Shown: piece after piece, positions 1 through 64,000 of the stretch
How the letters are laid out: each line of letters starts with the position of its first letter
How positions within the stretch are numbered: the first letter of the stretch is position 1
Origin: Hydrogenothermaceae bacterium
Lineage (GTDB): Bacteria; Aquificota; Aquificia; Aquificales; Hydrogenothermaceae
Direction of reading: 5' to 3'
Assembly: GCA_026418535.1 (NCBI GenBank)
Contig: JAOABC010000006.1
Location: forward strand, 1 to 64,000
Length of the DNA stretch: 64,000 nt
Notes under the pieces: model-generated
The model's input: the letters and a program-made list of their open reading frames with translations, nothing else
Database searches by the model: none
Told to the model about the DNA's origin: nothing
Program-made: the position numbers and the translations under genes

Positions 1-253
1 GTCCTGGACAGTCTACGTGTGCATAGTGCCTCTTCTCTGTCTCGTACTCTACGTGGGTTATGTTTATTGTGATCCCTCTTTCTCTCTCTTCCGGAGCTTT
101 ATCTATATCTCCGTATCCTACAAACTTAGCAAGTCCTTTTTTGCTCTGGACGTATGTTATAGCTGCTGTTAGGGTTGTTTTACCGTGATCTACGTGCCCT
201 ATGGTTCCTACGTTCAGGTGCTCTTTTCCTCTTACAAACTTCTCTTTTGCCAT
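1..253 (-). CDS. tuf: Elongation factor Tu, N-terminal part (runs off the window)
   Basis: This is the first 84 codons of translation elongation factor Tu, the GTPase that delivers aminoacyl-tRNA to the ribosome. The start ATG lies at 253-251 behind an AGGAGGT-type ribosome site. The N-terminal GTP-binding loop GHVDHGKTT, the switch I region with RGITIN and the start of the DCPG motif are all visible, so identity is certain although the rest lies outside the window. It is the last gene of an operon that starts with four tRNA genes, the same order as the thrU-tyrU-glyT-thrT-tufB operon of E. coli, which suggests co-transcription of tRNAs and their carrier. Confidence 0.97.
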
Positions 254-300
254 CTATCTTTTACCTCCTGTGATATTTGAGGGGGACTGTTTTTTATTTA

Positions 301-373
301 AGCCCAAGACGGGACTTGAACCCGCGACCTCACCCTTACCAAGGGTGTGCTCTGCCGACTGAGCTACCTGGGC
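301..373 (-). tRNA. tRNA-Thr(GGT)
   Basis: The minus strand folds as a full cloverleaf: acceptor GCCCAGG with CTTGGGC, D arm GCTC/GAGC, anticodon stem CACCC/GGGTG with loop TTGGTAA (anticodon GGT, reads ACC/ACU), and a T arm with GGTTCAAGTCC. CCA is not encoded. It sits between tRNA-Gly and tuf. Confidence 0.96.
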
Positions 374-433
374 GTATTAAAACATAAAAAGACGTAAAAA
401 GGCTAATAACCTTCTTACGTCTTAACCTTAGAG

Positions 434-506
434 AGCGGGAGACGGGACTCGAACCCGCGGCCATCTGCTTGGAAGGCAGATGCTCTACCAACTGAGCTAC
501 TCCCGC
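434..506 (-). tRNA. tRNA-Gly(TCC)
   Basis: Cloverleaf on the minus strand with acceptor GCGGGAG/CTCCCGC, anticodon stem TCTGC/GCAGA and loop CTTCCAA (anticodon TCC), T loop GGTTCGAGTCC, discriminator T. It is the third tRNA of the tuf operon. Confidence 0.96.
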
Positions 507-514
507 AGAATTTA

Positions 515-597
515 TGGAGAGGGACGGATTCGAACCGCCGAAGGCTTTCGCCGGGAGATTTACAGTCTCCTGCCGTTGGCCACTTGGCTACCTCTCC
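515..597 (-). tRNA. tRNA-Tyr(GTA)
   Basis: An 83-nt class II tRNA with acceptor GGAGAGG/CCTCTCC, anticodon loop CTGTAAA (GTA) and a long variable arm, as expected for bacterial tRNA-Tyr. tyrS, which charges it, lies about 2 kb away on the same strand. Confidence 0.96.
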
Positions 598-613
598 TAT
601 TCAAATCTCTTAA

Positions 614-686
614 AGCCGGCGGTGGGACTTGAACCCACGACCTGGTGATTACAAATCACCTGCTCTGCCGACTGAGCTACACCGGC
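614..686 (-). tRNA. tRNA-Thr(TGT)
   Basis: Cloverleaf with acceptor GCCGGTG/CGCCGGC, anticodon stem GGTGA/TCACC and loop TTTGTAA (anticodon TGT, reads ACA). It is the first gene of the tRNA-tuf operon; the promoter lies just upstream at 708-736. Confidence 0.96.
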
Positions 687-707
687 ACGTTTAACTTTGC
701 AGAAAAT

Positions 708-736
708 ATTATATACATTTAACAATCTTTCGTCAA
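708..736 (-). promoter_or_regulatory. Sigma-70-type promoter of the tRNA-tuf operon
   Basis: On the minus strand TTGACG (736-731) is followed by exactly 17 bases and TATAAT (713-708). The first tRNA begins 21 bases further on, leaving a short leader. This is the best -35/-10 pair noticed in the window, fitting a stable-RNA/EF-Tu operon. Confidence 0.85.
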
Positions 737-916
737 GAGTTTTTAGATAATCTGTAGTGGAGTATGATAGAGTCACTGTAAAAAGGGGTCTGCCTCGCCA
801 TTTCACCTTCTATCTGATGATTATTCTCTAGATTATTACTATAAACCTTACTTGTTGGATTAAAATATTTAACTACTAAACTGGAGGTACTTAAAATAAC
901 CGAGATCTTTCTACTG

Positions 917-1966
917 TTGATTTTTTTTATACTTCTATATGTTAACTTCTCTCCTGTAAGAGTAGTTAAATTAAATTCAGTAGAGGCTAAAGATAGTAAA
1001 GAAACAAAACCTTCGTTCCACGTATACAAAGTAGTAGCCCATGTTCATACACAGTTTTCTTTCGATTCTTTAGGTAAGCCATCAGACATAAAAAAAGCTA
1101 TGGAGGAGAATAGGATTGACTTTGTTTTTGTTACAGACCATAACAACGATGAGTACAGATTCTTTGAGGATGAAAAAATATTTGCTGGTGTAGAAAAAAA
1201 CACTCAGGAGGGTAGATTGCTCCTACTTGCCAATCAGATACCAGTGATCTCCCATCCCCATAACTTTGAGTTCGAGCATTACAGATGGAAGGGAGAGTTT
1301 AAACAAGACCATCTGTACGAGTTTATAGACCCCAAGGATGTTATAGTCTGGAACAAGTTTAAGACTAGCTTAGCCCTACTTAAGAATATCCTAATATATC
1401 CATTTACAAGGGATATTACCTACAAATGGAACTGCCTTATTCCTATTGGCGAATGGCGCAAGCTTTACTTTGATAGAGCAAAAGACCTTAAAATAGTAGG
1501 GGGCCTTGACCTTCATGTTAAGTTCGTATATCAGGAGAAAACCCATGGTGTTTTGATACCTTCCTACAGAGCCGGATTCAGATGGTTGGTCAACATGGTA
1601 TACTGTAAAGAGACATTATCTTCAAAAGATGATGTGTTGAACTCTTTAAAGAGTGGTAACCTTTACCTATCTATAAATCAGAACATGGTAGACATATGGG
1701 TTAAAGATGATGAAGGATACAAGATTTTAGGGGAAAAGGTAAAGTCTGGAGGTAGGATGTTTGTGATCCTTTCGAACAAGAAAAGGGTCTCAAAGGTGTT
1801 TAAAGACAACCATGAAATTTTAACTACAGACAGGAGAGAGTTTCAGTTGGAGCTGAGTGAAAAAGGAAAATACTGGTTAGAGGTCTATGAATACGACTTT
1901 AAAATTTTCAACCTGTTCTTTGGGTTTAGACCTGTTATCATCACAAACAGCTTCACGGTGGGATGA
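917..1966 (+). CDS. PHP-domain phosphoesterase-like protein, exported or membrane-anchored
   Basis: The protein carries the metal-binding motifs of the PHP superfamily: HVHTQFSFDS near residue 43, VTDHN near 75, ISHPH near 112 and GLDLH near 197. Family members hydrolyse phosphoesters with a polynuclear metal site; the substrate here is unknown. The C-terminal ~130 residues look like a beta-rich module. The open frame begins at a TTG, but a GGAGGT ribosome site (883-888) lies too far from it and is ideally spaced (7 bases) from an in-frame ATA at 896. Starting there would complete a hydrophobic signal/anchor segment (MTEIFLLLIFF...). It overlaps the next gene by 4 bases, so the two are probably translated together. 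Confidence 0.75.
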   Translation: MIFFILLYVNFSPVRVVKLNSVEAKDSKETKPSFHVYKVVAHVHTQFSFDSLGKPSDIKKAMEENRIDFVFVTDHNNDEYRFFEDEKIFAGVEKNTQEGRLLLLANQIPVISHPHNFEFEHYRWKGEFKQDHLYEFIDPKDVIVWNKFKTSLALLKNILIYPFTRDITYKWNCLIPIGEWRKLYFDRAKDLKIVGGLDLHVKFVYQEKTHGVLIPSYRAGFRWLVNMVYCKETLSSKDDVLNSLKSGNLYLSINQNMVDIWVKDDEGYKILGEKVKSGGRMFVILSNKKRVSKVFKDNHEILTTDRREFQLELSEKGKYWLEVYEYDFKIFNLFFGFRPVIITNSFTVG

Positions 1967-2490
1967 TGAGTAGAGATTGGGAAGTAAAGATAGAGTGGAA
2001 CGTTAAACTTTTTTACTACATAAACTCAAGGCGGTCTAGAATACTGGATCTTTTTTACAAGCGGTTTTTCTACATGGGTAAGTCGTACTCTCTACCCGTT
2101 TACCTGTTAATGTTCTGGCTGTCTGGTACAGACCATAATGGATACATACATCTTGCTATCAGTCTAATTATAACAGGGATACTTATGCCTTTGCTAAAGT
2201 ATACATTTAGACACAAAAGACCGTTCACTCTTTTGGAAAATGTTCATCTACTTGAACCTGTGTCTCTCAAGAGCTTTCCTTCCGCAGATAGTGCTTATGT
2301 TTTCACTATATTCTCTGTATCACTATTTTATCCGGATACAGTTCTGTCTGCAGTTCTATTTTTAATATCCTTAGTTATAGGTTATGGGAGAGTTTATATG
2401 GGAGCCCACTTCCCTATAGATGTGTTAGTGGGCTTTTTCTGTGGTTCTATATCAGCCTTTACTGGATTTTACCTTAAGGAATTAATCTAA
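1963..2490 (+). CDS. PAP2-family membrane phosphatase with variant motif
   Basis: A 175-residue integral membrane protein with four or five hydrophobic segments and the three-part PAP2 signature: KYTFRHKRP near residue 83, SFPSAD near 108, and [12 protein letters not shown] near 143. PAP2 enzymes dephosphorylate lipid phosphates such as undecaprenyl diphosphate or lipid A. The second motif is normally PSGH, whose His is the general acid; here it reads PSAD, and the third begins GR instead of SR. The enzyme may therefore be altered or have another substrate. Its start overlaps the PHP gene by 4 bases, and its 3' end overlaps that of tyrS by 17 bases. Confidence 0.8.
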
Positions 2491-3685
2491 CGAACTTTCT
2501 TTTTCCTGCCTGAATAATGTGTTCTCTGGAAAACTCTACCTCAAGCTGAAAGTCATAAACCTTCTCTCCGTTTATCTTAACCCCACCCTGCTTTATAAGC
2601 CTCTTTGCTTCTGACTTGGTGGGAGCTAACTTCAGTAAGTATATCAACTCAAAAAGCTCGATCCTACCATTTTGTATGTCCAAAGAGGACGCAGACACAA
2701 CAGGCACATCATCTGGCATCTCCCTCTTTGAGAACAGTTTCTCAAAATACTCCCTTGCCCTTATAGCGGACTCTCTGTCGTGGAACCTCTCCACTATATA
2801 CACTCCAAGCTCTTTTTTAACATCCATAGGATGCACTTTTCCACTCTCTGTATCTGACTTTAGCTTCTCTATTTCCTCCAAACTTAAGTCTGTTAAAAGT
2901 TCCCAGTAACTCCACATAAGCTGGTCTGAGATAGACATTATTTTTCCAAACATTTCCTCCGGAGGTTCAGTTATACCTATGTAGTTTCCATAAGATTTAC
3001 TCATCTTCTTAACACCGTCTGTTCCTACCAACAGGGGTAGTAGTATAGCTACCTGTGGCTTTTCTATACCGTACTCTTTTTGGATATCCCTACCTATCAG
3101 TAGGTTAAACCTCTGGTCTGAACCTCCTAGTTCAACATCGGCCTTTATGGCTACAGAGTCATATGCTTGAAGTAATGGGTAGATAAACTCATGGATGGAT
3201 ATAGGGACATTCTCCTTGAACCTCTTCTTGAAGTCTTCCCTCTCTAGCATCCTTGCGACAGTGTATTTTGCAGAGAGCTTGATCAAGTCCTCTCCAGTCA
3301 TACAACCAAGCCATTCACTGTTAGAGACCACCATGGTTCTTTGTGGGTCTAAGACTTTAAAAACCTGCTGTTCATAAGTTTTTGCGTTCTCTAAAACCTG
3401 CTCTTTAGTTAGAGGTGGCCTTGTTCTGTCTCTTCCAGAGGGGTCTCCTATCATGGACGTGAAATCCCCGATGATGAAGTATACTGTATGTCCAAGTTGC
3501 TGGAAAGTTCTCAGCTTCTGTAGTAAAACCGTGTGTCCAAGGTGCAGATCAGGAGCTGTGGGATCAAAACCTGCCTTTACAATCAGAGGTCTACCTTCCT
3601 TGAGTTTTTCCAACAACTCTCCTTCATCTATGATATCTATGACCCCTTTCTTTATAAGCTCTAACTGCTTCTCCGGTGGTAACAT
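2474..3685 (-). CDS. tyrS: Tyrosyl-tRNA synthetase
   Basis: Charges tRNA-Tyr with tyrosine. The 403-residue protein shows the class I signatures HLGH (residues 48-51) and KMSKS (227-231), the tyrosine-pocket region ending in GGSDQ (187-191), and a C-terminal S4 RNA-binding domain from about 340. The KMSKS (not KFGKS) and overall length fit the TyrZ/TyrS2 type rather than the E. coli type. The ATG is preceded by GGAGGAAA. It is a stand-alone minus-strand gene converging on the PAP2 gene, and lies near the tRNA-Tyr gene. Confidence 0.96.
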
Positions 3686-3806
3686 TTTTCCTCCAGTGCT
3701 TGATTTCTGAGAAAAATTATATCAAAGGCTATATTAAAATTTTAACAATCATTTATTAATATTTTTGTGTTAAAATATCCTTATCAATAAACTTTTCCGG
3801 TAAAAC

Positions 3807-4490
3807 ATGAAGTTAGGAGAGATTATAAAGATAGAGAGAGAGGTTAGAGGTCTATCAGTATCTGATCTTGCAAAACAGGTATCCCTTCCGGAGAGTACTA
3901 TCATAAGAATAGAACAAGACCCTGATTATATTAAAACCCACCATGGTATTCTTCAAGCAAAAGCAGTATTGAAATACCTCAATATAGACGTATACATACT
4001 ACTACAACCGGATGAGACTCTAAAACCCCAGAAAAGTAAGAAATTCTTCTATAGCTCAAAGTATCTCACGTACAGTATTGCTCTAATACTTTTTGCCATA
4101 TTCTTGTATGCTAACGCAGTGTACCGTAATCAGATAGATGTTCAGATTGACCAGAACAGTACAGCCAACCTACAGGTAAACCAGGAAAATCTGGAATATC
4201 AACATGTCGAGAAAGTGATAACCTTAAAGTCAGAAGGAGATGTGTGGATAACGGCTATCATAGACGGAGAGAAGATCATATTCAACCTAAAAGAAGGAGA
4301 GAGCAAAACTATAAGGTTTGAGAATAAAGTAACTTTCGAAACTATTGGAAATGTAAATCAACTTACTATGATTTTAAATGGTAAAGAAGTTTCTCTAAAA
4401 GACAGGGAAATAGTTCACAACATCTTCGCTGATGAAGAAGGTATATTCTACAACGGCTACAATATTCTAAGAGGAAAGCCTAAGATTTGA
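3807..4490 (+). CDS. RodZ-like membrane-anchored helix-turn-helix protein
   Basis: Residues 1-65 form a Xre/HTH_25-type helix-turn-helix, residues ~86-106 one transmembrane helix, and residues ~145-227 a beta-rich C-terminal domain. This is the layout of RodZ, which links MreB to the cell-wall elongation machinery at the inner membrane. The Pro-rich linker usual in proteobacterial RodZ is replaced by a short Gln/Asn-rich one. It opens a six-gene operon in which nearly every junction overlaps; the next gene starts inside its stop codon. The RodZ role is inferred from architecture. Confidence 0.75.
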   Translation: MKLGEIIKIEREVRGLSVSDLAKQVSLPESTIIRIEQDPDYIKTHHGILQAKAVLKYLNIDVYILLQPDETLKPQKSKKFFYSSKYLTYSIALILFAIFLYANAVYRNQIDVQIDQNSTANLQVNQENLEYQHVEKVITLKSEGDVWITAIIDGEKIIFNLKEGESKTIRFENKVTFETIGNVNQLTMILNGKEVSLKDREIVHNIFADEEGIFYNGYNILRGKPKI

Positions 4491-5152
4491 TAGTCCAAGA
4501 AAAGATACTATCTACCAGGGAAAAGGTAGGAAAGTTAGTGCAGGAGAGGTTAGGACAGTTTAAAAATTTAAGTATTAATGGTATAACGTCTTTCTCTTTC
4601 TATCCGTTCTTAGATTTAGAACCGTATAATGCTGATATCTTCTCAGAGAGCTGTTTCTGTATACTTACAGCAAACTCTTCAGCCTCCTTGGGTATAAGAA
4701 TACAGAAAGAGATAGGGATCGAAGGCTTTAGGGAGTATCCTTACAACAGGTTGTTTGAGATCATAAGAGGTAAAGGTCATAGGTTTGCTTCTCAAAGGGC
4801 AGAAAGGATAGTGAAGCTCCGGGACAAAACAGAAGTGATAGAGGGTGTAGTCTCTATGAAAAGTGGTAGGGAGGCGAGAGGGATCCTGGTAAGGGAAATT
4901 GAAGGATATGGGTATAAAGAGGCATCTCACTTCTTAAGAAATGTAGGTTTCGAAGATATTGCCATAGTAGATAGGCATATATACAGATTTTTGGTGGAGA
5001 ATAGTTTAGTCAACGAAAGAAGGACACTAACAAAGAAAGCTTATCTGGAGTGTGAAGACGCTCTGATAAACATCTGTCAGAATATGAAACTTAGCATGGC
5101 TGAGTTAGACCTTTACATCTTCTACATAAAAACCGGAAAGGTCTTAAAATGA
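4487..5152 (+). CDS. ogg: N-glycosylase/DNA lyase, Ogg2 type (8-oxoguanine repair)
   Basis: A 221-residue helix-hairpin-helix glycosylase of the Ogg2 family known from archaea and thermophilic bacteria, which removes 8-oxoguanine and nicks the abasic site. The expected catalytic Lys (K144 in GYGYKEASHFLRN) and Asp (D162 in VDRHI) are present. It begins at a TTG overlapping the upstream stop (TTGA) and ends in an ATGA overlap with rsmG, so translation is coupled. There is no iron-sulfur cysteine cluster at the C terminus, unlike endonuclease III. Confidence 0.9.
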   Translation: MIVQEKILSTREKVGKLVQERLGQFKNLSINGITSFSFYPFLDLEPYNADIFSESCFCILTANSSASLGIRIQKEIGIEGFREYPYNRLFEIIRGKGHRFASQRAERIVKLRDKTEVIEGVVSMKSGREARGILVREIEGYGYKEASHFLRNVGFEDIAIVDRHIYRFLVENSLVNERRTLTKKAYLECEDALINICQNMKLSMAELDLYIFYIKTGKVLK

Positions 5153-5751
5153 TTGAAACCCTTCTAAAGCTCTGTAGGGATAACTCTATAGAAATAGACC
5201 AACAGAAAATTAGACTGTTTGAAATATATCTAGAACTTCTCCTGAAGTGGAATAAAGTCTACAACCTTACCTCTATTCGGAAAAAAGAAGAAATTATAAC
5301 AAAACATTTCTTTGACAGTCTTACACTTGTAAAGCTATTTAAGTTTATAGAGCTAAACGTAAAAGGTAAAGAGGTGGCGGACTTTGGTACTGGAGCTGGT
5401 TTTCCTGGTATCCCACTAAAGATATACTACCCACAGACGAACCTCTCCCTGATAGAGTCTGTGGGTAAAAAGTGTATCTTTTTGGAAACACTGAGGAGAG
5501 AGTTAGAGTTAGACTACAGAGTACTGTGTAAGAGAGCAGAGGATATAAGTGATAAGTTTGATGTTGTGCTGAGTAGAGCAACAGGAGAGACCTTTGAGGT
5601 TTTAAAGGTAGGTGAAAACCTCCTCAAACCTGGAGGAAAGATGATAATAATGAAAGGAAGGGATGTTGAAGAGGAGCTTAGAGAGTTTACCATCACCTTA
5701 TCTTTCAGAGGTTTTCCTGATAGGAAGTTTATAATTATCTCGAAGAGATGA
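5149..5751 (+). CDS. rsmG: 16S rRNA (guanine-527-N7)-methyltransferase
   Basis: RsmG/GidB methylates G527 of 16S rRNA using S-adenosylmethionine. The 200-residue protein has the GidB hallmark GTGAGFPG (residues 80-87) within the Rossmann SAM-binding core and the N-terminal WNKVYNLTSI segment. It overlaps both neighbours by 4 bases (ATGA), so it sits in the middle of a translationally coupled operon. Confidence 0.95.
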   Translation: MIETLLKLCRDNSIEIDQQKIRLFEIYLELLLKWNKVYNLTSIRKKEEIITKHFFDSLTLVKLFKFIELNVKGKEVADFGTGAGFPGIPLKIYYPQTNLSLIESVGKKCIFLETLRRELELDYRVLCKRAEDISDKFDVVLSRATGETFEVLKVGENLLKPGGKMIIMKGRDVEEELREFTITLSFRGFPDRKFIIISKR

Positions 5752-6500
5752 TTAGGTTAAACAGGTATATAGCCGAGAGTGGATACTGCTCCCGCCGTAA
5801 AGCTGACGAGCTTATAAAGGATGGAAGGGTAAGGGTAAACTCTGGAGTAGTTAGGGAGCTTGGCTTAAAAGTAGACCCTGAAAAAGATATAGTTGAAGTA
5901 GAAGGTAAGCAGATAAAACCATTTAAGAGAGTAGTATACATCCGGTTATACAAACCAAGAGGATACCTAACAGCCTTAGGTAAAGATAAATTCGGAAAGA
6001 AAACCCTAACAGACTTGTTCAGAGAGATAAATCTAAGAGAAAAAGTTTTCCCTGCAGGAAGACTTGACTTTGACAGTGAAGGTTTACTGATTTTAACAAA
6101 CGATGGAAATTTTGCCCACAGATTAACCCACCCAAGGTTTAAAGTGGATAAGGTATACCATCTTAAAGTAGACAGAGTTATAGACCAGGAAACTCTTGAG
6201 AAAATGAGAGAAGGTATAGAACTAGAGGATGGTTTTTTCAAACTAGACAGTATAAGGATAATGAAGGTTGAGAAGGATTTTACATGGGTGGAAGCAGTGA
6301 TACACAGTGGAAAGAAGAGGATACTAAGAAGATTTTTTAAGGCCTTTAATCATACAGTTTTAAGATTGGTTAGAGTTAAAATAGGAGATATATCAGTTAA
6401 AGGTCTAAGACCAGGAGAGTACAGTTATATACCTCAATCTCAGATAGATAGACTCTTAAAGAAGGAAGGAGAAGATGAAAAGAGAGATAGTTTTAAGTAA
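5748..6500 (+). CDS. Pseudouridine synthase, RsuA/RluB family
   Basis: An S4 RNA-binding domain occupies residues ~1-50, followed by the pseudouridine synthase core with GRLDFDSEGLL at 104-114, where Asp107 is the catalytic residue. The 250-residue length fits RluB/RsuA-type enzymes that modify one uridine in 23S or 16S rRNA; the exact target cannot be read from sequence. It starts in an ATGA overlap with rsmG, and the next gene starts 26 bases before its end. Confidence 0.9.
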   Translation: MIRLNRYIAESGYCSRRKADELIKDGRVRVNSGVVRELGLKVDPEKDIVEVEGKQIKPFKRVVYIRLYKPRGYLTALGKDKFGKKTLTDLFREINLREKVFPAGRLDFDSEGLLILTNDGNFAHRLTHPRFKVDKVYHLKVDRVIDQETLEKMREGIELEDGFFKLDSIRIMKVEKDFTWVEAVIHSGKKRILRRFFKAFNHTVLRLVRVKIGDISVKGLRPGEYSYIPQSQIDRLLKKEGEDEKRDSFK

Positions 6501-8397
6501 CGGAAGGTTTTTCATAAACATAGACTCACATCTAACTATAAGAGACTACTACTTTCCTTACGTTGGGATGTATAACCACCTAAACTCTAATCCTATCTCC
6601 ATCGGTGTGTGGTTTGGGAACCAGTTCAGATGGATAGATGACAGTTGGGAAACAAACTTCTCTTACAGAGAGAGGTCTCTTGTGGCGATAATCAATACTC
6701 TTCATAGAGAACTTGGTGTAAAATTAACTATCCATGCTACAATCCACAAATATTCAGATATACTCATATACCAGATAGACTTAGAAAACCTCAATCAAGA
6801 AGAGAGAGAGTATAAGTTATGTTTTTACCACAGTTTCAACCTGAATGAGTCTGACATAGGTAACACAGCCTACTATAACCCGAAGTTAAATGGTTTGATA
6901 CACTATAAGGGAAAAACTTACATATACATATCATCCCGAGGGGATGGGTATACCTATACAGTTTCTAAGAGAAATCACTCAACTGGCTCATGGAAAGAGA
7001 TAGAGGAAGGAGAGTTAAGAAAGACGAAAATCATGCAAGGAGAGATAGATAGTGGCTGGTGTATAGTTGGTAATGTTAAAGGAAAGCAGAAGAAAAGAGT
7101 TTTCTATTACCATATTGTAGGCAAGAGATACGAAGATATAGTAAATACAAAAGAGAGGTTGGATAGAGAAGGTTTGGAGCATCTACTAGAAGAGACAGAC
7201 GGTTTTTGGAATAACTGGATAAATACCAAGAGGACCCTGATATCTCCTATACCCCTTGACGTAAAGAGTATGTATCAGAGGAGCTTACTAGTTATAAGAG
7301 CTCACTTTGACAATGATGGAGCCGTTGTTGCTGCTAACGATACATCCATATACAAGTTCAACAAAGACCACTACAGCTATCTCTGGCCTCGGGATGGGGC
7401 TTTTATCTGTATACCTATGGATAACGCCGGATATACGAATTTAACTAAAAAGTTCTTTGAGTTCTGTAGAAGACATATAACAGAAGAGGGTTTTTTACTT
7501 CACAAATACTCCCCAGATGGGACAGCAGGATCAAGTTGGCATCCATGGTCTGATGATGAAGAGAACTACCAGCTACCGATCCAAGAGGATGAGACAAGCC
7601 TGGTGATAGTAGCTCTCTATAACCACTATTTAAACACGAGGGATGTAGAGTTTATAGATTTCATGTACAGTGGTTTTGTTAGAAAAGCTGCTAACTTCTT
7701 GTATAGTTACACAGATGAGAAGACAGGGCTGCCTCTTCTAAGCTACGATCTATGGGAGGAAAGAAGGGGTATATTTACATACACAGCATCCTCTGTATAT
7801 GCAGGGTTGGTATCAGCATCTTCTTTAGCTAAGTTGGTTGGAAACAGAGAGGAAAGTATAATGTACAGAGAAGTGGCAGAGAGGATGAGGGAGGCTATAC
7901 TAGACTATATGTACGATGAAGAAACTGGTAGATTCCTAAGGGGTGTATACTTAAGCAAAGATGGAGAGTTAACAAAAGATAGGACTGTGGAGAGTAGCCT
8001 ACTATTACTGTCAGACTTCGGTGTAATCTCTCCGGATGACTACAGGATGGAAAACACAGTTAAAGCTGTGGAGGAGAAGCTCTGGATAAGAGGGGGTATA
8101 GGCGGTTTGGCGAGGTACGAGAACGACTATTACCATAGGGTCTCTGACCAGTTTCCAGGAAACCCGTGGATAATAACTACCCTCTGGCTTGCAAACTACT
8201 ACACAGACACAGATAGGATAGACAAAAGCCTTGAACTGATAAACTGGGTTATCAAAAGGAAGAGTCAAGCAGGCCTTCTGGCAGAGCAGTACCATCCAAC
8301 TTCCGGAGAACCACTTTCTGTATGTCCCTTAGTCTGGTCTCATGCCTCTTTTGTATATACTGTTCAAAAATTAAATAAAAGGCTAAACAAAGAATGA
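6475..8397 (+). CDS. Glycoside hydrolase family 15 (glucoamylase-like)
   Basis: A 640-residue protein with an N-terminal beta-sandwich (~1-250) and an (alpha/alpha)6 barrel. Catalytic landmarks of GH15 are clear: WPRDG at 304-308, DLWEER at 425-430 with Glu428 as expected acid, and AEQYHP with Glu604 as expected base. GH15 enzymes release glucose from alpha-glucans or trehalose-like substrates. No signal peptide is seen, so it probably acts on internal glycogen-like polymer. The ATG lies inside the pseudouridine synthase gene, preceded by AAGGAAGGAG. A carbohydrate enzyme in an rRNA-modification operon is unexpected and may reflect transcriptional convenience. Confidence 0.9.
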   Translation: MKREIVLSNGRFFINIDSHLTIRDYYFPYVGMYNHLNSNPISIGVWFGNQFRWIDDSWETNFSYRERSLVAIINTLHRELGVKLTIHATIHKYSDILIYQIDLENLNQEEREYKLCFYHSFNLNESDIGNTAYYNPKLNGLIHYKGKTYIYISSRGDGYTYTVSKRNHSTGSWKEIEEGELRKTKIMQGEIDSGWCIVGNVKGKQKKRVFYYHIVGKRYEDIVNTKERLDREGLEHLLEETDGFWNNWINTKRTLISPIPLDVKSMYQRSLLVIRAHFDNDGAVVAANDTSIYKFNKDHYSYLWPRDGAFICIPMDNAGYTNLTKKFFEFCRRHITEEGFLLHKYSPDGTAGSSWHPWSDDEENYQLPIQEDETSLVIVALYNHYLNTRDVEFIDFMYSGFVRKAANFLYSYTDEKTGLPLLSYDLWEERRGIFTYTASSVYAGLVSASSLAKLVGNREESIMYREVAERMREAILDYMYDEETGRFLRGVYLSKDGELTKDRTVESSLLLLSDFGVISPDDYRMENTVKAVEEKLWIRGGIGGLARYENDYYHRVSDQFPGNPWIITTLWLANYYTDTDRIDKSLELINWVIKRKSQAGLLAEQYHPTSGEPLSVCPLVWSHASFVYTVQKLNKRLNKE

Positions 8398-9017
8398 ATA
8401 TGAAGTTTATGCTGCTACTATTCCTTCTATGTTTTTCTATGCTATCAAAAGCTCAGAATGAAACTCCAATCCGGACAGAGCCTATATACATCACAAACCA
8501 ACCCTCAGGTAACGGACAGGAGGAGAAGAATTACTCTGTTTATAGAGTGTATGCCTTTGGAGTTGCTTTAGGTGAGGTGTACTTTTCTATGAAGGAGGGA
8601 AAGATAGAAGCAAGAGGGCAGACTTACAAGAGTCTAAGGTTTCTGTACAGCTACGACTTTGTATACTTAGACCAAGGAGATTATAAGGCTCTATACGAAA
8701 AGGAGAAGGAAAAGGAGAGGATATATCAAAATAAGGAGGTATACGAAAAGAGACCGTGGCTTCCTATTATAGCTATGTTCTTCAGAGATGGTAGTATGTT
8801 TGAGGAAAAAGTACTGAACGCAAAGATATTAATAAACAACGCTCCAGTTCTGATAGAAAAGTCGGAGGATGAACTATACAAAATTTTTCATTTCATAACT
8901 ACACAGAGCAAGACTAAGAGAATCTCGGTATACCTAAAGAGAGGAGAGATCCTCCCATACCGGATAGATATAGAAGGCAAAACAGAGATAACTTTAGAGA
9001 AGATTACTCCACAGTAA
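8394..9017 (+). CDS. Secreted protein, DUF3108-like
   Basis: A signal peptide (residues ~1-20, cleavage after SKAQ) is followed by a ~180-residue beta-rich protein. The segment around residues 48-75, with a Gly-x-Ala-x-Gly-like pattern and alternating hydrophobics, resembles DUF3108 periplasmic proteins, but the match is by eye only. Function is unknown. It starts with an ATGA overlap to the GH15 gene and its end overlaps the end of glmS on the other strand by 14 bases. Confidence 0.6.
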   Translation: MNMKFMLLLFLLCFSMLSKAQNETPIRTEPIYITNQPSGNGQEEKNYSVYRVYAFGVALGEVYFSMKEGKIEARGQTYKSLRFLYSYDFVYLDQGDYKALYEKEKEKERIYQNKEVYEKRPWLPIIAMFFRDGSMFEEKVLNAKILINNAPVLIEKSEDELYKIFHFITTQSKTKRISVYLKRGEILPYRIDIEGKTEITLEKITPQ

Positions 9018-10812
9018 CAGTCTTGGCCAAATTTCTTGGTTGGTCTACATCCTTACCTAAAAGTGTAGCTATGTGGTAAGCTAGAAGTTGTAATGGTATT
9101 ACGTTCACTATGGGTGAGAGGATAGGGTCTACCTTTGGAACAAACACCACCTCATCAGAGAGGTTCAATAGCTCTGTGTTTTGGCCGTCTGTTATCGTTA
9201 TCACTTTTCCTTTTCTTGCCCTTACCTCCTGGATGTTAGACAACATTTTTTCAAACAACTCATCCTCCGGAGCCACACATACAACAGGCATAATCTCATC
9301 TATTAAAGCTATAGGTCCATGTTTCATCTCACCGGCAGGGTAACCCTCAGCGTGGATATATGATATCTCCTTCAATTTCAGAGCCCCCTCAAGGGCTGTT
9401 GGAAAGTTCAAACCTCTTCCCAAAAAGAGAAAGTTATGAGCATGCTGGTATATGTAAGCTATCTGTTTCACTTTCTCCTCACTCTTCAGGGCTTCCTCGA
9501 CAGCTTTAGGGAGCCTGGTGAGTTCAGTCTTAAATTGGTCAAGAGTAACTTGGTTTAAAATTCCCTTTTTTAGCCCTGCATACAGGGAGAATAGGAAGAG
9601 GGTTATAAGTTGAGCTGTATAAGTTTTTGTAGCTGCTACCCCTATCTCCGGACCACAGTAGGTGTACATAACAAAGTCACTCTCTCTGGACAGAGAACTT
9701 CCAACTACGTTTACTATAGAGAGAACTTTACCACCTCTTTTTTTAGAGTCTATGGCTGCAAAACGTGTATCAGCGGTCTCTCCAGATTGACTTATAGCTA
9801 CTATCAATGTATTTTCATCTATTGGTGAATGTCTGTATCTAAACTCAGATGCATAATCAAGTATGACTGGAATACCAGTAAACCTCTCTATCCAGAACTT
9901 TCCAACTAACCCGGCATGGTAAGATGTTCCACAGGCTATGATGTATATTCTACTAAATCTGTCTATCTCTTTAAAGACAGGGTTATCTAAGTTAGAAAGA
10001 AAGCCGGATATGGTGTCAGTCAAGCTCTTTGGCTGCTGATGGATCTCCTTAAGCATAAAATGCTTGTATCCCTCTTTCTCAGCAATAGATATGTCCCAGT
10101 TCACAGTAAAAGGGCTCCTATCCACCCTCTCACCGTCTAGGTTGTATATCTCCACACGCTCCTTCGTTATAATTGCAATCTCATCATCATTCAGTGTTAT
10201 AAATCTATTCGTGTACTCCAAAACAGCAGGAATATCAGAAGCTATAAAGTTTTCACTTTTACCAATACCTATTATGAAAGGGCTACCTTTCCGAAGGGCG
10301 ACTATCTTATCCGGTTCCTTCGTGCTTATAACGCCAACCGCATAAGCTCCTTTTAGGAGTTTTGCCACTTTTAGAGTGGTCTTAAGCAGGTTCTCCTCAA
10401 AGAGCTCCTCTATCAGATGCGCTATCACCTCAGTGTCTGTTTGGGACAAAAAAGTATAACCCTTCTCCACAAGCTTCTGCTTTAGCTCTGCATAGTTCTC
10501 CACTATACCGTTATGAACTACAGCTATAGAATTATCCTTACTCCTATGAGGATGGGCATTCTCAGCTGTAGGGGGCCCATGGGTAGCCCACCTTGTATGT
10601 CCTATACCTATATTCCCGTTTATACTCCTTCTCCAAAGATGTTCTGTAAGGTCTTTTATCTTCCCAACCACCTTCTCTATAACAAGACTGTTATTTTTGT
10701 CCAAAACAGCTATTCCTGCCGAGTCGTATCCCCTATACTCAAGCCTATGCAGTCCGTGGATTAAAACTGGAACTACTTCCCTATCCCCAACGTAGCCTAT
10801 TATTCCGCACAT
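9004..10812 (-). CDS. glmS: Glutamine-fructose-6-phosphate aminotransferase (isomerizing)
   Basis: Makes glucosamine-6-phosphate, the first step to UDP-GlcNAc for peptidoglycan and lipid A. Cys2 (MCGIIGY) is the glutaminase nucleophile; two SIS sugar-isomerase domains follow (CGTSYHAG near 296, SQSGETADT near 342) and the C terminus ends in the typical AKTVTVE. Length 602 fits the family. Its start overlaps the end of pdxJ by 13 bases, so it is probably the last gene of the fabG-acpP-fabF-rnc-pdxJ-glmS run. Confidence 0.97.
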
Positions 10813-11537
10813 CTATAAGCCTCCTGTATTATCTCCTTCATTCTCCTTACAGCTTCGTAAAGACCCCAGTATATGGAGTTTGCGATGATAGAATGTCCTA
10901 TATTCAGCTCTTGTATCTCTTTTATAGATGCTACAGCCTTAACATTCTGGTAGTTCAAACCGTGTCCTGCAAAGACTTCTAAACCTACTCTTCTTCCATA
11001 CCTTGCCGATCTTCTCAGTCTGTTCAACTCTTTTTCTAAATTTGAACCGTAAGCGTTAGCATACTCTCCGGTGTGTAGCTCAACTGCGTCAACCCCTACC
11101 TCAACAGATGCATCTATTTGACTTTCCTCCGGGTCTATAAAAAGGCTGACCCTTATACCTGCATCCTTTAGAGGTTTTATATATTTCCTCAAGTGTCTCC
11201 TAAGGGAAACCACATCTAGCCCACTTTCTGTTGTAATTTCCTGTCTTTTCTCGGGAACTAACGTGACTGTGTTTGGGAGAACATCTAAAGCTGTATTCAG
11301 CATCTCTTCAGTTGGAGCCATCTCCAAGTTTATAGGAGTTGTCATATCTTTTAACTCACACTTCAACCTAAATAGGTCTTCATCCTGTATATGTCTTCTG
11401 TCCTCTCTAAGATGTAGGGTTATCTGGTCAGCTCCCGCTTCTATGGCTATGAGAGCTCCCTTTATCGGATCTGGTTCAAAGGTTTTTCGAGCTTCCCTTA
11501 AAGTAGCTATATGGTCTATATTAACTCCCAGTCTCAT
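10800..11537 (-). CDS. pdxJ: Pyridoxine 5'-phosphate synthase
   Basis: PdxJ condenses 1-deoxyxylulose-5-phosphate with 3-amino-2-oxopropyl phosphate to form pyridoxine phosphate (DXP-dependent vitamin B6 route). The N-terminal [12 protein letters not shown] (residues 5-16), [10 protein letters not shown] (41-50) and GHGLNYQNV (about 192-200) signatures are all present in a 245-residue TIM barrel. It lies 22 bases after rnc and overlaps glmS. Confidence 0.96.
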
Positions 11538-11559
11538 TTTTTATCCCCATTCTCTCCTT

Positions 11560-12282
11560 TTAAATATCAGGCTTTATTATGTGGTAAGCCTCTTTTGCAG
11601 CCTGTGTTTCTGCCTCTTTCTTTGACTTTCCCTTCCCGATGGTGGTGATGTTGTCCACCTTACACTCTACAGTAAATATCTTCTCGTGCTCCGGACCTTC
11701 CTCTTTTAAGAGTCTATACTTTGGTAAGGTTCCATATATCCTCTGAGTTTCTATCTGCAGTAGAGACTTAAAATCTCTTGGTATGTTATCTGTCTTTATA
11801 TCTGTTATGATCTTATCTTTGAAGTACATCAGGAAGATGTCCCTGGGAATATCTATAGAGTATCCTGCGTCTATATACATAGCCCCAAAGACAGCTTCAA
11901 ACACATCACACAGAAGTGAGTCTCTTTCACTACCTTTTTGATACCTTTCCCCTCTACTTATGAGGATATAGTCTTGAAGGTTAAGCTCTCTAGCAAGCTT
12001 TGAAAGGTATACCTCACTTATGATAGCCGACCTTATCTGAGACAGCTCTCCTTCCCGGGCTTGAGGAAACTCTTTTATTAAGACTTCACTTACTATAAGA
12101 GAAAGAACCGCATCACCTAAGAACTCCAACACTTCATAATCAGGAATTTTTTTGTAGTACTCTGCAGAGAAGGATCTGTGAGTAATTGAAGCTAACAGTA
12201 TAGACCTATCTTTAAACACATAACCTAAGGATTTTTCTAGTATGTCCAACTTATCATTAAGAGACTGGAGCATCTCATTCAT
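11560..12282 (-). CDS. rnc: Ribonuclease III
   Basis: Double-strand-specific endoribonuclease for rRNA and mRNA processing. The catalytic signature [13 protein letters not shown] (near residue 45) with its acidic metal ligands and a C-terminal dsRNA-binding domain (~165-240) are seen. The open frame extends further upstream into fabF, but family length and the context favour an ATG at 12282 (8-base overlap with the fabF stop) or 12273. It follows acpP-fabF, a widespread fab-rnc arrangement. Confidence 0.95.
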
Positions 12283-13516
12283 AAGCCTTGAAAGCCAAGC
12301 AGGCGTTTGTCCCACCAAACCCAAAGGAGTTTGATATAACAACTTTAACTTTATGCTCTATGGCTCTGTTAGGGACGTAGTCTAAATCACAGTCAGAGTC
12401 AGGTTTCTCGTAGTTTATCGTTGGGGGTATGATACTCTCTTGTATGGTTTTTACAGTGGCTACAGCCTCAACAGCTCCTGCTGCACCTAAAAGATGTCCT
12501 ATCATAGATTTGTTAGAGCTAATTTTTAGTCTATAGGCATGTTCTTTAAATACTTCTTTTATAGCTAGAGTCTCAATCTTATCGTTAAGAGGGGTTGAAG
12601 TTCCGTGGGCGTTTATGTAGTCTACCTCTTCCGGATTTATCTTTCCATCGTTAAGAGTCATAGTTATAACCCTCTTTGCTCCATCTGCATCAGCACATGG
12701 TGCTGTTATGTGATATGCATCTCCCGTTAAACCGTATCCAACCACCTCAGCGTATATCTTTGCCCCTCTACTCTTAGCATGCTCAAGTTCTTCAAGGACA
12801 AGTATACCAGCTCCTTCACCCATGACGAAGCCATCCCTATCTGCATCGAATGGTCTGGATGCTCTCCGAGGTTCTTGGTTTCGAGTTGAGAGGGCTTTCA
12901 TGTTTGCAAAACCTGCTATACCAAGGGGTGTTATGGCCGACTCTGTTCCCCCTGCTATCATTATGTCTGCATCTCCCCTCTGAATTATCTTGAATGCATC
13001 TCCTATTGAGTGAGTTCCTGTTGCACAGGCTGTCACAACACAGGAGTTTGGACCTTTGAATCCAAACTCTATAGATATATACCCAGAAGCCATGTTTGAT
13101 ATGCCAGAAGGGATAAAGAAAGGAGATACCCTTCTAGCACCCTTCTCCATCAGAACCCTCTGTTGATCTTCAATATCTCTCAAGCCACCGATACCAGTTC
13201 CAACAATAACACCCGCTCTGTTTAGGTCTATTTTATCAAGCTCTAATCCAGAGTCTGTGATAGCCTCCTTAGCAGCCACCACTGCAAACTTAACAAAGTC
13301 ACTCATCCTTTTGAGTTCTTTTGCGTCTAAGAAATTCTCCGGTTTGAAGTTTTTCACTTCTCCGGCGATTATTACCGGAAGGTTGTATGCCACTGGGTCA
13401 AACCTTTTTATCACATCAATCCCACTTATTCCTGCTTTTAGGTTTGTCCAGAAGTCCTTAACATTATTTCCTATGGGTGTTACTGCTCCTAAACCGGTAA
13501 CGACGACTCTCCTCAT
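12275..13516 (-). CDS. fabF: 3-oxoacyl-ACP synthase II (KASII)
   Basis: Elongating condensing enzyme of type II fatty-acid synthesis. The active-site Cys lies in [10 protein letters not shown] (near residue 162), with the two His in HGTSTPLND (near 302) and GHLLGAAGA (near 339). At 413 residues it is full length. It starts 5 bases after acpP, so both are probably one transcript. Confidence 0.97.
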
Positions 13517-13521
13517 ACTCT

Positions 13522-13755
13522 TTACCCTTGTTTTGATTTTATGTAATCTAAAACATCTCCAACAGTGGCTATCTTTTCAGCGTCTTCATCAGGAATCTCC
13601 ACGTTAAACTCCTCTTCAAAGGCCATGATTAGTTCAACAACATCAAGAGAGTCAGCACCTAAATCATCGACGAACTTGGCTTCCGGAGTGATCTTTTCGA
13701 TTTCAACACCAAGCTGGTCAGCTATAATTTCCTTTACTCTTTGCTCAATAGACAT
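13522..13755 (-). CDS. acpP: Acyl carrier protein
   Basis: A 77-residue acidic four-helix protein with the phosphopantetheine site DSLDVVEL; Ser36 carries the prosthetic group. AGGAGGTTT precedes the ATG. It sits between fabG and fabF and delivers acyl chains to both, and to lipid A synthesis. Confidence 0.98.
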
Positions 13756-13780
13756 CTCTAAAACCTCCTATGTGATTTTT

Positions 13781-14518
13781 TTAATACATTCCACCATTTA
13801 CGTGAATAACTTCTCCTGTTATGTAGCTTGCCATATCAGAGGCTAAGAATAACACCACATTAGCAATGTCTTCAGGCTTACCGAACCTTCCAAGTGGTAT
13901 CTGTTTTAAGTAACCTTCTTTTATATCTGCCGTCAAGACTTCAGTCATGTCTGTCTCAATGAAACCTGGAGCTACCGCATTTACGGTTATATTCCTGGAT
14001 GCAACCTCTTTTGCCAAAGATTTTGTAAAGCCTATCAAACCAGCCTTCGTTGTAGAATAGTTAATCTGCCCCACATTCCCTATAAAACCTATTATAGATG
14101 ATATATTTATAACCCTACCATACCTCTGTTTTATCATGTTCTTTACTACAGCTTGAGTAACTTTGAACGTCCCTGTTAAATTTACACTTAGAACAGTATC
14201 CCAATCTTCTTGTTTCATCCTTATAAAGAGAGTGTCCTTTGTTATCCCAGCATTGTTTACAAGTATATCGATTTTATTGTTGGTTAAGCTGAAAATCTCC
14301 TCTATAGAAGAAGACACATCCCCAGCAAGATCTAAATGGACACCGTAAGCCTTCACCCCATACTCAGACTCTATAACCTTAGCTATACTCTCTGCGGCTA
14401 TTCTATTTCTTCCGGTTATGACCACATCTGCTCCATACATAGCAAAAGCATTGGCGATAGCCTTCCCTATCCCTCTGGTAGAACCAGTTACAAGGACTGT
14501 TTTCCCTTTAAAGTCCAA
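13781..14518 (-). CDS. fabG: 3-oxoacyl-ACP reductase
   Basis: NADPH-dependent SDR enzyme of fatty-acid elongation. GSTRGIGKA gives the nucleotide-binding loop, and the Ser-Tyr-Lys triad appears as INISS and YSTTKAG. The open frame extends upstream, but a GAGGTG ribosome site five bases before a TTG at 14518 gives an N terminus MDFKGKTVLVTG that matches the family, so that start is chosen. It is the first gene of the fab-rnc-pdxJ-glmS run. Confidence 0.95.
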   Translation of the reverse strand: MDFKGKTVLVTGSTRGIGKAIANAFAMYGADVVITGRNRIAAESIAKVIESEYGVKAYGVHLDLAGDVSSSIEEIFSLTNNKIDILVNNAGITKDTLFIRMKQEDWDTVLSVNLTGTFKVTQAVVKNMIKQRYGRVINISSIIGFIGNVGQINYSTTKAGLIGFTKSLAKEVASRNITVNAVAPGFIETDMTEVLTADIKEGYLKQIPLGRFGKPEDIANVVLFLASDMASYITGEVIHVNGGMY

Positions 14519-14578
14519 AAGAGCACCTCTTAAAACCAAAATATCTTCTATATTTTAACACAAATTTAATTTTAGAAT

Positions 14579-14855
14579 CTAAAACATAGCTCCACACCTC
14601 TCCACAGGTGTGTTAACTATACTGTCAACCTCTTCTTGAGACAGGGTTTTAGCCTTATAACTACCATCCATGGTTTTTATTTATCACTTCTTTTAAATCA
14701 ACCATATCCATCTCTTCTATGTTGTAAACCCGACATAAAGAGCATCTCTAAGAGAAGATGAACCCTGAATCGCGTTCATATGTTTCTGTTCACTTTCAGA
14801 TATACTATAGAAAACCTGCTGACTATATTTACTATAGCATATCTTCTATTTCCAT
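14579..14855 (-). pseudogene. Remnant of a DUF2202 ferritin-like protein gene
   Basis: No long frame exists here, but pieces of one protein can be read in successive minus-strand frames: KYSQQVFYSISESEQKHMNA, then SLRDALYVG ending at a TAG, then after a shift NIEEMDMVDLKEVI, and finally YKAKTLSQEEVDSIV before a TAG at 14581-14579. These match in order the helix with the SEQ-x-HM iron ligands, the LxDALxVG and IEExDxxDLKEAI segments, and the C-terminal tail of DUF2202 ferritin-like proteins as I know them. The N terminus and an internal stretch are deleted. The family assignment is from memory of the motifs. Confidence 0.65.
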
Positions 14856-14891
14856 CTTATTTAGGTTTACGGTGGGCGAGTTATTCTGCAA

Positions 14892-14914
14892 ACGGCAGAT
14901 ATCTAGTCTGCCGT
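14892..14914 (-). terminator. Hairpin after the outer-membrane protein gene
   Basis: ACGGCAGA (14892-14899) is a perfect 8-base inverted repeat of TCTGCCGT (14907-14914) with a 7-base loop, lying 18 bases downstream of the outer-membrane protein stop on the minus strand. Only a short T stretch follows, so it may end transcription weakly or protect the 3' end. Confidence 0.5.
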
Positions 14915-14932
14915 CTTAAATAAACAGGCTAA

Positions 14933-15715
14933 CTAAAAACTTGCTCCTACCATAAAGAAAGGCCCCTTTACTGTCAAGTCTGTATAGATATCACTTATAT
15001 CGTCTATCTTCAGTTTTTCATATCTATATCCAGCAGATAGATATAGGGGAATCAATTTTAGCGGTTTTACTCTGCCCTCTAAAGTCCAGTCATAATAAGT
15101 CACTTTAGATACAGATACACCCCTGATCTCACCTCTAAAAGACACTGGTATAACAAAGGGATTCACTCCTAGTGCTCCATACAACATAGGTATAGGTATA
15201 GTTGCAGACTTAGACTCTGTTTTAATCTGACTCCCTGAACTTCCGGTAATTGAGCCCTTGAAATCCATTATTCTAACATTTATTCCTATCTCCGGGTCTA
15301 AAGTTCCCATTGTTGCCAATCCAGATAATGGGATACCATAGTATAGGCCTAGATCAAACCTATCAAGTTGAACTTTTGAGTCAACTTTTGTGTTTGCCGT
15401 GTAAGTTGTTTGTCCGTATTTTATACTTTTAGAGATATTTCCACTGCCCGTAAATTCCATCGGCATGTACTGCAGATACAAGTTTGGCAATAGAGGTAAG
15501 AAATGCTCAAACTTAACCCTTCCAAACACTTTTGACTCTTCACCAAGTCCAAGATCCTTTTTTATGTCTATCACATCTCCTCCCGGAACCGGATACTGGA
15601 TCACACCACTTGGCTTGTGACTTATCACACCTGCGGAGACATCAACCTCTAACCCTGATATAGCAAAGGCACTACCAACTGTAACCAAACTACCTACTAG
15701 AACTAACTTTTTCAT
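14933..15715 (-). CDS. Outer-membrane beta-barrel protein (TIGR04219-like)
   Basis: A signal peptide (residues 1-18, ending GSAFA) is followed by alternating amphipathic strands and a C-terminal Phe, as in outer-membrane barrels. The early segment (aGvxxxxPSGxI, KKDLGLGEES, LPNLYLQYMPMEFTGSG) matches the TIGR04219 family as I know it. Function unknown. The frame opens five codons earlier, but GGAGGTG with a 4-base gap favours the ATG at 15715. It lies 11 bases after yggU. Confidence 0.75.
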   Translation of the reverse strand: MKKLVLVGSLVTVGSAFAISGLEVDVSAGVISHKPSGVIQYPVPGGDVIDIKKDLGLGEESKVFGRVKFEHFLPLLPNLYLQYMPMEFTGSGNISKSIKYGQTTYTANTKVDSKVQLDRFDLGLYYGIPLSGLATMGTLDPEIGINVRIMDFKGSITGSSGSQIKTESKSATIPIPMLYGALGVNPFVIPVSFRGEIRGVSVSKVTYYDWTLEGRVKPLKLIPLYLSAGYRYEKLKIDDISDIYTDLTVKGPFFMVGASF

Positions 15716-15726
15716 AATACACCTCC

Positions 15727-15948
15727 TCAAAGATTTATAAAAACCTCCTTATCTCTAGAACTTTCACCCCTCGATATAGAGATTCTACTCTTTGGGGCAC
15801 CAAAAAACTCAGCCAAAAGTTTTATAATCCTCTTATTAGCTTTTCCCTTTTCTGGTAGGGAAGTCGTTCTAATTTCGTACAGACACTCTTCTATCTTCCT
15901 AACTTCATCCTTACTTGCTCCTGGTTTAACCTTCACCCTCACTATCAT
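15727..15948 (-). CDS. DUF167/YggU family protein
   Basis: A 73-residue protein matching the YggU/DUF167 family: [10 protein letters not shown] near residue 7, the [19 protein letters not shown] core near 32-50 and a closing [14 protein letters not shown]. Members are small alpha/beta proteins of unknown function. It starts in an ATGA overlap with the inositol-phosphate synthase gene. Confidence 0.88.
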
Positions 15949-17054
15949 CTATCCCTCAATCCTGCTATAAACTCTTCAACCATCTGCCTTGCAACATGGT
16001 CTTTATACTGAACTGGAGGATGTTTCATGGTATAGGCGGATATAGAGTAGAGAGGTCCTGATATCCCCCTATCCCTTGCAAGCTTGGCACATCTGATGGC
16101 GTCTATCGCTACTCCTGCACTGTTTGGAGAATCTTCCACTTCAAGCCTTAACTCTAGGTTCATAGGAACGTCACCAAAAAGTCTACCTTCTATCCGGATA
16201 AATGCCAGCTTCTTATCCTTTAGCCATGGAACATAATCAGATGGTCCTATATGGACACTCCTTGGGTCTAAACCGTAAGGTATCATGGAAGTGACTGCTT
16301 CTGTCTTTGACCTTTTCTTAGTCTCCAACCTTGCTCTCTCTAACATATTCAAAAAGTCTGTGTTTCCACCAACATTAAGCTGATAGGTTCTATCAATTTT
16401 GACACCTCTCTCTAGAAGAAGTTGGGTTAAAACTCTATGAGTTATAGTGGCGCCTACCTGAGATTTTATATCATCTCCCACAACTGGAATACCTGCGTCT
16501 TCGAACTTCTTAGCCCATTCAGGGTCAGATACGATGAAGGTTGGCATACAGTTTATGAAAGAGACTCCTGCCTCAAGACAGGCCTGGGCATAAAACCTTG
16601 CTGCCTGTTCCGCCCCTACAGGAACATAGTTTATTAGGACATCTGCTTTGCTCTCCGCAAGCACCCTAACTACAGTCTCAAGATCGTCTTCCTTCTCTTC
16701 TGAAAGGACGAAAGCATTCTCTGGAGGGTAGTTTTTCATATGATGGGGGTATCCATCTAAGATTTTGCCCATCCTAACTTTAACACCCATCTTTGGAACG
16801 TTTAGGTAAAAAACCGTAGTACAGTTTGGTTGGGCGTATATAGCCTGACTTACATCAAACCCAACTTTCCTAACATCTATGTCCCAGGCTGCTACTATCT
16901 CTATATCCCAAGGCTTATAGCCTCCTATATCCTCATGCATTAAACCGGAGGCTTCAATATCTCTCTTATCTCTATAGTAGTAAATACCTTGTATAAGTGA
17001 ACTCGCACAGTTTCCCAAACCAGCTACAGCAACTCTTATCTTCCTTTCAGCCAA
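15945..17054 (-). CDS. ino1: Inositol-3-phosphate synthase
   Basis: Converts glucose-6-phosphate to 1L-myo-inositol-1-phosphate with NAD. The 369-residue protein has the N-terminal dinucleotide loop [29 protein letters not shown] and [11 protein letters not shown] motifs of the compact archaeal/actinobacterial type. In thermophiles the product feeds inositol lipids or the solute di-myo-inositol phosphate; which applies here is unknown. It lies 19 bases after serA, with yggU overlapping its end. Confidence 0.93.
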
Positions 17055-17073
17055 ATTCTACCCTCCATTTATT

Positions 17074-18663
17074 CTATAGAATAACCTGTTTAGCTCTTAT
17101 TATCTCTGGAATTTGATGTATCTCATGCAGGACTGCTTCGCTCAACTTATCATCCAGCTGTAGAGCACCGAGAGCTTCTTTACCCCTCTCTAACCTTCCA
17201 AGCCTAAACCCTGCTATGTTTATATTGTGTCTTGCAAGAAGTGTTCCAAGTTTTCCAATAACTCCCGGAACATCCTTGTTCTCAAACATCAGGATAACAC
17301 CAGTAGGTTCTATATCTATCCAGTAGTTATCCACCAACATTATCCTTGGGAACTTATCATACAGGGCAGTCCCTCCTATGGCCACCTCTTTACCGTCCCC
17401 TTTAGCGGTAACCTTTATAAACTCCTTAAAGTTAAGGCCAGCCTCCCTAGTAGAGGTGACAACATTTATCCCTCTCTCCTTTGCTATGAAAGGAGCATTT
17501 ATGATGTTTATGGGTCTGTCTAAGACAGGAGAAAGGTATCCTTTCAAGAAGTAAGCAACTATTGGCTCTATATGTTGCCTTATAGTTCCCCTAACCTCTA
17601 CGTTTATCTCGGTGAAATGTCCTCCAGCGTACTGGGTCAAGAAAGTTCCTAACTTCTCAGCAAGTTCAAGGTAAGCCTTGATACTCTCAAAACCTTCAGT
17701 GATAGTAAACGGAGCATTTACAGCAACCTCTACAAACTTTCCTTTCAGAGCATCTACCACATACTGAGCGATCTTTATAGCCACGTTGTCCTGAGACTCG
17801 TAGGTGTTTGCACCAATATGGGGGGATAAGCTTATGTTTGGAAAATCAAACAGTCTTCTTATCCTATCGTCTGGAGGCTCTTTTGAGTAAACATCAAGCC
17901 CAAGACCAGCAATTTTCCCTTGTTGTAGCGCATCATACAGAGCGTCTTCATCCACTATTCCACCCCTAGCACAGTTTATGAAGTAAACTCCTTTCTTCAT
18001 TATCTCAAACTCTTTCTTACCTATCATATTCTTTGTCTCTTCTGTGAGAGGACAGTGTAATGTGATGATGTCAGACCTTCTTATTAGCTCGTATAGATCT
18101 TCCACTATCTCAACGCCTAGCCTGTCTCCTTTCTCCCTTGGTATGTATGGGTCGTAGGCTATAACCTTAGAGCCTGCTGCTTTACACCTTATAGCTACCT
18201 GAGAGCCTACGTTACCAAGACCTATTATACCGACCACTTTACCATCCAACTCCTCACCCATAAACTTCTTTCTGTTCCACTCACCATTCATCATAGACTC
18301 ATGAGCAAGGTGTAGTTTCCTTAGAACAGCGTACATATGGGCTATACTTATCTCTGCAGCTCCAATAGTGTTTGCTCCAGGTGTGTTTACTACCAGTATC
18401 CCTCTCCTTGAAGCCTCGTCTAAGTCTACATTATCAACACCAACCCCAGCCCTACCAATCACTTTTAGTTTGGTAGCCCTGTCTAACAACTCCTTTGTTA
18501 CAGGTGTCCTACTCCTTGTGATGATAGCGTCATAATCCCCAACTATCTCTAGAAGCTCTTGCCACTTTATCTCTGGTTGGTAGTCTATATCTATAGACTC
18601 TTCTTGGTTTAGGATCTCTATGCCTTTTGGGGATATGTCGTCAGTGATAAGAACCTTAAACAT
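17074..18663 (-). CDS. serA: D-3-phosphoglycerate dehydrogenase
   Basis: First step of serine synthesis. The 529-residue form has a catalytic/NAD domain (IGLGNVGSQVA near 146; NCARGGIVDEDAL near 229; SPHIGANT near 283), an intervening domain (~320-450) and a C-terminal ACT domain (~455-529) that in this family senses serine. The ATG has GGAGGAAAA upstream. It begins a run with ino1, yggU and the outer-membrane protein. Confidence 0.96.
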   Translation of the reverse strand: MFKVLITDDISPKGIEILNQEESIDIDYQPEIKWQELLEIVGDYDAIITRSRTPVTKELLDRATKLKVIGRAGVGVDNVDLDEASRRGILVVNTPGANTIGAAEISIAHMYAVLRKLHLAHESMMNGEWNRKKFMGEELDGKVVGIIGLGNVGSQVAIRCKAAGSKVIAYDPYIPREKGDRLGVEIVEDLYELIRRSDIITLHCPLTEETKNMIGKKEFEIMKKGVYFINCARGGIVDEDALYDALQQGKIAGLGLDVYSKEPPDDRIRRLFDFPNISLSPHIGANTYESQDNVAIKIAQYVVDALKGKFVEVAVNAPFTITEGFESIKAYLELAEKLGTFLTQYAGGHFTEINVEVRGTIRQHIEPIVAYFLKGYLSPVLDRPINIINAPFIAKERGINVVTSTREAGLNFKEFIKVTAKGDGKEVAIGGTALYDKFPRIMLVDNYWIDIEPTGVILMFENKDVPGVIGKLGTLLARHNINIAGFRLGRLERGKEALGALQLDDKLSEAVLHEIHQIPEIIRAKQVIL

Positions 18664-18792
18664 TTTTCCTCCATAAGAACTAAATTTTTAGGGATATTAT
18701 TATAAAACAAAAACTTGAAATTAGTTTAAAATTATTGTGAAAATCAGACTTTTGTTATATATTAGCTTTTAACTAAAGAAAGGGAGGTAATT

Positions 18793-19704
18793 TTGGCTTA
18801 CTATAGGAAACTGAACGACTACTTGAAGGATAAGTACGGTGGTAGAGTCCAAAAAGTCGCTATAGATGCTGGTTTTACATGTCCAAACAGAGATGGGTCT
18901 AAAGCCTCCGGAGGGTGTACTTTCTGTAACAATCTATCCTTTAGCCCATACGCCATGTCAAAAAAAACCGTAAAAGACCAGATAGAAAAGAGTATGGCTT
19001 TCTACAAGAGCAGATTCAAAAACATAAAAGGATTCCTTGCTTACTTTCAAGCCTTTACTAACACGTACGCCCCTGTTGAGAAGCTAAAAGAGGTATACGA
19101 CCAAGCTATGAGTTATGATGAGATAATAGGAATGTCCATAGGGACAAGACCAGACTGTGTCCCAGAAGAGGTCCTTGATCTGATAGCCAGTTATACGGCA
19201 GAGAAGCCGGAAGTATGGGTTGAGTATGGCCTACAGACAGCCCACTTCAGAACCCTGAGAGCCATAAACAGAGCCCATAGTGTGGCAGAGTTCGTTGACG
19301 CTGTCCTCAGAACCAAGAGAAGACCAAGTATAAAGATATGTGTCCACGTCATCCTTGGACTTCCTGGGGAAGACTACGAAGACATGATGGAAACAGCTAG
19401 ACTGATATCAGTCCTCGGTGTTGACGGTATAAAGATACATCCCCTTCACATAGTAAAACACACAGTAATGGAAAAACAGTTTCTCAGAGGGGAGATAAAA
19501 GATTTAACCATAGAGGAGTATGCAAGACTTGCAGTAGACTTCTTATCCATTTTACCGAAAGATATAATAGTCCACAGGATCACTGGAGAAGCCTCCGAAG
19601 AAGAACTTATAGCTCCACACTGGTGCCTACCTAAGTACAAAAACGAAGTTCTTAAAGCTATAGATATGGAGTTTAAAAAGAGAAACAGACTCGTTCTAGT
19701 ATGA
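18793..19704 (+). CDS. TIGR01212-family radical SAM protein (YhcC-like)
   Basis: The iron-sulfur cysteines appear as TCPNRDGSKASGGCTFCNN near residue 29, the spaced arrangement typical of the TIGR01212 branch of radical SAM enzymes. The 303-residue length fits. The reaction is not established. It starts at a TTG with GGGAGG nine bases upstream. It is a single-gene unit between serA and the flavin-oxidase-fold gene, ending at a hairpin. Confidence 0.88.
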   Translation: MAYYRKLNDYLKDKYGGRVQKVAIDAGFTCPNRDGSKASGGCTFCNNLSFSPYAMSKKTVKDQIEKSMAFYKSRFKNIKGFLAYFQAFTNTYAPVEKLKEVYDQAMSYDEIIGMSIGTRPDCVPEEVLDLIASYTAEKPEVWVEYGLQTAHFRTLRAINRAHSVAEFVDAVLRTKRRPSIKICVHVILGLPGEDYEDMMETARLISVLGVDGIKIHPLHIVKHTVMEKQFLRGEIKDLTIEEYARLAVDFLSILPKDIIVHRITGEASEEELIAPHWCLPKYKNEVLKAIDMEFKKRNRLVLV

Positions 19705-19706
19705 AT

Positions 19707-19733
19707 CCCAGACTTTACAGTCCGGGGCTTTTC
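19707..19733 (+). terminator. Rho-independent-like terminator
   Basis: Two bases after the radical SAM stop codon, CCCAGACT and AGTCCGGG form a stem with one A-C mismatch and a TTAC loop, followed by GCTTTT. Confidence 0.6.
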
Positions 19734-20159
19734 CTACTCTTTCAAGGCTTTTAGAACTTTCTCGTCTAACTCTACCATCTTTTGGATATTTCCAGTATGT
19801 TCAAAAGGTATAACGCCTTTAACAGTAGCACCTGGGAAGAGGTTATCTACAACACTCTCTATCTCAACTTCCACAACAGATACAGGAAAAGGAATGTTCT
19901 CTATTCTCTCCTTTATCACTTTTCCGGTTCCATATATGGTAGATGCAACTTCCGGACCAAACACAGAGACACCAACGTAAGAATTATTCTTTATGTTCTC
20001 CACAGTCTTTGAGTTTGAACTTAGAGCTATCCTTAGAGTTTTTTCATCTTTAGCGATTAACCAGCTCACAAAGGCAAGATGCGCTTTACTGTCAAAAACG
20101 GTAGCCACTACAGATGGTGTTAGATCTTTAAGTAGAGCCTTTAAATTCTCAGAAAGCAT
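19734..20159 (-). CDS. Pyridoxamine-5'-phosphate-oxidase-fold (FMN-binding split barrel) protein
   Basis: A 141-residue protein with the split-barrel pattern of PNPOx-like flavin proteins (ATVFDSKAHLAFVSWL at the N terminus; a central NSKTVENIKNNSYVGVSVFG). Substrate and cofactor are unknown. The frame opens six codons earlier, but GGAGGGAG four bases before the ATG at 20159 decides the start. Monocistronic, converging on the radical SAM gene. Confidence 0.7.
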   Translation of the reverse strand: MLSENLKALLKDLTPSVVATVFDSKAHLAFVSWLIAKDEKTLRIALSSNSKTVENIKNNSYVGVSVFGPEVASTIYGTGKVIKERIENIPFPVSVVEVEIESVVDNLFPGATVKGVIPFEHTGNIQKMVELDEKVLKALKE

Positions 20160-20234
20160 AGTTCTCCCTCCAAGCATGGAATTACATATCTAAAGTTAAT
20201 ACACTCTTTGGAGATAATCAATGTTGTATATCAG

Positions 20235-20639
20235 TTAAACCTGAACCAGGTCTATTCTCTCTATGTTTATACCCTCTTCAAGGTTAGCAGGAATTATACC
20301 TCTTTCAGATATCTTCTCGTCTATCCTTTTAGGTTTTAGAGTTTTAATTATGTACTCCATAGCCTTGAAAGTTTTCTCCTTCCCACCACAGGTATAAACA
20401 TCTATAGCAGCGTATCCGTGCTCTGGCCAGGTATGGATTGAGATATGAGACTCCTCTAGTAGAATTACTCCTGTTGCTCCGTAAGGATTAAACTGGTGAT
20501 AGTGAGAAGAAAGTTTACTTAGATTTGCATACTTTACAGCACCTTCAAGAAGTGCTTTGATGTCTTCTACATGGTCTAATTTATCAAAATCAACTCCGTA
20601 AAGGTCAGCTAAGATATGCAGTCCGAGGGTTTTTTCCAT
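20235..20639 (-). CDS. speD: S-adenosylmethionine decarboxylase proenzyme
   Basis: Makes decarboxylated SAM, the aminopropyl donor for polyamines, which are important in thermophiles. The 134-residue prokaryotic class shows the self-processing site EESHISIHTWPE, cleaved between Glu63 and Ser64 to make the pyruvoyl group; His69 and Cys84 are the expected processing and catalytic residues. A strong AAGGAGG precedes its ATG. A 28-codon ORF with its own AGGAGG overlaps its start in another frame, which may regulate it. Confidence 0.96.
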   Translation of the reverse strand: MEKTLGLHILADLYGVDFDKLDHVEDIKALLEGAVKYANLSKLSSHYHQFNPYGATGVILLEESHISIHTWPEHGYAAIDVYTCGGKEKTFKAMEYIIKTLKPKRIDEKISERGIIPANLEEGINIERIDLVQV

Positions 20640-20695
20640 TTTCTTTCCTCCTTAATGATTTTTTCAAAAATTTTCGTCGGGCTACCACTGCCCAT
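20609..20695 (-). CDS. Possible 28-residue leader ORF overlapping speD
   Basis: An ATG at 20695 follows AAAGGAGG with a 10-base gap and opens a frame for MGSGSPTKIFEKIIKEER..., 28 residues, ending at a TAG at 20611-20609, that is 31 bases inside speD in the +1 frame. The speD ribosome site lies within it. It could be a translational attenuator for speD, or an accident; its peptide has no recognised relative. Confidence 0.4.
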   Translation of the reverse strand: MGSGSPTKIFEKIIKEERKWKKPSDCIS

Positions 20696-20833
20696 AGCAA
20701 AAAAACCTCCTTTGAAGTTAAAAAATGAAAGATATATTATAATTCATCTTTTAGATTTTTAAAAACAAATATACACAAAAAAAGTGCAAAGATTTTGTGT
20801 AAAATAATTTTAAAATTCTCAGAGGTTTAGCTG

Positions 20834-21748
20834 ATGTTCAAATCTATGTTCGAAAAGATAAAGAAGGGGATAGAGAAGACAAAAAGACAACTTATCGAAG
20901 GCTTTAGTAGTATTTCCTTTGGAAGAAAAGTAGATGAATCTCTTTTTGAGGATATTGAAGCCGTTCTGCTTAAGGCGGATGTTGGAGTTAAGTCCACCAA
21001 AGAAATAGTATCTTTTTTAAGACAGGAGAGTAAAAGGAGAAAGATAACAGAAGGCCAGGAGCTAAAAGAGCTTCTTAAGGAAAAACTTTACGACATACTA
21101 AAAGATTGTAAAGGAGATATCAGGTTCACAGGAGAAAAACCTGACGTGATACTTTTTCTTGGTATAAATGGAAGTGGTAAAACTACATCAGCAGGAAAGC
21201 TAGCATATCTACTCAAGAAAGATGGTTATTCTGTAGTTTTTGCTGCCGCTGACACCTTCAGAGCTGCTGCTATAGACCAGCTTGAGGTGTGGTCGGAAAG
21301 AGTTGGAGTAAGGATGATTAAACATCAGAGTGGTGCAGACCCATCTGCAGTAATGTTTGATGCCATAAACAGTGCCAAGAGTAGAGGAGAGGATATAGTC
21401 ATCGTAGACACTGCAGGAAGACTACACACAAAGGAACATCTTATGAAAGAACTCCAGAAGATAAAGAGGACTATTCAAAAGTTCTCTCCAAACCAACCTA
21501 TCGAGACCCTCCTCGTATTAGACGGAACCATAGGACAGAACTCCATAAACCAAGCAAAGACATTTAGAGAAGCTGCTGATGTTAGTGGTATTGTGATAAC
21601 TAAATTAGATGGAACCACAAAAGGTGGAGCGATAATACCTATATGTAAAGAGCTTGGGATACCTGTAAAGTTTATAGGAGTTGGAGAAAACCTTGACGAC
21701 TTACAACCCTTCAACCCAAAGGAGTTTGTGGACGCTCTATTTGATTAG
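20834..21748 (+). CDS. ftsY: Signal recognition particle receptor FtsY
   Basis: SRP-receptor GTPase that docks ribosome-nascent-chain complexes at the inner membrane. The 304-residue protein is the short form lacking the acidic A domain. It has the N domain, then GINGSGKTTSAGKLA near residue 116, DTFRAAAIDQ, DTAGRLHT and ITKLDGTTKGG. The SRP RNA partner is encoded at 62.1 kb. It converges on the epmA-like gene with a 4-base overlap. Confidence 0.96.
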   Translation: MFKSMFEKIKKGIEKTKRQLIEGFSSISFGRKVDESLFEDIEAVLLKADVGVKSTKEIVSFLRQESKRRKITEGQELKELLKEKLYDILKDCKGDIRFTGEKPDVILFLGINGSGKTTSAGKLAYLLKKDGYSVVFAAADTFRAAAIDQLEVWSERVGVRMIKHQSGADPSAVMFDAINSAKSRGEDIVIVDTAGRLHTKEHLMKELQKIKRTIQKFSPNQPIETLLVLDGTIGQNSINQAKTFREAADVSGIVITKLDGTTKGGAIIPICKELGIPVKFIGVGENLDDLQPFNPKEFVDALFD

Positions 21749-22677
21749 AAGTGTATGTCCTCTCTATCAAACATAACCATGAAGAGCCTGTCTATACCTA
21801 AGGATGCCCCACTACATTCCGGAAGTTCTTTGACAGCCTCCACAAACTCTTCGTCTACAGTGTACTCAAACCCCTCTCTCCTTTTCTTCTTTACTTCTTC
21901 CTCAAACCTTCTCCGTTGCTCCCGATGGTCGTTTAGCTCCCAGTATCCATTCACCAGCTCAATCCCATCTATATAAGCCTCAAACCTCTTTCCTTTTCCA
22001 TCCACAACCCTAGAAAGAGCTGCAAACTCTGGAGGATAATCGTAGATAAATACTGGCCTCTCAGCCCCCAACCTTGGCTCAACATAGAAAGCATACACCC
22101 TATAGAAGATCTCCTCAAACTCCTCTATAGGCCTCAACAAACCTTCCTTCTCCCGAAGGAAGCTATTTAAACTGTCTATGTCTGGGTAACAACCTGTATA
22201 ACGATAAAAAGCCTCATCCACACTGACCTTATCCCAATCCCTAAGGTTATACTTCTTGCCCCTGAAGAAAAAAGTATCAGAGCAATGAACAGCTCTGCAG
22301 GATGTTAAGAATATTTCTTTTGTGTCCTCCATTAGATCATCTAAACTGTAGCCGACCCTGTACCACTCAAGCATAGTAAACTCTATTTTATGTTTTTTTG
22401 AGCCTTCAAAATTCCTAAACACTTTGGTTATCTGGAATATATGAGACTTTACCTTAGAGAGAATCTTTTTCATCTGGATTTCCGGCGAGGTATGGAGATA
22501 TCTTTTTAGCCTTCCCTTCCTTTCATTGAAAAGATTAACCTCAACCGGATATACATTAGGATCTAAGTTAGGATACTCTTGAGCTATATCTGTAATAACT
22601 TCTATGGCCTCTGTTTGGTAAAAGTGATCTCTAATGCTTCTAAGTATATCAGACTTTCTTTTATAGATATGGAGCAT
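21745..22677 (-). CDS. EF-P lysine-ligase-like protein (EpmA/GenX, class II LysRS paralogue)
   Basis: A 310-residue class II synthetase core without an anticodon-binding domain. Motif 2 can be seen as KVFRNFEGSKKHKIEFTMLEWYRVG (split here for brevity around residue 85-110) and motif 3 as GASLGIDRLFMV near 292. This matches EpmA, which adds (R)-beta-lysine to elongation factor P. Neither epmB nor efp is in the window, so the modification is inferred. It follows rpmA after a strong hairpin. Confidence 0.85.
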   Translation of the reverse strand: MLHIYKRKSDILRSIRDHFYQTEAIEVITDIAQEYPNLDPNVYPVEVNLFNERKGRLKRYLHTSPEIQMKKILSKVKSHIFQITKVFRNFEGSKKHKIEFTMLEWYRVGYSLDDLMEDTKEIFLTSCRAVHCSDTFFFRGKKYNLRDWDKVSVDEAFYRYTGCYPDIDSLNSFLREKEGLLRPIEEFEEIFYRVYAFYVEPRLGAERPVFIYDYPPEFAALSRVVDGKGKRFEAYIDGIELVNGYWELNDHREQRRRFEEEVKKKRREGFEYTVDEEFVEAVKELPECSGASLGIDRLFMVMFDREDIHF

Positions 22678-22685
22678 CGTATAAG

Positions 22686-22706
22686 ATGGGGACCGGAGGT
22701 CCCCAT
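22686..22706 (-). terminator. Perfect 9-bp hairpin between rpmA and the epmA-like gene
   Basis: ATGGGGACC and GGTCCCCAT are perfect inverted repeats with a 3-base loop, six bases after the rpmA stop. No T run follows on the minus strand, so it is a possible attenuator or RNA-end stabiliser rather than a classic terminator. Confidence 0.55.
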
Positions 22707-22711
22707 AGATC

Positions 22712-22969
22712 TTAGGATTCTAGTGGATATACGCTTACTACCTTCTTTCCTTTTGAAGTCTCAAACTTAACCTTCCCATCTATAAGGGCAAAGATAGTAT
22801 AGTCTTTTCCTAAACCTACATTTTTCCCAGGGTAAATCTTAGTTCCTCTCTGTCTTACAAGGATATTTCCTGCTCTAACAACCTGACCATCGTACCTCTT
22901 CACACCAAGGCGTTTAGATATACTATCACGACCGTTACGTGTAGAACCACCACTCGCTTTTGATGCCAT
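22712..22969 (-). CDS. rpmA: Ribosomal protein bL27
   Basis: An 85-residue basic protein with the diagnostic start [16 protein letters not shown] and the [17 protein letters not shown] core. bL27 sits at the peptidyl-transferase centre. It follows rplU by 12 bases, the standard rplU-rpmA pair. No N-terminal cleavage extension of the Firmicutes type is present. Confidence 0.98.
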
Positions 22970-22981
22970 CTTCTATCCTCC

Positions 22982-23272
22982 TTAAACTATTTCTTCGATC
23001 TTTATTAAAGAGTAAGGTTGCCTGTGTCCATTTAACTTATCGTAATGTTTTTTACGCTTATACTTAAACACCAAGATCTTTTTGTGTTTATCATGCTTTA
23101 AAACTGTTGCCTTTACAGTTCCTTCAGTTCTTAAAGAACCGTCATCCCCTCTAATAAAGACAGCAGGTAGCTCTACTGTATCACCTTCTTTCACATGTAG
23201 CTTCTCAACCTTCAACAGCACTCCTTTCTCTACTTTATACTGTTTTCCACCTGCTTTAACAATAGCATACAT
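22982..23272 (-). CDS. rplU: Ribosomal protein bL21
   Basis: The 96-residue protein starts MYAIVKAGGKQYKVEKG and ends with the HRQPYSLIKI signature of bL21. The frame is open upstream to 23320, but GGAGGT nine bases before the ATG at 23272 and family length fix the start. Encoded directly upstream of rpmA. Confidence 0.97.
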   Translation of the reverse strand: MYAIVKAGGKQYKVEKGVLLKVEKLHVKEGDTVELPAVFIRGDDGSLRTEGTVKATVLKHDKHKKILVFKYKRKKHYDKLNGHRQPYSLIKIEEIV

Positions 23273-23325
23273 AATGGACATACCTCCGCTAAATAAAAAA
23301 TTAATATAATAGTATATCACAAATT

Positions 23326-23910
23326 TCAGTTTTTAATGTTTTCAAAGATAAAGCTTATAAGCTCTCCTATACCCATCCCTTCTTTTGCTGAGGTTAGCAT
23401 TATCCTATCGTGCTTCAAATCTAATGTTTTCTTTATCATCTTTTTAACCCTTGCCTTCTCGCTCTGGTTTAACTTGTCTACCTTTGTTGCCACAACAACG
23501 TATGGAATACTGTAACTCTCTAACCACTCTTTCATTAGAAAATCAAGATTAGTAGGTGGATACCTACTATCTACAAGCATTATAACCATCTTCAAGTTCT
23601 CTCTGTTCAGCAGATAGTTCTCTATCATCTTCTGCCAGTTTAATCTTTCAGATTTTGAGACAGAGGCAAAACCATAACCAGGTAGGTCAACAAAGTAAAT
23701 ATCGTCCCCGAAGGAGAAAAAGTTTATAAGTCTTGTTTTTCCCGGAGTAGCACTGACTTTTGCTACAGATCTTTTAAATATAGCGTTTATAAGAGAGGAT
23801 TTCCCTACATTTGATCTTCCAACTACAGCAACTTCCGGCTTATCTGGAAGGGGAAACTCTTGAGGCTTAGTAGCACTCTTTATGAACCTTATGCTATTTA
23901 TACTACTCAT
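23326..23910 (-). CDS. engB: Ribosome-assembly GTPase EngB/YsxC
   Basis: A 194-residue circular-order small GTPase with G1 GRSNVGKSSLIN (about 31-42), G3 DLPGYGFA and G4 TKVDK. It assists maturation of the large ribosomal subunit. It begins 3 bases after clpX, in the conserved clpX-(lon)-engB neighbourhood. Confidence 0.95.
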   Translation of the reverse strand: MSSINSIRFIKSATKPQEFPLPDKPEVAVVGRSNVGKSSLINAIFKRSVAKVSATPGKTRLINFFSFGDDIYFVDLPGYGFASVSKSERLNWQKMIENYLLNRENLKMVIMLVDSRYPPTNLDFLMKEWLESYSIPYVVVATKVDKLNQSEKARVKKMIKKTLDLKHDRIMLTSAKEGMGIGELISFIFENIKN

Positions 23911-23913
23911 CTT

Positions 23914-25137
23914 TTAACTTACTTTCTCGTGTATATGTACAGGTGGCTTCTCCTTCCTAACTACCTCTCTATCTACTACCACTTTTTTGAGAGTTTTACT
24001 ACTTGGGGCATCGAACATAACATCCAGCATTATATCCTCAATTATAGCTCTCAATCCCCTTGCTCCTGTTTTCCTCTCTATAGCCTCCTTTGCTATCTCT
24101 CTTAGAGCATCCGGAGTAAACTCCAGCTCTATACCATCTATAGCCAAAAGACTCTGATACTGTTTTACAAGAGCGTTCTTCGGCTCTGTTAAGACTCTCA
24201 CCAGCATGTCTTCATCTAGTTCTTCTAAAGTGGCTATAACTGGTATCCTTCCAAGGAACTCTGGGATGAGTCCAAATTTTATAAGATCTTCAACTCTAAC
24301 TTGAGAGAGGAGGCTCTTTTCCTCCTTCTTAGATTTTATATCCGCTCCAAAACCTATAGCTTTTTTCCCTATCCTCTGTCTGATTATATCCTCAAGACCA
24401 ACAAAGGCACCTCCTAATATGAAGAGTATATTTGTAGTATCTATCTGGATGAACTCCTGGTGTGGATGTTTTCTTCCTCCTTGAGGGGGGACATTTGCCA
24501 TTGTTCCTTCCAGTATCTTAAGGAGTGCCTGCTGGACACCTTCTCCAGATACATCCCTAGTGATAGAAGGGTTGTCTCCCGATTTTTTAGCAATTTTATC
24601 TACTTCATCTATGTAAACTATTCCCCTTTCAGCTGCCTCTACATCAAAGTCCGCATTCTGAAGGAGTCTTGCCAGTATACTCTCCACGTCCTCTCCAACA
24701 TACCCAGCCTCTGTTATGTTAGTTGCATCAGCTATGGCAAACGGAACATTTAATATCTTTGCAAGTGTCTTAGCTAGAAGTGTCTTCCCAGAGCCAGTAG
24801 GGCCTATGAGGAGTATATTACTCTTCTCTATCTCCACATCTTTATTTTTATAGAGATTTTTCTGGTAGATCCTTTTATAGTGGTTGTATACAGCTACTGA
24901 AAGTATCTTTTTTGCCTTTTCTTGACCTATAACATACTGCTCCAATATCTCTTTTATCTTGTTCGGAGTAGGTAACTGTTCCAAACCTTCAAACTTCCTC
25001 TCCTCAAGCTGCTCTTCCAGTATGGTGTGTAAGCTCCCTATACAGCCATCACATATCATTATCCCATTTGGGCCTTCTACTAAGAGCTTTACCTTGCTTT
25101 CTGCTTTTCCACAGAAAGAACACTTTTTCTTTGTCAT
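23914..25137 (-). CDS. clpX: ATP-dependent Clp protease ATP-binding subunit ClpX
   Basis: Hexameric unfoldase that feeds ClpP. The N-terminal zinc-binding domain (CSFCGK... and CDGC within residues 5-32), Walker [13 protein letters not shown] near 113, Walker [11 protein letters not shown], the [15 protein letters not shown]-type pore/helix region (here [13 protein letters not shown]) and sensor [10 protein letters not shown] are seen. 407 residues is full length. The ATG lies 3 bases after the clpP stop. Confidence 0.97.
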
Positions 25138-25140
25138 CCT

Positions 25141-25746
25141 CTACCTATCCCCTCTTTTCTCTATTACTTTATCTATAAGACCGTATTCAACAGCCTCTTG
25201 AGCAGACATGAAGTAGTCTCTCTCTGTGTCAGCTTCTATTTTCTCTATAGGTTGCCCTGTGTGTTTCGCAAGGTATTCATTTAGCATCCTCTTTAGTCTC
25301 AGTATTTCTTTAGCATGTATCTCTATGTCTGTCGCTTGACCTTGAAAACCACCAAGAGGCTGGTGGATCATGATTCTCGAGTTTGGTAGAGAGAACCTTT
25401 TTCCTTTGGCTCCGGCCGAGAGTAGAAATGCTCCCATTGAAGCTGCCTGCCCTAAACAGATCGTGACTACATCTGGTTTTATGTAGTTCATCGTGTCGTA
25501 TATAGCAAGACCGGCTGTTACTACACCACCTGGAGAGTTTATGTACATGTATATATCTTTTTCCGGGTCTTCAGCCTCCAAGAAGAGAAGCTGGGCTATT
25601 ATCAGGTTTGCAATGTAATCGTCTATAGGTGTTCCAAGGAGTATTATCCTATCCCTAAGAAGCCTTGAGTATATATCGTAAGCCCTCTCACCTTTTGGAG
25701 TCTGCTCTATAACTATTGGGACTAATTGGTTTAGTATTTTATCCAT
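25141..25746 (-). CDS. clpP: ATP-dependent Clp protease proteolytic subunit ClpP
   Basis: Serine protease barrel. The active Ser is in [14 protein letters not shown] (near residue 97), His in [11 protein letters not shown] (near 122), and the Asp follows near 171. The N terminus ([23 protein letters not shown]) is typical. It overlaps the end of tig by 8 bases and is followed by clpX. Confidence 0.97.
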
Positions 25747-27058
25747 TTTTCTCCTCTACTTTTTCTTCTTGTTGTTTTATGCTCTGTTCTAACTCTTCCT
25801 TGGATAGTTCTTTAATATTTGCCTTTTTGGTTATCAAGTCAAGAGCTTTCTGTCTTCTTATATCAGATTTTATACCTTCCATCATATTCTTCTCTTCAAG
25901 ATACCTCTTTAGTTCATCTGGAGAGGTGTTATATGCCTTCGAAAGGTTCTGCAACTGTTGATCTATTTCCTCATCTGTGAGTTCTATATTCTCTTTCTCA
26001 GCTATCTTTGTTAAGATGAACATAACTCTCACATTGTTAGTGGCGGTTTTAAGGAGAGACTCTCTAGCTGCATTTATCATATCTCTGTTTGGCTTTATAC
26101 CATAACTCTCTAACTGCTGTGCATACCTGTTTACTAAATTTTCAAACTCTTTCTCTAAGATGGAGTTTGGAACCGGAAAGTCATACTCAGTAACTAATTT
26201 ATTCAGTATCTTCTGCTGTATATCCTGGTTCTGGAGGCTTTTAATTTGGTCTTCTATCTGTTTTCTTATCTTTTCTCTGGCTTCCTCTACATTCTCTCCC
26301 AAGTTTATAGATTTTACAAACTCATCATTAAACTCAGGTAGTACCTTCTTCCTAACTTCAAGGATCTCTATCTCTATTCTTGCTCTTCCTATCTCTTCAC
26401 CCTTTTGGTTGTATAAAGGTGCATCCTCCAAAACTACCTTATCTCCAGCTTTTTTTCCTTTTAGTTGTTCTTCTATCTCTGGTCTTAGAGTTCCAGAGCC
26501 AATTACAGTTTCAAATTCATCCTCTTCTTTTTCACCACTTCTAGATTCTATAAAGTATTTAATCTTTACTTGGTCTGTAGTTTCCACTTCTTTGTCAGCT
26601 AGTTCGTATTTTGCATTTCTCTCCTTTATATTCTGAATAGCTTTTTGGATATCCTCTTCTTTAACTTCTGCCTTTATAGTCTCTACTTCTATACCTTCGT
26701 AAGGCTTGAGTTCAAACTCTGGAGCAACTTCAAAACTTACCTTGAACTTCAACTTCTCATCTTCCTCTAACTCTACCTCCCCAAAGAGCACCTCTTGAAC
26801 TACTGGCTTTAGACCTTCTCTCTCTAAAATTTCATTTAGATATCTATTAACGTAGTTTCTTGCTACTTCCTCTTTTATCTCGTCTTTATACCTTGCCTTC
26901 ACTATATTCTTTGGAACATTACCCTTCCTAAATCCGGGAATGTTTGCAACTTTAGATATCTCTGATAAAACCTCATCAAATATACCTTTTACTTTATCTC
27001 CCTCATCGGAGATAGTTAAGGTTCTAACAAGTTCTTGAGATTCCACCACTACGTTCAT
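25739..27058 (-). CDS. tig: Trigger factor
   Basis: Ribosome-associated chaperone and prolyl isomerase. The 439-residue protein begins with the ribosome-binding domain containing [12 protein letters not shown] near residue 42, continues through a FKBP-type domain (~150-245) and ends in a long acidic helical chaperone domain. It heads the tig-clpP-clpX-engB run, a widespread bacterial order. Confidence 0.96.
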
Positions 27059-27160
27059 TTACTTTTCTCCTCTCAAAAATTATTTTAAGGTAAGCTTATA
27101 TTTTATTATAAAAAACTCCGTTAAACAAGGAGAAAAAGGGAAGCTGTAAAAAAACAAAAG

Positions 27161-27265
27161 TCATTGATATACAATAACAATCCAGTATGTCACAAAAAAT
27201 ACCAAAAATATTAACTCCAATACAATCATATAAACTAGATATTTCCTGGTCCTATCTCCATCCAT
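27161..27265 (-). CDS. Possible small single-pass membrane protein
   Basis: A 34-codon frame with a charged N terminus (MDGDRTRKY) followed by ~22 hydrophobic residues and a short tail, lying alone in the 330-base gap between tig and carA. The frame stays open 15 codons upstream without an obvious start, and the ribosome site is weak. I see no other feature in this gap except A+T-rich promoter-like sequence before carA. Confidence 0.3.
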   Translation of the reverse strand: MDGDRTRKYLVYMIVLELIFLVFFVTYWIVIVYQ

Positions 27266-27388
27266 ATACCTATTATCATATTGAGGGATTATCTTGAATG
27301 ATTTGAAGATAGCAGAACATTAAGAATACATTAAGAGTAAGAAAAGATAGTTTAAAATATTTTAGCTAATTTTTTGTAGAGGTTTTTT

Positions 27389-28519
27389 ATGGAAAAGGCT
27401 ATACTTGCATTGGAAAATGGACACTTTTTCTACGGATGGACTTTCTCCAAAGGAGCTAAAGGTGAAACCGGAGGAGAGGTCATTTTCAACACATCAATGA
27501 CAGGCTATCAAGAGATACTTACAGACCCATCTTATAAAGGTCAGATAGTAGTTATGACTCCTTCAGAAGTTGGAAACTATGGTGTTAATTTTGAAGACCC
27601 TCAGTCTGAAAAGGTTTGGGTAAATGGGTTCGTAGTTAAAGATATACCTCAGGTTTATTCTAACTACAGGGCAACAAAGAGTCTTCAAGAATACCTCAAC
27701 GATAACGATGTTGTGGGTATATTTGGGGTTGATACCAGGGCAGTAGTCCGGATTCTCCGGAACTATGGGGTTATGAAAGGTTACATAGGGATTGGGAATA
27801 TCTCTCCTCAAGAGGCTGTAAGAAAGGCCAGGAGCATACCGGATATATCTGAGCTTGATTTAGTGGCACAGGTATCAAGAAAGGAAGAATACAGATGGAC
27901 ACAGAAGAGTTGGAAGTGGCTAGTAGGTTATCAAGAACAGACAGAGTTCAAATACAAAGTTGCAGTGATAGACTACGGTGTAAAGAGAGACATCCTCCGG
28001 CTTCTTGTGGACAGAGGTTTAGAGTTAGTCTGCTTCCCTTATAACGTATCAGCAGAAGAAGTCCTATCCATAAGCCCTGATGGAATATTCCTATCAAATG
28101 GTCCTGGAGACCCTGCTACACTGAAATACCAGATAGACCAGATAAAGAAGCTTATACCGAAGGGGATACCCATGTTTGGTATCTGTCTTGGTCATCAGCT
28201 TCTATCTTGGGCTTTTGGTGGAAGGACTTACAAACTTGAGTTTGGACATCACGGAGGTAACCATCCTGTAAAGAATCTTAAAACTGGAAGGGTTGAGATA
28301 ACTGCCCAGAACCACAACTACGCTACAGACGAAACAAAACTACCCCAGGATATAGAGATAACTCATATAAACCTGAACGACAACACTATAGAAGGGATGA
28401 GGCATAAAAACTATCCTGTATTCTCTATACAGCACCATCCGGAGGCAGCACCAGGACCTCACGACTCATTCAATGTATTCGATGAGTTTTTAAGGTTGAT
28501 AAAGGAATCAAAAACTTGA
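27389..28519 (+). CDS. carA: Carbamoyl-phosphate synthase small subunit
   Basis: Glutaminase subunit that passes ammonia to CarB for pyrimidine and arginine synthesis. The class I amidotransferase domain is complete: Cys in FGICLGHQLL (near residue 263), His and Glu in QHHPEAAPGPHD near the C terminus. carB is not adjacent. The CDF gene begins within its stop codon (TTGA overlap). Confidence 0.96.
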   Translation: MEKAILALENGHFFYGWTFSKGAKGETGGEVIFNTSMTGYQEILTDPSYKGQIVVMTPSEVGNYGVNFEDPQSEKVWVNGFVVKDIPQVYSNYRATKSLQEYLNDNDVVGIFGVDTRAVVRILRNYGVMKGYIGIGNISPQEAVRKARSIPDISELDLVAQVSRKEEYRWTQKSWKWLVGYQEQTEFKYKVAVIDYGVKRDILRLLVDRGLELVCFPYNVSAEEVLSISPDGIFLSNGPGDPATLKYQIDQIKKLIPKGIPMFGICLGHQLLSWAFGGRTYKLEFGHHGGNHPVKNLKTGRVEITAQNHNYATDETKLPQDIEITHINLNDNTIEGMRHKNYPVFSIQHHPEAAPGPHDSFNVFDEFLRLIKESKT

Positions 28520-29712
28520 AAGATCAGCACCTAAAAGAGAGATGGATTATAGGTTCACTACTCCTAAACCTTTTTCTCTCCATTCTTAAACTGATCTTTG
28601 CTTTCATAACAGGCTCTCTCGCTCTCATAGCAGAGGCTATACACTCTTTCTCTGACTTGGTAGCATCTTTTATATCTTTCATAGGAGTAAAACTTTCAGC
28701 AAAAAAACTCTCAAACTTTCCCTATGGCTTATATAAAATAGAGAATATTACAGCTATTGTGATATCCTTTTTTTTATTCTTTGCATCCTACGAGATTCTA
28801 AAGGAATCTCTGCTAAATGAACACAAGCCTGAGGTAAAAAAGCCAGAGTATGCTATCTTTGTGATAACTGTAGCAATGGTCCTTACTTTTGTATACTCTC
28901 ATTTTGAGAAAAAAGTAGGAGAGAGGCTAAATTCCCCGACGTTAATAGCAGATGCGAAACACATATGGGCAGACTTCCTATCCTCAGCAATAGTTTTAGC
29001 AGGTTTGTTTGGAGTGATGATGGGATACCAGGATGTAGATAAGTATGCCGCAGGGGTAGTAGCTCTGTTTATCCTGTACAGTGGATACGAGATCTTCAAA
29101 GAAGGTATAAAAGTCTTATTGGATGTCTCTTTAAGTGAGGAAGATATAGATGCTATCAAGTTTACTCTACTGAAACATCCATCTGTAGTCGAGATAAAAA
29201 CAATAAGAGGAAGAGTAGCTGGTAGTCATAAGTTTGTTGAGATTGAACTCCTTCTTAACAATCTTGGACTGAGGGAAGCTCACCGGATAGTTGATGAACT
29301 TGCTACACAGATAAAAGAAAAAGTTCAAAACCTTGACTCTGTGGTCATACATTACGAGCCTGTTAGACAAGAAGGTTTAAAGATAGCTGTTCTATCGGAA
29401 GAGGACGGAAAAGTGAAGGACTTCTCTGAAGGATCGAAGATTGTGATAGTTGACATCAGGGAAGACGGTAAAGTGGATACTGTGAAACATATCTACATAC
29501 AGAAATCTGAGAGGGAGATAGGGAAGCTCCTTTCTAATCTTGGTGTTGACATTGTCATAACGAAGAACCATCCGGAAGACTTTGACGTTAGATTCCTTAT
29601 ATCCAAAGCTGGTATACTCGTCTGGGAAACATCAGAAGATGAATTTGAAAAGGCAGTTCAAGAAGTAGTAAAATCTTGGAGTAATTTTAACAAAAGAGAG
29701 AGAATATTATGA
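28516..29712 (+). CDS. Cation diffusion facilitator fused to a NifX/Dinitrogenase-cofactor-like domain
   Basis: Residues ~1-200 form a six-helix CDF transporter with both HxxxD metal sites (His43-Asp47 and His149-Asp153), followed by a cytoplasmic CDF domain (~205-280). From about residue 288 a further ~110 residues (LKIAVLSEEDGKVKDFSEG...FVIVDI, then VDIVITKNHP) resemble the NifX/NifB C-terminal dinitrogenase iron-molybdenum-cofactor-binding fold. CDF proteins export divalent metals such as zinc or iron. The extra domain may sense or buffer metal. It starts at TTG overlapping carA and overlaps the next ATG by 4 bases. Confidence 0.85.
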   Translation: MKDQHLKERWIIGSLLLNLFLSILKLIFAFITGSLALIAEAIHSFSDLVASFISFIGVKLSAKKLSNFPYGLYKIENITAIVISFFLFFASYEILKESLLNEHKPEVKKPEYAIFVITVAMVLTFVYSHFEKKVGERLNSPTLIADAKHIWADFLSSAIVLAGLFGVMMGYQDVDKYAAGVVALFILYSGYEIFKEGIKVLLDVSLSEEDIDAIKFTLLKHPSVVEIKTIRGRVAGSHKFVEIELLLNNLGLREAHRIVDELATQIKEKVQNLDSVVIHYEPVRQEGLKIAVLSEEDGKVKDFSEGSKIVIVDIREDGKVDTVKHIYIQKSEREIGKLLSNLGVDIVITKNHPEDFDVRFLISKAGILVWETSEDEFEKAVQEVVKSWSNFNKRERIL

Positions 29713-30554
29713 TAGGAAGAATACTAGTAGGATTAGACGGTTCAAAAGCCTCTAAGGTTGCAGCAGAGTATGGTATAAACCTCTCAAAGCATCTAAAGAG
29801 ACCTGTAGTTGGTATAAACATAATAGACATAAGGATGTTTGAAGGACCATTTATGGCAGACATAGCAGGAGGATTAGGCTTTACTACTTTCGGAGACTTT
29901 ACAGTGAAATTAAGGGAAATCCTTGACCAAAAAAGCCAGCTCATACTAGATGACTTTACAAAAGATTGTAGAGAGAAAGGGGGGGATTGTACGGTAGCCC
30001 AAGCTTACGGAGTCCCAGACTACGAGATAGTCCAGATGGCAGACCCAGAAGATATCATATTGATAGGTAAGAAAGGAGAACACGGAGAGATAATAAAGAC
30101 ACTCCTAGGCTCCACGGCAGAGAGGATAGCAAGGAAATCTAACTGTCCTGTTATGATAGTCCCTACTAGTGGATACAGACCAATAAACAATGTCCTTGTA
30201 TGTTTCGATGGAAGGGAGAAGTCTGTCCATAGCCTTGACTACGCAAAACACCTACAGGAAAAGTTAGGATTTAGGATAAAGGTGATATCTGTATTTGAAG
30301 ATAGAGCAAAGGATGAATCAAAGGTTGTAGAGTTTAAGAAGAGGATTAAGAACATACTCAACGGCGAGGCTGAGTTTGTAGACAAGTATGGGCTTGCAGA
30401 AGAGCAGATAGAGAAATTCCTAAAAGAAAGTCCAGATATAGACCTAGTAATCCTTGGAGCTTATAGAGACAGCTACGTAAAGGAGATAATCCTTGGAAGC
30501 ACAACATCCTACATAACAGCTGTATCTCCAGTAGCTGTACTACTGGTAAAGTAA
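29709..30554 (+). CDS. Tandem universal stress protein (two UspA domains)
   Basis: A 281-residue protein made of two UspA folds. The first (1-150) has the ATP-binding pattern GKKGEHGEIIKTLLGSTAERIARKS shortened here to GxxG-9x-GS near residues 118-134; the second (~155-281) ends with LGSTTSYIT. Usp proteins bind ATP and aid stress survival; the specific role is unknown. Overlaps the CDF gene by 4 bases. Confidence 0.88.
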   Translation: MIGRILVGLDGSKASKVAAEYGINLSKHLKRPVVGINIIDIRMFEGPFMADIAGGLGFTTFGDFTVKLREILDQKSQLILDDFTKDCREKGGDCTVAQAYGVPDYEIVQMADPEDIILIGKKGEHGEIIKTLLGSTAERIARKSNCPVMIVPTSGYRPINNVLVCFDGREKSVHSLDYAKHLQEKLGFRIKVISVFEDRAKDESKVVEFKKRIKNILNGEAEFVDKYGLAEEQIEKFLKESPDIDLVILGAYRDSYVKEIILGSTTSYITAVSPVAVLLVK

Positions 30555-30563
30555 AGGAGAGAT

Positions 30564-31439
30564 ATGGAAAAAGATTTTGGGAACTTTCAGGGTATACTTA
30601 TAGTAGGACTTGGTCTTATTGGAGGATCATTAGCTCTATCCCTGAAGGAAGAAAGCTTCAAAGGCCGTATCTACGGTTTAGATCTAAGTAAAGATAGAGT
30701 AGAGACTGGTTTAAGGTTGAAGGTCATAGAAGAAGGATTCAGAAGCTATGAGGAAGTACCCTGGGAGAATGTGGATTTAGTGATAATATCCACCCCAGTT
30801 AAAACATTTGATACGGTGGCAAAGACTCTAAAGAAATTCATAAAGGAAGAGACCATTGTGTCCGATGTAGGCAGTGTTAAGGGAGATGTGGTCATAAGAC
30901 TTCAGGAGATACTAAAACCTAACCTTTTCGTAGGTGTCCATCCTATAGCAGGGACGGAGAAAGAAGGTATAGAGAATGCCAGACCAGGCTTATTTAAAAG
31001 AGCAAGACTGATTTTAACCCCAGTAAAGGATAACCGAGAGGAGGTGAGAAGAGTCCAGAAACTATGGGAAGATTTAGGCTCTCTTCCTGAGATAATGGAC
31101 CCTCATCTCCACGATTTTGTCTTTGCCAGTGTTTCCCACCTACCCCATGCAATAGCCTTCGCCCTCGTAAACAGTCTGATAGAACTCTCAAAAGAGTTTA
31201 ACATTGACCTGTTTAAGTATCCGGGAGCCGGATTCAAAGACTTTACAAGGATAGCGGCAAGTTCTCCTACTGTGTGGAAAGATATATTCTTAGAAAACAA
31301 AGAGAACCTACTGAAGACGATAGATGTGTTCATCTCGTCTTTGAATAAATTAAAGGATGCTATAGATAGAGAGGATGAGGAGAGTATAATCCGGATTCTA
31401 TCTGAGAGTAGAGAGAAAAGACTGTCTTTAGAGAACTGA
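30564..31439 (+). CDS. tyrA: Prephenate dehydrogenase
   Basis: NAD(P)-dependent step to tyrosine. The N-terminal Rossmann loop GLGLIGGSLA (residues 15-24), the GVHPIAGTEKEG motif (near 125) and SHLPHAIAFAL (near 194) identify TyrA. No chorismate mutase or ACT domain is fused. AAGGAGAG lies upstream of the ATG, nine bases after the usp gene. Confidence 0.94.
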   Translation: MEKDFGNFQGILIVGLGLIGGSLALSLKEESFKGRIYGLDLSKDRVETGLRLKVIEEGFRSYEEVPWENVDLVIISTPVKTFDTVAKTLKKFIKEETIVSDVGSVKGDVVIRLQEILKPNLFVGVHPIAGTEKEGIENARPGLFKRARLILTPVKDNREEVRRVQKLWEDLGSLPEIMDPHLHDFVFASVSHLPHAIAFALVNSLIELSKEFNIDLFKYPGAGFKDFTRIAASSPTVWKDIFLENKENLLKTIDVFISSLNKLKDAIDREDEESIIRILSESREKRLSLEN

Positions 31440-31557
31440 TTACCAGTTTTGCAAAATTGAAAATCTCCCTTCTCTTTAAACTTCACCTGTTTGCTACGAA
31501 TGTTTGGCATAGATTTTGATTGTATTTAAGTTTAACCTTCAACAAGGGAGAGAAATA

Positions 31558-32448
31558 ATGATATGCCAATTCCAAAGGACTATAAAGAACCCAGTAAAAA
31601 TAGAGGGTATAGGACTACACTCGGGAGAGAAAAGCAGTATATACCTCATCCCTGCAAAGGAGAATGAAGGTATAAAGTTTGTTAAAGACTCTACTGTAAT
31701 ACCAGCAAACATAAATTACGCTCACAGCTTTGACTACTCCACAACCTTGTTTAAAGATGGAAAGACAGTCAGAACAGTAGAACATATTATGGCTGCACTG
31801 TACTTTACAGGAATAGACAACATCACTATAGAGATAGAAGGAGAAGAGCTACCGATAATGGATGGAAGTAGTAAAGAGTTTGTGGATGCTGTAAAAAAAG
31901 CAGGTATAGTGTCCTTAAAGGAGAAGAAAGTCTACGCTGTGATAGAGGAAGTTGTAGAGGTTGTCCTTCAGGATAAATATATAAAGGCTTCTTCTTATCA
32001 CACTTTCAAGGTTATTTACCAAGCTAAGTACGAGAACAGTATAATAGGTAACAGAAGATTTGAATACATTCCGGATAGTAAAGATTCCTTCCTAGGTATA
32101 TACAACGCTAGAACTTACTGCTTCCTTGAAGAGATTAAGTATCTAAGAAGCAAGGGACTAGCTAAAGGAGGCTCTTTAGAGAACGCAGTAGTGTTTGATA
32201 GAGATAGGGTTCTAAATGAGGAAGGTTTGAGGTTTGATGATGAACCTATAAGGCACAAAGCCCTTGACCTTATAGGAGACTTGTATCTTCTTGGTTATCC
32301 GGTTATAGGTCAGATAGTCTCCTTTAAAGGAGGGCACAGACTTAATGCTGAGCTTGTAAAATCCCTAATATCTGCAAACGCCTTCAGTCTAAAGACAGCT
32401 TCAGAGGTATTAGACTTACGGGATAACATAGCTCTGACAATCCGTTGA
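31558..32448 (+). CDS. lpxC: UDP-3-O-acyl-N-acetylglucosamine deacetylase
   Basis: Zinc deacetylase and committed step of lipid A synthesis, so the cell has an LPS-type outer membrane. GIGLHSGEK, TVEHIMAALY with its zinc His, HKALDLIGDLYLLG with the second zinc site, and GGHRLN with the catalytic His are present. The frame is open 14 codons further upstream, but CAAGGGAG before the ATG at 31558 and the family N terminus support this start. The following gene overlaps its stop. Confidence 0.96.
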   Translation: MICQFQRTIKNPVKIEGIGLHSGEKSSIYLIPAKENEGIKFVKDSTVIPANINYAHSFDYSTTLFKDGKTVRTVEHIMAALYFTGIDNITIEIEGEELPIMDGSSKEFVDAVKKAGIVSLKEKKVYAVIEEVVEVVLQDKYIKASSYHTFKVIYQAKYENSIIGNRRFEYIPDSKDSFLGIYNARTYCFLEEIKYLRSKGLAKGGSLENAVVFDRDRVLNEEGLRFDDEPIRHKALDLIGDLYLLGYPVIGQIVSFKGGHRLNAELVKSLISANAFSLKTASEVLDLRDNIALTIR

Positions 32449-32504
32449 TTTTTAGGATTGTAAACCTACATTTATGGTCAAAACTTACGAAGAGGTTTAA
32501 AAAG

Positions 32505-32987
32505 ATGAAGTTTATATACTGGATGCTGTTGATACTCTTTTCAATCTCTCATGGGTCAGAACTGACAGAGAAGAAGTTTGCAGATTTCTACGGGAAGGAT
32601 GAATCAGGAAAAGTTGTTAAACTCTCTGAAATAGCTGGAAAGGGTAAACCTGTAGTGGTGGTATTCTGGGCTATCGGTGATGTAGATACCTATAAAATTC
32701 TACCAAAGATAAACAGTCTTTACGACAAGTACAAAAATAGAGTTCTATTCGTAGCTCCTCTTCTCAGTAAGTCTGATGAAAGAGAGGTAAAGGAAGCGAA
32801 AAAGTTAATACCTCTAAAGGTACCTGTATGGCTTGCAGGAACAGATGCTATAAAGGGTTACAACATAAACAAGGTGGATGTTCCATACGTTGTATTTATA
32901 GACAAGGATGGTAACATACTTTCTGTGATGAAGACCACAAGAGATGAAAAGGATATAGAGAAGAGTATACTAGACCTTCTTAAGTGA
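32505..32987 (+). CDS. Exported thioredoxin-fold protein lacking the CxxC
   Basis: A signal peptide (residues ~1-18, ending SHGS) is followed by a TlpA/ResA-type thioredoxin fold of ~140 residues (KKFADFYGKDESGKVVKLSEI; PVVVVFWAIGD; VDVPYVVFIDKDGNIL). Where the redox cysteines should stand (WCxxC) the sequence reads FWAIGDVDT, and the protein has no cysteine at all, so it cannot act as a disulfide oxidoreductase. The frame opens 20 codons earlier inside lpxC, but the ATG at 32505 with GAGG upstream starts a normal signal peptide. Function unknown. Confidence 0.75.
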   Translation: MKFIYWMLLILFSISHGSELTEKKFADFYGKDESGKVVKLSEIAGKGKPVVVVFWAIGDVDTYKILPKINSLYDKYKNRVLFVAPLLSKSDEREVKEAKKLIPLKVPVWLAGTDAIKGYNINKVDVPYVVFIDKDGNILSVMKTTRDEKDIEKSILDLLK

Positions 32988-33597
32988 TTATTTTAGATAG
33001 CTTTTCGCTAAGTTTAGAGAATGCTCTGCCTCTGTGACTAATTCTATTTTTCTCATCTATATCAAGTTGTGCCATAGTTCTATCATATCCTTCAGGCTTG
33101 AATATAGGGTCATATCCGAAGCCTTTATTCCCTTGAGGATACTCAGTTATCTCTCCCATACACTCTCCCTCTGCAAACAGTCCCCAACCCTCCGGAGAGT
33201 AGAACACTACACAGCTAACAAACTTGGCACTTCTGTTTTTCTCTCCTTCCATAAGTTTTAAAACCTTTTGTATATTCTTCTGGTCTGTAGTCTTAGCCTG
33301 ATCCTCTACCTTTCCACCAAACTCTATCTCATAGAACCTTGCAGAGTAAACTCCCGGCATACTACCAAGAGCATCTACAACCAATCCACTATCGTCAGCC
33401 ACAACAGGTATACTGTAGTACAGAGCATACTCCTTTGCTTTTTTCAGAGCATTCTCTAAAAAAGTGGAACGGTCTTCTTTTACATCAAACTTTATACTTA
33501 CATCCTTTAAAGATATAATCTCTACCCTAAAGTCTTCTAGCAGTTTTCTTAACTCTCTAACCTTACCCTCATTAGTTGTTGCCAGGAGAATTTGCAC
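32980..33597 (-). CDS. rdgB: XTP/dITP diphosphatase (RdgB/HAM1)
   Basis: Removes non-canonical purine triphosphates. ATTNEGKVREL at the N terminus, the DDSGLVVDALGSMPGVYSAR block and GFGYDPIF plus SHRGRAF near the C terminus are the HAM1 hallmarks. The frame opens with TTG at 33606, but GAGAGG is adjacent to that TTG and nine bases before a GTG at 33597, which I prefer. It lies downstream of yebC-ruvC and overlaps a broken Cys-rich gene. Confidence 0.94.
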   Translation of the reverse strand: MQILLATTNEGKVRELRKLLEDFRVEIISLKDVSIKFDVKEDRSTFLENALKKAKEYALYYSIPVVADDSGLVVDALGSMPGVYSARFYEIEFGGKVEDQAKTTDQKNIQKVLKLMEGEKNRSAKFVSCVVFYSPEGWGLFAEGECMGEITEYPQGNKGFGYDPIFKPEGYDRTMAQLDIDEKNRISHRGRAFSKLSEKLSKIIT

Positions 33598-33884
33598 TTT
33601 TTTCAACCTCTCTTTTTTTCTCAGCCGGACAAACTACTGCCATAAATTCCTCTTTTGATATCTTCTTTATACCTGCTTTCTTATTCTCACAGGAGCTTTT
33701 ACAGATAGATGCTAATTTACTAGAACTTTCAGACCTACAGAGTTTATAAGAGACTGCATGGCTAAGTAACCATCATTACAGTTGTTATATCGTAGCAACT
33801 GCTATAAACATTGTACATACCTTCACAGGTCTGGGCAGTACAGTAACTTACAATCAGTATAACAGCCAGCAAGATATTTCTCAT
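33572..33884 (-). pseudogene. Frameshifted Cys-rich secreted protein
   Basis: A good ribosome site (GGAGGT) and an ATG overlapping the ruvC stop (ATGA) open a frame with a signal peptide (MRNILLAVILIVSYCTAQ) and a CEGMYNVYSSCYDI segment that ends at a TAG after about 40 codons. Two other frames continue the same style of protein: NCNDGYLAM, then YKLCRSESSSKLASICKSSCENKK, to a stop at 33574-33572 inside rdgB. About eight cysteines would be present in the restored product of ~100 residues. At least two frameshifts are needed. I do not recognise the family. Confidence 0.55.
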
Positions 33885-34336
33885 ACCTCCACCCTCATAC
33901 TGTAGCTATGCAAGATGGCTACGGCATCTGCAATATCATAATCTTTTATCTGAAGGTTGTATACGTAATTTACCATAGATAGCACCTGCTCTTTTGTGGC
34001 TCTACCATAACCGGTTATACTTATCTTAACCTCTGCAGGGCTAAATTCCTCCAACTCTACTCTTTTAGTTTGACAAGCAAGTAGAATAACACCTCTCACT
34101 TCTCCCAGTTTTATCAGTGTCTGGGCATTTATACTGTAAAATGGAGTTTCTAACAAGACTTTGTGAGGACTGTATTTGTTGATCAGCTCTGTAACCTTTT
34201 CAAACAAGAAAGAGAGAGGGTTCTTATTTCTCTTTAAGTCTATAACACCACACTCTTCTATACAGAGAGTATCTTCTAGCACACCAAAGGCATAACCTGT
34301 TCTACTACTGGAAGGGTCAAAAGATAGGAGTTTCAA
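33881..34336 (-). CDS. ruvC: Crossover junction endodeoxyribonuclease RuvC
   Basis: Holliday-junction resolvase with the RNase H fold. Acidic active-site residues are in SFDPSSSRTGYA (Asp7), LLETPFYS (Glu), and DIADAVA near the C terminus. It is 151 residues, slightly shorter than E. coli RuvC, but every conserved block including GYGRATKEQV is present. It begins 2 bases after yebC, as in many genomes. Confidence 0.94.
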   Translation of the reverse strand: MKLLSFDPSSSRTGYAFGVLEDTLCIEECGVIDLKRNKNPLSFLFEKVTELINKYSPHKVLLETPFYSINAQTLIKLGEVRGVILLACQTKRVELEEFSPAEVKISITGYGRATKEQVLSMVNYVYNLQIKDYDIADAVAILHSYSMRVEV

Positions 34337-34338
34337 AT

Positions 34339-35091
34339 TTATCCCTCTATCTTCTCCAACATCGTGTCTGGGATATCGAAGTTAGCGTAAACTTTCTGCA
34401 CATCATCGTTATCCTCAAGAGCATCTAAGAGTTTCATGAGTTTCGTTGCACTTTCTTCGTTATTTATCTGAACTGTTGTTGTTGGTATCTTTGTCAATTC
34501 TGCTTTGGCTATTTTCACTCCGGATTTTTCTAGACTTTCTTTAACAGAGTACAACTGATCCAGAGAAGTTCTTATCTCGTAGTAATCATCCTCTGTTATC
34601 ACATCCTCTGCTCCGGACTCTATAGCCTTCTCGAATATCTCTTCTTCAGATATAGTTGACTTTTCTACGCTTATAACTCCCTTGTCCTCAAACAGGAAAG
34701 ATACACATCCAGTGGTTCCTAAATTACCTCCATACTTAGAGAAGATATGTCTGATTTCCGCCGTTGTTCTGTTCCTGTTGTCCGTCATAGTCTCTACTAT
34801 GATGGCTACCCCTTCAGGTCCGTACCCTTCATACTGGACCTCTTCATAACTCACACCTTCAAGCTCACCTGTTCCTCTCTTTATCGCTCTATCTATATTC
34901 TCTGAAGGCATGTTAACTTCTCTTGCTCTCTCTATCGCCATCCTGAGCCTCGGATTAGCCTCCGGGTCTCCGCCACCTAACCTCGCTGCTACTGTTATCT
35001 CCTTTATTATTTTCGTAAATATCTTTCCCCTTTGGGTATCTACTTTAGCCTTCTTGTTCTTTATGTTGTGCCATCTACTGTGACCAGCCAT
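34339..35091 (-). CDS. yebC: YebC/PmpR family protein
   Basis: A 250-residue protein starting [16 protein letters not shown], the family hallmark, with the GGxxGxxGxVSFLFE core. YebC-family members act as transcription regulators or, in the YebC_II/TACO1 branch, assist translation of proline stretches. The frame opens 14 codons earlier, but GGAGG six bases before the ATG at 35091 sets the start. Followed by ruvC. Confidence 0.95.
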
Positions 35092-35219
35092 TAAAAACCT
35101 CCGTATGGTTAGGTTAAATATTAATTTTAACATAACTACATCACTTAGTGATTATCCTTATTCAAAATTTAAGAATTTAAAATTTATTTATCTTAAATTT
35201 ATTTTCAGGAGGATATATT

Positions 35220-35637
35220 ATGTTTATACAGATTGATCAGCTTCCAACAGTCCCTCTTGAGGAGATGAACCGGATACACTCCAGGGAAAAGTAGAGTTGC
35301 TAAACCATCTGTTTCAAAGTATTGAGACATTTAAGGGTAACAAGTGGATTTAGATTACATCAAAGGTGTTTATCAGGAGTTTATAGATGATGTAGTTTCT
35401 CACTTTTCGTTTAAAAATCAGACGATGGAGGAGTTTAACTTTTTTGCATACGATATACACAGAGGAGAGCACGATAGGATACTTTTCCAGTTAAAGTCTA
35501 TTCAAAAGTTATTAGAAGATAGGGGAGATGTTGAGATGTTGAAAGATTACCTTATCTACACTTTCAAACCTTGGATCATCTCCCATATCCAGTCTATGGA
35601 TACAGTAACAGCCACCTATTTCTCTAACTTTATATAA
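35220..35637 (+). pseudogene. Bacteriohemerythrin gene with frameshifts
   Basis: AGGAGGATATATT precedes an ATG that opens MFIQIDQLPTVPLEEMN then IHS before a stop after 24 codons. A second frame continues VELLNHLFQSIETFKG, and a third DLDYIKGVYQEFIDDVVSHF through FFAYDIHRGEHDRIL to HIQSMDTVTATYF. In order these are the conserved blocks of bacterial hemerythrin, an oxygen-binding di-iron protein. Besides two frameshifts, the Glu ligand four residues after the His of HFSF is Lys. A small stem (ACGGCC/GGCTGT) follows at about 35656. Confidence 0.8.
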
Positions 35638-35712
35638 TAAAAATCATTCAAACCGACGGCCTTCGGCTGTAAACTAATTTTTAGGAATAAATTTCTAGGA
35701 GGTCGTTTTTAG

Positions 35713-36039
35713 ATGGCAGAGTTTAGGCATGTTTTTGTATGTATGCAGAGAAAACCACCAGGTATGCCTTCATGTGGAGATAAAGGTTCAGACCAGATTT
35801 TTATGAAGTTTCAAGAGGCTCTTATGATAAAGGGACTGTTTAACAAGATGGCAGTAACACCAACAGGATGTCTTGGTCCTTGTATATTTGGACCAAATGT
35901 TGTTGTATATCCGGATGCTATCTGGTATGGAAATATAAAACCTGAAGATGTTGAGGAGATAATCCAAAAGCATATAATAGAAGGGCAGCCTGTTGAGAGG
36001 TTGATAGTATCAAAAGGTAAACCTCCAGGAATGTTCTAA
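35713..36039 (+). CDS. Thioredoxin-like [2Fe-2S] ferredoxin
   Basis: A 108-residue protein closely resembling the Aquifex aeolicus thioredoxin-like ferredoxin. The four cluster ligands are Cys10, Cys21, Cys53 and Cys57 (TPTGCLGPC), and the tail ERLIVSKGKPPGMF is characteristic. It probably transfers single electrons; the partner is unknown. GGAGGT lies nine bases before the ATG. The queH gene follows after 2 bases, and QueH needs electrons, so this ferredoxin could serve it (inference). Confidence 0.92.
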   Translation: MAEFRHVFVCMQRKPPGMPSCGDKGSDQIFMKFQEALMIKGLFNKMAVTPTGCLGPCIFGPNVVVYPDAIWYGNIKPEDVEEIIQKHIIEGQPVERLIVSKGKPPGMF

Positions 36040-36041
36040 AC

Positions 36042-37286
36042 ATGGGAAAGATACTAGTTCATATCTGCTGTGGAGTTGATAGCGTCTATGCTTTAAGAGT
36101 AATAAAGGATCAAATGCCCGATAAGGAGTTGGTAGGCTACTTCTATGACCCAAACATCCATCCACAGCAAGAGTATGAACTAAGATGGATAGAAACCAAG
36201 AGAGTCTGTGATAGTCTTGGAATAGAGTGTATAAAGGGAGAGTATGAGTTAGATATCTGGCTTCAGAGGGTAAAAGGATACGAAAGCGAGCCAGAAAGAG
36301 GTGAAAGGTGTAGTATATGTCACGACCTAAGGTTGGAGAAATCTGCTCAACTGGCAAAAGAGCTGGGAGCCAACTATCTCACCACTGTACTGATGATGAG
36401 CCCGAAAAAAGAGTTTGAAGTTTTAAAAAGTATAGGAGAAAGAGTAGCAAACAAGTATGGGCTTGAGTTTTTAACATTCGATTTTAGGAAAAAATGTGGG
36501 GTAGAGAAGATGAACCTGCTATCCCGCCAATTTCAACTCTACCATCAGAACTACTGTGGCTGTGTATACGGACTTTTCAGCCAGAGAATGGAAGTTAAGT
36601 TCTATCCGGAACTAACATCCTTCAGTAAAGGTAGATTAGCAGGATCTAGGGAAGAACTACTGTTTATAAAACAGATAAGACTATTTGCTGAAAACCTAGG
36701 TATAGAATGTTTTGAGAAACAGTTTAGCTTTATAAAGTGGAGTTTAACCTCCTCTATCCTGAAAATAGATGGTAAAGAGATATTCCACAAAGTTTTACCT
36801 TACTCCGTCTCTGTAAAAGGTGTACTCCGGGATAGAGTAGAGAAGTTTGTTGAAACTCCAGAGAAAAAGATCTACAGACTACACAAGTCAAACCTTGAGA
36901 TATGGAAGATCAATAAAATTGACGACTTTCTCTATGATGAGATGAGATTTAACACGGATCCTGTATTTTTAGTGGAAGAAGACATAAACCTAGGTGCTAA
37001 GATTGAGATACAGCTAAAGTCTGATTTTGATCCATCTGGAAAGTCTCAGAACTTAGTAATAGGAAATCTAAAAGCCCTTGAGATGGAAGTTTTTTACAGT
37101 GACACAGACTACTACGGAGCAGGAGGCTACGAACTTCAAGATATAACCTCATTTCTTTATAAAAACCAAACAGCTATAAGAAAAAGCAAACTCTGTGTAG
37201 TCATATTTGGAGCTCACTTCTGTGGAAAGATAGGAGAGAGGATATTCCATCAGTCCCTTTCAAACACAGAGATACTCTCGATGTGA
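36042..37286 (+). CDS. queH: Epoxyqueuosine reductase QueH with long C-terminal extension
   Basis: The N-terminal ~190 residues match QueH (DUF208), the non-cobalamin enzyme that reduces epoxyqueuosine to queuosine in tRNA. HICCG with Cys9-Cys10, CSICHDLRLE (near 90), SPKKEFEVLKSIG, DFRKKCGVEKMN and YHQNYCGC supply the cluster and metal cysteines. A further ~220 residues follow with no motif I recognise. Similar long versions occur in Epsilonproteobacteria to my knowledge. The 3' end overlaps rlmD by 37 bases on the other strand. Confidence 0.85.
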   Translation: MGKILVHICCGVDSVYALRVIKDQMPDKELVGYFYDPNIHPQQEYELRWIETKRVCDSLGIECIKGEYELDIWLQRVKGYESEPERGERCSICHDLRLEKSAQLAKELGANYLTTVLMMSPKKEFEVLKSIGERVANKYGLEFLTFDFRKKCGVEKMNLLSRQFQLYHQNYCGCVYGLFSQRMEVKFYPELTSFSKGRLAGSREELLFIKQIRLFAENLGIECFEKQFSFIKWSLTSSILKIDGKEIFHKVLPYSVSVKGVLRDRVEKFVETPEKKIYRLHKSNLEIWKINKIDDFLYDEMRFNTDPVFLVEEDINLGAKIEIQLKSDFDPSGKSQNLVIGNLKALEMEVFYSDTDYYGAGGYELQDITSFLYKNQTAIRKSKLCVVIFGAHFCGKIGERIFHQSLSNTEILSM

Positions 37287-38508
37287 TGAGTCTGAGGAAA
37301 CATATCTACCAGTTTTATCCTCCGGAGATTAAAACTATACTTTGCCAGATAAGTAACATCCCTTGCAAGAGTAGAGGGATTACAGGACACGTACACAATC
37401 TTTCTAACCTGACTAATATTTGAGATTCTACCTATAACATCCCTTCCAACTCCACCCCTTGGAGGATCAAAGATTATACATTCCGGTTTAAAATCAAAAG
37501 CATACTTCAGACCTTTCTCCACCTTAGCCTTTAAGAATTTAACATTCTTAAGGTTATTATGCCTCACGTTAGCCTTTGCATCCCTAACAGCAGAGTCGTT
37601 AGACTCTATACCAAGAACTTCTCCAGCATAAAAACCAGTAGGAATAGAGAAAGTCCCAACACCACAGTAAAAGTCCAACACTCTTTTGAAACCTTCATCC
37701 CCTATCTCACCTATAACTTTACTGATCAATCTGCCTACAAGAAATTTATTCACCTGGAAAAAGCTATCTATAGAAACCCTAAACAGGTATCCATTAACCC
37801 TGTAGAACAGAAAACCTTCCCCCAGTCCTAACTTCTGGCCATCAGCCTCAAATGTAACTCCTCTTATAAGAGGCGAAATCTCTTCATGTATTATATCTAT
37901 TCTTGGTACTACATTTAGAAGATCCGACCTATCCTTAAACACAAACCGGACAACTTTCTCGTTCTTTTCATTGGAAAATATATGTATAGATGACGGACAA
38001 AGCCCGTATTTTATTAAAAATCTCTTTAAAGGCCTTATAAGCTCATCTATATCCTCCTTTAAAATAAGACAACTGCTTACATCCACTATCTGGTTAGATT
38101 CTTTCCGGTAGAAACCAAAGTTTTTCCCATCAAACTTAAACTGAACCCTGTTTCTATACCTAAAAGCCTCCATACTCTCCACCACCACTTCATCTATCTC
38201 CTTATCTAACTTCCCGACCCTAATCAACTGCTCTTTGAGCATCTCCACTTTCAGATTTATCTGGTTTTGATAGGGAGTGTGTTGGATGTCACATCCTCCA
38301 CAGAGTTGATAGTAGCTACAAGGTGGTTCCTGTCTCAGAGGAGATGTATTTACAATCCTTTTTAGCTCACACTCACAGTAACTTTTTTTATCTTTTAAGA
38401 TCTCTACCTCAACTTCTTCCCCAGGAAGAGTATAGGGCACGAAAAAGCTCTTACCTTCATCGTATCCTATACCGTGTCCGCCATACACAAACTTCTCTAT
38501 CTTTAGCC

Positions 38509-38512
<4 letters not shown>
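37250..38512 (-). CDS. rlmD: 23S rRNA (uracil-5-)-methyltransferase, RumA/RlmD family
   Basis: N-terminal TRAM domain (~1-55), then four cysteines for an iron-sulfur cluster (CELKR, PPCSYYQLCGGC with CDIQH), and a SAM methyltransferase domain with LDFYCGVGTFSIP (near 285), DPPRGGVGRD (near 348) and the nucleophile motif VSCNPSTLARD (near 375). It forms m5U in 23S rRNA (position not decidable from sequence). It starts in a 4-base overlap with the upstream lipoprotein gene. Confidence 0.92.
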
Positions 38513-40177
<1,665 letters not shown>

Positions 40178-40345
40178 TCAAACTCCATCTAAACTTTATA
40201 CCCTATAATACCACTTTTTAATCCTCTATAGTTATTAAAACTATATGCTCTATTAAGTTAAGGCTCGTATAGTATTCTGTATTCAGAAATAGACTAAAGA
40301 CATATTTATTAATAGTGTTAAATCCTTTAAAAGAAGGGTTTTAAA

Positions 40346-40446
40346 ATGAAAGTTTTAATAGTAGGGACTGTGATTAAGTTATCTACAAATCTAGTATTAA
40401 GGTTTTTAAAAAAGAGACTTTTGAGGTGATAGTGGAGAAAGGTTAA
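40346..40446 (+). pseudogene. N-terminal scrap of a FAD-dependent oxidoreductase
   Basis: AGAAGGG precedes an ATG that reads MKVLIVGTVIKLSTNLVLRF and, after one shift, KKETFEVIVEKG to a stop. This is the beta-alpha-beta start of a D-amino-acid-oxidase-type FAD protein (MKVLIVGAGxxGLSTA...FEVxVVEKG) with the glycine loop ruined. Nothing of the remaining protein is found downstream. Confidence 0.45.
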
Positions 40447-40542
40447 GAGTCTAGCTGTGCTTCTTTTAGGTCATCTGCATAATTCTCAAACTTTTTATCA
40501 AAACTAAACACGTCCATCTTAAACACATTTTTCTTATAGACA

Positions 40543-40833
40543 CACTAAGATATCCACAGTTGAGACACAACAAAGAGGTATAAAAATGAAAAAAACCGAG
40601 TCCCCCTCCTCTTTGTATCCCAACAGTTTAGATGGAACGAGAGTTTGGGAAGTTATAAGGATTTAATACGACGCTGATTTTTACATCCCACACGGTTCAG
40701 ATGAACCCCCATTATAAGTGGTTTAAATCAAAATAGATTTTAAAATGAATAACCGTAAATTGATGTTTTTTTTGCAGTGAATCTCACATAACAGGAATAT
40801 ATTTTCTGTTACATACCCAAAAATCGTTGAAAC
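40543..40833. repeat. Degenerate CRISPR-like repeats at ~65-base steps
   Basis: Similar ~29-base elements occur near 40543-40571, 40611-40639, 40678-40707 and, more weakly, 40808-40833. The clearest two share TATCCCA/CATCCCA, then AC, GTTTAGATG/GTTCAGATG and GAAC. Steps between the CCC/CC cores are about 65, 68 and 128 bases, as for a repeat-spacer array with one unit lost. The third reads like a type I repeat (CATCCCACACGG...GATGAAC). No cas gene is near. The rest of the 40175-41017 gap holds no gene that I can see apart from the scrap at 40346. Confidence 0.35.
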
Positions 40834-40975
40834 AAGCCTAAGTTCGGAGATTATAGGTTTTATACTTCGATACAATTAAGTAGTAACAGTTACCGTTGTT
40901 AATATTTAGAAACAAAATCAAAGATTCTCTATTGTATTGCGAAGTCTATAAAACACACAAGCAGCTCTTAAGTAA

Positions 40976-40998
40976 TAAAAAAGCCCCCCTTAGGGGGA
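40976..40998 (-). terminator. Terminator of the icd-cfi operon
   Basis: On the minus strand, 20 bases after the cfiA stop, CCCCCTAAGGGGG forms a tight GC stem followed by GCTTTTTTATT, a classic intrinsic terminator. Confidence 0.85.
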
Positions 40999-41017
40999 AT
41001 GAGGGGGAATGGATGTA

Positions 41018-42949
41018 TTACTCTATTCTTAAAATTGCCTCATCTGGAGTTATATTATCTCCCACTTGAGCAAATATATCCTTTACTGTTCCATCTATTG
41101 GAGAGTGTATCTCATTCTCCATCTTCATAGCTTCAACCATAGCCACAACTTGACCCTTCTTAACCTGGTCTCCAACATTAACAAGGATCTTTGAAACTTT
41201 ACCAGGCATAGGTGGAGCTACGTCCCCTGGCTTTTCAGGTCTTGGTTTACCTGGAGAAGCTGTTGCAGATGCAGACGCTGCAGGTGCAAAAGTTCCAGAC
41301 CTTCCAACCAATGTAACAGCTAAAGGCTGTAGCTGAACTTCTTCTAACTTTCCATTCACATTTACATAGAACTTCCTTGGTTTTGATGGATCTTGCTCCG
41401 GTGATACACCCTCTATTTTAACCTTAAACTTATCTCCGTGGTAAGTTATCTCAAACTCCACAGGAGCTACATTCTCTAAGCCGTCTGGCTTCATCTCTTT
41501 AGGCTCTACCGCATCAGCAGGAAGAACTGTTAACTCTCCTTTTTCCCTGGCGATAATATAATCCTTAGCCTGTAATGGAAAGAGAACAAATAGGAGAATC
41601 TCTTCATCTGTAGGCTCTCTATTAAGGATGGATTTAGCTTCGTTGTATGCTTTATCCCATTCTTGGTTGTCTGCAAGGTCTCCAGCCCTTATAGAGAAGT
41701 CTGGTTCTTTTCCAGATCCAAGTATCTTCTCAGCAAGCTCTTTAGATATTGGGCCAGGAGGTCTTCCATATTTTCCTTCTACGTAGTCCCTTGTTTCCTT
41801 GGTTATTATTTTATACCTCTCTCCGGAGATAACGTTTAGAACAGCCTGAACACCCACTATCTGAGAAGACGGAGTTAAAAGTGGAGGATACCCAAGGTCC
41901 TTCTCTACGTTTGGAACTTCTGCTAAAGCCTCCTCCATCTTGTCTAAAGCGTTAGCTTCCATAAGTTGGGCAACCATATTAGAGATCATTCCACCAGGTA
42001 TCTTATGGATTAAGACCTTTGCATTAACACCTGCATATTCAGTCTCATACTTCCTATATTTCCTCTTGATCTCTCTTGTTATTTCAGCAAGCTCATCCAG
42101 GATCTCCAAATCTAAACCTGTGTCGTAAGGGGTATCCTGAAGGGCAGCCACCAAACTTTCAGTAGCCGGGTGTGAGGAACCAAAAGCCAGAGGAGACAAG
42201 ACAGTATCAACCATATCAACACCAGCTAAGATAGCCATCATATGATTCATTATAGCTGTTCCACTCATATCGTGGTTGTGAAGCACTATCTTAATCCTAT
42301 TTCCTACCTTATACTTCAGTCCTCTGATGATGTTGTAAGTCTCTTCAGGCATTAGGATTCCAGTAGCATCCTTAAAACATATCCAATCTGGCTCCAGATC
42401 TATCAGCTCATCTGCGTAGGACATCCACTTGTCAAGGGTATGAACAGGACTTCTTGTGTAGCTTATCTCAGCGTGAACCTCTCCACCAAACTCCTTTATA
42501 GCCTTAACCGCAACTTCTATATTCCTATTGTCGTTCAGAGAGTCAAACACCCTAAAAACAGTAATACCATGTTCTATACACTTTTCAACAAACTTCTTAA
42601 CAACCTGGTCAGACTTTGGCTTATATCCAACTATATTCTGACCCCTAAAGAGCATCTGGAGTTTTGTATTCGGCATAACAGACTTTATAGTCTTGAGTCT
42701 CTCCCATGGGTCTTCCTTTAGATATCTCAAGCATACATCAAATGTAGCACCACCCCAAACCTCAACAGCATAGAATCCTGCCTTATCCATCTTCTCACAG
42801 AGGGGTAGTAGGTCATCCGTTCTAACCCTTGTGGCAAGTTTACACTGCTGACCATCTCTTGGTGTTAAGTCTGTTATCTTTATAGGCCTCGGTGGAGCAA
42901 CTTCTAATCCTCTCTCTTCCAACATCTCTCTAAAGAGCTTTAAACTCAT
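41018..42949 (-). CDS. cfiA: 2-oxoglutarate carboxylase large subunit (PycB-like carboxyltransferase/biotin carrier)
   Basis: A 643-residue carboxyltransferase with an HMGL-type barrel (ITDLTPRDGQQC near residue 27, metal His in VLHNHDMSG), a PYC/OADA domain, an Ala/Pro linker (~555-580) and a C-terminal biotinyl domain with AMKMENE, Lys609 carrying biotin. By sequence alone it could be pyruvate carboxylase B or oxaloacetate decarboxylase alpha. The placement with icd and ATP-citrate lyase favours 2-oxoglutarate carboxylase (CfiA), known from Hydrogenobacter, which makes oxalosuccinate in the reverse TCA cycle. No membrane decarboxylase subunits are nearby. Confidence 0.82.
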   Translation of the reverse strand: MSLKLFREMLEERGLEVAPPRPIKITDLTPRDGQQCKLATRVRTDDLLPLCEKMDKAGFYAVEVWGGATFDVCLRYLKEDPWERLKTIKSVMPNTKLQMLFRGQNIVGYKPKSDQVVKKFVEKCIEHGITVFRVFDSLNDNRNIEVAVKAIKEFGGEVHAEISYTRSPVHTLDKWMSYADELIDLEPDWICFKDATGILMPEETYNIIRGLKYKVGNRIKIVLHNHDMSGTAIMNHMMAILAGVDMVDTVLSPLAFGSSHPATESLVAALQDTPYDTGLDLEILDELAEITREIKRKYRKYETEYAGVNAKVLIHKIPGGMISNMVAQLMEANALDKMEEALAEVPNVEKDLGYPPLLTPSSQIVGVQAVLNVISGERYKIITKETRDYVEGKYGRPPGPISKELAEKILGSGKEPDFSIRAGDLADNQEWDKAYNEAKSILNREPTDEEILLFVLFPLQAKDYIIAREKGELTVLPADAVEPKEMKPDGLENVAPVEFEITYHGDKFKVKIEGVSPEQDPSKPRKFYVNVNGKLEEVQLQPLAVTLVGRSGTFAPAASASATASPGKPRPEKPGDVAPPMPGKVSKILVNVGDQVKKGQVVAMVEAMKMENEIHSPIDGTVKDIFAQVGDNITPDEAILRIE

Positions 42950-42969
42950 AATCTTAAACCTCCTTTAAC

Positions 42970-44388
42970 TTATAATCCGTAGTGGGCAGCTATAGAAGCT
43001 GCGATGAAAGACACTACCTCATCCTTACTTAGCTCTTCCTTGTAATCTAAAAGATGAGGGTTCTCTTCTAGGTATTTAGTTGTAAATTTGCCTTCGGCAA
43101 ATTTAGGATCTTTCATTATCTCTTTAAGGAGAGGTATAGTGGTCTTTATGCCAGCTATCTCAAAATAGCCTAATGCTGACTTTGTAGTGCTAATAGCTTC
43201 TTCGTAATTCCTGCCCCAGCATATGAGCTTGGCTATCATGGAGTCAAAGTAAGGAGTCACCTCAAACCCAACGGAAGCAGCACTCTCTATCCTTACTCCA
43301 AAACCACCTGGGGAGTAGTATCTCTTTATAGTACCTATACTTGGAGCATAGTTCTTCTTAGGGTCTTCTGCGTTTATCCTACACTCTATCGCAAAACCGT
43401 TAAACTTAACATCTTCTTGTTTTATCTCTAATTTATGTCCTGCTGCTATCTTTATCTGTTCTTTCACGATATCAATACCAGTTATCATTTCACTAACAGG
43501 GTGCTCAACCTGTATCCTAGTGTTCATCTCTATAAAGTAGATATTACCATCCAAGTCTGAGACAAACTCCATTGTTCCGGCACTGTAGTAACCTATCTGT
43601 TTAGCAGCATTTGCACATATCTCCCCGTAGTACTTTCTCTTCTCCTCTATGAGTATCAAGGATGGAGCTATCTCTACCAGCTTCTGGTTCCTTCTCTGGA
43701 TAGAGCAGTCCCTCTCTCCAAGATGTATCACATTTCCGTACTTATCTCCCAAAATCTGGAACTCTATGTGTTTTGGGTTCTTTATGTACTTCTCAAGCAG
43801 GAGATCGCCTCTACCGAAAGCTTTCTCTGCCTCTTTGTAAGCCTGCTCGTAGTTTTTCCGGAGTTCTTCCTCGTTGTTACATATTCTTATACCTCTACCA
43901 CCACCACCAGCGGATGCTTTTAAAAGAACTGGATAACCTATCTCCTTGGCAAGGTGGACTGCCTCTTCTACATCTTTCAGTATCCCATCACTACCTGGGA
44001 CGGTAGGTACTCCAAACTTCTTCATTATCTCTTTGGACCTTGCTTTATCTCCCATAAGAGATATAACTTCGGCTGAAGGACCTATGAAGGTTATACCGTT
44101 ATCTTCACACATCTTGGCAAACTCTTCATTCTCAGCCATAAAACCATATCCTGGGTGGATAGCGTCAACTCCAACAGCCTTAGCAAGATCTATTATAAGC
44201 TGTTTGTTTAAATAGGTGTCTAAAGGGTTAGCTCCTATCATATAAGCTTCATCTGCCATTCTAACGTGTCTTGCGGTGGACTCTACATCTGAGTATATAG
44301 CAACTGTCTGTATACCAAGCTCATGAGCAGCCTTTATAATACGGCAGGCTATCTCTCCTCTGTTTGCAACCAGTATTTTGTTAAACAT
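42970..44388 (-). CDS. cfiB: 2-oxoglutarate carboxylase small subunit (biotin carboxylase)
   Basis: A 472-residue biotin carboxylase: N-terminal ANRGEIACRI, ATP-grasp loop KASAGGGGRGIRI (near 158), HLGERDCSIQRRNQKLVE and the catalytic MNTRIQVEHPVSE. It carboxylates biotin on its partner using ATP and bicarbonate. It lies 20 bases before cfiA and 11 bases after the OsmC gene. AccC or PycA roles are possible by sequence alone; the cluster supports CfiB. Confidence 0.85.
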   Translation of the reverse strand: MFNKILVANRGEIACRIIKAAHELGIQTVAIYSDVESTARHVRMADEAYMIGANPLDTYLNKQLIIDLAKAVGVDAIHPGYGFMAENEEFAKMCEDNGITFIGPSAEVISLMGDKARSKEIMKKFGVPTVPGSDGILKDVEEAVHLAKEIGYPVLLKASAGGGGRGIRICNNEEELRKNYEQAYKEAEKAFGRGDLLLEKYIKNPKHIEFQILGDKYGNVIHLGERDCSIQRRNQKLVEIAPSLILIEEKRKYYGEICANAAKQIGYYSAGTMEFVSDLDGNIYFIEMNTRIQVEHPVSEMITGIDIVKEQIKIAAGHKLEIKQEDVKFNGFAIECRINAEDPKKNYAPSIGTIKRYYSPGGFGVRIESAASVGFEVTPYFDSMIAKLICWGRNYEEAISTTKSALGYFEIAGIKTTIPLLKEIMKDPKFAEGKFTTKYLEENPHLLDYKEELSKDEVVSFIAASIAAHYGL

Positions 44389-44399
44389 AATTACACTCC

Positions 44400-44810
44400 T
44401 TACTTTTCTATTTTGAACTCATAAGATATAGGAGCGACTTGGTTTATCATGTAAGCTATGCTACAGGTTTTGTTTAGAGATGTCTCTATGGCGTTTTTAA
44501 CATCATCCTCAGAAAGATCACCCTTAACAGTGAACTTTAAGTATATCTTTGTAAACACCTTTGGATACTCTTCTCTCCTTTCTGCATCTGTCTCTACTGT
44601 GATGTCTTTTACCTCTTTTCCGGCTTTATGGAGAGCTTCGTAGACGTGTATTCCCATACAACCTGCTATAGAGTGGAAAAGAAGCTCCGGAGGTCTCACA
44701 CCTCTTCCCTTACCACCTACGTAGGCTGCAGCATCGATAGACAGTTCAATACCTGCATCTCCTTTTCCTATAAAGTGAAAGTCCTCTTTCTGTTTTACTA
44801 TTACCTTCAT
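44400..44810 (-). CDS. OsmC/Ohr-family protein
   Basis: A 136-residue OsmC-fold protein with both conserved cysteines (Cys51 in IAGCMG and Cys116 in KTCSI), the pair used by this family to reduce peroxides. It sits between icd and cfiB with 15- and 11-base gaps, so it is co-transcribed with reverse-TCA enzymes. Protection of oxygen-sensitive carbon fixation is a reasonable guess, no more. Confidence 0.85.
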   Translation of the reverse strand: MKVIVKQKEDFHFIGKGDAGIELSIDAAAYVGGKGRGVRPPELLFHSIAGCMGIHVYEALHKAGKEVKDITVETDAERREEYPKVFTKIYLKFTVKGDLSEDDVKNAIETSLNKTCSIAYMINQVAPISYEFKIEK

Positions 44811-44825
44811 CTATCTCACCTCTCT

Positions 44826-46091
44826 CTATAGATTTTTTATCCTGTTAGCTATCTCATCCCCAAACTGGGTGGTGGAAAGTTCTGTTGCATCAAAACCTTG
44901 TTTCCTGAACCCTGAGGCTATATCTGGTGTGCCCTTCTTCTGAGATATAACATCCTTAACAGCAGTATATATAAGCTGGCTTGCTTCCTTCCAACCGAGG
45001 TACTCAAGCATCATAGCTCCAGAGAGGATTATAGACAGAGGATTAGCTAAACCTTTACCGGCTATATCGTTTGCTGTTCCGTGAGTGCTCTCAAAAAGAG
45101 CATATCCATCCCCTATGTTCCCACTTGGAACAAACCCAGGTCCCCCTACTAAAGCAGATGCAAGATCGGATATATAGTCTCCGTTTAGATTCTGAGTTAT
45201 TATTACATCATAGTATTCTGGCTTTAAAACTAACTGCATCAACATCTGGTCTGTTATAACTTTATATATCCTCGCTTGTCCTTCTCCTGGCTCTCCTTCT
45301 TTTATTATCTTCCTTTTGAACTCCTCTTCATCCGCCACCTCGAAGGCCCAGTTTAGGAAGGCACCTTCTGTTGCCTTCATAATATTCCCTTTCCCTGCTA
45401 TAGCTATATGTTTTTTACCGTTCTCAAGAGCATACCTGAAAGCTTTCCTTACGTGTCTTTTCGTCTTAAACTCGGACATAGGCTTGACAGTTACACCAGC
45501 ATCTTCAGGTATAGCACCCTCAGATACACCCATCTCTTTTATGAAAAACTCTCTTACCTTCCTGGCTCCTTCAGTCCCTGCCATGTACTCTATAGCCATA
45601 TAGACATCGTCAGAGTTTTCCCTGAAAACTGTTACATCCACCCTCTCAGGGTTAGGTATAGGTGATGGTTGTCCCATGTAGTATACAGGTCTGATGGCTG
45701 AGTAGAAGTCCATTGACTGTCTTAAAACTGCATTCAACGACTTGCCACCCTTGCCTACAGGTGTGCCAAGAGGCCCCTTTATACTGACAACACTCTGCTT
45801 TAGTAGTTCAAGTGTCTCGGATGGCATCCTGTCTAACCCTTTCTCTTCTGCTTTATCTCCAGCTAAAACTTCAACCCAGTAGATCTTCTTAGAGCCCTTA
45901 TACTGTTTTTCAACTGCTGCGTTCACTACTTTTATCATCTCCGGAGTTATCTCAGGTCCAATACCATCCCCAACTACAAATGGAATTATAGGGCTATCCG
46001 GGACAGTTATGGTTTTATCAGGATTTAGTGTGATAAAACTACCCTCTTGAGGTACAACGGCCTTACCATTCCACCAAAAAACGTTATCCAT
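44826..46091 (-). CDS. icd: Isocitrate dehydrogenase (NADP-type family)
   Basis: A 421-residue enzyme with the substrate Ser region GGKSLNAVLRQSMD, FRENSDDVYM, NLNGDYISDLASALVGG and ESTHGTANDIAGK motifs. In the reverse TCA cycle it reduces oxalosuccinate to isocitrate. It heads the icd-osmC-cfiB-cfiA operon, whose promoter is back to back with that of aclBA. Confidence 0.95.
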   Translation of the reverse strand: MDNVFWWNGKAVVPQEGSFITLNPDKTITVPDSPIIPFVVGDGIGPEITPEMIKVVNAAVEKQYKGSKKIYWVEVLAGDKAEEKGLDRMPSETLELLKQSVVSIKGPLGTPVGKGGKSLNAVLRQSMDFYSAIRPVYYMGQPSPIPNPERVDVTVFRENSDDVYMAIEYMAGTEGARKVREFFIKEMGVSEGAIPEDAGVTVKPMSEFKTKRHVRKAFRYALENGKKHIAIAGKGNIMKATEGAFLNWAFEVADEEEFKRKIIKEGEPGEGQARIYKVITDQMLMQLVLKPEYYDVIITQNLNGDYISDLASALVGGPGFVPSGNIGDGYALFESTHGTANDIAGKGLANPLSIILSGAMMLEYLGWKEASQLIYTAVKDVISQKKGTPDIASGFRKQGFDATELSTTQFGDEIANRIKNL

Positions 46092-46130
46092 ACACCTACT
46101 CCTTATTAAAACATCGTTTTATTGCAAATC

Positions 46131-46160
46131 ATTATAGCATTATGTTTATTTAAAAGTCAA
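46131..46160 (-). promoter_or_regulatory. Promoter of icd-osmC-cfiB-cfiA
   Basis: Minus strand TTGACT (46160-46155), 18-base spacer, TATAAT (46136-46131), then icd at 46091. It diverges from the aclB promoter, with only 17 bases between the two -35 boxes. Confidence 0.75.
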
Positions 46161-46177
46161 TAAAAATAAAACAGTGT

Positions 46178-46206
46178 TTGATTTTTAAATGAAGTTTAGG
46201 TATAAT
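46178..46206 (+). promoter_or_regulatory. Promoter of aclB-aclA
   Basis: TTGATT (46178-46183), exactly 17 bases, TATAAT (46201-46206), and the aclB ATG 50 bases on. The A+T-rich 17 bases shared with the divergent promoter are a natural place for a common regulator. Confidence 0.75.
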
Positions 46207-46255
46207 GTTAGTATATAGGTGATAAGTACAAAAAACTTTATGAGGTGAGAGTTCT

Positions 46256-47563
46256 ATGGCACAACGTGGAATCAGGGAGTTTGATGGAAAGAGGATTATA
46301 GCTAAAAACTGGAAAGATTATCTTGGTGATGTTTTTGAGTATCAGTTCAGATCTGTTTTGGTAGGTCCGGAGACAGACTTTGAGAAACTACCAGAGGAAA
46401 ACCCTTGGCTCTTAGAAACTCCACTAGTGGCAAAACCAGATATGCTCTTTGGAAAGAGGGGAAAGCTTGGACTGGTCCTATTCAAGATCAACAAACCTGG
46501 GGATGTAAACTATCAGGACGCAGTTAACTGGATTAAACAGAAGATGCAGGAGGAGGTGGAAATCAACGGTGTAAAAGGACACCTAACTCACTTTCTCATA
46601 GAACCTTTCATACCTCACAAACCTGAAGAGGAATACTACATAGCCTTTTCAATGGGTGATGAGGGAGATACTGTTTACATGTCAGCCTTTGGTGGTATAG
46701 ACGTAGAAGAGAACTGGGACAAAGTGTCTGAAGTGCTGATTCCACCAAACGCTACAGATGAAGAGATAGAGAACCTTATAAAGTCCAACATACCAAAAGA
46801 GATAGAAGACAAGGAAAAGTACGGGGATTTTGTTATAAGAGCTTACAAGATGCAGAGGGACTTACACTTTGTCTACTTTGAGGTAAACCCTCTAGTTATG
46901 GTTGGAAACAAAGTCTATCTTCTTGATTTCGTTGGAAAGGTTGATGATACAGCAAGCTTTGTGGCTGGTAAGAAATGGGGTGAGTTAGACTTTCCTTCTG
47001 GGTTTGGAAGGGATCTAACGCCGGAAGAAAAGTATATAAAAGAGTTAGATGAGAAATCTGGCTCTTCTCTAAAACTGACGATCCTAAACCCTGAAGGTAG
47101 GATATGGACCTTGGTTGCAGGTGGTGGTGCTTCTGTTGTGTATGCAGATACTGTAGCAGATATGAGTTATGTAAGTGAGCTTGCAAACTACGGTGAGTAC
47201 TCAGGAAACCCAACAAGAACAGAGACAAGGGAGTACGTAAAGACTGTCTTAGACCTACTAACTAGAAACAAACATCCTTCCGGAAAACCAAAGATACTGC
47301 TCATAGGTGGTGCCATAGCAAACTTTACAGATGTTGCAAAGACCTTCGATGGAATAATAGATGCTTTCAAAGAGTATGCCGAGAAGATGAGACAGGTTGG
47401 AATAAGAATCTACGTCAGGAGGGGAGGTCCGAACTACGAAGTTGGATTGAAGAAGATAAAACAGGTAGCTACAGAGCTTGGTCTACCTATAGAAGTTTAT
47501 GGTCCGGAACTACATATGACAGATATAGTCAGAAAAGCCCTTGAAGAAGAAAAAGTGGCATAA
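46256..47563 (+). CDS. aclB: ATP-citrate lyase beta subunit
   Basis: A 435-residue ATP-grasp/succinyl-CoA-synthetase-like subunit beginning MAQRGIREFDGKRI, as AclB does in reverse-TCA bacteria. ATP-citrate lyase cleaves citrate to acetyl-CoA and oxaloacetate, the key step of this cycle. Its presence, rather than the citryl-CoA synthetase/lyase pair of Aquifex and Hydrogenobacter, points to the Hydrogenothermaceae or Desulfurobacteriaceae. GAGGTGAG lies upstream of the ATG. aclA follows after 18 bases. Confidence 0.95.
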   Translation: MAQRGIREFDGKRIIAKNWKDYLGDVFEYQFRSVLVGPETDFEKLPEENPWLLETPLVAKPDMLFGKRGKLGLVLFKINKPGDVNYQDAVNWIKQKMQEEVEINGVKGHLTHFLIEPFIPHKPEEEYYIAFSMGDEGDTVYMSAFGGIDVEENWDKVSEVLIPPNATDEEIENLIKSNIPKEIEDKEKYGDFVIRAYKMQRDLHFVYFEVNPLVMVGNKVYLLDFVGKVDDTASFVAGKKWGELDFPSGFGRDLTPEEKYIKELDEKSGSSLKLTILNPEGRIWTLVAGGGASVVYADTVADMSYVSELANYGEYSGNPTRTETREYVKTVLDLLTRNKHPSGKPKILLIGGAIANFTDVAKTFDGIIDAFKEYAEKMRQVGIRIYVRRGGPNYEVGLKKIKQVATELGLPIEVYGPELHMTDIVRKALEEEKVA

Positions 47564-47581
47564 AAGAAGGAGGATTAAGAT

Positions 47582-49432
47582 ATGAACAAACCTGACTACC
47601 TTTTATTTGACAAAAACACAAAAGCTATCTTTTGGAACCTAAACACCGCAGCGATACAGAGGATGCTGGACTATGACTATGTTGTAGGTAGAAGCCCAAG
47701 TATAACCGCGATCGTTGCTCCAACCTCTGAAAGGTCTTTTGAAAAGTTCTTCTACGGCACAAGAGAGATAGTGATCCCTATCTATAGATCTACTAAGGAG
47801 GCTGCAAAATTCCATCCGGAAGCTGACGTACTACTAAACTTTGCTTCCTTCAGAACTGCTTACCCAGTTACTCTTGAGGCTTTCGAAATACCTCAGATAA
47901 AGACAGTCATCATCACTGCGGAAGGTATCCCAGAGAGATACGCAAGGGATATGAGGATAAAAGCAAAACAGAGAGGCAAGTGGATAATAGGCCCTGCTAC
48001 TGTTGGAGGTATAACTCCTGGAGCCTTCAGGATAGCAAACACAGGAGGAACTATAGAGAACATCATAGCTTCAAAACTACACAGAGCAGGTTCTGTAGGT
48101 TTGGCTACAAGGTCAGGAGGCCTATTTAACGAGTTGTCTAACATCATCTCAAGAAATGCTGACGGTGTAGCAGAAGGTATAGCTATAGGTGGTGACAGGT
48201 TTCCCGGAACAGACTTCTTAGATCATATACTGAGATTTGAACAGAACCCTCAAGTTAAATTCATGGTTCTTCTTGGAGAAGTAGGAGGAGAGGCTGAATA
48301 CAGAGTTATAGAGGCTGTAAAAAATGGACTTATAAAGAAACCTGTTATAGGTTGGTGTATCGGAACTATATCTAAATTCTTCGGTGGGGAAGTCCAGTTT
48401 GGACATGCAGGAGCAAAAGCAGGAGCAGACAGGGAAACAGCAGACGCGAAGAACAGGGCCATGAGAGAGGTTGGTATACATGTCCCTAACAACTTCAACG
48501 AGCTACCTCACGTTATAAAGGGTATATACGAGATGTTAAGAGGAGAAGGAAAAATTGCTCCTGTAGTGGAGCCGGAAGTTCCACCGATTCCGGAGGATAT
48601 AAACAAAGCTATAAAAGAAGGAAAGGTAAGGAAAGGAACGAACTTCATCTGTACTATATCAGACGATAGAGGAGAGGAGGCAACCTACTGTGGACTACCT
48701 ATCAGTGAAGTTATTGAAAAGGGTCTGTCTATAGCTGATGTAGTAGGGCTACTGTGGTTTAAGCGGAAGTTCCCAACATGGGCTTCTGGTTTTATAGATA
48801 TGGTTATTAAGGTTGTTGCAGACCACGGACCTGCTGTCTCTGGAGCTCACAACACAAGGGTAACTGCAAGAGCGGGAAAAGACCTTATGTCTTCTCTTGC
48901 AACAGGGATACTCACAATCGGACCAAGGTTTGGAGGTGCTATAGACGGGGCAGCAAAGTACTTTAAAATGGCTTTTGAGAAGAAGATGTCCCCTGCTGAT
49001 TTTGTGGAGTATATGAAGTCGGTGGAGAAGATACCTATTCCAGGTATAGGACACAGGATAAAGTCTACAAAGAATCCGGATAAAAGGGTAGAGCTCCTCA
49101 AAGATTACGCAAGGAGGAATTTCCCTAAGATAGAGCTTTTAGGCTATGCTTTAGAAGTGGAGAAAGTTACCACTTCTAAGAAAGAGAACCTTATCCTAAA
49201 CGTTGATGGAACTATCGGGGTTCTACTGGTTGATATGTTCAGAGAGCTGGGATACACAGATAAGGATATAGATGGACTTATAGAGGCTGGGGCTTTTAAC
49301 GCCTTCTTTGTCCTTGGAAGGTCTATAGGGTTTATAGGACACTACCTCGATGAAAAACGTCTTGATATGCCTATGTACAGACATCCAACAGATGATATAC
49401 TCTACGATGTAAAGAGACCTGAAGGTTTCTAA
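47582..49432 (+). CDS. aclA: ATP-citrate lyase alpha subunit
   Basis: A 616-residue subunit: CoA-binding and CoA-ligase domains with the phosphorylated His275 (VQFGHAGAKAGADRE), then a C-terminal citrate-synthase-like domain (~345-616; GAHNTRVTARAGKDL, GIGHRIKSTKNPDKRV). It completes the lyase with AclB. A strong hairpin follows the stop. Confidence 0.96.
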   Translation: MNKPDYLLFDKNTKAIFWNLNTAAIQRMLDYDYVVGRSPSITAIVAPTSERSFEKFFYGTREIVIPIYRSTKEAAKFHPEADVLLNFASFRTAYPVTLEAFEIPQIKTVIITAEGIPERYARDMRIKAKQRGKWIIGPATVGGITPGAFRIANTGGTIENIIASKLHRAGSVGLATRSGGLFNELSNIISRNADGVAEGIAIGGDRFPGTDFLDHILRFEQNPQVKFMVLLGEVGGEAEYRVIEAVKNGLIKKPVIGWCIGTISKFFGGEVQFGHAGAKAGADRETADAKNRAMREVGIHVPNNFNELPHVIKGIYEMLRGEGKIAPVVEPEVPPIPEDINKAIKEGKVRKGTNFICTISDDRGEEATYCGLPISEVIEKGLSIADVVGLLWFKRKFPTWASGFIDMVIKVVADHGPAVSGAHNTRVTARAGKDLMSSLATGILTIGPRFGGAIDGAAKYFKMAFEKKMSPADFVEYMKSVEKIPIPGIGHRIKSTKNPDKRVELLKDYARRNFPKIELLGYALEVEKVTTSKKENLILNVDGTIGVLLVDMFRELGYTDKDIDGLIEAGAFNAFFVLGRSIGFIGHYLDEKRLDMPMYRHPTDDILYDVKRPEGF

Positions 49433-49436
49433 CAAC

Positions 49437-49458
49437 AAGGGGGCTTATAAGCCCCCTT
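49437..49458 (+). terminator. Hairpin terminator after aclA
   Basis: AAGGGGGC and GCCCCCTT form a perfect 8-base stem around TTATAA, five bases after the aclA stop. The symmetric A/T flanks suggest it may also serve the minus-strand unit ending at 49465. Confidence 0.8.
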
Positions 49459-49464
49459 CATACT

Positions 49465-50586
49465 TTAAGATAGAATAAGGTTCCAAATGGAGTCTATAGT
49501 GTAATAATGTTTACTGAATATCTCTGTAAGGTTCCTGTAATCTGTTTTTCCGGTTAGCCAAGTGTAATCATCCTGGACTTGTCTTACAGCAAACTCGTAG
49601 ACTTTGTTGTTCTCTGTGTAGAGGGGAGTGTCTATTTTCTTTTCTTTTATTATGTGGAACAGTTGTATTTTTTGTGGGTCATAGTCTATAAAGCTGTAGT
49701 AAGAGTAATCTCCGATGATCACTCCCTCAAAGCTCTTCCAGAGCTTGTAAAACTCTCTGTACAGGGTTGGGTCTAAGTCGTCTAATCCCTTGAAGTACAG
49801 GATATCGAAAGAGGAGAGGTTCTCTACCAGAAGACTATCCGGATTCTGAACTGCCTTAGCTGGAATCACTGTGAATGTCTTAGAGGATAGCCCTAAACTT
49901 CCATCGTTTATCAGATACCAAAATAGCAGGGATGAGAACGTCAGGTCTTGAGTTCTCATCACGACTCTATTCTCCTTATCGCTACCCACTTCCTTAAATC
50001 TATCGTACAGGTTTTTAAAGTCTACAGTCTCTGGAAATACCTTTAAAACATCTAAGTTGTAGGATGGTGGGGATGGAGACCTTAGGTATGGTTTTATGCG
50101 TATATTTGAGAGAGATTTGTTCACTGTGAAAACTATCTCGTTAAGGAAGTCAACAGCTTCGTTAACAGACATACCAAACCTTCTTAGACGGTTATACAAT
50201 ATGTATCCGCTCTTTTTGTCGTTGTATATAAGTTATTTACCATCAGGAAGGTTATGTAGTATATGTAGGCTCTCTTGAGGTTTCTGTTTGATAGGTTTAT
50301 AGCCTCTCTTTCTATACTGTAGTGAGGGCACAGCATAAGGTGCCCCAGTTTGTAGCTATCGTACACATCTGTTAGAGCCTTTATTCTTTTATTTATAAAC
50401 TCGAAGTTCACAGATAAAAAGTCTTCTCCAAACATAAACTTCTCGTATTTCCGGAGAGGATAGGAATAAAACTATACACTGTTCTTTAAGATTCTCTTGT
50501 AGTCTTTGTCTTTTTTTGTAGAAGATAGAAGCTCCAGAAGAGACTATGTCTAGTAATAGAAGAACTATACCTGCCTTCCTCCTTAT
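49465..50586 (-). pseudogene. Unknown membrane-anchored protein, broken
   Basis: Three frames must be joined. The first reads RRKAGIVLLLLDIVSSGASI (a membrane anchor) from 50586, where the expected ATG directly after the upstream stop is ATA; the second is 50435-50184; the third, 50199-49465, covers ~240 residues including LNEIVFTVNKSLSNIR and DDYTWLTGKTDYRNL. I recognise no domain. It is the last member of the decayed che gene run, ending near the aclA terminator. Confidence 0.65.
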
Positions 50587-51322
50587 CTAGAAGGACAGTA
50601 GTGGTGCAATCCTATTGAAAGCTTCAACCTTAGTAAAGTTAAGCTGGCTTAGATTCTCAAAATTTTCAATTTCCGGCTTGTAGTTAGCTATGAATAGGTC
50701 GAAGTATTCTCCTACCACTTTTCTTAGCTTGTCTAACCCAAGTCTTAGTATAGCTGTTTCATCCTTTATCTCCTCTACAGCACCCTCTCCTACACTGTTT
50801 GCAATTTCTATAACTTTGTTTTTCAAAGGTGGTAGGATATCAAAAAGTATTTTAAGTTGAAGAGCATCTGTGTTAGGGTCTTCTACTTCTGTAAGAAGGT
50901 TAAACAGGGATATTAAATCTGAGGAGATTTTCACATCATCTATGTCTTTATCCTATATAGACACTCTCTTTGGAGTTTGGAAAGAGTCCAGAGCTTGAGT
51001 ATACTTCTTTATAAATTCTAGATTTTCAAACTCCTCCGGAAGTACTAAAGTCAGATCCCTTTCTGAAGTTTCTACTATAGTGGCCTTATACTTCTTCCCA
51101 CCCATATCTACGTGGGCATACATCCCAGGCTGAAGTTCTTTGTTCTCTTTGAAAGTATTTATGTATACAATTTTTAGTTATGTAAACCACTTCCCCTAAA
51201 TCCGGAAGGATAAAGCCTTTCAGGTAGTACCTATCCCACCTTCCATCTACCTCAAAACTCTTCTGTTGCTGAGGTACCTCATGTTTCTTATCTTCTTTCT
51301 TCCCAAATCCAAACATTCTCAT
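50587..51322 (-). pseudogene. PilZ/YcgR-like protein in the che run, broken
   Basis: Residues 1-50 (basic start, then GFILPDLGEVVYI) lie in one frame; after a shift near 51170 ELQPGMYAHVDMGGKKYKATIVE and LVLPEEFENLEF follow, and after a stop/shift near 50955 comes the intact-looking helical C terminus 50934-50587. The middle beta part recalls the N-terminal domain of c-di-GMP receptors of the YcgR type, but this is uncertain. It lies 11 bases after cheY. Confidence 0.55.
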
Positions 51323-51333
51323 ACTGGAAACTC

Positions 51334-51726
51334 CTAACCTTTTATTTGTTGCCAGACTTTATCCATCTTTTCTTTAAGGGTCTCTGCAGTAAAAGGTTTC
51401 ACTATGTAATTGTTAGCACCACTTTGTATAGCTAAAAGGACGTTTTCCTTCTTAGCCTCAGCTGTTACCATTATAACTGGTATATCTTTTAACTGAGGAT
51501 CTTTCCTTATCTCCTGTAGAAGAGTTATACCGTCCATTTCCGGCATGTTCCAGTCTAAAAAGACTAAATCGTATTTACTCTGCTTTAGTTTGTATAGACC
51601 ATCTTTTCCGTTTTCAGCTTCATCTACGTTGTTATACCCGAGCTGGGCAAGTAGACTCTTAATAATCTTCTTCATTGTTCCCGTGTCATCTACTGTCAGT
51701 ATCTTTGAATTAGCTGGAAATCCCAT
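51334..51726 (-). CDS. cheY: Chemotaxis response regulator CheY
   Basis: A 130-residue single receiver domain with all key residues: Asp13-Asp14 (TVDDTGTM), phospho-acceptor Asp58 (FLDWNMP), Thr in VTAEA and Lys in VKPF. CheY-P normally switches the flagellar motor. GGAGGAAAAAG precedes the ATG. It is open while its kinase, phosphatase and receptors around it are broken, so it has either been spared by chance or kept for another use. Confidence 0.93.
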   Translation of the reverse strand: MGFPANSKILTVDDTGTMKKIIKSLLAQLGYNNVDEAENGKDGLYKLKQSKYDLVFLDWNMPEMDGITLLQEIRKDPQLKDIPVIMVTAEAKKENVLLAIQSGANNYIVKPFTAETLKEKMDKVWQQIKG

Positions 51727-51738
51727 CTTTTTCCTCCT

Positions 51739-52310
51739 TTATAGTTCTAATTCTTCAAGTAGCTTGTCTGCATCATCTTGAAAGATCCTATCTCCTGCTA
51801 AAAGTTCGTGGACCTTACCTTTATCAATCTCCCTCATCTCAGCTGTAAGGTTAGAAAACTCTATAGAGCTGACTGCTATAGCAAGGAGGTTCTCTTTATA
51901 TCCTCAAGTATATTTATAACCTCTTTTATCTGTCGTGCGGAAAGGTCCTGAAAAGAGAAGAGCTCGTAGACTTTTAGAAGTATGTTCATATTCTCTTGAT
52001 TCTTATTCTTTACAAAGAATAGCTTCTCCTTTATACTGTTTATAGGATTTAGGTTTATAAGCTCATCCAAAATCTTTCCTATTTCATGACAGTTTTGCTC
52101 CACTTTGTCAATCTGCTCTATTATCTTGTTAGAACTTTCCTCCGTAAACTTTACAACCTCTCTCAGACTCTCTGAAGCGGTAGGTACCACTACCTCTCCC
52201 GTATGTTTTGTAATTGCTCCTATCTGGCCTATTTTATCCTCAAGGAGTTTTGCCTCGTTTAGTATTGTTGATAAAATATTCTTTATGTCTTCCATAAACT
52301 CAACCTCCAA
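51739..52310 (-). pseudogene. cheZ: CheZ-like CheY phosphatase, one frameshift
   Basis: The main frame (52310-51876) contains the CheZ segment FSFQDLSARQIKEVINIL with the catalytic Gln. It ends early at a TAG, while the next frame continues ENLLAIAVSSIEF to the acidic tail DDADKLLEELEL at 51739, which matches the CheY-binding C-terminal helix of CheZ. One missing base near 51895 explains the break. It starts inside the end of the J-domain gene and precedes cheY by 12 bases. Confidence 0.8.
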
Positions 52311-52779
52311 ATTTATTTATGTAAGCCTTCAGAATCTGGTAGTAGTGATTTATCTCCACAATTTTCTGAGTTGCCAGTTTCTTGTTTGGATGTATATCCG
52401 GATGGTACTCTCTAACCATCCTTCTGTAAGCTTTCTTTAGTTTCTGCTCATCTAACTCACTAAGACCAAAAAACTCCATAGCTGTCTTCACGTGGTGAGG
52501 TTTGTTCTGAGGATTAAGACAGAACGACCAATATGCTCTCACGTAAGCTTTCAAAGTGTTCTTCTTAGTCTTGTAAAAGATATCAAAATCTTCTTTGAAA
52601 GCATCCCCTATAAAGTACTCCTTCGAAGTTGTATAAGAGTATTTTTCAAACCAGTCATCTACAAACCTATCCCAATCACCATCGTACTTCTCGTAGAGTT
52701 TATAGAACATCCCCTGGAATATCTCCATCCTTTTATAGCTTATAAACTCTATCAACTTTCGAATAAACAGGCTATCCAT
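52300..52779 (-). CDS. J-domain (DnaJ-like) protein in the che run
   Basis: A 159-residue protein whose C-terminal ~60 residues form a J domain with the HPD motif (REYHPDIHPNKKLA), the signal that stimulates DnaK-type ATPases. The N-terminal ~95 residues are helical, aromatic-rich and unknown. The frame is intact. It starts one base after the cheW remnant and overlaps cheZ by 11 bases, so it belongs to the che transcript. A J protein placed there may help receptor-array or motor assembly (inference). Confidence 0.82.
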   Translation of the reverse strand: MDSLFIRKLIEFISYKRMEIFQGMFYKLYEKYDGDWDRFVDDWFEKYSYTTSKEYFIGDAFKEDFDIFYKTKKNTLKAYVRAYWSFCLNPQNKPHHVKTAMEFFGLSELDEQKLKKAYRRMVREYHPDIHPNKKLATQKIVEINHYYQILKAYINKFGG

Positions 52780-53255
52780 CTACTCCCTTTCTGGAAACAG
52801 CTTTTCTAAATCTATAATACTTATGAACCTATCTTTCGTCTGAGCAACATTAGAAAGGTAATCACTGTATATACTGTTCATAGGATTTGGCTCTAACTGG
52901 TCTTCTTTTATCCTTACTACTCCGTAAACAGAATCTACCTCTACTGCAAGCTTCCCCAGGTTTGTCTCTAGGATGATTAACCTAGTAGTCTCTACAGACT
53001 GGGGCATACCTATTATCTCCTTTACTGACAAAACTGGAAGGATCTCTCCTCTTAAGTTGACCACAGCTCTTATGTAAGAGTGGGTAAGTGGGACTGGGAA
53101 TATCTCCAAATTTTTAGATATCTCCAATACATGTCTTAGAGATATACCCATAAACTCTCCTTCTATCTTTACACCTAAAAACTCATGGACTTTTAACGTT
53201 TCTTGACCGTATATAACAGGTTTTTCTCTCCAGATCTAACTATATCCATACTCAT
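52780..53255 (-). pseudogene. cheW: CheW adaptor, frameshifted near its start
   Basis: From an ATG at 53255, MSMDIVRSGEK reads in one frame and stops; the next frame gives PVIYGQETLKVHEFLGVKIEG and runs through the CheW core (PLTHSYIRAVVNLRGEILPVLSVKE) to 52780. One indel near 53215 joins them. Initiation at an internal ATG (53151) would lose the first strands of the fold. Confidence 0.8.
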
Positions 53256-53261
53256 CCCCCT

Positions 53262-55210
53262 TTAAACTCTGAAGTTTTTATTCTTCAACAGTTCCACTAT
53301 ATCCAGTATGAGTACTATCTTCCCATCTCCTGTTATGGTTGCTCCGGATATACCGTGTAGATCTCCGAATATCTTACCAAGGGGTTTAACCACTATCTCC
53401 TCATCTCCAAACAGGTCTTCTACAGTAAAGGCTACTCTCTGATTTCCTATAAGACATACTATGATGTATCCCGTCTTAGAAGGAAGTATATGAAGCATCT
53501 CGTAGATATTTATCAAGGGTAGAGCATTGTTTCTCAGTATCAACACACTTTTTCCGGACAGAGATTTCACTTCCGCAGTTTCCGCAGGAATTATTTCCGT
53601 GACCAAAAATAGGGATAGCAAATCTCCTACCACTTACAGACACAAGTAGAGACCTGATTATCCCCACTGCGAGAGGGAAAGCCATGGATATTTTAGTTCC
53701 TTTTCCTTTCTCACTCCAGATATCTATAGTTCCCTGAAGTTTAGGACCGTATTCATAACAGCATCCACACCAACACCTCTACCGGATATCTCTGACACCT
53801 GTTCCTTCGTAGAGAACCCCGGTATAAATGCCAACCTTAGGATATCTTTTTCAGTCATCTTCTCTAATTGTTCCTTAGTCACCAATCCCTTCTCAAGAGC
53901 TTTTTGAGCAACCTTTGCTGGGTCTATACTTTTCCGTCATCTTCCACCTCAAGGTATACTCTATCTCCCTGATAGTAGGCTCTCAGTATTAGTTTCCCAA
54001 CAGAACTTTACCTAAGACTCTTCTTTCATCCGGAGTTTCCAATCCATGGAAGGGAAGTTTCTGACTAGATGGACCATAGGCTCTTCAAGCCTCTCAAGTA
54101 TGGACTTATCCATCTCTGTATCTTCACCTGTATAATGAGCTCAACTTCTTTTCCTACCACTTTCGACAGATCTCTGACCACTCTACTAAACTTCTGGAAT
54201 AACCTCTTAACCGGTTGCATCCGGGTCTTCATGACAGCAAGCTGCAAGTCCTCAACTATCTTGTCTATAGAGGAAGCTATACTCTCTATCTCTTCCGTGT
54301 ACTTGTTTGGAGGAGTGTTTTGGGTGAGTTCTGCCACAGTCCTAATCAACCTGTTTCTGTCTAAAACCAGCTCTCCAACAAGGTTTATCAGGTTCTCTAT
54401 CTTTTGAACGTCTATTCTTAAAACTCTCTCTTCCTCTTCTTTTTTTAGCCTCTTTTTTCGGTTGCTCTGCTTGGCTTTTAGGTTCCGAAACCTTCTCCAC
54501 TTTTTAGGTTCAGTAGGTTCACTACTCTCTGATGTACCGTTCTCTTTTAAATCTCTATTTATAATCTCTTCCTCTACAATTTCCAGCATCTTCTGGGCAG
54601 TTTCTTCCTCTATCTTCTGGATTAAGTCCATAAGAGCAGGCTGTTTGGGAGACACAATAAGACTGTCTACATAGTCCACTATCTCCTGAGGTCTTTTCCC
54701 TGGTGGTAGTAAGACAAGTTCTTCAAGAATATCCTCAACAGATCTACCTTTTAAGTAGGATAAGCCATATTTATCCAGTAAACTCTCTAAGCCTACAGAC
54801 TCTTCCTTGTCCAAATCTTGAGGTTTTTCTCCCTGCAGCTCTAAGAGTCTGTTTATTAAGTCTTTTGGAGTGGATACTTCCTCTCCATCCTCATAGAACT
54901 TTATAGCGTCTTTTATAAAGTCAACAGTTCTAAGTAAGACTTCTGATATATCTATGGCTAAACTTCAGTTTACCTTCCTTTATTTTTCCCAGTAAGTCTT
55001 CCGCTTATGGGCTGTTTCCACTATAGCGGTAAGCCCAAGGAATCCTGCTCTGCCTTTTAGAGTGTGTATACTCCTAAATGCCGTATTTATTAACTCTTGG
55101 TTTTCTGGGTCTCTCTCCAAATCTAACAGCTTGGACTCTAAGCTCTCTAGATGTTCGTTCGCTTCAACTACAAATTCATCAAAAATCTCCCTTAACTCAC
55201 CCGGAATCAT
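53262..55210 (-). pseudogene. cheA: CheA histidine kinase, multiply broken
   Basis: All CheA domains can be found in order, in different frames: Hpt with SIHTLKG (His49) at 55210-54980; the CheY-binding/dimer region with LINLVGELVLDRNRL at 54814-54065; the ATP-binding N box read as LVRN then HGLETPDERRVLGK with a shift through it near 54050; the remains of the G boxes (53680-53950); and the CheW-like C-terminal domain 53633-53262. At least five indels or stops are needed, so no kinase can be made. It overlaps cheV by 4 bases. Confidence 0.88.
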
Positions 55211-56151
55211 TTCCCACCTCCATACTTCTCTACAAGCTCAAGAAGATGTTTAGCATCAAACTTAACCAAGTAGTCATCCGCCCCCGACAGTTTTAGCCTT
55301 CTGCTGGTTTGTTTCATCAGACAGAGTAGTGTTTATCACAACTGGAATATTAAAAAACCCAGGAGTCTCTTTTATAAGTTTTGTAAGTGTCAAGCCATCC
55401 ATCTCCGGCATCTCTATATCTGTTAGGACTAAGTCTATGTAATCTCTTATGTTCTTACCATAGCTACTGGACTCTTGGAATATCTGATTTAATCTCTCCC
55501 AAGCTTGCTTTCCACTCTCTGTGATGATTACTTCACGACCTGCAGACTCTAAGATATCTCTTATAATTTTCCTAGCTACAGCAGAGTCCTCTGCCACAAG
55601 TATCCTGAGTTTCTTCTGGGCTTCCCTCTTTTCCTGGTCTTGAGGTAGGTTGAAAATCTGAAGTAGGTTCATATCGTGGAGGATACCCTCAAAATCAAGA
55701 ATCAAAAGTAGCCCATCTTCTACATCAATCACCCCTGTAATTCTTCCGTTTAATCTACTGTTTAATACATCTGGAGCTTTCTTTATACCCTGCCAGGATA
55801 TCCTCTTATTCTGTTAGCTTTGTGTATGATAATACCTACTTTCTCCCTTAAAAACTCCATAAACAGGAGATACCTTTTTTTCTCTGCAGGCTCGGGTATA
55901 CCCATCCACTTTGAGAGACTCACTACCGGTATAAGCTCTCATCTGATCTCTGCCATACCTTCTACTTCCTTCGGCATATTTGGAACTCTTGTAAGGGTAG
56001 GCATCCTTAAAACTTCTCTAACTTTAGCAACATTCACCCCAAGTATCCACTTATAACTCCCATCGTCTCTATCCTCGTATAACCTAAAATCTATTATCTC
56101 TAACTCATTCTGACCTGTCTTAAGTATCTCTGGAAGTCCATAGTCCTGCAT
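55207..56151 (-). pseudogene. cheV: CheV (CheW-receiver fusion), broken
   Basis: The N-terminal CheW-like part (56151-55939, [19 protein letters not shown] to VEGMAEIR) shifts frame near 55938, shifts again around 55815-55735, and continues at 55732-55274 through a receiver domain with AEDSAVARK and the acceptor Asp in VLTDIEMPEMDG. A last shift in a C-rich run near 55285 leads to DDYLVKFDAKHLLELVEKYGG at the true stop. Confidence 0.82.
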
Positions 56152-56406
56152 CCCATCCCTCCTTACAGTGTTCCAACTTTTCCTTTAACCTCTCAACTGC
56201 ACCCTCTATCTCAAAAGCTATCTTGTTAGTGTTATCTGCAAGCTTTCTAAACTCACTTGCTACTACAGAGAACCCCTTCCCTGCTTCTCCAACTCTTGCT
56301 GCCTCTATCGCAGCATTTAGTGCTAGTAAATTACTCTGTTTTGCTATCTTTCTTTCTGATCTGCTCCACTTAACTGGTTTAACTGATTAAACTCTTCACG
56401 GACCAT
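56120..56406 (-). pseudogene. Mini chemoreceptor (signalling tip only), broken
   Basis: The ATG at 56406 opens [14 protein letters not shown] and stops after 20 codons; in the next frame [20 protein letters not shown] and [20 protein letters not shown] form the hairpin tip of a methyl-accepting chemotaxis protein, ending at 56122-56120 just inside cheV. It has no sensor or membrane segment. Confidence 0.65.
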
Positions 56407-56408
56407 CA

Positions 56409-57853
56409 CTAAACCTCCCTTCTTTTATTTTTTGAAGCCATTTCCTCTTTTACTATCTTGTCCAGTAGTTTAAACAAGTATTTAGAGACATTTTCTGCTC
56501 TATTTAGCTTTTCTAAGACAAACTCTTTGTGTTTCAAAATATCCCCTCCACTCCTGATGAGTTCTACCACAGGTAGAAAAACATCGTGGAACTCTTTGTG
56601 AGGAGCATCTATTTCCTTGAAAGTGTCTGTTATCTCGAACTTCTTAGCCCTATCTGAGTAACACCACTTACCGAAGGCATACTGTGTATGGCTAGCAAAA
56701 GTACCTTCCACAGACTCATTGATTACGGAGGAATACACTCTGTTTTTGAAGATTATATGGTCTAACTTTCTTGCAGATAGGAATGCTTTATCAGATATAA
56801 GTGTAGCTAGAGATGCGGTAGAGTCTGCGGACTTTTTAAAGTCAAAAATGATATTCCTGAACTTTCCTATCTCACTGGCTGCAGATTGAGCTTTTAAGGC
56901 CATCTTCTCTGACTCTCCAGCTGTCTCTTTAGACTGCTCTTGAAGCTCATTTATCACTTTTGCCACTTCCTCTGCTGCTTTCTGAGTCCTCTCAGCCAAT
57001 TTCCTTACCTCATCTGCAACCATAGCAAAACCTCTTCCCATCTCTCCAACTCTTGCAGCCTCTATTGCAGCGTTAAGAGTAAGTAGATTAGTTTGGTCAG
57101 CTATATCCTTAATAAGATTCACTATCTCTGTTATGCTTGATGTCTTTTCCGCAAGAGCAACTATAACCTCGTTAGAGCTCTTTATCATATCTATAACTCT
57201 TTCTAAGTCTCTAACAATATTTTCAACTTGTCTTATACCATCTTTTGAAATCTCTGAAGTTTTCAGACTATCCCTCTTTATCTCCTCAATATCAGAGATT
57301 ACTTTATTCAGGTCTTCATTATAATAAGGAGATTGGCTGATATCCCACCCCCAAGCTTAGATAGCTTCTCATTCAGTAGAGTCTTTTCAATGAACCTATT
57401 GTTTTTCTCTATAGTGTCAAGAGGCTGTTTAAGAGATTCTGCTATATCCTTAAAAACTCTATTGAACCCATCACTTATCACCTTCTTCCAGTATTTTCTC
57501 TGGGAAGCCTTTTCTATAGGAGACCTTATTTCCCTCATAAAAACTTCTACCTGGTCAAGTAAGTAGTTTATGTTATAAGAAAGTTGGATGAGCTCTCCCC
57601 CTCCTTTTCTTTTACCAATCTCTTTTCAAGGTCTCCTTTCTGCTTCTTTTATAACATAGGATGCCCTTTTTATGAAAGACCGAACCCTCCGGATGTTTAT
57701 AAGTATATACCAAGCTGTTATGAAGTTTATAATGTTTAAAATTCTAATAAAGTCAAACCCATATTTAAATACCTCGAAACCTAAAGCAACAGTAAAAATG
57801 AATATCGAGAGAATGTTAGCATACTGGACTTTGCTCAAGCTTGATACGTTCAT
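56409..57853 (-). pseudogene. Membrane chemoreceptor with C-terminal zinc-binding (CZB) domain, broken
   Basis: Two transmembrane helices close together (57853-57660), a HAMP-like linker, then the signalling hairpin [20 protein letters not shown] and a CZB domain lie in at least three frames, with shifts near 57630, 57600 and 57325. In the CZB core the usual His-x-x-Cys-x-x-Gly-Lys-Trp appears as HTQYAFGKW, so the zinc Cys has also been lost. The last frame (57188-56409) is open. Confidence 0.82.
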
Positions 57854-57867
57854 ATGTAGATCCTCCT

Positions 57868-58387
57868 TTAATAGAGACTAAGAATTAGATGATTGTATTC
57901 AGTCTTGCCCTTCTCTCTGACAACGCTGTTGAGATATGATAGAGCAGACTCTATCCCAGAACTGCTCTCTATTTCCCAAAGCTTGCTGTACAGAGGCTCT
58001 ATAACATTTCTTAAAACTTCCTTGTTCTCTATTGACCTTCTATCAGACTGGTATCCTATTATCTTTCCACTTCTATCGAATGTAAGAGTTACATGAGCAA
58101 ATACCAAGTAGTAGCTTCCATCCTTACTTATGTTCTTCACGAAGGCAAATACCTCTTCTCCCTGCTGTATCGTCTGCCATAACCCTAAACACCGTCCTTT
58201 GCATATCCGGATGACAAACTATGTTATGGTTAGCCCCTATAAGCTCGCCTTCATCGTATCCGGATATCTCCACAAACACTGGGTTCGCATAGGTTTTTAT
58301 ACCTTTAGTATCAGTTTTTGAGACTAGTAATTTATCCAGGGGAACCTATCTCTCTACATCCTTCGGCTGAGGCCTGAACTTTCCCAT
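57868..58387 (-). pseudogene. Aer-type PAS domain protein, broken
   Basis: An ATG at 58387 starts MGKFRPQPKDVER; other frames supply YANPVFVEISGYDEGELIGANHN (PAS N terminus), HPDMQRTVF and then FVKNISKDGSYY through DRSGKIIGYQSDRR in the last open stretch (58140-57868). The sequence matches PAS domains of energy-taxis receptors such as Aer, which bind FAD. It probably supplied a redox signal to the adjacent membrane receptor. Confidence 0.75.
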
Positions 58388-58399
58388 CTTATCCTACTT

Positions 58400-59895
58400 C
58401 TACATGATTAGATGTCTATTCTTCTTTATACATTCCATCATCTTGTCCAGTCTCTCTACAATATGATAAGAATATCCTATGAAGTTTAATGTTTCCTTGA
58501 CAGCACTTTATGACCTGCCTACTCTCATGTCTTCCAGTATATGGTTTGCTTCTTTATGGAATTTGATATGAAACTCTTCAAGCTCCTTGTAAGCATAAAC
58601 ACACTCATCCCCATACTTTTTCATCACATCTGTACCTACAGAGTAATACCACTTTCCAAGGTCGCACTGAGTATGGTCAGCCATCGCTGCATAGTCCTTT
58701 TTATTCAGCTTATCTACAAACTTTATAATCAAGTTTCCATGGTCTAAACCTTTTAGCCACAAAGACGAAATCTTTTATAGACACATCATTTGTAATGCCT
58801 TCCACTCTAAATACAAGCTCCATACTATTGCCCATATTCTTCAATGTGCGCTCTGCAGCCTCTGGAGTTTACAGAAAGGATACTGGAGATACTCCTAAGT
58901 ATGCTATCAAACAGCTCAGAGGCTGAGATTATTTCCTTGTAGAACTTCTCTATACCGGTTGTGGTTTGAGACACATCGCTAACTATCTTATCAATAACTG
59001 TCCGGACTTGGTTTGTGCTGTCAGCGGTTCTCTCAGCCAGTTTCCTGATCTCATCTACCACTACCGCAAAGCCTCTCCCCATCTCTCCAGCCCTTGCAGC
59101 CTCTATAGCAGCATTAAGGGAGAGAAGATTAGTCTGGTCTGATATACTGAGTATAAGTTGTAGAATACTCTCTATGTCTTTTATTTTTGCCTTTGTCTCT
59201 TCTGTGGAGTTTTTTACAGACTCAAGATCTTTTACATTTTCTTTAAGACTGTTTACTATAGAGAAGAGATCTTTCTGTATGTAACTTTTCAATATCTCAG
59301 ATAGAATATAAGACTTTGCTGTTTCATAGTAGCTTTTTACAAACCCCCTTACAAGTTCAAATACCATGTCATTTATAAACCATCCCACGTAGCATCAATC
59401 CACATAGTAAGGTAGTATTTACATTTCCATCAAGGTCTGTTATAGCAGACCTGTTAGACTCTATAATCACACTACCGATAGGTATATCTGCATTCTTCAG
59501 GATTTATCCAAGTTTTAAATCCCTCAGAGCCTGTTTTATCCTTTCCGGGTCTTTATGGAATGTATAGATAGAATTTCCTTCTATGTTAGAACCGCTCATC
59601 TCTATCCCAATTTACTCTTTACCTCTCCGGAGGCACTGTCTATAATCTTCTTTCCTCCCCTGTTTACATATACAATTCTGTTACCGTCTTTGCCTGGCTT
59701 AAATCCGTGTGTGCTAAAAACACTCCCTCCATCTTCAAGTTTTCCAGAATCTGTTTGTACAAATGAGCCTTTTCTCTCTTCTTTTAACTCCCTCTTGAGA
59801 CTCTCCAGCTCTTAGTTGTCCGGATTTTGAACTCTCTCCTCCTGGTAATACTGTGGATTAGACCGGCTTTTGTTTTCCTTGAAAAATCCAAACAT
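58400..59895 (-). pseudogene. Soluble chemoreceptor with PAS-like and CZB domains, broken
   Basis: From an ATG at 59895 (GAGAGG upstream) a single protein can be followed: MFGFFKENKS, a PAS-like region (GKDGNRIVYVNRGG; YTFHKDPERIKQALRDL; NADIPIGSVIIESNRSAITD), the receptor hairpin [20 protein letters not shown] at 59150-59050, and a CZB domain HTQCDLGKWYY at 58680, ending at 58400. Breaks include in-frame TAA codons near 59817 and 59510, an in-frame TGA near 59400, and frameshifts near 59617, 58840, 58750 and 58508. Confidence 0.85.
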
Positions 59896-60731
59896 CTCTC
59901 TACCTCTCTTCTGTTCTCCTCTTTAGATAGCAACTTCATACCACTTAAGGCTATCTCCACTTTATCCGGACTAATACCCTCCCTTTTTGCCATTGCTTTC
60001 AGAGTTTCCTGTCTATGTTTTAGGTGGTAATCAAATACTCTAGAATAGCCATCCAAAAGAGCTTTAACTCCTCCTTAGTTTTCCTTTAGTATATCCGTTT
60101 TTGCTACCAGAACATCCACTATCTCCATGGGTATCTCCTTACTGGAGAAGATAACTTTACCTTCCCTTGAGAGTATCTTTGACTTTTCCGGCTCGAATGT
60201 GATAACTATGTCAACATCTCCTCTAAGAAAAGCTTCCATATGCTCATGTAACTCAAGATAAACTACATCTACGTCTTCCCTCTTCAGCCCCGTCTTCTGC
60301 AAAAATCTGTATAGAACAAACTCACCGAGAGCTGTATTTTCAACTCCTATCCTCTTTCCCTTTAAATCGTCTATAGATTTCAAATAATCCTTGACTATAA
60401 CCACATCGGAACCGTAAGAATAGTCAAAAATCATCACAATCTTAACATCTATTTCACTTTGATAAAGTTTCAGAGCCTCGTCTAAAGTAAGAGCAGCGAC
60501 GTTTATAACTCCTGTTATTAAACCTCTCAAGACTTCAGAAGTTGTATTATACTCAACCAGAATAGTATTATCTATATATCCAAGCTCTCTGGCTAAATAT
60601 AGGATTTCATAACCAGTCCATAGTCCCTACTTTTATATTTGGTTTGATAGTTCTCTGCAGATTTATGTACAAACTAACAGCAACTATGATAAGAAGAATC
60701 CCAAAACCCGCCTTAAAAATCCAATTGACAT
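59896..60731 (-). pseudogene. Membrane-anchored ABC-type substrate-binding protein (NMT1/THI5-like), broken
   Basis: A hydrophobic anchor (NWIFKAGFGILLIIVAVSLY) is followed by WTGYEILYLARELGYID, GLITGVINVAALTLDEAL, DLKGKRIGVENTALGEFVLY and LRGDVDIVITFEPEKSKI, the usual course of nitrate/sulfonate/thiamine-precursor binding proteins. Shifts occur near 60728 and 60620, and a stop near 60075, after which KALLDGYSRVFDYHL continues. Its 3' limit is uncertain. Lying first in the receptor run, without ABC transporter genes, it may have served as a sensory binding protein. Confidence 0.75.
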
Positions 60732-60857
60732 CACAATTTGCAAGATTAATCTAATATAGATAACAGCCTATCTCTTTAAGTTACAATGAAAGATTATAAC
60801 GATTATATTAGCATAGATATACTAAATATAACATGAAAAGATAGGGGGTAAATACCA

Positions 60858-61934
60858 ATGAAATGTAATAACTGTATGCAAATAAGTAGAGTACCTTCCG
60901 GATACTGTAATGTGTACATAGTCTTAGACTCAGACATAATTTGCCCAAAAAATAGATAAAGTTCTTAAAGCCCTTAATAAAAGTTCGATGTTTACGAAGA
61001 GTTTTCCAGTTACATCATAAACCTAAGAGTGGATAATTACCTTGACTTCTTAAATAAACTAAAGGACAGATCTAACTTCTCTGAAGTGGAGAAGGAAAGC
61101 ATTCAGATGTCTATACTAGATAAAGAAGAAAACTTCAGCCTCTTCTTTCTAAAGAGGATGAAACCTTTAAATTACTGGTTTGAGATATTAGAGAACCATA
61201 CTTACATAGATATGTTAAAAAACGGTAGGATTAATATGTTCCTCCAACCTATAGTAGATAGTCATAGACTAACCATTATCGGATACGAGATATTAGTTAG
61301 AGGCTATGAAGAAAATGGAAAGTTAATATATCCAAACTACATATTTAAAACCACTGAAAAAACAAAGACGATAAACTACTTAGACAGAGTATGTAGAGAG
61401 ATATCTATAAAAACCGCCCCTGAATTTGGACTGTCAGATTATATGATATTCATAAATTTCATACCTACCAGTATACACGACCCAGAGACTTGCCTAAAGA
61501 CAACGATGGAATAGCTGAAAATTACGAGTTTGATCACAGTAAACTTGTGTTTGAGGTTGTGGAGAGCCATAGAGTAGAAGACTTGGACTATCTAAATAGG
61601 ATACTGGAGTTTTACAAAGATAGAAGTTTTAAGGTTGTTTTAGACGATGTTGGCTCTGGATACTCTAATTTAAAAACACTTAGTAAAACTTAGACCAGAT
61701 ATAATTAAAGATAGACATGGAAATTGTAAGAAACATTCACGAACAACAGCTTAACCAATCTGTTTTAAAAGTTCTGATAAATTTATCCAAAGAGGCAGAT
61801 ATAAAGTTGTTAGCAGAAGTGTAGAGACCAAGGAGGAGTTTTTATACCTCAGGAATAAAGTTGACTATATGCAAGGATACTTCTTCTCAAAACCTACAGA
61901 AGAACCTATACGAACACTAAAATTGGAACTATAA
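60858..61934 (+). pseudogene. EAL-domain (c-di-GMP phosphodiesterase-like) protein, broken
   Basis: AGGGGG precedes an ATG at 60858 opening MKCNNCMQISRVPSGYC, a Cys-rich start, which stops after 33 codons. Other frames continue FDVYEEFSSYIINLRV, then the open stretch 61029-61514 with FLQPIVD and IIGYEILVRG (the ELLVR-type motif), then KLVFEVVES and KVVLDDVGSGYSNL, then IIKIDMEIVRN, then YMQGYFFSKP to 61934. At least four breaks. It is divergent from the receptor run. Confidence 0.82.
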
Positions 61935-61985
61935 AAACCTCCTTTTATTTTTTGGATTTGTAATATAATATATAGCCTGCAATTA

Positions 61986-62075
61986 GGATGGGTGTCCGAG
62001 TGGCCGAAGGAGCAGCACTGGAAATGCTGTGTAGTGGTAATCCCGCTACCGCGGGTTCGAATCCCGCCCCATCCG
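61986..62075 (+). tRNA. tRNA-Ser(GGA)
   Basis: A 90-nt class II tRNA: acceptor GGATGGG/CCCATCC, anticodon stem CAGCA/TGCTG with loop CTGGAAA (anticodon GGA), a long variable arm with GCGG/CCGC pairing, and T loop GGTTCGAATCC. A TATAAT box lies at 61964-61969, 16 bases upstream. Confidence 0.95.
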
Positions 62076-62085
62076 CTTCGCTTTT

Positions 62086-62175
62086 CGGGGCTCTCCAGGT
62101 AGGAGACGGTGAACCTCCCCAGGTCCGGAAGGAAGCAAGGATAAGCCGAACCTCCTATGCTGGAGTAAGTCCCGG
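62086..62175 (+). ncRNA. ffs: Signal recognition particle RNA (small bacterial type, 4.5S)
   Basis: The universally conserved SRP RNA tip is present (CAGGTCCGGAAGGAAGCA with the GGAA tetraloop at about 62120-62137). The ends (CGGGG with CCCGG, and CTCCAG with CTGGAG) pair to form the long hairpin of ~90 nt. It begins 10 bases after tRNA-Ser, so both are probably processed from one transcript. FtsY, the receptor, is encoded at 20.8 kb. Confidence 0.93.
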
Positions 62176-62179
62176 TAAA

Positions 62180-62234
62180 ACTGTTAAAATCTCTTAATAT
62201 TCCCTTAAAAATCCATTAAACATAACTTTATACA
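62180..62234 (+). promoter_or_regulatory. Tandem ~11-bp repeats resembling a PHO box, upstream of psiE-phoB
   Basis: Four units CTGTTAAAAT, CTCTTAATATT, CCCTTAAAAAT and CCATTAAACAT follow each other with the TTAA core at steps of 10, 11 and 11 bases; a fifth, weaker one overlaps TTTATACA. PhoB-family regulators bind direct repeats with 11-bp period. A -10-like TATACA at 62229-62234 lies just downstream, where a PhoB-dependent promoter would lack a -35. Confidence 0.55.
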
Positions 62235-62242
62235 ATAATAAT

Positions 62243-62677
62243 ATGGAAAGTTTAGGTGTAATAAAGAGAGTGAATATTTTAGATTTCTCTATAGGGGTTA
62301 CACTGTTCGTTTTAGAAGTTATAATATCTCTTGGTCTGGTATTAGGGGTTTATAATCTTATATACAGTGTTTATGAGAGTTATCCAGATACTAACCAGAT
62401 GTTCAAACATTTCATCCACCATACTCTATCTCTCTTTGTGGCAATAGAAGTGATAAAGAGTATAAACGACTACTTTAAATACCGGAGAATCCGGATATAC
62501 TTAATCATAGATGTGTCAATCATAATAATACTGAGAGAACTGATCCTTGGTCTTTACCAACACAGCATATCAGAAGTTTTTGCTCTTACTTTAACTTCTA
62601 TAGCTTTTTTACTCATCTTAATGAGGGTTATAGCGATAAAATTTTCACCTAATAGATACCAGGAGATGGAGAGATGA
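62243..62677 (+). CDS. PsiE-family phosphate-starvation-inducible membrane protein
   Basis: A 144-residue protein with four transmembrane helices and the conserved central HHTLSLFVAIEVIKSI region of the PsiE family, whose molecular role is unknown. It is followed by a PhoB-like regulator in a 4-base overlap and preceded by PHO-box-like repeats, which supports a phosphate link. No ribosome site precedes the ATG and a -10-like box lies only 8-13 bases upstream, so the mRNA may be leaderless. Confidence 0.75.
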   Translation: MESLGVIKRVNILDFSIGVTLFVLEVIISLGLVLGVYNLIYSVYESYPDTNQMFKHFIHHTLSLFVAIEVIKSINDYFKYRRIRIYLIIDVSIIIILRELILGLYQHSISEVFALTLTSIAFLLILMRVIAIKFSPNRYQEMER

Positions 62678-63363
62678 CAACAAAGATCTACATCATAGAA
62701 GATGATGAAGATATCAACGAACTTCTAAGTTATAACTTTAAAAAGGAGGGCTTTGATGTAAAGTCTTTTCCAAATGGAAAAGTAGCTTTTGAGAACATCA
62801 AGAAGGATATGCCGGATGTGGTAGTGTTAGACCTCATGATGCCTGAGATGGATGGACTTGAGTTCTGTAAAACAGTGAAGTCTGATGATGAAATTAAACA
62901 TATACCACTTATAATGCTTACTGCAAAGAGCACAGAGATAGACAAGATAGTAGGTTTAGAACTTGGAGCAGATGATTATGTAACTAAACCTTTCTCATTC
63001 AGAGAGCTACTTGCAAGGGTAAAAGCAATCCTGAGAAGAACGAAGAACATCCATTTTATATCGGCGAAGAACGAGTATAAATTTGGTAATTTAAGGATAC
63101 TTCCGGATAAGTTCGAAGTCTTAGTGGATGGGAAACCTGTAAACATAACAACCACACAGTTTAAACTCCTTATGGCGTTGGTAAACGCAAACGGTAAAGT
63201 CCTCTCAAGAGATTACATAATGGAGTATATATGGAAGTGGGACAAAGATGTGTACGATAGAACCATAGACGTTCACATAAAAAAGCTACGGGATATACTG
63301 GGTAAATACGGAGATTGTATAAAAACAGTTAGAGGTGTAGGGTATAAGTGGGAGTGTGATTGA
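62674..63363 (+). CDS. PhoB/OmpR-family response regulator
   Basis: A 229-residue regulator: receiver domain (acidic pocket IIEDDED, acceptor Asp53 in VLDLMMPEMDG, Thr in MLTAK, Lys in VTKPFS) and a winged-helix DNA-binding domain (~135-229; VLSRDYIMEYIWKW, RTIDVHIKKLRDIL, RGVGYKW). Its overlap with psiE and the upstream direct repeats suggest it is PhoB and regulates its own operon. No sensor kinase (PhoR) follows within the window. Confidence 0.9.
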   Translation: MTTKIYIIEDDEDINELLSYNFKKEGFDVKSFPNGKVAFENIKKDMPDVVVLDLMMPEMDGLEFCKTVKSDDEIKHIPLIMLTAKSTEIDKIVGLELGADDYVTKPFSFRELLARVKAILRRTKNIHFISAKNEYKFGNLRILPDKFEVLVDGKPVNITTTQFKLLMALVNANGKVLSRDYIMEYIWKWDKDVYDRTIDVHIKKLRDILGKYGDCIKTVRGVGYKWECD

Positions 63364-63379
63364 CTCCCACTATACCAAA

Positions 63380-63886
63380 CTACATATTTGGAAAGTTCTG
63401 TTTTTTATGGAACCTATCAGCTGTATTTTGAAGTATAGACTTCATCTCTTCTGATATCTGAGCTAAGAAACTCTTAAACATAGTATCCTCTATTCCAAAC
63501 ATGTTACTGTACCCCTCCACATCCTCAACCAGTATCTTCACATTATTACCGTCTTGATATATAGAGATTCTACAAGGTATAACAACACTTATAACATTTT
63601 TATTAAACCTTATACCCCTCTCAAGATAATCACTCCTACAGAGTAGGTAGGTTTTATGCGGAACTGGAGAGTGGGTAGATTTATCCACGTTAATCGTATG
63701 TATTACTCCCCATTTATGACTTTTTATCTCCCCCTGTAAAATAGTATTTACAGCTTCAAACTTTACATTCTTTACAACTACATAATAATAGCCTTTCTCA
63801 AAGTTAACATTACCATAGTCCTGGGCTGAAGAAAGACCTACAAAGGTAAAAAACAGAAGGATAAAAAATCTCCTCAAAGTTTTCAT
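63380..63886 (-). CDS. Secreted DUF302-family protein
   Basis: A signal peptide (residues 1-21, ending SSAQ) leads a ~147-residue protein resembling DUF302: FEAVNTILQGEIKSHKWGVIHTINV at the start of the fold, LLCRSDYLERGI in the middle and a VVIPCRISIYQ strand near the end, with two cysteines. The family occurs widely in sulfur- and metal-metabolising bacteria without assigned function. GGAGGT lies upstream of the ATG. Confidence 0.75.
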   Translation of the reverse strand: MKTLRRFFILLFFTFVGLSSAQDYGNVNFEKGYYYVVVKNVKFEAVNTILQGEIKSHKWGVIHTINVDKSTHSPVPHKTYLLCRSDYLERGIRFNKNVISVVIPCRISIYQDGNNVKILVEDVEGYSNMFGIEDTMFKSFLAQISEEMKSILQNTADRFHKKQNFPNM

Positions 63887-63946
63887 GATATTGACCTCCT
63901 TGATGTTTAGTAATAAAAATAGAGAGGCCCTATTTACAGTTCAACA

Positions 63947-64000
63947 CTAAAAATTATGACTTACATCAGAAAGATCTTCTATACACCCAAATGGTCCTCT
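63947..64000 (-). CDS. Possible C-terminal end of a further gene (runs off the window)
   Basis: The minus strand is open from the window edge for 17 codons (RGPFGCIEDLSDVSHNF) to a TAG at 63949-63947, 60 bases before the DUF302 start. It may be the end of the gene upstream in the same operon. Too short to identify. Confidence 0.3.
   Translation of the reverse strand, partial: RGPFGCIEDLSDVSHNF

Follow-up and report, generated by a model that had tools for sequence, protein, structure and literature searches.

In the window, the 64,000-nucleotide stretch of DNA analysed here, the start of the adenosylmethionine decarboxylase gene speD is crossed by a small open reading frame (ORF) that has its own ATG and ribosome site, and an in-frame ATG ORF with the same stop codon is found at speD in 101 of 102 genomes of the order Aquificales, thermophilic relatives of Aquifex. 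The way in which nucleotides have changed over the overlap makes us confident that the small ORF is under selection as a translated peptide. The reading that we favour, with moderate confidence, is that it encodes a cis-acting leader peptide controlling the translation of speD in a peptide-dependent manner; the small ORF would probably act as a built-in brake on speD.

The small ORF at the start of speD

The sequence-only reading of the window had described a 28-codon ORF with an ATG and a ribosome site, containing the speD ribosome site and ending out of frame 31 bases inside speD, and this description is exact. The small ORF crosses the ribosome site and the start codon of speD in the +1 frame (Table 1). 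The identity of SpeD is given by Pfam PF02675 (E 4.4e-37) and by NCBIfam TIGR03330, whose match of 138.5 bits exceeds the 75.65 cut-off. Among the 63 window ORFs of at least 100 codons that were assigned an SD start by rule, we found one other case of an overlapping, out-of-frame ATG ORF preceded by an SD, which starts 5 bases before its gene; this low background, together with the conservation in 101 of 102 genomes, rules out a chance ORF. A minus-one frameshift leading from the small ORF into speD was also considered and rejected, since inspection of the overlap by eye revealed no conserved slip site. The sequence of the overlap is AAAAAACCC in the window's family, and in many genomes of family f2 it is CAAAGACCC.

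Table 1 Features at the start of speD in the window
Feature	Positions	Strand	Basis or remark
Probable promoter, TTTAAA, 16 nt, TATAAT	20736..20763	(-)	upstream of small ORF; 10/12 matches
AAAGGAGG, ribosome site of small ORF	20706..20713	(-)	10 nt 5' of ATG
Small overlapping ORF (putative leader peptide)	20609..20695	(-)	28 codons from ATG, then TAG; MGSGSPTKIFEKIIKEERKWKKPSDCIS then stop
GGGC/GCCC hairpin at start of small ORF (own family only)	20679..20693	(-)	G+C-rich stem of at least 4 pairs nearby
AAGGAGG, speD ribosome site, within small ORF	20647..20653	(-)	sequence
speD, adenosylmethionine decarboxylase, 134 aa	20235..20639	(-)	PF02675 and TIGR03330 matches
Frozen C-terminus, PSDCIS codons, over speD codons 4-10	20612..20629	(-)	third-position change counts
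TAG stop of small ORF	20609..20611	(-)	built from speD codons 10-11 (TTA GCT)

For the comparison among relatives, speD was searched for in 136 genomes of the phylum, 128 of which gave a match. The order set comprises the window's own family (f1) and families f2 and f3, whose 112 genomes include 102 with a readable speD 5' end; left out were seven genomes without a speD match, G090, which has a distant paralog only, and G042 and G109, in which the 5' end is missing. The second locus of G015 (L126) also stands outside the 102, though the ORF is present there, and the ORF of G035 (L099) was entered by hand alongside those found by the pattern. An in-frame ATG ORF with a TAG at speD offset +28 is present in all 39 genomes of f1, all 57 of f2 and five of the six of f3. 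G107 (f3) alone has lost it, by a TAG ahead of the speD ribosome site. Absence of the ORF from close relatives, which the sequence-only reading had named as grounds for giving up its proposal, is thus not what we found: across 101 of the 102 genomes the ORF is kept in frame and with a shared stop, at lengths of 19 to 49 residues. An SD match of at least four bases lies 5' of the small-ORF ATG in 96 of the 102 genomes, and of the five ORF-bearing genomes without one, three (all f3) have a weaker AGGGG, another is truncated by the end of its contig and the last has no site. The GGAGG of the speD ribosome site, at -12 to -8, is invariant in all 102. In 60 of these genomes a stop in the speD frame lies no more than five codons 5' of the speD ATG, so there speD must start as placed or further in.

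In the 96 genomes with an SD match of at least four bases, the predicted peptide is 19 to 49 residues long and has 80 distinct sequences. It ends in PSDCIS in 92 genomes of the order, in PSDCTL in five, in PSDSIL in three and in PSDCTS in one, and its C-terminal consensus is W-x-[KR]-P-S-D-[CS]-[IT]-[SL], the last three residues (CIS, CTS, CTL or SIL) differing among groups. Among the best 80 SpeD-related loci listed, all seven Aquificales loci have the small ORF. Three loci of genus g14 (L102, L106 and L108) carry a longer form of 46 to 49 residues, which begins MSEQDSKFRKR, is alike in its front part in all three and ends KWQKPSDSIL.

The region upstream of the small ORF holds four promoter-like sites against 2.3 expected. 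In f1, an exact TATAAT lies 5' of the ORF ATG in 37 of 39 genomes (shuffled mean 10.7, maximum 20), and the position of the best hexamer has a spread of 8.1 nt, against 15.4 nt in shuffled sequences. In f2, the best -10-like hexamer (TATAAT, TATACT or TATTAT) lies 30-45 bases 5' of the ORF ATG in all 56 loci scored, L126 included; in the repeat with shuffles, which omits L126, an exact TATAAT was found in 28 of 55 loci (shuffled mean 5.0, maximum 13), with a positional spread of 2.6 nt against 15.6 nt. Because of this short distance in f2, the small ORF should come first on the mRNA, with scant room for an aptamer, and the leader 5' of it is predicted to be very short. The small ORF has its own start and ribosome site, both conserved, and the -10-like hexamers would place it on the same mRNA as speD.

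Selection on the encoded peptide

In the overlap, each third position of a speD codon serves as a second position of the small ORF, whose wobble positions fall on the first positions of speD codons. For the quantification of change, substitutions were counted by parsimony over the 102 genomes on a tree made from later speD codons. The third positions of speD codons 4-10 underwent 0, 0, 1, 2, 2, 2 and 1 changes (sum 8), whereas codons 11-60 have a mean of 21.9; the lowest sum of any seven consecutive codons within codons 11-100 is 127, and the 40 other speD codons whose residue is identical in at least 98% of genomes have a mean of 23.2 changes. Past the stop of the small ORF, codon 11 has 24 changes, codon 12 has 3 and codon 13 has 17. 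The suppression of synonymous change that dual coding would confine to an overlap therefore holds for speD codons 4-10, with codon 12 also slow. The third base of codon 10 is A in 101 of the 102 genomes, and all 87 Leu residues at position 10 of SpeD are encoded by TTA or CTA, codons that together make up 11% of the Leu codons in the rest of speD in f2. In G107, which has lost the ORF, speD reads GGT at codon 6, TTA at codon 7 and ATT at codon 10, unlike its five f3 relatives.

The wobble positions of the small ORF vary at three sites, with 26 changes at speD nt 28 (Ser TCT, TCC or TCA; SpeD Leu or Ile), 11 at nt 10 (SpeD Thr or Ala) and 4 at nt 19, and at two of the three, nt 28 and nt 10, the SpeD residue changes as well. 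The wobble sites at nt 4, 7, 13, 16, 22 and 25 have 0, 0, 1, 0, 0 and 0 changes; the argument from wobble rests on the three varying sites because any change at the other six would alter SpeD. In G035, codon 5 of SpeD is Ile for Leu and the small ORF still encodes Pro (CCA for CCC). Over PSDCIS, then, the second positions are frozen and the tolerated wobble is free, which concentrates selection near the site where a leader peptide would arrest.

Slow evolution at the 5' ends of genes is common, and we therefore compared a control gene at window positions 22712-22969, which we take to be rpmA (recognised by eye). Over codons 2-10, the control has 36 third-position changes in 30 family genomes and speD has 0 in 39 family genomes; a general slowness of gene starts, which the control shows only mildly, was rejected as the explanation. 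Part of the conservation of CCCTC could have another cause, because all 19 genomes of the sister family f5, in which the ORF is mostly absent, keep CTC at codon 5 and 15 of them keep ACC at codon 4. The substitution pattern as a whole points to the peptide as the object of selection at the frozen sites, and not to RNA structure or chance.

The part of the small ORF before the overlap was compared by pN/pS in groups of equal-length sequences, those with fewer than four sequences being left unscored. In the 28-codon group of f2 (22 sequences), pN/pS is 0.42 in the ORF frame, the other two frames giving 0.95 and 1.14, and in this group Leu9 and Phe13 are unchanging despite 7 and 6 changes at their respective wobble bases. 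The ORF frame is also the lowest in smaller f2 groups, at 0.56 (others 1.04 and 1.88) and 0.64 (1.13 and 1.42), whereas in the 27-codon f2 group its 0.54 is undercut by frame +1 at 0.40, the third frame having 1.78. In the window's own family, the ORF frame gives 0.88 against 0.77 and 0.57 (29 codons, 22 sequences), 0.68 against 1.34 and 1.23 (31 codons, 5 sequences) and 2.35 against 1.41 and 0.32 (32 codons, 4 sequences), and these values do not clearly indicate coding constraint on the first half of the peptide in that family. The conserved core of the predicted peptide is its C-terminus, about 13 residues, of which the KEE/RED part is explained by the speD ribosome site and part of the remainder by speD itself.

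A proposed leader peptide acting at its own stop codon, and competing explanations

What the sequences show is the ORF, its conservation and the selection on its C-terminus; we infer the translation of the small ORF, the arrest, the repression and the identity of the signal. Ribosomes would load at the first strong ribosome site and translate 19-49 codons, passing over the ribosome site and start of speD. At the UAG inside speD, the conserved C-terminus would occupy the upper exit tunnel and slow or block termination, probably more so with abundant polyamines (or SAM or decarboxylated SAM). The arrested ribosome, with any others queued behind it, would cover the speD ribosome site and start, so that SpeD would be made only when the signal is low. 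A conserved C-terminus beside a fixed stop is characteristic of peptides that act in the exit tunnel at termination, and such an action is suggested here for that reason. A ribosome covers roughly 15 nt on the 5' side of the P site and 12-16 nt on its 3' side. With the stop codon in the A site, the P-site codon would be speD nt 26-28, and the arrested ribosome would cover speD from about nt 11-14 and clash with a ribosome initiating at nt 1, the edge of which would lie at about nt 16, while a queued ribosome would sit on the speD ribosome site itself. A delay in termination should repress speD because of this clash with initiation at its start. Polyamines are the natural signal to propose because they are the end product, as with the mammalian MAGDIS uORF, and on this analogy we name them tentatively, as a possible signal; SAM and decarboxylated SAM are equal candidates.

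The plain act of translating the ORF might instead dampen speD or couple it to the small ORF, by ribosomes that sweep over the speD start or restart there, with the sequence of the peptide and any signal being irrelevant. Two strong ribosome sites in series with an overlap make interference or coupling likely for any peptide, but this explanation accounts neither for the freezing of PSDC and the residues after it at the cost of codon freedom in speD, with the tolerated wobble varying, nor for the upstream hydrophobic residues of f2 that are kept through synonymous change; restart also appears poorly placed, as the stop lies 28 nt past the speD start. We consider it unlikely. Selection at the level of the peptide, and its position beside a possible target gene, would also suit a free micropeptide acting in trans, for example on SpeD in the manner of an antizyme or prozyme. 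Such a role is improbable, given that conservation is concentrated at the peptide end, that the length ranges from 19 to 49 with beginnings that differ among groups, and that the peptide is encoded in cis in all 101 ORF-bearing genomes; in the window's own genome, the sole one searched for an extra copy, the PSDC-to-TAG motif pattern matched at speD and nowhere else. Codon-specific attenuation, in which a stall on a scarce aminoacyl-tRNA (for example at Cys UGC or Ile AUA) would report the supply of an amino acid or of sulphur, could draw on the frozen part, which in most genomes contains a single Cys codon and a single Ile codon, AUA. The peptide has no run of a single amino acid, and the ORF is retained where Cys is replaced by Ser (three genomes) or Ile by Thr (six genomes), leaving this explanation with hardly any probability.

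A further possibility is a regulated fold, such as a riboswitch, made by the leader together with the beginning of speD, in which case the ORF would be incidental. A GGGC/GCCC-type hairpin, counted as a G+C-rich stem of at least four pairs near the ORF start, is present in 39 of 39 genomes of the window's family (a raw count with no shuffle baseline). One genome of this family (G085, locus L034) has GGCC..GGCC in place of GGGC..GCCC. Consensus folds were computed from loci with an accepted SD start, 39 in f1 and 54 in f2 after removal of duplicates. The sole helix of the f2 fold, which recurs in the f1 fold, joins GAGG of the speD ribosome site to CCUC in speD codons 4-5 by 4 bp, and the codon-5 CTC is the one that all 19 f5 genomes retain in a family mostly without the ORF. 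Against a regulated fold, the f2 consensus is at the level of the controls (z -0.03) and the f1 consensus is weak (z -1.55; 30 column shuffles each), the strand in the window folds no better than its shuffles (z 0.81), and Rfam gives no family on the leader at E 5 or better, with one weak match elsewhere in the searched stretch. The f2 leader is short, with its -10-like hexamer just 30-45 nt from the ATG, and the frozen sites track the codon positions of the ORF and end at its stop codon. Neither an Rfam match nor a conserved fold above controls was thus found for the speD leader, and RNA structure was set aside because Rfam, single-strand folding and consensus folding yield nothing that explains the pattern; we regard it as very improbable as the whole account, and the weak GAGG/CCUC pairing, possible in f1 and f2, may contribute.

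Known leader peptides, distribution and related observations

The uORF of mammalian AMD1 that encodes MAGDIS lies wholly upstream of its main ORF, without overlap, in a scanning system. At its stop codon polyamines stall the ribosome and thereby inhibit the main ORF, as described in PMC4505036. The speD small ORF resembles it as a small upstream ORF on the mRNA for the same enzyme activity, and both end in Ile-Ser-stop (in 92 of 102 genomes for speD), which is likely a coincidence. MAGDIS has six residues, whereas the peptide here has 19-49 and overlaps speD by 31 nt in a bacterium, and no homology is claimed; what we found is not a hexapeptide in a non-overlapping uORF, the endings here being DCIS, DCTS, DCTL and DSIL, and the analogy is one of working only. 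The proposal that a small ORF controls speD as in eukaryotes is partly supported, by the selection on the peptide that it predicts; the eukaryotic comparison stands as an analogy only.

Among bacterial leader peptides, SpeFL is not known to overlap its gene, speF. In gammaproteobacteria it stalls just before its own stop codon through inhibition of RF1 (PMC8429421), and it is an ornithine sensor that acts through Rho and downstream mRNA structure (PMC7815308). The likeness is that of a bacterial leader peptide on a polyamine-synthesis gene; the difference is that the speD small ORF overlaps its gene, so that arrest should repress and not induce. MdtU, the uORF of the spermidine exporter operon mdtJI of E. 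coli, is most strongly conserved at its C-terminus, has 34 codons and a stop 106 nt before mdtJ, and induces the exporter with the involvement of Rho (same article). Its conserved part, as in the speD small ORF, is the C-terminus next to the stop, and it is linked to spermidine, whereas the speD small ORF is on a biosynthesis gene, overlaps it and is predicted to repress. The tryptophanase leader TnaC responds to a small molecule, tryptophan, by inhibiting termination at its own UGA stop codon through RF2, and exerts Rho-dependent control over a catabolic operon (PMC8429421). It shares with the proposal for speD a short leader peptide and arrest at its own stop codon, and differs in UGA/RF2 and tryptophan against the TAG stop here. 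The expectation that a device of this kind would be new holds in part: the general device is known, from SpeFL and MdtU on other genes, while its placement on speD and the overlapping layout appear to be new. Searches of the open-licence PMC literature, with preprints outside the scope, turned up neither a leader peptide described for a bacterial speD nor an account of this peptide.

It is conceivable, and we put it forward with some reserve, that the small ORF is an independent bacterial counterpart of the animal AdoMetDC uORF, that is, an essentially order-wide, polyamine-sensing arrest peptide across the speD start that represses by a parked terminating ribosome. If so, feedback through an upstream small ORF on a key polyamine enzyme would have arisen separately in bacteria and animals, and the codon choice of speD would be locked to preserve the peptide, with sensor and target codons sharing the same nucleotides. 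The order is early-branching and probably relies on unusual polyamines that are long or branched. The window's own genome appears to have enzymes that would use the SpeD product, since genes for SpeE-type and BpsA-type aminopropyltransferases adjoin at G000:C11:250430-252184 (L256, L257), on a different contig from speD. The small ORF would be a precise arrest-peptide candidate, with 80 natural variants among 96 genomes. Its layout, in which a putative arrest peptide lies across the start of the gene it targets, is one that gene finders are likely to miss, and such overlaps could be found elsewhere through frozen synonymous sites at gene starts.

Beyond the order, both genomes of family f4 have an ATG ORF that ends KHWESTL at the same stop. 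In f5 (Desulfurobacteriaceae), a correctly framed TTG start with its ribosome site is present in five of 19 genomes, and no in-frame, SD-preceded start was accepted by rule in the other 14. Outside the phylum, the Aquificales-type peptide was found in none of the 70 archaeal and other bacterial loci among the best 80 SpeD loci listed, in a scan of SD-preceded overlapping ORFs with speD starts set by rule. Most simply read, the small ORF dates back to the base of the order or earlier, with a single loss among the genomes sampled. Viral carriers of the motif were considered as well and rejected: 18 viral contigs matched a 16-base pattern, and none of the 18 has the context of a speD start.

A second, distant SpeD-like gene in the window's own genome (G000:C23:24828-25166, L002) is 31% identical to the first, and no small ORF was seen by eye in the stretch upstream of it. 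Distant SpeD homologs can be arginine or ornithine decarboxylases, according to PMC10407285. Outside the phylum, the SpeD closest to that of Aquificota, among the best 80 loci listed, belongs to Thermoplasmata and DHVE2-type archaea. In archaeal loci with speD near 2001 (L134, L138-L147, L149-L151 and L153-L159), an out-of-frame ATG lies 7-16 nt 5' of the speD start, replaced by TTG in L143 and L144. These out-of-frame starts often have a GAGGTG-like site of their own, with GGAGG after them; the overlapping ORFs end variably (+50 to +104) and show no peptide conservation, yet the arrangement of starts recurs. Four f5 loci of genus g24 have, by eye, a hairpin with a ribosome-site-like sequence 5' of speD, GGGGAGGAGTCCCC in L111, L112 and L118 and GGGAGGAGTCCC in L110, and none of the four has a small ORF that was accepted in the frame overlapping speD. 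In five further f5 loci (L109, L113, L115, L120 and L122), TTGAGTGTTATTTAA, or a close variant of it, comes after GGAGG and gives, by eye, a four-codon ORF before speD, and in some of these loci the site is separated from the start by a small hairpin, GGC..GCC or GGT..ACC; the four-codon ORF is possibly a different leader device on speD.
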